The notes under the pieces: generated by a model | The model's database searches: none | What the model was told of the DNA's origin: nothing | The model's input: only the letters and a program-made list of their open reading frames with translations | Source of the DNA: a virus | Length of the DNA: 24,729 nt | Direction: 5' to 3' (one strand) | Virus record (IMG/VR): IMGVR_UViG_3300009376_000516 | Location: 1-24,729 of that record | Made by a program: the position numbers and the translations under genes | Shown: positions 1 to 24,729 of the stretch, one piece after another | Layout: the number at the start of each line of letters is the position of its first letter | How positions within the stretch are numbered: the stretch's first letter is position 1

Positions 1-81
1 AATATAATTTAATTTCCATCTATGAGGACATTGTGACCACATAGAATATTGAGAATAACTAACTTTTAATTTGTCTGACAA
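1..81 (-). CDS. Partial PD-(D/E)XK nuclease (Cas4/RecB-like), N-terminal 27 codons
   Basis: An open frame starts at a TTG at 81 and runs off the window edge. A GGGGA ribosome binding site lies about 8 bases upstream, inside the end of the preceding gene. The 27 visible residues contain the pattern L-K-V-S-Y-S-Q-Y-S-x-W-x-Q-C-P-x-R-W-K-L-x-Y, which is typical of the N-terminus of the Cas4/RecB-like PD-(D/E)XK exonuclease family, where the cysteine is often a 4Fe-4S ligand in Cas4/AddB-type members. The catalytic D-ExK residues would lie outside the window. In T4-like marine phages such nucleases are expected near replication genes. The family call rests on the N-terminal signature only. Confidence 0.55.
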   Translation of the reverse strand, partial: MSDKLKVSYSQYSMWSQCPHRWKLNYI

Positions 82-82
82 A

Positions 83-553
83 CTATTTTCCCCATTTACC
101 ATTCTTTACAATAGTTGCCATTATACCATAATTAGATATATCTAAATATGCATCTTCTAATGGTTCATCTACGGCTGATTGTTTATCACCCATCAATAAG
201 GTTTTTAATCTCTGTATCTTATCATTCATCCGAAACCATAACCCTGTAAGTGATAATTTAATTTCTTCTGGTGTTTGTAATTGTGTACCAACAGAAATAT
301 TACCTGGGCCATAATCATGTTGTTTGTGTAAAAACAATTCGTATTGTTCTCGTTGAATCTTCTTGAACTCTCTGGTCATTTGAGGCCACTCGTTTTCCAT
401 TTGTTCTATGACATCATAACTACTCCCACGATCTTGTGCGTGAGCTTGTTCATCAATATCCTCAGCATAATTTTCTTTTGTTGGTTTATCTTTAATAACT
501 TTCATTTTGTGTTTTTTCTCCATCTCGTCTAATATATTATTTGGGACTATCAT
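83..553 (-). CDS. DUF1599 / Nmad1-like protein
   Basis: 156 residues, ATG start. The C-terminal two thirds (about residues 70-156) carry features I associate with the DUF1599 family, also called nucleotide modification associated domain 1: a K-Q-H-D-Y-G-P-G-N segment, then a helix ending in K-I-Q-R-L-K-T-L-L, and then E-D-A-Y-L-D-I-S-N-Y-G-I-M-A. The family is thought to act in phage nucleotide or DNA-base metabolism, but its reaction is not established. The N-terminal 50 residues are charged and probably flexible. It follows gp62 with one base between them and is followed by a nuclease start two bases after its stop, so it belongs to the same transcript. A MazG-like all-alpha NTP hydrolase is a structurally related alternative. 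Confidence 0.6.
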   Translation of the reverse strand: MIVPNNILDEMEKKHKMKVIKDKPTKENYAEDIDEQAHAQDRGSSYDVIEQMENEWPQMTREFKKIQREQYELFLHKQHDYGPGNISVGTQLQTPEEIKLSLTGLWFRMNDKIQRLKTLLMGDKQSAVDEPLEDAYLDISNYGIMATIVKNGKWGK

Positions 554-554
554 A

Positions 555-980
555 TCACAATCCCATTTGTTTTAATTCTTTATCTGTATATCCATATTTG
601 GATACCAGTTCTCTAATTTGTTTTTTTGATAATAGTTGTAAATAGTCTTCCGATTCGGATTGACTGATTTCGAAATATTCAGAAATTTTCTGAACAACTT
701 GTGTATTATAAATAGGGTCTTTTTTCTTCTTAATATATTTTAAATACTGTTTACCTTTTGGTAATACATTAGAATACACCAAATAAAGCTGGCGCGGTGC
801 CAGCTTTAATTTCTGTATTTCATTAACAAAATCAGTCCAATCCATTTTCATAGAAAGAAACCTATTAATCATATAATTAGACCAGGTTTTCTTATCTGAT
901 TCTGTTAGTGTGTTCCAATAATCTTTTGTTTGATTAGTTGTTATTTGATTAATATGATCAAATAAACCTTTAGGTTTCAA
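555..980 (-). CDS. 62: Clamp loader small subunit, gp62-like
   Basis: 141 residues. In T4, gp62 joins four gp44 subunits to form the clamp loader that opens and loads the gp45 ring. The sequence resembles the short gp62 proteins of marine T4-like phages: an N-terminal L-F-D-H-I-N-x-I, a W-x-x-Y-M-I-N-R-F-L-S block near residues 34-43, a P-R-Q-L-Y-L-V-Y block with L-P-K-G-K-Q-Y following (about 62-79), and a C-terminal helical segment with repeated L-S-K-K-Q-I-R-E-L. It is shorter than T4 gp62 (187 residues). Unlike in T4 it is not next to gp44: ClpP, a histone H1-like protein and two small genes intervene. Its start overlaps the zinc-ribbon gene by 11 bases. A perfect GC-rich hairpin lies inside the gene. 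Motifs are loose, so confidence is moderate. Confidence 0.7.
   Translation of the reverse strand: MKPKGLFDHINQITTNQTKDYWNTLTESDKKTWSNYMINRFLSMKMDWTDFVNEIQKLKLAPRQLYLVYSNVLPKGKQYLKYIKKKKDPIYNTQVVQKISEYFEISQSESEDYLQLLSKKQIRELVSKYGYTDKELKQMGL
784..808 (-). repeat. Perfect 10-bp inverted repeat inside gp62 gene, terminator-like
   Basis: Left arm 784-793 and right arm 799-808 (core AAAGCTGGC and GCCAGCTTT plus a T-A pair) are exact complements around a five-base loop (GCGGT on the plus strand). On the gp62 mRNA the stem is preceded by A-rich bases and followed by UUUAUUU-like sequence, the arrangement of an intrinsic terminator or attenuator. The GC content is far above the surrounding AT-rich gene. 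The arms encode the conserved K-L-A-P-R-Q-L stretch, so the structure is embedded in a functional codon run. Whether it terminates, pauses or protects mRNA cannot be told from sequence. Confidence 0.75.
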
Positions 981-1215
981 GTCCGCTACCTTCTAACAAC
1001 TTTTTTGGAACTGTACCACAATTACCACAACTATAGACTTGAATTGGAACTAATCCTTCTTGTCCAGATGGTGATAAAATTGCAGAAACTCGTTTGATAA
1101 CATATGAAGTAATAAACAAATAATTATCACATTCCTCACATTGTAAAGTATCTGCCTTTGATAAATCTACAGTTTCTTTAGGTTTAGATAAAGGTTTCAT
1201 TGGTTTAGTGCTCAT
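970..1215 (-). CDS. Small zinc-ribbon protein
   Basis: 81 residues, ATG start. Two CxxC knuckles (C-E-E-C near residues 26-29 and C-G-N-C near 63-66) flank a beta-rich stretch, as in a zinc ribbon. The N-terminal 20 residues are Lys/Pro/Ser-rich and likely disordered. Proteins of this size and pattern sit next to replication genes in marine T4-like phages. No enzyme motif is visible; a DNA- or protein-binding adaptor role is inference. It overlaps gp62 by 11 bases and the upstream 64-residue gene by 4 bases, implying translational coupling. Confidence 0.7.
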   Translation of the reverse strand: MSTKPMKPLSKPKETVDLSKADTLQCEECDNYLFITSYVIKRVSAILSPSGQEGLVPIQVYSCGNCGTVPKKLLEGSGLET

Positions 1216-1406
1216 TTTACTTCCTCTGAAAATACATTATCTGTTCTTACAATCAAATGTTGTACAATCTCATTAAAGAGTCCTCTTATTTTTTTCGATT
1301 TTTGTTTATCTGTAACTCCCAACAAATTGAATAACTCGTTCTCCTTGTTCCAAATGAAGTCATCTCGTTCTATTGGTTTAAGGTCATTCATGTTTGATAA
1401 TTTCAT
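1212..1406 (-). CDS. Small protein of unknown function
   Basis: 64 residues, ATG start preceded by a good ribosome binding site (CGGAG then TAAT before the ATG). I do not recognise a family. The product is polar and predicted mostly helical, with no membrane segment, cysteine pair or obvious nucleic-acid motif. The 4-base overlap with the zinc-ribbon gene suggests coupled translation and real coding status. Confidence 0.6.
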   Translation of the reverse strand: MKLSNMNDLKPIERDDFIWNKENELFNLLGVTDKQKSKKIRGLFNEIVQHLIVRTDNVFSEEVK

Positions 1407-1418
1407 ATTATCTCCGTA

Positions 1419-1601
1419 TTATTTTGATTCTGATATTGAAGCTTTACGATAATCTGTAACCAGTTTCTTAATCTCTCCAATATGTTTTCTAGCTCTACCA
1501 CCTGCGGCTTTATTGCCCTTTTCAACGTGTGCTTCGTGATTTATATCAAATTCCTCGAAGTGTTCTTTGATTTTTGCGTGTAGTTCTTTAGCTGATGCCA
1601 T
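1419..1601 (-). CDS. Histone H1-like (Hc1-type) DNA-binding protein
   Basis: 60 residues, ATG start with an AGGAG site 7 bases upstream. The centre carries the hallmark E-K-G-N-K-A-A-G-G-R-A-R-K-H-I-G-E-I-K-K-L and the tail continues Y-R-K-A-S. This is the conserved core of bacterial histone H1-like proteins (Hc1 family), common in Bacteroidota and Chlamydiae, which bind and compact DNA. It lacks the long Lys/Ala-rich tail of eukaryotic H1. It lies between clpP and the clamp-loader genes. Possible jobs are packing replicating phage DNA or altering host nucleoid and transcription; these are inference. Confidence 0.75.
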   Translation of the reverse strand: MASAKELHAKIKEHFEEFDINHEAHVEKGNKAAGGRARKHIGEIKKLVTDYRKASISESK

Positions 1602-1623
1602 TTTTCTTCTCCTGTTATTTTAT

Positions 1624-2226
1624 TTAAATGATTTCGTCCACTAATCCGTATTTCAAACACGTTTTAGCATCCCACATCAAATCGTGTTTTAATATTTCGT
1701 TTAATTTTCTGACTGGAACTTTTGTATATTCCTTATATACATTTACAATTGTATCCATCATCAAATCTAAATTTTGTTTTTCATCTTGAAACTCTGAATA
1801 TTTTCCCCAAAAGTTTGAAGATAATTGGTGTATTAACATATATGAATTTCTTGAAATGTATCTTTTACTACCCACTACTGAAAGGAATGTTGCTGCACTT
1901 GCAGCAAAACCATCAACATAAGTATAAACTGGAACTTTACATCTCAATATTGTATCCATTGATGAAATACCTGAAGTGATTGAGCCACCACCTGAATTTA
2001 TATATAAATGAATTGGGTAAGGTTCTACATCTAAATTATTTGCCATTGTAAAACTTCTTACTTGTAATTCACCTATCTTCTTATTTAATTCTACAGCACC
2101 ATCTCTATGTACTCCAGAATAATAATAAATCTTATTTTCATGTACTCCTATATGTTTTTCTGTAGTTTCTTTATTTATTGCTTTCTTCACAGGAGGTTTT
2201 TTCTCTCCCCAATACTTTTCTTCCAT
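1624..2226 (-). CDS. clpP: ClpP-like serine protease
   Basis: 200 residues, the usual ClpP length. The catalytic triad can be read: Ser110 in G-F-A-A-S-A, His133 in M-L-I-H-Q-L and Asp182 in K-H-D-L-M-W. The oxyanion glycine-rich segment (N-S-G-G-G-S, about 77-82) and the family's C-terminal Y-G-L-V-D-E-I are present. Cellular ClpP forms a double heptamer fed by ClpX/ClpA. No Clp ATPase gene is in the window, so this subunit either uses a host unfoldase or acts alone. The N-terminal 25 residues are Lys-rich and lack the normal processing region. Its ATG overlaps the stop of gp44 (ATGA-type), so it is coupled to a replication gene rather than sitting in a head-maturation cluster. Confidence 0.9.
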   Translation of the reverse strand: MEEKYWGEKKPPVKKAINKETTEKHIGVHENKIYYYSGVHRDGAVELNKKIGELQVRSFTMANNLDVEPYPIHLYINSGGGSITSGISSMDTILRCKVPVYTYVDGFAASAATFLSVVGSKRYISRNSYMLIHQLSSNFWGKYSEFQDEKQNLDLMMDTIVNVYKEYTKVPVRKLNEILKHDLMWDAKTCLKYGLVDEII

Positions 2227-3176
2227 TATGTAATTACTCCTAATAATTCTATTAACATTGCCATTGCGTTTATTTCTTTATCTACTACATGGGTATCAGA
2301 TGATTCATATCTAGCAATAATCAAAATACATTCTGCTATATGACCCTTCCCATACGTATCTACTTCATCATATAATAATCTGAAAAAATCTGCAAAGTCT
2401 GTAACCTTTGCATCTGCCAGTATTTGTCTTATTTCTGTAAATATTTCCTTTCTTGTTTTACTTTTAGTTTGTAATACTTTTAATAACTTTAATTTATAAT
2501 CACTCAATATAATTTCTTGAGCATCTAATTTAAGTTCTCCTTTTACAACTTGTCTTTGTGAGGTATTTATAACTTTTCGTATATCAGGATATCCACCATT
2601 AATAATAGTTGCTATATCATCTACCTTAAAAGTTACATTCTCATTCTTTAATATATTTGATAAATGTACCGCTACTTCTTTCTTTGATGGTGGTATAATC
2701 TGAAATGATTGGCACCGTGATTGTATTGGGTCTATTATTCTCTCAACATAATTACAAGTTAGAATAAACCTACAATGTTTTGAGAATGTTTCCATTAAGT
2801 TACGAAGAGCTGCCTGCGCATTAGGTGTAATGTAATCACACTCGTCCAAAATAATCACTTTCATATCCTTAAATCCCATAGTGGATGCAAAGGTCTTCAC
2901 TTTAGTTCTAACGGTATCTACATTATTCTCGTCTGATGCATTGATATACAGATAATCACAATCTATATTCTTCACAAGTAATTTGGCTAATGTGGTCTTA
3001 CCTGTACCAGCTCTTCCATATAATAATAGATGTGGTAAATCTCCACTCTCCAAGTAAATGGATACCTTACTTTTTAGATGTTCGTTCCCAATGTAAGTTT
3101 CCATTGTTGAAGGTCGGTATCTTTCTACCCATAACCCGTGATCTTCTTTTATAATCATATTTTTTTCCAAATCCAA
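2226..3176 (-). CDS. 44: Clamp loader large subunit, gp44-like AAA+ ATPase
   Basis: 316 residues, close to T4 gp44 (319). N-terminal W-V-E-R-Y-R-P motif, Walker A G-R-A-G-T-G-K-T (54-61), Walker B D-E-C-D (111-114), sensor 1 T-C-N (140-142) and the S-R-C arginine-finger motif (153-155) are all intact. Together with gp62 it loads the gp45 clamp on primer-template junctions by ATP hydrolysis. A C-terminal helical collar domain follows from about residue 220. Its start overlaps the preceding methyltransferase gene by 22 bases. The T4 order is 45-44-62; here a methyltransferase lies between 45 and 44, and four genes lie between 44 and 62. Confidence 0.95.
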   Translation of the reverse strand: MDLEKNMIIKEDHGLWVERYRPSTMETYIGNEHLKSKVSIYLESGDLPHLLLYGRAGTGKTTLAKLLVKNIDCDYLYINASDENNVDTVRTKVKTFASTMGFKDMKVIILDECDYITPNAQAALRNLMETFSKHCRFILTCNYVERIIDPIQSRCQSFQIIPPSKKEVAVHLSNILKNENVTFKVDDIATIINGGYPDIRKVINTSQRQVVKGELKLDAQEIILSDYKLKLLKVLQTKSKTRKEIFTEIRQILADAKVTDFADFFRLLYDEVDTYGKGHIAECILIIARYESSDTHVVDKEINAMAMLIELLGVIT

Positions 3177-4363
3177 ATTGGTTCAGCAAATAATCCTTCT
3201 TTTACTGGTAAGATATATTCTGGTTTTCTATTAGTTTCTTCTGTTACTTTAGCAGTTCCAGCTCCTATTGAATTAGGTCTTTTTGCCATCTCATAACCAA
3301 TACAACCTTTATATTCACTATCTTTAAATGTATCTAAAAAGTCGTTCATAGGATCACAAATAGATAACCATCCCTTTGTTTTCTTACCTTTACTCGATGC
3401 ATTTACATCACTTATATTCACTAATAAATATCCACCAGTTTTAATACTACTCCATAAATTTTTCAATGTCTTCTGTAAGAAATCTGTATTCCAATCTTCA
3501 ATAGACTTATATCTAACCCAACTTTGTGTATCATCATAACTGTATCTCTCCACATTAAAATATGGTGGTGAAGTAAATACTAAATCAAAATAATCATCAT
3601 ATTGAGAAAAATCAAACTCCTCTGCTGGTGAACAATGAAATTCTGATTTCCTCTCGTGTTCGAAAAATCCCAAGTGTTTCTCATAAAACTCTGATTGTTC
3701 GTTGTAAATAGGATGATTTTCTTTTCTTGGGTCTATTCCCACATAATGTTTCCCATAATCACTCGCGTAAAATCCTGCCAATCTATCACCCCAACCCATA
3801 GAAAAATCAAGTATATTCTCTGCCTTAAACATATCATAAATTGATTTTGCTACATTTGGTTTGAATTGAGAACATATATACTTACGAAGTCCAATACAAG
3901 ACCTTAATGTTCCCCTATCTACCTTCTCAACCTCAAGTGTGAATAATGAACCTAACAAAGTATACATAAACTTTGGATTTCCCCAAGTCCTAACTGGACC
4001 TGGAGAAATAGTTCCATCTACTGACCACCTATTATACTGTTGGAAATAATTACTAGCGTCATTTCCTCTATTTATCCTTCGTATAATTTTCTTAGTTAAC
4101 GGCCATTTATACTCTGACCTTGCATACCATTTAGATTCTTTTAAATAATCGGGCCATTGAATACCTTTTAACTTCATAAAATCTTTATATGCATCTTTTA
4201 TGGTCAACTCTTGAGTAGGTAATTCATATTCTTTCAAAATCTCTACGAGAGTTTCCTGAATATCTGGTCTATCAAAAGTTTCTTTTATGTACGCCCATTC
4301 CTTTTTATCTATTTTAAGGTAAGGCTCCATATTTTTAAACTTATCAAAGTAATCTAAATACAT
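3155..4363 (-). CDS. Putative SPPY-type DNA methyltransferase (between clamp and clamp loader)
   Basis: 402 residues, ATG start. A SAM-binding motif I, D-F-S-M-G-W-G-D-R-L at about 186-195, precedes the catalytic S-P-P-Y-F at 265-269. The motif I-before-IV order and SPPY core point to an amino (N4-cytosine or N6-adenine) methyltransferase. The N-terminal 180 residues hold no motif I recognise. The protein is a distant paralogue of the one at 14845-15915: both share A-K-x-I-Y, then D-x-S-x-G-W-G-x-R-L-x-G-F, then F-T-S-P-P-Y-F, in the same order. It lies between gp45 and gp44 and overlaps gp44 by 22 bases. Target base and sequence are unknown; modification of a non-DNA substrate is not excluded. 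Confidence 0.8.
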   Translation of the reverse strand: MYLDYFDKFKNMEPYLKIDKKEWAYIKETFDRPDIQETLVEILKEYELPTQELTIKDAYKDFMKLKGIQWPDYLKESKWYARSEYKWPLTKKIIRRINRGNDASNYFQQYNRWSVDGTISPGPVRTWGNPKFMYTLLGSLFTLEVEKVDRGTLRSCIGLRKYICSQFKPNVAKSIYDMFKAENILDFSMGWGDRLAGFYASDYGKHYVGIDPRKENHPIYNEQSEFYEKHLGFFEHERKSEFHCSPAEEFDFSQYDDYFDLVFTSPPYFNVERYSYDDTQSWVRYKSIEDWNTDFLQKTLKNLWSSIKTGGYLLVNISDVNASSKGKKTKGWLSICDPMNDFLDTFKDSEYKGCIGYEMAKRPNSIGAGTAKVTEETNRKPEYILPVKEGLFAEPIWIWKKI

Positions 4364-4377
4364 TGATAACTATTTGA

Positions 4378-5103
4378 TTAATCTACACTTTGACTAGCAA
4401 CTAAATTATAAATTGCCTCATAATTATCTACTTTAAACGAGGCTCTTGCCAATCCTTTACTCGAAATTTCCATACTCGCACTTTCACATTCTTTATTAGC
4501 CTGTAAAACTTTTGAGAACAGTTCCGCATTAAAGGATAATGGCCCTACATCACTAAAGGTATCAACCGATACAGGTAAATTAACCCTATTAGTATTAATA
4601 GCAGAATAATTAATAACAAATTTACAACTATTTGTATTTGCATCCGTCAAAACTGTAAAAGTTTCAGATTCTGCTAAAGCGTTTTTACCAGAAATAAATT
4701 TCGCAATAAATAAACTATCTATTTTTAACGACAATTCAAACTCTGGAACACTTTTCATTTGAGGAACATCAGGAATGACCGATAAATCACTCAACATATA
4801 ATTTACTGATGCATATGAATCTTCAAATTTAACAGAAACCACTTTATCTTGTGATTTAACTACTGTTAAATTAATATCATCATTTAAAACACCTAATAAA
4901 CTAGCAAGTTGTTTTGTATCATAAATTCCCAACTGAACATCTTCAAATTGAAAAGTATCTAAAGTAACCTTTCCAAGTAAAGACTTATCCAAAGTAATAA
5001 ATTCAGTAGTTAAAACTTCATCATTTACATTCCAAACAACCGAATTCACACTATCTCCAAGCGAATATTTACTTATAAACCTATCCAAATAAGCTTTATT
5101 CAT
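4378..5103 (-). CDS. 45: Sliding clamp, gp45-like
   Basis: 241 residues, near T4 gp45 (228). There is no catalytic motif, as expected. The alternating beta-strand pattern with F-T-V-L-T-D, F-K-V-D-N-Y-E-A-I-Y-N-L-V-A at the C-terminus and an N-terminal K-A-Y-L-D-R-F-I-S-K-Y-S fits the T4/PCNA-type processivity clamp. Three copies would form a ring tethering gp43 to DNA. The position just downstream of the polymerase and in the same operon as gp44 supports the call. The start ATG follows an AGGAG site at 7 bases spacing. Confidence 0.85.
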   Translation of the reverse strand: MNKAYLDRFISKYSLGDSVNSVVWNVNDEVLTTEFITLDKSLLGKVTLDTFQFEDVQLGIYDTKQLASLLGVLNDDINLTVVKSQDKVVSVKFEDSYASVNYMLSDLSVIPDVPQMKSVPEFELSLKIDSLFIAKFISGKNALAESETFTVLTDANTNSCKFVINYSAINTNRVNLPVSVDTFSDVGPLSFNAELFSKVLQANKECESASMEISSKGLARASFKVDNYEAIYNLVASQSVD

Positions 5104-5177
5104 TTTGTATCTCCTATATTACATTTATTAATTGTTGATATATACATATATATATATATCTATTTTATCTTCCAAAA
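5104..5177 (-). promoter_or_regulatory. Leader between gp43 and gp45, with TA repeat and strong RBS
   Basis: 74 non-coding bases between the polymerase stop and the clamp start. They hold an almost uninterrupted alternating TA tract (about 5139-5159) and, next to the ATG, a strong AGGAG ribosome binding site. The words TATAGGAGAT before the start are shared with the gp32-like gene leader. A promoter is plausible because the clamp is needed in excess over polymerase, but I cannot identify a specific -10/-35 or late box. Confidence 0.4.
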
Positions 5178-7742
5178 TCAAAAAAATCTTTCTAAAGTAT
5201 ATCGTTCATCTACAGGTAAACCATATCCCATAGCATCATAAAACATTTTAATCTTCTTTTTAAGTGCTTGAGTATATAACTTATCAACATCTATATATTT
5301 TTTGATATAATCTAAAACTTCTGGTGGATCTTCATCCCCTTTATATGCTAAAACTGATAAACTAAGAGGATTTTGTTTTAAATAAACCCACTTAATTTTT
5401 TCTCCACCCACTATTTTAGAATATCTTTTCTTATCATAATAATCTATCATATCATTATATGCTAAAGATGCCTTTACATGAACTGGTGTGGCCTTAGCAT
5501 AATATGTTGATATTAATTTACCACCTACTGTAGTATCTTTATGTTGAAAATTTCTCTCATCTACATTTTTAATAAATTTACCTAATCGTTTAACTCCTGT
5601 GGGTGAAGCTATATCATCATAACTCATCGCCTTCATACCCTTTTTAAATGTAAAAATTCTTTCATCAATCTTTTCTTTAGGTACATTTGCCAATAAATCA
5701 TCCAATACTTCTGATAATAAAGTCTTCATTCCTTTAGCAAAAGAACTTCTAACTGTATCCAATCCTTTAACGTGAGTTTTATTAACTTTTCTACCTTCCT
5801 CGTTAATAATTTTCATTCCATATCGTTTCTTGGTAATGAATAATGAACTCTTTGCAATAACCTCTTGTTTAATTTCAAAATAATGTTTATCTAAATTTAA
5901 AAATCTCTTGGCAAATAAATCATAACTCTGATTCAAATACGCTTGAATCTCATCCGCAATATTAATAATATGTTGAGTCATCGTTGCTTCAGCACTAGTA
6001 TCAATTCCTTTATGTCTTGCTTTAACCAACGGTGTGGCTGATGCGAAAATACTATCTGTATCTATGTAAATCACATAATCTTCATTTGTACCAAGTTCCT
6101 TATTATAATAATGATTTGTAATCTTCTTACTAAATTTAATCAAAGATTGTCCTGTCATTGTAGTTGCCTCTGCATTATCAATATCATAAAACCTAAAAAC
6201 AGGTAATCCCAATACACCATACAATGAATTTAACAAAATTTTCTGTAGATATTGTCGTCTATTAAAATATTGAAACTTTTTATCATTCCCATCTTCGTTA
6301 AATTGTTTAGCTAATTTTCTAAATTGTACTCTATCGTCAAACCATTTACCAAGAATTGCTGGAATTAGTCCTACTTTATCCATTCTATATAATATCCCAT
6401 TAGAACTAATTGAAACTTTAGTTTTTTCAAAATACTCTTTTAATTCTGTTTCTGTCAACTTTCCTTTTTCTTTATCTCCTACCGTTATTGTATATGTTTT
6501 TTTATTATCTTTTTTAACAAATTCTTCGGAATTCCAACCAACAACTTTACCAATTTTAGTATCTGGAGATATATTCAATGAACGAATAACACTTGGATAC
6601 ATTGATGTAATATCTAAATCATAAACCCACTCATGTCTTCCTTGTATTGGGTCTTGAACATAAGCTCCTGCAAATTTATCACTACTTTTCCGTTTGTTCA
6701 TCAAAGCTCTAGCCTTTTTGTTTTTATTTGGTACAACCACATCTATTTTCTTACAATAAACTAAAATTGCTCCTTCTAAATAACGAGAACTTGCGTAAAT
6801 ATCTTCATATGATACATGACCAATATGACATATACCTCGTGATATTTCAATATAATCTAATTTCTTATCTAACTCTACAACTATATGAACATCATTTAAG
6901 TTATATGCTACAAACCGTTTTCTATCATTCTCATATAACTCATTAAGTGTTCCCTCATAAAATACTTTTGTTATTCCTATCTCATCTTCACCTACTGAAT
7001 CTAATCTATAAGATGGTTTCAAACTCGGTGTAAACTTTTTATATAATGCTAAATAATCTAAACAACTAACTCCAGCTATTTCAAATCTCTGTCTATAATC
7101 TGAATATTTAACAACTCCTATTGGTGATAATAACCCCGCAAACTCTTGACCTAATAATTGAAGTATTCTATTATACAAATACGGAATATCAAAATTATCT
7201 GTATTCCAGCCTGTAATAATTGTAGGTCTTATCTCACAATATTTACCCAAAAATGCATTTAACATCTCAATTTCTGATTTAAATCTAAGTACAGTATTAT
7301 TTCCATTTTTCAATATACCATCTTCTGATTTAATCTCAAGTTTATTCTCTGGGTCTAAAACATAACAATAATATTCGTCTGTAAGACTATCCCATAATGC
7401 AATAGAAGTTATTTTATTCTCTGCCTTTGATGGTGATGGAAATCCTTGTGTAACCTCTACCTCGATATCAAAAACCATAGTTCTATGACCTACCGATGGT
7501 TCATCTGAATCTGTATATTGGTCTACTAAAGTTCTTGTAGTTGCTATTACATCAGATTCATATAAATTTTCATCATCTTTATCATATCTAAAAACCTTTT
7601 TTAGTCGAGTTCCATCAAGTGCAGTAAATTTACCGTTCTTATCTTGTAAATAAGCATACCTTTTATATGGTGTTTTTCTATAACCTAATTTATCATCCCA
7701 TATATGAATTGATCTTCCATCAAAATAGATATTTTGATACAT
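5178..7742 (-). CDS. 43: Replicative DNA polymerase, family B (gp43-like)
   Basis: 854 residues, slightly shorter than T4 gp43 (898). The 3'-5' exonuclease motifs are intact: Exo I F-D-I-E (91-94), Exo II G-W-N-T-D-N-F-D (178-185) and Exo III Y-N-L-N-D-V (280-285). Polymerase motif A is D-I-T-S-M-Y-P-S (from D377), motif B K-I-L-L-N-S-L-Y-G (501-509) and motif C Y-I-D-T-D-S (559-564). It therefore has both polymerising and proofreading activity. The C-terminus ends in R-F-F, compatible with a clamp-binding tail. The upstream ribosome binding site is weak (a GGAAAG about 10 bases before the ATG), which may keep polymerase low relative to the clamp. Confidence 0.97.
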   Translation of the reverse strand: MYQNIYFDGRSIHIWDDKLGYRKTPYKRYAYLQDKNGKFTALDGTRLKKVFRYDKDDENLYESDVIATTRTLVDQYTDSDEPSVGHRTMVFDIEVEVTQGFPSPSKAENKITSIALWDSLTDEYYCYVLDPENKLEIKSEDGILKNGNNTVLRFKSEIEMLNAFLGKYCEIRPTIITGWNTDNFDIPYLYNRILQLLGQEFAGLLSPIGVVKYSDYRQRFEIAGVSCLDYLALYKKFTPSLKPSYRLDSVGEDEIGITKVFYEGTLNELYENDRKRFVAYNLNDVHIVVELDKKLDYIEISRGICHIGHVSYEDIYASSRYLEGAILVYCKKIDVVVPNKNKKARALMNKRKSSDKFAGAYVQDPIQGRHEWVYDLDITSMYPSVIRSLNISPDTKIGKVVGWNSEEFVKKDNKKTYTITVGDKEKGKLTETELKEYFEKTKVSISSNGILYRMDKVGLIPAILGKWFDDRVQFRKLAKQFNEDGNDKKFQYFNRRQYLQKILLNSLYGVLGLPVFRFYDIDNAEATTMTGQSLIKFSKKITNHYYNKELGTNEDYVIYIDTDSIFASATPLVKARHKGIDTSAEATMTQHIINIADEIQAYLNQSYDLFAKRFLNLDKHYFEIKQEVIAKSSLFITKKRYGMKIINEEGRKVNKTHVKGLDTVRSSFAKGMKTLLSEVLDDLLANVPKEKIDERIFTFKKGMKAMSYDDIASPTGVKRLGKFIKNVDERNFQHKDTTVGGKLISTYYAKATPVHVKASLAYNDMIDYYDKKRYSKIVGGEKIKWVYLKQNPLSLSVLAYKGDEDPPEVLDYIKKYIDVDKLYTQALKKKIKMFYDAMGYGLPVDERYTLERFF

Positions 7743-7800
7743 TTATATTATAACTTTCCAATTTAACATATGTGAATATACGAATAAAAACCTATACAAG
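7743..7800 (-). promoter_or_regulatory. Leader before gp43 with a word shared with the gp32 leader
   Basis: 58 non-coding bases between the reductase stop and the polymerase ATG. The 12-base word ATATGTGAATAT (plus strand, 7768-7779) occurs again in reverse orientation at 19099-19110 in the leader of the gp32-like gene. T4 polymerase represses its own mRNA by binding a leader hairpin; I see no comparable strong hairpin here. Regulatory function is only suggested. Confidence 0.3.
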
Positions 7801-9798
7801 TCAAGTACTTTTTATCATTTCTCCTGGAATCTCACATTGATCAGAATTACAGAATTTGTCTATTTCTGCTTCTTCACCTTCAATACCTACAAAACTCAAC
7901 CTACTTAATTTTTTTAATTTTTTATTATAAGTTTTCTCATCAATTGCTTCATATGGCATTTGTTTGTAAGCACCTAACTCATGTCTTGGTAAAAGTGATA
8001 TACCTTTTAATCTATATTGGAAATAATTTAAAACGTGTGGTAGTTCATCTGCTTCGGTTTCGGGGTCGAATGTTGCTGTACAACTTACTTGGTTATCTGC
8101 CCAATGTCGTTGTAAGAACGCGGCTAAACTGAATTGTTCCCAAATCGAAAGTTCAGCCGCAGTTCTAATCCCCTCACCTACATCTACTGGAACTTCTACC
8201 ACTACCGTACTGTCTTCTGAACCAAAAGCTGGTTCTACCGTATAACCTGCCCGTTTCAACGGGTCTAATAATTCTGAATGTTTAGATGCTCTAATTCTAC
8301 GAATATAAAATCTACTTTCTGGATAATGCATTCCTGGTGTTGCTCCTACTAATAATGAAACAGTACCACTTGGTTTTACTGAAGTCGTTTTTATAGACTT
8401 CGGTACTGCAAACCAATCTGAATACATACAATCCCATTCTTGAATAGTATCATATCCACTCTCTAACCATTTTCTTAATTCTTCCATTCCATGTTTAGTA
8501 ATGAATTGTGCTACTCCACTAACACTACATCCAATTCTTCTATTTCTCAACATAACTCTGTTTGTATCACTCCAATGTGTTTTACCAAGTGTTACCGTCT
8601 TTGCATACAAATAGGCATATTTAAGTGTCCTTTGATAATCCTCTAATGAATCATGATTGGATGGAAACGTTTCTACCAAGCAGCACAATTCGTAACTCTC
8701 CAATGATTGCTCTAAACAGGGATTTCCACCTGCTACCCTATGGTCTTTATTATCACCACCATTTTGCATACGAGAAAATTGTCTCATATTCTCTAACCAT
8801 GCAAATCCAGGTTCTCCATTATCATTAATTCTTTTACACACATCAGTATAATCCATACCGAGTTCTGCAAATATTGAGTTGTTTGAAGTCCAACCATATT
8901 GATCTCTGTGAGGATTTACTTCATAGTTTTTTAAATCCAAATACTCGTCATCATACGGGTCACCGAACACAATCTCTGCTGTCCGTCTTACGTTCCCTGC
9001 TACGACACATTTACCAATTAGGTTCATTATATCTACAATTGTAGTTACTGTAATTGGACTATTTGTATTATTATCCAATACTTTTCTAATATCTTCGTGA
9101 ACTTCTTGTAATGGTTCATGTCCACTTGACACACCACCAAATCCTTTAATTGGCTCTCCTTCTGCTCTAATCTTTTTGTAATCAAAAGTAACTGGGGCCG
9201 TTCCATGAAAATATGACTCTAACAACAATCTCAAACTTTCTACCCATCCTTCTCGTGTATCTGGAATCTCATAAACTTCTTCTTGTCTGTCGTTGTTAGG
9301 GCCTTTTATAAGTACATGGCCGGCCCCCTTTGTATCAAAACCAACTCCAACACCTAACATTGATGCATCCATTAAAAAACAAAATGGTTTCGAGTAATCG
9401 TCCTTTATTGTTGAAGTAGACACAAAGGCACAATTATTTAATGCTGCATATAACTTCTTTTCTTCGGTGATTGGAGTTCCCATCGCCCACAAACCACGCC
9501 CTGGTGGTAAGAATTTCATATTAAATATTCTATCATACATCTCTTGAGCTGATGCCTGAGCTTGCCAGGCATTCCAACCAAGTTGATGTTGATCAATCCA
9601 ATTCTTTTGCATGGAATAAGTACCTTCTACAACCCTACGAACTGTTTCCCACCATCTTTCATTTTTTCCATCTTCTTTAATACGAGAATATGTTCTCATA
9701 TAAACTAATTCACCTAAACCGTTAAAACCAAAAGGTGGTCTTTTCCTCTTGTACTTATTTATAAAATTTTCCGATAACTTAAATTCCACGTGTAACAT
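7801..9798 (-). CDS. nrdJ: Class II (B12-dependent) ribonucleotide reductase, monomeric RTPR type
   Basis: 665 residues. It reduces ribonucleotides to deoxyribonucleotides using adenosylcobalamin to make a thiyl radical. The active-site block G-G-N-P-C-L-E gives N359, C361 (radical cysteine) and E363. C123 (in N-N-C-A-F) and C372 fit the redox pair, at spacings matching C119/C408/C419 of the Lactobacillus leichmannii enzyme. The C-terminal C-x4-C (C650, C655) matches its reducible tail pair. No NrdB partner is needed or present. The ATG at 9798 lies too close to its AGAAGGG site, so a GTG at 9789 with about 9 bases spacing is a credible alternative start. It is placed just before gp43 in the transcript, linking dNTP supply to replication. 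Confidence 0.93.
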   Translation of the reverse strand: MLHVEFKLSENFINKYKRKRPPFGFNGLGELVYMRTYSRIKEDGKNERWWETVRRVVEGTYSMQKNWIDQHQLGWNAWQAQASAQEMYDRIFNMKFLPPGRGLWAMGTPITEEKKLYAALNNCAFVSTSTIKDDYSKPFCFLMDASMLGVGVGFDTKGAGHVLIKGPNNDRQEEVYEIPDTREGWVESLRLLLESYFHGTAPVTFDYKKIRAEGEPIKGFGGVSSGHEPLQEVHEDIRKVLDNNTNSPITVTTIVDIMNLIGKCVVAGNVRRTAEIVFGDPYDDEYLDLKNYEVNPHRDQYGWTSNNSIFAELGMDYTDVCKRINDNGEPGFAWLENMRQFSRMQNGGDNKDHRVAGGNPCLEQSLESYELCCLVETFPSNHDSLEDYQRTLKYAYLYAKTVTLGKTHWSDTNRVMLRNRRIGCSVSGVAQFITKHGMEELRKWLESGYDTIQEWDCMYSDWFAVPKSIKTTSVKPSGTVSLLVGATPGMHYPESRFYIRRIRASKHSELLDPLKRAGYTVEPAFGSEDSTVVVEVPVDVGEGIRTAAELSIWEQFSLAAFLQRHWADNQVSCTATFDPETEADELPHVLNYFQYRLKGISLLPRHELGAYKQMPYEAIDEKTYNKKLKKLSRLSFVGIEGEEAEIDKFCNSDQCEIPGEMIKST

Positions 9799-9810
9799 CC
9801 CTTCTAAAAA

Positions 9811-9951
9811 CTATTTATATTTATTTTCCCAATATTTCTTAATTTTTTTATTAAGAATTGTATCCCTATTCTTATAATAATACTTCCGTTGTCGTGCCCT
9901 ACGAGCTTCAATTTGCTCTTTTTTAGTAAAATATTTTCTAGGTCTAGCCAT
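9811..9951 (-). CDS. Small basic protein, paralogue of the 15.9-kb one
   Basis: 46 residues, ATG at 9951 with AAGGA about 7 bases upstream and TAG at 9811-9813. It is very rich in Lys, Arg and Tyr. The N-terminus M-A-R-P-R-K-Y-F-T-K-K-E-Q matches M-G-R-K-R-K-Y-F-T-T-K-E-Q of the protein at 15918-16106, and both continue with an A-x-x-R pattern and Y-x-x-N. Such short basic helical proteins are frequent in phages and have no assigned function; RNA or DNA binding is inference. The shared N-terminus makes it a real gene despite its size. Confidence 0.75.
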   Translation of the reverse strand: MARPRKYFTKKEQIEARRARQRKYYYKNRDTILNKKIKKYWENKYK

Positions 9952-10060
9952 ACCCAATCCTTAATAAAAGTAGAGAGAAAATCTTTTTTATTTCCAATTT
10001 ACTTTCCCAACCATAAATAAATACTATATATATTCAGTTCTATCCCGAATATTTTAAAGT
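9952..10060 (-). other. 109-base non-coding gap after helicase gene
   Basis: AT-rich gap between the helicase stop and the small basic gene. It contains a TATATATAGTATTTA stretch and, at its end, the AAGGA ribosome binding site of the next gene. I found no convincing terminator hairpin, tRNA or promoter motif in it. Confidence 0.4.
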
Positions 10061-11464
10061 TTATCCAAAATCAGTTAAGTTTTTTTTAGAAGTTTTTTCT
10101 TCTCCAATTTCTTCACTACTTTTATAATCTTTATATTTATTCCTCAATGTTTGTTTCAAAAAATCTTCAGAATTTACCATTTTTTTCGTTGTTTCTTTCC
10201 CACTTAATGATGATGGTCTATGTACATCAATCCTACCAATATTAGTATTCATAGTAGCAGGATAGGTAATTCCATCCACACCAAACCTATTTTTAATCAC
10301 GTGGAATCTTGCCGTATTCCCTACCTTATCCTCAATCTTTCTACTAACACTAACTACAAAATCTGAAGTCATCACTTTACTATATGCTTCTGCAACTTTA
10401 CTGGCATCAATCACATCTTCGTCTAATGATGAACGATTTGCTTGAGAGGCAGTCCATATTGGTATATCCATCTCTCCAGCTAATCCTCGTAGGTCTTCAT
10501 AAATGTTTCCTAATTGATGTCTTAACTCTCTACCACCACTAATATCTCTCATAATATCTGCATAATCTACTATAACGATATCTGGTCTAAACCCACTTAA
10601 TTCTACTTGTTTTAAATGTGCATTTATAGTTTGTACTGATGCTGACCTTGTTGGAAAATATTTTATTAATAGTTTTCCCTTTACTTTCTCTAATGATTTC
10701 TTAACAGTTTCTTGTTGAAACTTAATTTCTCCTGTGGGTATTCCTGAAAATATAGTATCATATCTTAATCCAACATAAGATTGGTTTAATTCTAATGTGT
10801 AATGTATTGCGGTATTACCTCTTTTTATAGTCTCTGATACCAATCTCTGTAAACACCAAGTTTTACCAATACCAGCTGGTGCCACAATAACACCTAACTC
10901 TCCTTTTCCTAAACCACCATCCATAACTTCATCTATAATATCCCAACCTGTAGCAACAGTATCTCGTGTTGAATGTGTTAATCTTTCTTCCAATCCCTTT
11001 ATATAATCATGTCCTAAATCTTTTGTAGTTCCAGCCTTCATTGCCGCATCAATTGTAGTTTTTATACCATCATAATCGTGACGTTCTAATAAATCTACAG
11101 ATTGCATTATTGCAGTTTTTAATGTTTGATTTTTACAAAACTCTATGGACTTTTCTTCTACAAAATTTAAATCAGTTGCCTCTCTAAGTTGAAATGCCTC
11201 TCTTAAATTATCCACTACTGATTTCTTTAAAACTTCTGAACTAAGTTCATCTACTTGTATTTTTATTGCTTCTAATGTTGGTTCTACCTTATACTTCTCA
11301 TAATACTTCTTTATACAATTTACCAACCATTTATCTGCATCGGAATCAAAATAATCTGGTTCCAATATATCATTAATTGTTTGCAAAAATCTACGATTGA
11401 ATAATAATAATACTATTATTTTCTTTTGAAATGAATGTCCGAAATGTGTTAATGTTTCTGCCAT
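10061..11464 (-). CDS. 41: Replicative DNA helicase, gp41/DnaB-like
   Basis: 467 residues, similar in length to T4 gp41 (475). The RecA-type core carries Walker A A-P-A-G-I-G-K-T (195-202) and Walker B I-V-I-V-D-Y-A-D (296-303). Downstream lie W-T-A-S-Q-A-N-R (sensor glutamine) and a C-terminal K-N-R-F-G block typical of the DnaB arginine-finger region. The N-terminal 150 residues form the helical collar. It should form a hexamer moving 5'-3' on the lagging strand. No gp61 primase is in the window. It is not intein-interrupted, although marine T4-like gp41 genes often are. It begins just after the chimeric 74-residue gene. Confidence 0.93.
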   Translation of the reverse strand: MAETLTHFGHSFQKKIIVLLLFNRRFLQTINDILEPDYFDSDADKWLVNCIKKYYEKYKVEPTLEAIKIQVDELSSEVLKKSVVDNLREAFQLREATDLNFVEEKSIEFCKNQTLKTAIMQSVDLLERHDYDGIKTTIDAAMKAGTTKDLGHDYIKGLEERLTHSTRDTVATGWDIIDEVMDGGLGKGELGVIVAPAGIGKTWCLQRLVSETIKRGNTAIHYTLELNQSYVGLRYDTIFSGIPTGEIKFQQETVKKSLEKVKGKLLIKYFPTRSASVQTINAHLKQVELSGFRPDIVIVDYADIMRDISGGRELRHQLGNIYEDLRGLAGEMDIPIWTASQANRSSLDEDVIDASKVAEAYSKVMTSDFVVSVSRKIEDKVGNTARFHVIKNRFGVDGITYPATMNTNIGRIDVHRPSSLSGKETTKKMVNSEDFLKQTLRNKYKDYKSSEEIGEEKTSKKNLTDFG

Positions 11465-11465
11465 A

Positions 11466-11690
11466 TTAAAAAAAGTCGTGTTCTACTAAGTTTGCTGGAT
11501 TGATTGCCTTCTCTACTCTCGCTTCAGCAATCTTAAAATATTCTTTTTCTTTCTCTATACCCAAGTATTTTCTATCTAAAGTCACACAAGAAATTGGTGT
11601 AGTGCCACTTCCCATAAATTCTTCGAGAAGTAAATCTCGTATTTTATTTTGTAATCTTCGACCTTTGGCCTTAGCTGAGCGTGTTTTCAT
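11466..11690 (-). CDS. Chimeric small ORF: resolvase-like N-terminus fused to methyltransferase C-terminus
   Basis: 74 residues, ATG with an AGAGG site. Residues 1-25 (M-K-T-R-S-A-K-A-K-G-R-R-L-Q and on to L-L-L-E-E-F) match the start of a phage family often called resolvase- or endonuclease-like, whose catalytic body is missing here. From residue 26 the sequence is instead the tail of a DPPY-class methyltransferase: M-G-S-G-T-T (SAM motif I), then Y-L-G-I-E-K and E-Y-F-K-I-A-E-A-R-V-E. The joint is abrupt, so this looks like a recombination scar. It overlaps the end of the intact methyltransferase by 20 bases. It may be inactive debris; supplying a SAM-binding half in trans is speculation. 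Confidence 0.6.
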   Translation of the reverse strand: MKTRSAKAKGRRLQNKIRDLLLEEFMGSGTTPISCVTLDRKYLGIEKEKEYFKIAEARVEKAINPANLVEHDFF

Positions 11691-12501
11691 GTAACCTCTC
11701 TATTCTTTTCTTAGCCAACTTATAATATTTTTCATCTCTTTCAATACCAATATACTGACGATTTGTTTCTTTGGCTGCCACACAAGTTGTTCCACTTCCT
11801 GCAAATGGATCTAATACTACATCATTTTCATTTGAATGTTTTTTTACCAAATCTATAAATAATGGTAAACTCTTTTGTGTTGGATGAATTCTATCCTTAC
11901 CACCTGGAAAAGGATATTTATATATAGCATTATCATACTGACTATTAAATGTTGGATTAGATTTCTTTATACCCAATAAAGCTATTTCTCTACAATTAGT
12001 AAGATAATTTATTTTACTATTTCGTGGTTGTGGATTCGTTTTTATCCATTCTAAAAATCTTATCTGTTTAAATTTATACTTTTCCATTATCTCTTTCAAA
12101 TAAGATAATTTCCATATATCGAAAAATATAATACAAGTTCCACCATCTACCAATTTTTCATAAAACAGTTTAATATACTGATCTAAAACATCTAAAGTAA
12201 ATTCATTATCCCAAGAACCAAACTTTGTTTTAATTGCATACTTATCACCATAGATTGTTCCATATCTTAAAAAATTATCTTCTTGTAACTCTGAATAATT
12301 TAATGGATTTTTTAATTTATATTCTAACCAATCTTTTTCAGTTTTCACAAACTCTTCTTTATTCTGCACAAACTTGTGAAATTGATCCATCCCACTATCT
12401 CTCGAAATAATATATGGTGGATCTGTAAGAATTAAATCTATTGATTTATTTTCTATTTTGTCTTTAATTTTGTCAAGAGAGTTTCCTAATATTAAACTCA
12501 C
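11671..12501 (-). CDS. DNA methyltransferase, DPPY class (N6-adenine or N4-cytosine)
   Basis: 276 residues. The start is a GTG at 12501, supported by AAGAGG six bases upstream. The catalytic motif IV D-P-P-Y is at 27-30 and the SAM motif I, D-P-F-A-G-S-G-T-T, lies near the C-terminus (about 232-240), followed by Y-I-G-I-E-R. This IV-then-I order is the beta-class layout of HinfI/RsrI-type enzymes. A H-P-T-Q-K-S-L-P motif precedes it, as usual. All expected catalytic parts are present, so it should be active on DNA. It is in the modification cluster next to a possible nuclease gene, but that does not prove a restriction-modification pair. Confidence 0.9.
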   Translation of the reverse strand: MSLILGNSLDKIKDKIENKSIDLILTDPPYIISRDSGMDQFHKFVQNKEEFVKTEKDWLEYKLKNPLNYSELQEDNFLRYGTIYGDKYAIKTKFGSWDNEFTLDVLDQYIKLFYEKLVDGGTCIIFFDIWKLSYLKEIMEKYKFKQIRFLEWIKTNPQPRNSKINYLTNCREIALLGIKKSNPTFNSQYDNAIYKYPFPGGKDRIHPTQKSLPLFIDLVKKHSNENDVVLDPFAGSGTTCVAAKETNRQYIGIERDEKYYKLAKKRIERLHENTLS

Positions 12502-12520
12502 TAATAACCTCTTATTTTAT

Positions 12521-13936
12521 TTATGAAACCTTCTTAAACCCTATTGGTCGATTACCAGGATACCCACCACCCGCGTTGTAAGTATATCTAAATTTACTTG
12601 TTTTAAAAGGTGATATCTTAACCTGAAAGTTATTTTTAGAAAGATTTACTGTAAATTGGTGAACATAAGAACCATAGTTTAGAATGGTATTTAGTAAATC
12701 AAGATATTTTTTATCACTATTCAGATATTTTACAATATACGAACCCATTGGGTAGAGAAGATAACCATTTCCATTTGGAATACTTTTTCCATTGTACATC
12801 TGTCTTAGTTTTTTCTCACTAACCTTAGATTTATCAAGTATTCTGATATAAATATCATTCATAGTGTTGATAAAATCATTTATTTTAGCAGTTGCAACCA
12901 TACTCGGAAACCACTTACTAAGTTCTGTTTGTGATAAATCTTTTGGTTTATATTTTGATATTTTTTTTATCAAATTTAATATCTGTTTATTTTTAGTTGA
13001 TAAAGTTTTATTATAAAAATCTGTAATATTAATAATAGTGGTTCGTCCACTTTGTTTATCATTTATCAAACCTCGTATTACTTCTATTTCTTTTTTACTG
13101 TCCGAGAACATTTTATTATCTTTAGAAAACTTATCTAAAACATAATTAATGTTTCCAAGTGCAGTAGAACTACCACCCATAGATTTAACACTATAAAAAT
13201 GTTTGATTCCTTTATCATTAGTCATAGTGAAATCATAAAGTGTTTCTGATATATTTGGAAATTCAACCGATTGTGCTTTTTTATTAGTCACGAGAATGTA
13301 TAATGCGGCCAGTACCTCACCAAAGTTTTTACTTAGAGTTGATATATCAGAGTTACTCAGATTATACTTACCACTAAGAGAATAAGATTTTGCAAAACTT
13401 TCATAAAGTGAAATATTGGTGCCAGATGCTTTACTTAAACATTCAGATAGATACTTTTTTACCTCATTATATTTAGAATCAGAATATTGTGAATTCAAAC
13501 CAGATTTAATTTTCGAAATCATGGCGGAAGAAGTGGAATATTTTATACCTTGAAGTTTTAATTTATCAGGTGTAAACTCTTTAGAATTACTACCAAATAT
13601 ATCACCCTCTTTGGTTTGCTTTGGTTTTTGAATCATAGAAATACTTACAAACCCTTTTTTTCCACCTATGGATATATTTGCAAATTTACTTACTTTATGT
13701 TTAGTTAATTTTGATGATAATATCTGAATCACATTACCTTTTTTGACAACACCAATTTCTTGGAATTTTTTATCATATAACTTTCCATCTTTTTCGATAT
13801 TATATTTTCTTTTTTTATCGAAATCATTTACAATATATAAATCCCAATTTGGAATTCCAGCTGAACGAGACGATCCTGATAAAGAGGCTTCCCTTAATAG
13901 ATGTGTAAAATAGTCCTTATATTTAATAAATATCAT
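12521..13936 (-). CDS. Uncharacterised protein, possible PD-(D/E)XK nuclease fold
   Basis: About 471 residues from the ATG at 13936; an upstream in-frame TTG at 13948 is the alternative, and both have weak ribosome binding sites. Counting from the TTG, residues 60-110 look like an SH3-like beta barrel (G-V-V-K-K-G-N-V-I-Q-I then K-K-G-F-V-S-I-S). Residues 209-260 give F-G-E-V-L, then F-P-N-I-S-E-T-L-Y-D-F, then F-Y-S-V-K-S-M-G-G-S, which could be the E...D...xVK core of a PD-(D/E)XK nuclease (E211, D239, K255). The remaining C-terminal part is unrecognised. It is flanked by methyltransferase genes on both sides. The nuclease reading is tentative; a virion or regulatory protein is equally possible. 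Confidence 0.6.
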   Translation of the reverse strand: MIFIKYKDYFTHLLREASLSGSSRSAGIPNWDLYIVNDFDKKRKYNIEKDGKLYDKKFQEIGVVKKGNVIQILSSKLTKHKVSKFANISIGGKKGFVSISMIQKPKQTKEGDIFGSNSKEFTPDKLKLQGIKYSTSSAMISKIKSGLNSQYSDSKYNEVKKYLSECLSKASGTNISLYESFAKSYSLSGKYNLSNSDISTLSKNFGEVLAALYILVTNKKAQSVEFPNISETLYDFTMTNDKGIKHFYSVKSMGGSSTALGNINYVLDKFSKDNKMFSDSKKEIEVIRGLINDKQSGRTTIINITDFYNKTLSTKNKQILNLIKKISKYKPKDLSQTELSKWFPSMVATAKINDFINTMNDIYIRILDKSKVSEKKLRQMYNGKSIPNGNGYLLYPMGSYIVKYLNSDKKYLDLLNTILNYGSYVHQFTVNLSKNNFQVKISPFKTSKFRYTYNAGGGYPGNRPIGFKKVS

Positions 13937-14456
13937 TGTATTTACCAAAACTACCTAAATTTTCGCTTCCATTTTCTTCGATATTCGTCTTGTGCCCATT
14001 GTTCTTGTAAATCGTTACTCCCCCACGCCAACACGGATTGTTTTCCCCTTTGAACATTTCCGAAAACTTCTTCTTCTGTTTCGTTCCCCACTCCGTTTGC
14101 CAATGTTTGTTCCACCAATCCTTTTCTTTCAGAACTTTGTTTCTGTGCCTCGCCCTCTCCATTCCATTGCATTTGAAACCACAAAAGTTCTTCATTCGTT
14201 TTCTTTTCGGCCATCGGCGTAGATAAACTATTCCACACTCCATGCACATCATCCACATATACGGTTTTAGCCGTTTGTCCAATTTCTTGAACTTTTTGAA
14301 ATACAAGTTTTCCGTTTTGTTCAATAAGGACACGGTGATCTTTGGTGACGAGTTGGTCTGTAAAATCTGATTTAATTCTATAGATGGTATCCTGGATGTT
14401 ATATACATTCCATCTGTCCGGAACTTCCCATCTATAAGCATCGTTGTCTTTATCAT
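13923..14456 (-). CDS. Truncated homing-endonuclease remnant (zinc finger + NUMOD3), out of frame with the intein
   Basis: 177-residue frame, but only the second half is recognisable. A zinc finger C71-x2-C74...C92-x3-C96 is followed by a NUMOD3-type motif, G-E-N-N-P-C-W-R-G-G (137-146). These elements normally precede the catalytic domain of phage HNH homing endonucleases. Here the frame ends about 30 residues later, so the HNH histidines are missing. Residues 1-65 overlap the intein coding frame and are probably not translated as such; a start near 14260 is likelier. The stretch 13951-14245 is visibly richer in G+C than its surroundings and open in several frames on both strands, which suggests recent acquisition and means openness alone is not evidence. 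Probably a non-functional remnant. Confidence 0.5.
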   Translation of the reverse strand: MIKTTMLIDGKFRTDGMYITSRIPSIELNQILQTNSSPKITVSLLNKTENLYFKKFKKLDKRLKPYMWMMCMECGIVYLRRWPKRKRMKNFCGFKCNGMERARHRNKVLKEKDWWNKHWQTEWGTKQKKKFSEMFKGENNPCWRGGVTIYKNNGHKTNIEENGSENLGSFGKYNDIY

Positions 14457-14852
14457 AAATTAAAATCTCCGTTTGTCTATCTATAAATAGAGATAAGTTG
14501 GATTTATGTAACCGTTTCCATCCACTTTTTGTAAAAACTTCTGTATCTTCTGATAGACAAGCGTATGCCCAATAGATTGGTGTGAAACCAATTCTAAATC
14601 CAACTTCCTCTAACATTTGAACCATTCTGTATTGAACATCACTTCTTGGTGCACTCATCACGAATGCAAATGCACCAGGTTTTAATACTCGTAAGGATTC
14701 TTCAAATATTTCTTTAGGTGGTAACATCTTATCCCAATCCTTACCCATAAATCCATATCCATATGGTGGGTCTGTGCAAAGTAAATCTACTGAATTATCT
14801 TCGAGTTTTTTAGTTCGTCAGCACTATCTCCATTAATTAGTTTACTATCCAC
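13951..14852 (-). CDS. Intein-interrupted DNA methyltransferase, N-terminal part, with -1 frameshift
   Basis: The gene begins at a GTG at 14852 behind an AAAGGG site. The first 16 codons (V-D-S-K-L-I-N-G-D-S-A-D-E-L-K) look like a methyltransferase start. At the A6 run (14806-14811) the frame must slip back one base to continue L-E-D-N-S-V-D-L-L-C-T-D-P-P-Y-G; without the slip translation stops at 14787. The catalytic D-P-P-Y is intact, then M-G-K-D-W-D-K and the region up to I-Y-W-A-Y-A. There a cysteine opens an intein N-terminus. The methyltransferase C-terminus with SAM motif I is absent: the frame ends at 13951 in low-complexity-looking sequence. Related intact enzymes continue S-G-F-P-K after this point; no such sequence is in the window. 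Probably a broken gene, or half of a split one. Confidence 0.7.
14254..14559 (-). other. N-terminal intein splicing domain (blocks A and B)
   Basis: Block A starts with the splicing cysteine at codon 14559-14557: C-L-S-E-D-T-E-V-F-T-K-S-G-W-K. Block B follows as L-V-T-K-D-H-R-V-L, with the conserved T-x-x-H. These are the residues needed for the first N-S acyl shift. The insertion lies directly after I-Y-W-A-Y-A in the methyltransferase. No block F/G (H-N at the C-terminal junction) was found in any frame nearby. It is therefore either a truncated intein or the N-half of a split intein whose C-half is elsewhere. Recognisable intein sequence stops near 14254, just where the zinc-finger frame becomes recognisable. 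Confidence 0.85.
14805..14811 (-). promoter_or_regulatory. A AAA AAC slippery heptamer in phase, at the methyltransferase frameshift
   Basis: On the coding strand the codons are CTA AAA AAC, giving the classic X-XXY-YYZ heptamer in the correct phase for -1 slippage. The shift would join the N-terminal codons exactly to the DPPY frame. However, loss of one A from an original A7 run would create the same heptamer automatically, so the motif is not independent proof of programmed frameshifting. A sequencing error in the homopolymer is the third explanation. Confidence 0.5.
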
Positions 14853-15915
14853 TATTTCCCTTTCTAAAAACAAATACTGGTTCGGTCTTTATTCCTTTAC
14901 CAGCCACACTTGATAATATCAAATCTACAGTAGGTTCTTTTATAAACCCAATCTCACTTGATATATTTACGGTTTCTTTCTCTATGAATTTATATTTTGG
15001 TGTATTTGCAATGTTAATTAACATATAACCATTCTCTTTCAATCCATAATAACAATGTTCTATCGTCTTTCTTAAAAACCCATTAACCCATTCATCTTGA
15101 GTAGGAAACTTTTTAAAACTTTGTGTTGATTCATTCGAATATTTTTCGGTATCGAAATAAGGTGGTGAAGTAAAACATAAATCGATTGATTCTTTTTCTG
15201 GAATAAAATCTTCACTTCCTTGTTTATATATATCTATTTGTTTTCCCAAATATGAAAAATCTTTTTTCATTTTTAACAAACCTTCATATGTTTTAGTTGA
15301 AGGTTCTGTACCAATGTAATGTTTGGTATTTTTTGATGCTAAAAACCCAATCAATCTTCCACCCCAACCACAACTCATATCTCGTATCACTCCATCTCCA
15401 CCAAACTTCTCATAGATAACTTTTGCTGCACTTGGTCTGAAGTTACTTACTGCCTGAGAACCTTGATATAATTTTAATGATTGTCTAAAACGGTTTTCTG
15501 TAAATTTATTATTACCATGTTTTTCTTCATACTTCCAAGTTTTTTTAATTATAATCTTTAATAACTCATCATCATTAAAATATCCAATGGGTGGCATTTT
15601 AGAATTACCACATTTAACATCTACCCAATGAGGAAAATAGTTCCATGCCAATCTTAATCCATGCATTGTTTGTTGAATCTGATTATCTATGAAAATACTA
15701 TCCGTATCAAATTTTCTTAATGAGTTTATATGAGAGTTCTTTTCTTCTTCTCGTACTATATAATGTGGAAATCCCTTTTCTCTATAGTATTTAAAAATCC
15801 ATTTAATACCGTCTTCAATATCAATAGAATTTATATTGTGTGTAACTCTATGGTAATTTAATTCTAAATCATCTATATCCACAAACTTTTCTAATACATT
15901 ATAATCTACACCCAT
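14845..15915 (-). CDS. Putative SPPY-type DNA methyltransferase (second copy)
   Basis: 356 residues, ATG start. SAM motif I D-M-S-C-G-W-G-G-R-L (179-188) precedes S-P-P-Y-F (250-254). It shares motif order and several blocks with the enzyme at 3155-4363, so the two are diverged paralogues, probably amino-methyltransferases of the same family. The N-terminal 150 residues are less alike and may set specificity. It is the first methyltransferase of the modification cluster, just after the 5'-nuclease and small basic protein. Its stop codon overlaps the GTG start of the intein-bearing methyltransferase, implying co-translation. Target site unknown. Confidence 0.8.
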   Translation of the reverse strand: MGVDYNVLEKFVDIDDLELNYHRVTHNINSIDIEDGIKWIFKYYREKGFPHYIVREEEKNSHINSLRKFDTDSIFIDNQIQQTMHGLRLAWNYFPHWVDVKCGNSKMPPIGYFNDDELLKIIIKKTWKYEEKHGNNKFTENRFRQSLKLYQGSQAVSNFRPSAAKVIYEKFGGDGVIRDMSCGWGGRLIGFLASKNTKHYIGTEPSTKTYEGLLKMKKDFSYLGKQIDIYKQGSEDFIPEKESIDLCFTSPPYFDTEKYSNESTQSFKKFPTQDEWVNGFLRKTIEHCYYGLKENGYMLINIANTPKYKFIEKETVNISSEIGFIKEPTVDLILSSVAGKGIKTEPVFVFRKGNSG

Positions 15916-15917
15916 TA

Positions 15918-16106
15918 TTATATTTTTTCTTCGCCATACAGCCCGTTTCTTAAATTTTCTTCAATTTCTAATTGTCTTTTCTTTTTATACCGTTCTCTGG
16001 CCAATTTTCGCAATTTTTCCTTATTACGCTCATAGTGTTCCATTTGCCAGCGTTTCTGTGCATCGTGTTGTTCTTTTGTGGTAAAATATTTACGCTTTCT
16101 TCCCAT
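15918..16106 (-). CDS. Small basic protein, paralogue of the 9.8-kb one
   Basis: 62 residues, ATG start overlapping the end of the 5'-nuclease gene by 17 bases. The first two thirds are Lys/Arg-rich and predicted helical, with R-K-Y-F-T-T-K-E-Q at the start, shared with the 46-residue protein at 9811-9951; this copy has an extra acidic tail. No function is assigned to such proteins. The charge pattern suggests nucleic-acid binding, which is inference. Confidence 0.7.
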   Translation of the reverse strand: MGRKRKYFTTKEQHDAQKRWQMEHYERNKEKLRKLARERYKKKRQLEIEENLRNGLYGEEKI

Positions 16107-17154
16107 GACTCATTCTAGCGTATCTATTTAATTGAGTAAAATTTTGTGCCAACCAACCTTGTAAATTTGGTAAAGATGTAAATAATCTATCTTCCATAAA
16201 CATGGTTTCAAATTTATATTTTACTAATTCAGTAATTGGTTTCTCTATACCTGATAATATTTTCATTCTAGCATTTCCAGAAATATCTACATTTTTTAAC
16301 TGCATTAATTTATCATTAATTTCTAATTGTTCTTTACAAACAACAACACTCTCATATAACTTTAATTCATCTTTATGCTTTTCAGAATATTCAACAATTT
16401 CTTTCAATGTAACATGATTATCTTTATCTATTATATCTGGAAATCTCTTTTTAATCGTGGTTAATCCTGCACCCTTAACCCCAGGTATATTATCAGATTT
16501 ATCCCCTTCTAATATTCTGTATGTTAGGAAATTCTTTGATGGTATTCCATATTCTTCCATCAAGGATTCTCTATCGTAAGTTTTCTTTTTCGTGGGTGAA
16601 TATACTTTAATTCTGTGATTGACTAATTGTAGAAAGTCCTTGTCGGTAGACATTATAGTAATCTTACTTTCATCAAAAACTTGTTTAGATAAATAACCAA
16701 TAGTGTCATCGGCCTCAATATTATCTATTGATAAAGTAGAAACTGGTAATAATTCCAAATACTCAACAATTCTTTTGAGTTGCATAAGCATATTTTGCCG
16801 TTCTTCTTCTTGTGTATTAAAATCATACGCTCGAACAAGTTTTTTCTTAACTTTACGACCTGCCTTATACTCTGGAAATAACTTACGGCGGCGGGTGCTC
16901 CCACCCTTACCATCAAAAACTATAATGGCTCGGGTGGGATTAAATAGATGAATTGCGTAACCTATACTTTTCAGAAAGCCAACTATTCCCCCAATGTGAA
17001 CACCGTCATCATTGAGAGTTGGCATAACACTAAATACTCGTATAAAAGTATTTAGGCCATCTATGATTAGTACTTTATCATTGAAGTGACCATCATCTAA
17101 TTTACCGCCTTTTTTCTTAATTTCCTCAAGTATACTAAAATATCGATTATTCAT
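16090..17154 (-). CDS. rnh: 5'-3' exonuclease / flap endonuclease, T4 RNase H-like
   Basis: 354 residues, a little longer than T4 RNase H (305). The metal-binding acidic residues of the FEN family can be read: D32 (I-I-D-G-L-N), D81 (F-D-G-K), E147/D149/D150 (I-E-A-D-D), D171/D173 (T-D-K-D-F) and D218/D221 in G-D-K-S-D-N-I-P-G-V-K-G-A-G, the helix-hairpin-helix region. The enzyme removes RNA primers and flaps from Okazaki fragments. It overlaps the RecA-like gene by 8 bases and lies two genes after the gp32-like SSB, with which T4 RNase H works. A DNA polymerase I 5'-nuclease domain has the same motifs, but the neighbours favour the phage enzyme. Confidence 0.92.
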   Translation of the reverse strand: MNNRYFSILEEIKKKGGKLDDGHFNDKVLIIDGLNTFIRVFSVMPTLNDDGVHIGGIVGFLKSIGYAIHLFNPTRAIIVFDGKGGSTRRRKLFPEYKAGRKVKKKLVRAYDFNTQEEERQNMLMQLKRIVEYLELLPVSTLSIDNIEADDTIGYLSKQVFDESKITIMSTDKDFLQLVNHRIKVYSPTKKKTYDRESLMEEYGIPSKNFLTYRILEGDKSDNIPGVKGAGLTTIKKRFPDIIDKDNHVTLKEIVEYSEKHKDELKLYESVVVCKEQLEINDKLMQLKNVDISGNARMKILSGIEKPITELVKYKFETMFMEDRLFTSLPNLQGWLAQNFTQLNRYARMSHGKKA

Positions 17155-18244
17155 CTCCCTCTACTTCTTCTTTTACGAGTTCAGATTCGTCCATATCTTT
17201 TATATCATACTTAAGAATTACTTTTTCACAAATTCTATCATAAACTTCATCCTTCAAAGAATTTTCTTCTAATATTTTAAGAAAATCTTTAGATTGAAAT
17301 TTATATTCTTCACCTGCAACATCGGTATATGTATACCAAGCTCCTGCAGACTTTACCAACTTATGTTTTTTCATTACTTCTAACCAAGAACCCACATCAT
17401 CAATTCCACTTTCAAAATATAGTGGGAATTCGGCATGTCTTAATGGTGGCCCAAGTCTATTCTTAACAACTTGTGCCTGTATTGTCATTCCCAATACATT
17501 TTTCTTGGTATCTGTTATTCTACCTTTATTCTTTAATCGAATACGAGTAGAAGCGTGAAAAGGAAGAGCTTTCCCACCTGAAGTTGTCCAAGGATCTCCG
17601 AACATTACTCCAAGTTTCGTCCTTAGTTGATTTGTAAAGACAAGTGCTATTCTTTGACGACCAATCAACTGGGTAATCTTTCTCATAGCTTTTGATATAA
17701 TAATCGCTTTGGAAGTTGCCCATCCGTCTTTTTCGAAATCTGCGTCTATCTCTACTTGTGTGGAAGCAGCAGCCAAACTATCAACTAATATTGTAACCAA
17801 CCTATCCTTTTCAGCCTCTCTCACCTTAAGAACAATCTCCTCGATTGCCTGGAAAATTTCTTCTACAGTTTGTAATTGTAAGTAAAGTAACTGTGCCGTA
17901 TCTATACCCAATACTTTTAAAAACTCCTCACTAACGGCATTCTCTGTATCGATATATACAGCAACTCCGCCTTTCTTTTGGGTTTCTGCAAGTATGTGAG
18001 CACCGATTAAAGATTTACCACTTGATTCTAAACCATTAATTTCAGTAATACGACCTACCGCAATACCACCATTTGGTTTATTAGCAATTGCCAAATCCAA
18101 CATAGTCGAACCTGTCGAAATAAATTCTTTAATATCTGTGGGTGTTGCATCATGCCCGTCCAAGAAATATGCTACTTTCATATCCTTGAACTGTTTATTT
18201 AAACTATCGGCTAATACATTTGCCAATTCGTCTCTAACTGACAT
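17147..18244 (-). CDS. uvsX: RecA/UvsX recombinase
   Basis: 365 residues, like RecA (353) and T4 UvsX (391). Walker A G-L-E-S-S-G-K-S is at 71-78, the catalytic glutamate E101 follows Y-I-D-T, and Walker B I-L-V-D-S is at 152-156. The L2 DNA-binding loop lies in the N-Q-L-R-T...T-S-G-G-K-A-L segment (about 205-230). The E-S-S-G-K motif and T-S-G-G-K-A-L are closer to bacterial RecA than to T4 UvsX. The C-terminus is acidic, as in RecA. It catalyses strand exchange for recombination-dependent replication. The ATG follows a GGAG site. No UvsY or UvsW is visible in the window. Confidence 0.93.
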   Translation of the reverse strand: MSVRDELANVLADSLNKQFKDMKVAYFLDGHDATPTDIKEFISTGSTMLDLAIANKPNGGIAVGRITEINGLESSGKSLIGAHILAETQKKGGVAVYIDTENAVSEEFLKVLGIDTAQLLYLQLQTVEEIFQAIEEIVLKVREAEKDRLVTILVDSLAAASTQVEIDADFEKDGWATSKAIIISKAMRKITQLIGRQRIALVFTNQLRTKLGVMFGDPWTTSGGKALPFHASTRIRLKNKGRITDTKKNVLGMTIQAQVVKNRLGPPLRHAEFPLYFESGIDDVGSWLEVMKKHKLVKSAGAWYTYTDVAGEEYKFQSKDFLKILEENSLKDEVYDRICEKVILKYDIKDMDESELVKEEVEGDE

Positions 18245-18261
18245 AGTTTCTCCAATTAGTT

Positions 18262-19023
18262 TTACTTATCAAAAAGTTCGTTAAAGGCCTCTGAAACATT
18301 CTCTACACTCTTAGCAGATTCTACGGATTGTGCCGTAGTTACTGAGTCAGTAGTGTTTTCTACTGTTTCCTCTTCTCGTCCTTCCAACCAATTATTCAGA
18401 ATCTCCGTAAGTTCATCATAAGTTTTTTCCTGATAAATCTCAGTAATATCCTTTTGGGTATCTGCTACCTTTTCAAGAATATTCTTATCTTCACTTATTG
18501 GTGTCTGTAGTGGTTTAACTCGGATTGCGGTAGATGGAAACGATGCTCCTGTTTCTTCTGCAGTCTTAAATTCAACTGTAACATCACGACCACTTACTGG
18601 GTCTGTAATATCACCATAGTCTGGATCTGCGATAACAGAAAGTATCTCTTGATAAACTGTCTTACCAAAACCCCAAAACTTTGTACCTTGTGATTCTTCA
18701 CCACGAACAATCACTGGTGCAAAAGTTCTCATTTTGGCTTCGAGTTTTTTACCAAGACGATAATCATCACGATTACCTGATGCCTTTAGTTTCTGTGCGA
18801 ACTCCTCAATAGGGTCTGGACGACCAAAACTAATTGGGGATAAATAGGATTTGCCTCCCAAATCATAATGGAAAAACAATTCAATGAACGGATTATCCTT
18901 ATTGAATTTATAAGGTACTAATCTAATTTGTTGTGTTCCTGGTTGTGGTTTCCAAAGATTTGAAGTTCTTTGTGTTGATGTTTGTAACTGATTTAAACGT
19001 CGCTTGACTTTATCTAAGTCCAT
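18262..19023 (-). CDS. 32: Single-stranded DNA-binding protein, gp32-like
   Basis: 253 residues (T4 gp32 has 301). The N-terminal basic region K-V-K-R-R-L-N-Q-L resembles the cooperativity (LAST-type) segment. The core has R-L-V-P-Y-K, F-F-H-Y-D-L, A-P-V-I-V-R-G and K-F-W-G-F-G-K, matching the OB-fold of marine T4-like gp32. The last 50 residues are acidic and Ser/Thr-rich, as in the gp32 protein-interaction tail. There are no cysteines, so the T4 zinc finger is missing. It coats single strands and recruits helicase loader, recombinase and RNase H. It is first of the SSB-recombinase-nuclease set and has a long structured leader. Confidence 0.85.
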   Translation of the reverse strand: MDLDKVKRRLNQLQTSTQRTSNLWKPQPGTQQIRLVPYKFNKDNPFIELFFHYDLGGKSYLSPISFGRPDPIEEFAQKLKASGNRDDYRLGKKLEAKMRTFAPVIVRGEESQGTKFWGFGKTVYQEILSVIADPDYGDITDPVSGRDVTVEFKTAEETGASFPSTAIRVKPLQTPISEDKNILEKVADTQKDITEIYQEKTYDELTEILNNWLEGREEETVENTTDSVTTAQSVESAKSVENVSEAFNELFDK

Positions 19024-19127
19024 TTGTTAATCTCCTATATGTATGTTTTATTTATTATTTTATATTTGTCAATGGTAATTCGTAATAACGAAGTAACCAT
19101 ATTCACATATAAATATCATGTATATTA
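19024..19127 (-). promoter_or_regulatory. 104-base gp32 leader with hairpin (19072-19100), a candidate autoregulatory operator
   Basis: An imperfect hairpin spans 19072-19100: outer stem ATGGT with ACCAT, inner stem TTCGT with ACGAA, and a four-base AATA loop, interrupted by a small asymmetric internal loop. On the mRNA the hairpin is followed by about 40 unstructured A/U bases and then an AGGAG ribosome binding site 7-8 bases before the ATG. T4 gp32 represses its own translation by binding cooperatively to an A/U-rich leader downstream of a folded element, so the layout fits. The hairpin lacks a T-run on either side, so a terminator is less likely. No promoter could be recognised with confidence. 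Confidence 0.5.
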
Positions 19128-19976
19128 TTAAAATACATTTATTTTTTTACTATTTTCGATAATTTTTAAGGCATACTCTAAATTGAATCGGCCTGCCTTC
19201 GGCGTACCATCAACCTTTGCATCCGACTCTCCTAATGGTTTCAACCATAAGAAACCATCACAATTTTTAATCTCTGTATTCAATGTAGGATACTCTCCTA
19301 TTGCTATATTTGTAGGATTGTATATATTTCCTGTATATCCTAGCCCATTTCTTGAAGTATCTATAACAAAATTCTTACCAATGTAATTACTTATCTCTGA
19401 ACCATATTCTACACACGAATCTGTATCTACAAAGTTACAACAATTCAATGTAAATCCTTCATATGGTATTTTTTTAAACCTTTTTAGTAACGAACATACT
19501 TCACTTACTTTCAACCAGTTTGGATGCCCACTATCTATATAAGTTTTAGCATTTGTTTTACTTAATAATTTAAGTGAAGTTTGCATCAACTTTATTCGTT
19601 GTTGTGATTTTTTCTTAGTTAGTTTAACACCATCACACAATGCATCTGGTTCGTATATTATTATTGGTGAATGATTTCCAATTCCTTCAATAACCTCATT
19701 TATAAATTTTAAATAAGACTCTTCATCTTTTTCTCCACCCATAGAATGTCTTCCACTAATATCTCTATTCGGAATAGAATAGATTACAAATACAACTGTT
19801 TTATTTTTTGCTCTCTTTAACAACCGATGAACTCGTGAAGGCACACGTTTTAATTTATGGTATCTATCTCTACCCAACCAAATAGCCATCGGTTGAGAAT
19901 AGATTTTTCCCAAATCTCCGTGTTCTTTAACTAAGTTCTGATGTTGTATGTAATCAGGATAAAATAAATCCGTCAA
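19128..19976 (-). CDS. Glycoside hydrolase family 6 (cellulase-type) protein
   Basis: 282 residues, TTG start with AGGA just upstream. GH6 enzymes hydrolyse beta-1,4-glucans with inversion. Family motifs appear in order: V-F-V-I-Y-S-I-P-N-R-D (D72), I-I-I-Y-E-P-D-A-L (D111, the general acid), Y-I-D-S-G-H-P-N-W-L (146-155), G-F-T-L-N-C-C-N-F, F-V-I-D-T-S-R-N-G (203-211), and L-W-L-K-P-L-G-E-S-D (243-252) followed by A-G-R-F-N-L-E-Y. D72, D111 and D252 correspond to the catalytic aspartates of Trichoderma Cel6A (D175, D221, D401). There is no signal peptide or cellulose-binding domain, so it would stay inside the cell until lysis. It sits directly upstream of gp32. Activity on a host or algal polysaccharide is inference. 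Confidence 0.9.
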   Translation of the reverse strand: MTDLFYPDYIQHQNLVKEHGDLGKIYSQPMAIWLGRDRYHKLKRVPSRVHRLLKRAKNKTVVFVIYSIPNRDISGRHSMGGEKDEESYLKFINEVIEGIGNHSPIIIYEPDALCDGVKLTKKKSQQRIKLMQTSLKLLSKTNAKTYIDSGHPNWLKVSEVCSLLKRFKKIPYEGFTLNCCNFVDTDSCVEYGSEISNYIGKNFVIDTSRNGLGYTGNIYNPTNIAIGEYPTLNTEIKNCDGFLWLKPLGESDAKVDGTPKAGRFNLEYALKIIENSKKINVF

Positions 19977-19988
19977 AATTCCTATAAC

Positions 19989-20402
19989 CTATTCTGTTGT
20001 TCCCCATTCTGTAATATTCACTATCTTATAAATTTTTGTTTTTATTCTCACTAAACCTTTTTCATTATTTAATAAAATTGAATTTCTATAATTCTCCCAA
20101 GGTACAATATAAGTTTTATCTAAAACTCCATCATTTAATTCTCTAATGATATCGTTCAATGCATTGATTGTATAAAGTGTATTGGTTTGTTTCTTTCTAT
20201 GTAGAGAAATTGTATCTGGAATACCTTCCATAAAATTATCATCGTATTCTACATTATATGTACATACTAATTGATTTTTATCCTCTTCATTCTGAAATAC
20301 ATATATTTTATCATACATTATAGTATTACACGAAATAATAATATCAATTATTTCATTTAAATCGTTTATATTAGTAAATGTGCAAAGTAATTGTGTTCTC
20401 AT
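19989..20402 (-). CDS. Conserved phage protein of unknown function
   Basis: 137 residues, ATG start overlapping the stop of the 688-residue gene. The N-terminus M-R-T-Q-L-L-C-T-F and the central S-L-H-R-K-K-Q-T-N-T-L-Y-T-I-N-A-L-N look like a protein I associate with marine T4-like phages near gp32, with no known role. It is mixed alpha/beta with no membrane segment or catalytic motif. I infer a soluble replication-associated or regulatory protein, without evidence for a specific function. Confidence 0.65.
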   Translation of the reverse strand: MRTQLLCTFTNINDLNEIIDIIISCNTIMYDKIYVFQNEEDKNQLVCTYNVEYDDNFMEGIPDTISLHRKKQTNTLYTINALNDIIRELNDGVLDKTYIVPWENYRNSILLNNEKGLVRIKTKIYKIVNITEWGTTE

Positions 20403-22468
20403 TATGATTTACTCCCTAAACAATTTTCCATATCTGTTCCTAAACTACCTGCAATTTTACTTAAATCTCCAGCAGTTCTCCAAGTATCATTTCCTAACTC
20501 TATTTCTTTACCCTCTCCAGTTACAAACATAAGTTTTTGTGTTCCTGGTTTTATTCTCATATTTTTTTCTAAATGGTCACTTAATTTTCCTTTACCATCC
20601 CATTCTGACAATTTAGCTAAACAATCTTTAAAGGTCTTTGTAGTAAATGTTTTATCTCCTATTTCAATTATTTTTCTACCTTCATCTGTACCATCAGCAT
20701 ATCTATCCCAATGCATTCTTTTCATAAATGCTTTATTAACCGTTCTTTCGTGAGGCCCTGCTTCATTTTCATATTTCTCTCTCGCCTCTTCTTCACTCAT
20801 ACCCTGTTCCATATAATATGAAACATCTAATTCTACAGTACTTCTATGTACTTCAGCGTGTGATTCACTTATGGCATCATCTCTATCATTTTTACTTTTT
20901 TCAAGTTTTTCTAAAGCTTTATTGTTATAAATATCTAAACAATCTTTAGCTGATAATCCACCGCCCCCAATACCACCATTAAGAGTAGCTGCTAGTTTGG
21001 CTGCCTCTTCAACGGATAGTTCTGGATTTTTCTTCATCTCTCTGTTCATTACTTCTCTAACTTTAGATGTAGTTCGTGATATTTTCATCACAAGTTTATT
21101 TGCAGCTTGTTTTTGTGAATCATTAATCTCATCAATAGGTGGTTTTCCCGTAACATCAAAAGCACATTCAACTACGTGTTCATCATTTTTTATATCATAG
21201 CCTTTACTTTCTATACAATCTTTAATAGTTGGTGATTGTCTTGCTTTATTAATGTATTTATCTGTTGATGGTTCATAAATACCTCTACCTGTAAGAGCTT
21301 TTGTTGCTACTTTTGTCAGAGGAGCGTTATTTAATTCTTCTCTATTTTCATCAATTAGTTTTCTATTTCTTGTTGTATACGTTTTATTAAACTCTACGGC
21401 ATCAGCTACACTATCTTCAACCTGTTTTGCCAAAGCTTCAGCATTAGCACCTTCAACTTTTGATGCCTTTATAACTTCTGATGCTGATTTTACAGTTGCG
21501 TTTGAAAATGCATCAGAAAGTGATTGTTTATTAGATGAGTATACAACTCGAATTCTACCTTTACTATCAGTATATACCATAGCAGTATCACCATCACCCT
21601 CTGTTCCTGTAGATGAAGTTGCCATTTTTTGAAATGCTTTTAATTCGGCCTGATAATGTTTTCTTTCTTCGGGAGTTTTTGCTTCTTTTAGTTTTGTGAT
21701 TAAAAGATTTTGTGTTGTTTGAGTAGCTTCTTTTGTAAAAGTAACATTTAGAGGATATGGTTCTGGTTGTTCTTCTGCCATATCAAACCCATTCTTTTTA
21801 TCCCTAAGAATTTTCACCGCACTTAATCCAGATAATGTTGTATTAATTAAATTTTTTGCCTTTTGTGGTTTATCTATTTGTTTTATTATTCTTTCAGCTT
21901 CGTTTGGTTCATCCTTATAAAGTTCTCTAATATGATCTAAAACTCTTTCTTTATGTTTTTCAGGTGTATCTTTTGGATGTTTCAATGCTATTTCTCTTGA
22001 AATAGTTGCTAATTCTTCTCGTTGAGTTGTAGTTGAACCACCTTTACCTTTACGTTTTCTTGACAGTGCCCCTTTTCTATTTTCTGTTAAATCTTCCTCT
22101 GCCCGTTCAGGAGATGTTTCTTCAAAATCACCACCACCTAATTTTTCAGCTATTTCTTCTTCTGAATCCTTTTCAAAATCTGGTTCATATGAAGGTTTTT
22201 CTTTTTTTGGTTCTTTTTCAGGAGGAGTTCCATCTGAACCATACGGTAATCCCACTCTACCCAAAGCCCTATTTTTAGAATTATCTACATATTTTTTCTC
22301 TTCCGATAAATTATATAACAATTCAGTTATAACTTCTTCATCCCAATTAAAATCTTTCAAAATTTCTCTTAATTGGTATTGGTGTTCGGCATTCTTAGGA
22401 TTGGGTGTTCTGTTAGAACCAACTTTTCCTTTCCAAATTTCAAATATTTTATTTAAATCTGTAATCAT
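20402..22468 (-). CDS. Large phage protein of unknown function
   Basis: 688 residues, ATG start. The N-terminus carries T-P-N-P-K-N-A-E-H-Q-Y-Q-L followed by a short helical segment, a pattern that recurs at the N-termini of other marine-phage proteins. Residues 75-150 are very rich in Glu, Lys, Pro and Gly and probably disordered. The rest is helical and charged, with a Gly-rich turn (498-504). Three K-D-C-(I/L) motifs (416-419, 508-511, 614-617) and two further cysteines are evenly spread over the C-terminal half. The C-terminal 100 residues look like a separate domain. No enzyme motif is visible. It could be a scaffold, an internal virion protein or a replication accessory. It overlaps both neighbouring genes. 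Confidence 0.65.
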   Translation of the reverse strand: MITDLNKIFEIWKGKVGSNRTPNPKNAEHQYQLREILKDFNWDEEVITELLYNLSEEKKYVDNSKNRALGRVGLPYGSDGTPPEKEPKKEKPSYEPDFEKDSEEEIAEKLGGGDFEETSPERAEEDLTENRKGALSRKRKGKGGSTTTQREELATISREIALKHPKDTPEKHKERVLDHIRELYKDEPNEAERIIKQIDKPQKAKNLINTTLSGLSAVKILRDKKNGFDMAEEQPEPYPLNVTFTKEATQTTQNLLITKLKEAKTPEERKHYQAELKAFQKMATSSTGTEGDGDTAMVYTDSKGRIRVVYSSNKQSLSDAFSNATVKSASEVIKASKVEGANAEALAKQVEDSVADAVEFNKTYTTRNRKLIDENREELNNAPLTKVATKALTGRGIYEPSTDKYINKARQSPTIKDCIESKGYDIKNDEHVVECAFDVTGKPPIDEINDSQKQAANKLVMKISRTTSKVREVMNREMKKNPELSVEEAAKLAATLNGGIGGGGLSAKDCLDIYNNKALEKLEKSKNDRDDAISESHAEVHRSTVELDVSYYMEQGMSEEEAREKYENEAGPHERTVNKAFMKRMHWDRYADGTDEGRKIIEIGDKTFTTKTFKDCLAKLSEWDGKGKLSDHLEKNMRIKPGTQKLMFVTGEGKEIELGNDTWRTAGDLSKIAGSLGTDMENCLGSKS

Positions 22469-22869
22469 TTTTGTTTCTCAATAGTTTCTTTAACCCACTT
22501 ATTTATTGGAGTTGGTAAATTATCAATATCAAAATATCCCCAATCTGAATGTTCGTGGTTTATTCGTGGAATAACTTTTTGATTTCCTTTAACTATATAT
22601 AAATAAAATTTTCCACCATTATCTTTCTTATAAGTGTTTGCTAATTCTGGAACACCATTTAATGCTATTTGTGTTTCTTCTGTAAATTCTCTAATTGCAC
22701 CAAGTAATGGTTCTTCCCCCTTTTGTATGTGTCCTTTAGGAATATGCCATTTACCCGAATTTGAACTCAAACATAATAATACTGTATCAAAACAATAATA
22801 CAAAACTCCCCCAACATCATTGGAGTCATTTTCGTCTCTTTCAAATAATAAATCTTTTAATTTAATCAT
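22465..22869 (-). CDS. Nudix hydrolase
   Basis: 134 residues from the ATG at 22869, which is preceded by AGGTGG; an in-frame GTG at 22878 would add three residues but has no ribosome binding site. The Nudix box is G-x5-E-x7-R-E-F-T-E-E-T-Q-I, with the usual glycine of the R-E-U-x-E-E-x-G-U core replaced by Gln; the metal-binding R-E and E-E glutamates are intact. The preceding W-H-I-P-K-G-H is typical. Nudix enzymes cleave nucleoside diphosphates linked to other groups. Substrate unknown: damaged dNTPs, Ap4A or NAD-related compounds are possible. It overlaps the 688-residue gene by 4 bases. Confidence 0.88.
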   Translation of the reverse strand: MIKLKDLLFERDENDSNDVGGVLYYCFDTVLLCLSSNSGKWHIPKGHIQKGEEPLLGAIREFTEETQIALNGVPELANTYKKDNGGKFYLYIVKGNQKVIPRINHEHSDWGYFDIDNLPTPINKWVKETIEKQK

Positions 22870-22871
22870 AT

Positions 22872-23408
22872 TTACCACCTATATAAAGAACCTGCTGCTA
22901 CATTTTGACTTCCTAATGTAGATAGTCCTTCGGTTTCAAATTCAAATTTGTATGGTAATACTTTAACAGGTAGGTTATAACCTAATGAGATTGCAACCAT
23001 AAATCGGGTATTTCCTGCAAATAAATATAAATTTTCTTTAGAATCCTTCACAACAAACGGTGTAGGAAACTTATTTGGTGGAATTGAAGTCATTCCCTTT
23101 AATACACTTTGCCAAGGTTTCTTATATTCATCTCCCAACTCTTTCATTCTCATAATTCTTTCTCGTATATCTTCTATTGATAATAATTCTGGTACATCTG
23201 AATTTTGTAAACTCATTAATTCTTTGTGTGATAGAAATTCTATTCTATTCGGTAATTGAAATAAACTCAATAAATCATCTTTATCTTTACCAAGTTTTGG
23301 CATCACCTTTTTCGTATATTCATTCCCAAAATATTCTTGAGTTTCATCGTCCAATTCTTCTTCTGTATAAGACCTAATATATTTATACGGTTTTAATTTA
23401 ACCAACAA
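22872..23408 (-). CDS. ParB/sulfiredoxin-like domain protein
   Basis: 178 residues, ATG start. The region around residues 115-150 reads F-V-V-K-D, then L-Y-L-F-A-G-N-T-R-F-M-V-A-I-S-L-G-Y-N-L-P-V-K-V-L. This matches the G-N/H-x-R signature of the ParB/sulfiredoxin fold (compare D-G-H-H-R in ParB-like nucleases). The N-terminal 110 residues are charged and not recognised. Family members act as nucleases, CTPases or modification-associated proteins. It overlaps the polymerase-like gene by 11 bases and ends just upstream of the Nudix gene. Function beyond the fold is unknown. Confidence 0.65.
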   Translation of the reverse strand: MLVKLKPYKYIRSYTEEELDDETQEYFGNEYTKKVMPKLGKDKDDLLSLFQLPNRIEFLSHKELMSLQNSDVPELLSIEDIRERIMRMKELGDEYKKPWQSVLKGMTSIPPNKFPTPFVVKDSKENLYLFAGNTRFMVAISLGYNLPVKVLPYKFEFETEGLSTLGSQNVAAGSLYRW

Positions 23409-24669
23409 ATTTCTCCGTTATATCTTCCATCTCGTGATAATTTAATCCCCAACTTATACTTGTTGGAAATTTACCATTTTGTTCAATTTCTTTTTTTAAT
23501 AACTTCAAATAATTTACACCATCCTCTACATTAAAATCAAATAAAAATGAATCGTAATTATACAATACCAATTTACTTTTATAATCTTTAATAATATTAA
23601 ATAAACTACTCAACATTTTCATATTAGATTCCGTTTCTAAACTCTGTATGAAATAATTAAATAGTTTATTCTTATTCATATCAGACACATTCTGACTAAA
23701 TATTCTTCTACTATAAATATTAGTATCTATATATTTATCTTTTTTATACGACTTCCACAACTCATTTATAAAATCTTGTACTTTACCAAAAAATGGATTC
23801 ATTTGTACTACTTCTATTGGAATATGTCCATATAAATACTGAAATGACCTTCTTTTAGATTCTTTATAATCACATCCATAAAATTTAGACATATGTTCAT
23901 GTACTGAACTTTCTGGGAATTTATAATTTACCACTTCACCTATCAATCTTAAGTGATATGCATCATAATCAAACTCAATTAGCTTCCCATTATTACCATA
24001 TCTACTTGTATAGGTTTTTCGAGTTTCATCTTCTTTATTTAATGCCGCATAATTTACTCCACCAAATCTATTTGATGGTCTACCCGTTGATGTAAATGGA
24101 TTGTATTGTGTATATACTAAATCATTATTATTATATAATCCAACATCCTCTATATTAAATAATGCTTCTGAAATTTCATTATATTCATCATTCTCTAAAC
24201 TATAATCTAAATTTAAACTACTTGAAAGTTTTTCTAAAAATTCGATTTGTTTCATTAAAGGAATTACAGTATTTAAATCTTCTGTATTGTAAAATTTACT
24301 ATTATAAAACTGTCTTGTATTATTTTCTAAATCATATAAATCAATCTCTTTATTATATTTCAAATAATATAAAGTATTTATATCAACCATATTATTAAAA
24401 TCTATAATATGTTTTAAAGATTTTACATCCCAAACATATTTTTTATTATCAGTTTTTAATAATTCAATATATTTTTTATCTAAATTTTTACAATCGTTGT
24501 GATTAAAAGGCAAAACATAGTCATCATCCATCTTAATATATAAGAATGATATCTCATTATGATGTGGATGTTTTAAAGTATCTGTTAAAAAATAATATAT
24601 AGAAGGAATTGTAGATTTATAGAGTTCTAAAAACTTTTTAAATTCTACATCATTCTCAATTATTATCAC
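23398..24669 (-). CDS. Family A DNA polymerase-like protein with altered motifs
   Basis: 423 residues, GTG start overlapping the upstream stop. The C-terminal half reads as a family A (Pol I/T7) palm and fingers: T-S-T-G-R (193-197), motif A D-Y-D-A-Y-H-L-R (234-241, compare D-Y-S-Q-I-E-L-R), a conserved H257, motif B K-R-R-S-F-Q-Y-L-Y-G (272-281), an F-I-Q-S-L-E-T-E segment and motif C Y-D-S (372-374, normally H-D-E). The metal aspartates D234 and D373 and the dNTP-contacting K272 are kept. The steric-gate glutamate is H239, the motif B arginine is missing and the motif C glutamate is serine. There is no recognisable exonuclease domain, and the N-terminal 180 residues are unassigned. It could be a specialised or inactive polymerase. 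Confidence 0.75.
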   Translation of the reverse strand: MIIIENDVEFKKFLELYKSTIPSIYYFLTDTLKHPHHNEISFLYIKMDDDYVLPFNHNDCKNLDKKYIELLKTDNKKYVWDVKSLKHIIDFNNMVDINTLYYLKYNKEIDLYDLENNTRQFYNSKFYNTEDLNTVIPLMKQIEFLEKLSSSLNLDYSLENDEYNEISEALFNIEDVGLYNNNDLVYTQYNPFTSTGRPSNRFGGVNYAALNKEDETRKTYTSRYGNNGKLIEFDYDAYHLRLIGEVVNYKFPESSVHEHMSKFYGCDYKESKRRSFQYLYGHIPIEVVQMNPFFGKVQDFINELWKSYKKDKYIDTNIYSRRIFSQNVSDMNKNKLFNYFIQSLETESNMKMLSSLFNIIKDYKSKLVLYNYDSFLFDFNVEDGVNYLKLLKKEIEQNGKFPTSISWGLNYHEMEDITEKFVG

Positions 24670-24729
24670 TTATGTAACCTGTCATTTCCAATATACATCA
24701 CTCCATATTTTAACAGTTTCGGGATAAAT
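24666..24729 (-). CDS. C-terminal end of an upstream gene (partial)
   Basis: The last 20 codons of a frame entering from the window edge, ending in a TGA that overlaps the GTG of the polymerase-like gene (GTGA). The visible residues end G-V-M-Y-I-G-N-D-R-L-H-K. The stop-start overlap favours this frame, but another frame is open to a TGA about 15 codons in, so the choice is uncertain. No function can be assigned. Confidence 0.35.
   Translation of the reverse strand, partial: FIPKLLKYGVMYIGNDRLHK

Follow-up and report, generated by a model that had tools for sequence, protein, structure and literature searches.

A probable GH6 β-1,4-glucanase of a phage-specific branch, encoded beside gp32 in an uncultivated virus

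We asked why a virus should carry a cellulase-type gene of glycoside hydrolase family 6 (GH6) beside the gene for the single-strand DNA-binding protein gp32, and where the encoded enzyme might act. The window, which is the whole stretch of 24,729 nucleotides analysed here (IMG/VR record IMGVR_UViG_3300009376_000516), had received a preliminary description made from its letters alone, in which the gene was placed within a phage replication operon. The features of the window used below are the following.

16090..17154, minus strand: 5'-3' exonuclease
17147..18244, minus strand: UvsX/RecA recombinase, the first conserved gene after gp32
18262..19023, minus strand: gp32-type single-strand DNA-binding protein (PF08804, E=6.5e-13, Pfam), right border of the cargo slot
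19024..19127, minus strand: GH6-gp32 spacer of 104 nt, gp32-leader-like in comparison with relatives that lack GH6
19128..19976, minus strand: GH6 (PF01341) single-domain glucanase of 282 aa, TTG start, D72/D111/D252 (ORF, Pfam, alignment and predicted fold)
19989..20402, minus strand: o137, a conserved ORF of 137 aa, left border of the cargo slot (comparison of loci)
20402..22468, minus strand: o688, an ORF of 688 aa upstream of o137, which varies between relatives
23398..24669, minus strand: family-A DNA-polymerase-like protein (weak match in Pfam), upstream limit of the block polA-o688-o137-[GH6]-gp32

Identity, active site and predicted fold

The GH6 reading frame has exactly the coordinates of the preliminary description, which had named no strand; it runs from 19976 to 19128 on the minus strand and comprises 282 codons. 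Its TTG start lies 12 nt past the stop codon of the upstream ORF, and the TTG together with the preceding 25 nt (including TAGGA) was identical across 17 related contigs. The Pfam profile Glyco_hydro_6 matched the ORF with 128.9 bits (cutoff 27, E=4.6e-37) over profile positions 17-298 of 305, and the best solved relative by sequence was M. tuberculosis Cel6 (E=7.5e-35). A search of PHROGs with the ORF gave no GH6 match.

D72, D111 and D252, which the preliminary description had read as the catalytic aspartates, aligned with D79, D117 and D265 of T. fusca Cel6A, so the EPD motif with its catalytic acid is in place, as are the remaining active-site Asp. Y66, D148, W154, W244, K246 and E250 were likewise retained. 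All three aspartates, together with D148, Y66, K246, E250 and W244, were invariant in 30/30 viral representatives. We considered whether the catalytic serine expected near position 85 of T. fusca had been lost, and rejected this because the serine lies one place earlier in most bacterial GH6s too.

An AlphaFold2 model built with 28 viral sequences reached pLDDT 89.6 and pTM 0.90. Foldseek ranked Cel6 first for this model (TM 0.88-0.89 to 1up0/1uoz), which has the distorted α/β barrel of GH6. The TM was 0.84-0.89 to short-loop endoglucanases, while the target-normalised TM to fungal cellobiohydrolases was about 0.59-0.66, and the protein has 282 aa compared with about 360 for the cellobiohydrolases. 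Its size and best Foldseek hits predict that it is of the endo subtype, with short active-site loops and an open cleft. Among the best matches of a BFVD fold search there was no viral protein of GH6 fold (top TM about 0.4).

The preliminary description had proposed a profile search and a structure prediction, and had stated that a missing GH6 profile hit, another fold or unaligned aspartates would speak against the family. We looked for all three and observed none: PF01341 was matched far above its cutoff and the predicted barrel superposed on 1up0 with TM 0.88. Profile, sequence, fold and alignment of the catalytic Asp exclude a chance resemblance, and both the GH6 identity and the competence of the protein are well supported.

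A viral branch with two lineages

Scanning viral contigs, we recovered 17 full copies of the gene that are nearly identical, plus a partial one; a profile-guided scan gave at least 142 viral GH6 loci, of which 80 were retained. Nearly all complete viral copies examined were ~280 aa long and started at the same place, without an extra N-terminal domain. Exactly one GH6 was present per contig in 11/11 large viral contigs. We placed viral GH6s in a tree of 59 sequences, together with 27 bacterial GH6s, the GH6 of phage Gilgamesh and one from a faecal phage contig. The viral GH6s formed one branch (support 100/100, stem of 0.9 changes per site), which divided into clade 1 (98/93) and clade 2 (100/98). 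On the opposite side of the tree lay all 27 bacterial GH6s and the two from named phage records, Gilgamesh and the faecal phage contig. Viral GH6 is therefore not a one-off, as it occurs at no fewer than these 142 loci and in two lineages of large phages; the phages that bear this branch are large and aquatic.

Recent capture from a bacterial host was not supported, since the closest GTDB relatives (among the best 80 listed, with eukaryotic GH6 represented through PDB only) were only 33-40% identical and fell apart from the viral branch in the tree. One GTDB record titled Klebsiella pneumoniae (L112) has a GH6 that groups among other bacteria; the record is a MAG and its name is probably wrong.

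The opinion that a cytoplasmic phage version of GH6, known from secreting fungi and bacteria, is unexpected was right as to the surprise, but earlier viral GH6 proteins exist (PMC8725595; Gilgamesh). Gp72 of Streptomyces phage Gilgamesh is also a phage GH6-like protein; it differs in its identity of about 30%, its place off the viral branch, its tail gene cluster and its larger size. The available portion of a report on Mariana Trench sediment describes a viral GH6, likewise from an uncultivated virus, as an auxiliary gene among other carbohydrate genes (PMC8725595). We compared it by description only, and the same portion analyses neither lineages nor disulfides nor an insertion slot. Our search of open-licence literature found no account of the present GH6 branch or of its split into two lineages, and none of the missing disulfides or the slot.

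In clade 2, a PA5oct-like lineage, the terminase of contig G005 was 58% identical to that of Pseudomonas jumbo phage PA5oct. GH6 directly or closely follows a peptide deformylase gene in this clade, often with an overlap of about 4 nt, and GT2-like glycosyltransferases are found near it. GH6 was nearby at 32/32 deformylase loci that were at least 48% identical to the query and at 0/47 loci of 45% or less. From these counts we conclude that GH6 is core in clade 2 and optional in clade 1. SufC-like and SufS-like iron-sulfur assembly genes were recognised by eye in G005 (L106:7217-10294).

The slot between o137 and gp32

The lineage of the window is clade 1, which is T4-like; contig G001 has Gp23 capsid and tail-sheath proteins. 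The gene order in clade 1 is polA-like, o688, o137, GH6, a variable insert, gp32, UvsX and exonuclease. The steady neighbour there is o137, directly upstream of GH6 in all clade-1 loci that extend that far. As the preliminary description had said, GH6 lies directly upstream of gp32, which is the next downstream gene.

A search for the same pair in other phages had also been suggested. The pair and its slot were found in clade-1 relatives, but GH6 was missing at 70/75 readable o137-gp32 loci, where gp32 usually lay about 100 nt past o137 (the 75 are the loci long enough to judge among the best o137 matches, and the fraction is no census). Judged by polymerase, UvsX and gp32, the closest named phage is Microcystis phage Mel-JY01 (44-53% identity), which has o137 and gp32 and lacks GH6. 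In other loci the slot held the UV endonuclease UvdE, DNA ligase, Ro60/TROVE, cold-shock, nuclease-like and other genes (L264, L057, L064, L259, L072). The constant presence with replication genes that would mark a phage replication protein was thus not observed; in clade 1 the gene has the properties of auxiliary cargo in a variable slot, with cellular homologues, and in clade 2 it is core. Because of the empty sites and the unrelated cargo we rejected a functional operon link between GH6 and gp32. The replication operon of the preliminary description gives way to an insertion slot, and the vicinity of gp32 is no evidence of a replication role.

The spacer before gp32 was similar in empty and filled sites, with an ATAYTTAT-like stretch, a hairpin and AGGAGA (L192, L200, L034 and others), and therefore we placed the insertion point directly after o137. 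For its resemblance to the o137-gp32 spacer of GH6-less relatives, 19024-19127 looks like a gp32 leader. The conserved leader stretch is a possible promoter or gp32 self-control site. The T4-type late promoter TATAAATA was not enriched upstream of the G001 structural genes, consensus promoters showed no excess over shuffles, terminator-like sites numbered 4 against 2.1 expected, and an Rfam search found nothing.

By a simple pairwise method, in which the pairs are not independent, median dN/dS was 0.19 for GH6; the corresponding values were 0.03 (o137), 0.10 (gp32), 0.12 (UvsX) and 0.06 (exonuclease). GH6 is under purifying selection. A decaying passenger gene of no present function would agree with a value above the 0.03-0.12 of the neighbours and with the patchy occurrence in clade 1, yet it is very improbable, as the catalytic residues are all invariant, the gene is core in clade 2 and no frame-broken copy was present in the 11 large contigs searched.

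G001 (L096:19200-20000 to L097:1-2019) also encodes an outer-membrane-receptor-like protein with CarbopepD_reg_2 and TonB-plug domains, which hints at a Bacteroidota/FCB-type host.

Cytosolic folding and possible site of action

The preliminary description had noted that the protein lacks a signal peptide and a binding module, and hydropathy and domain search agreed with it. In the window GH6 we detected no N-terminal hydrophobic stretch, signal peptide, lipobox, binding module or extra domain, and no viral copy had a hydrophobic signal or a binding module. The maximal 11-residue hydropathy was at most 1.13 within the first 40 aa of 30 viral proteins; upstream of the domain it was at least 1.94 in 26/27 bacterial GH6s. 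The catalytic domains of bacterial GH6s had exactly four Cys in 27/27 cases. The equivalents of T. fusca C80 and C125 were kept in 27/27 bacterial and lost in 30/30 viral proteins, and the C232-C267 pair was present in 27/27 bacterial, 0/15 clade-1 and 5/15 clade-2 sequences (both Cys in 5/30 viral). The window GH6 has 0/4 Cys equivalents of the two catalytic-domain disulfides, so it shares neither the export and binding features nor the disulfides of a secreted bacterial cellulase. Profile, fold, short-loop size and catalytic residues are common to it and to M. tuberculosis Cel6/CelA1 (1up0) and T. fusca Cel6A (1tml), but it is only about 30% identical to them, has no signal peptide, has lost the structural disulfides and sits on its own branch (stem 0.9).

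The loss of Cys and the absence of hydrophobic N-termini suggest, most simply, that viral GH6 folds in the cytosol, and all members of the viral branch are apparently adapted to production inside the infected cell. A cytoplasmic phage GH6 was rightly called unexpected. Taken together, the window gene is probably an intact and active endo-type GH6 β-1,4-glucanase of a phage-specific branch. A classical family of secreted cellulases has a distinct, disulfide-poor phage branch that occurs widely in viral metagenomes and is core in one of the two lineages. Such small enzymes, seemingly without need of disulfides, may lend themselves to easy expression in ordinary E. coli.

The preliminary description had suggested action on a β-glucan released at lysis, action on a host capsule, or repurposing, and each is still a candidate role. 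The reading that we favour, and to which we give roughly an even chance, is release at lysis and attack on a β-1,4-glucan outside cells. The enzyme would fold and accumulate in the cytosol during infection, under reducing conditions, and would be set free by lysis. It could then cut an exopolysaccharide with β-1,4 linkages, either cellulose-like or of mixed linkage, that belongs to the host or to neighbouring cells, which would let progeny leave aggregates or reach new cells. Erwinia phage S6, which encodes GH5 and GH48 enzymes, has cellulose as its first receptor, and its gp095 is active on a carboxymethylcellulose-type substrate (PMC9544554). We count S6 in favour of release at lysis, as a precedent for phages that attack bacterial cellulose, although its gp094 and gp095 (GH48, GH5), β-1,4-glucanases too, are of other families, larger, multi-domain and linked to adsorption. 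A soil viral chitosanase, of another family and with another substrate than the window GH6, is reported to be a functional virus-encoded glycoside hydrolase (PMC9485262).

We detected no holin or lysis gene linked to GH6. Genes of T4-like replication regions are usually expressed early or middle rather than late, so the position of GH6 among them gives a lysis role no support. Planktonic free-living hosts may also make little cellulose, which counts against release at lysis. Adjacency to gp32 argues for neither a lysis nor an intracellular role, since the slot accepts unrelated cargo.

The S6 cellulases tied to adsorption and the distant Gilgamesh GH6 in its tail gene cluster would fit a place in the virion, where the enzyme would open a glucan coat during adsorption in the manner of tail depolymerases. 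We consider this improbable for a single domain of 282 aa without a tail-attachment or trimerisation domain, whose gene lies in G001 among replication genes and outside the capsid and tail block. A metabolic auxiliary gene that supplies the host with cello-oligosaccharides during infection, as the Mariana Trench study named viral GH6 (PMC8725595), has an equally slim chance, as an enzyme without signal peptide cannot reach an outside polymer before lysis.

The main rival, possible if on the unlikely side, is that GH6 has its target within the infected cell, either a glucan or a β-glucosylated molecule, in the cytosol or at the inner face of the envelope, and serves host takeover or phage metabolism. 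It agrees with the absence of an export signal and the loss of disulfides in all members, with the replication genes beside GH6 in one lineage and the deformylase overlap of about 4 nt often seen in the other, and with a core GH6 near GT2-like glycosyltransferases in clade 2. However, we know of no cytosolic β-1,4-glucan in bacteria, the unchanged active site gives no sign of a new substrate, and phage endolysins too fold in the cytosol but act outside. Rather less probable still is the fuller form of this idea, by which GH6 evolved in phages into a branch that became fixed in one large-myovirus lineage and left the secreted world for an undescribed intracellular β-glucan or β-glucosylated molecule. 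Which β-glucan large aquatic phages need to cut becomes a testable question, with a bearing on how viral lysis alters exopolysaccharide and particle carbon.

Elsewhere in the window, a methyltransferase gene (13951-14748, minus strand) looks interrupted: homology to relatives ends near residue 63, after which comes an intein-like stretch (CLSEDTEV...TKDHRVLI), in which Pfam found no intein domain, and a piece like the methyltransferase C-terminus lies at 11466-11690 (minus strand). The phage also has a family-B polymerase (5178-7742, minus strand) in addition to the short family-A polymerase-like protein (23398-24669, minus strand).
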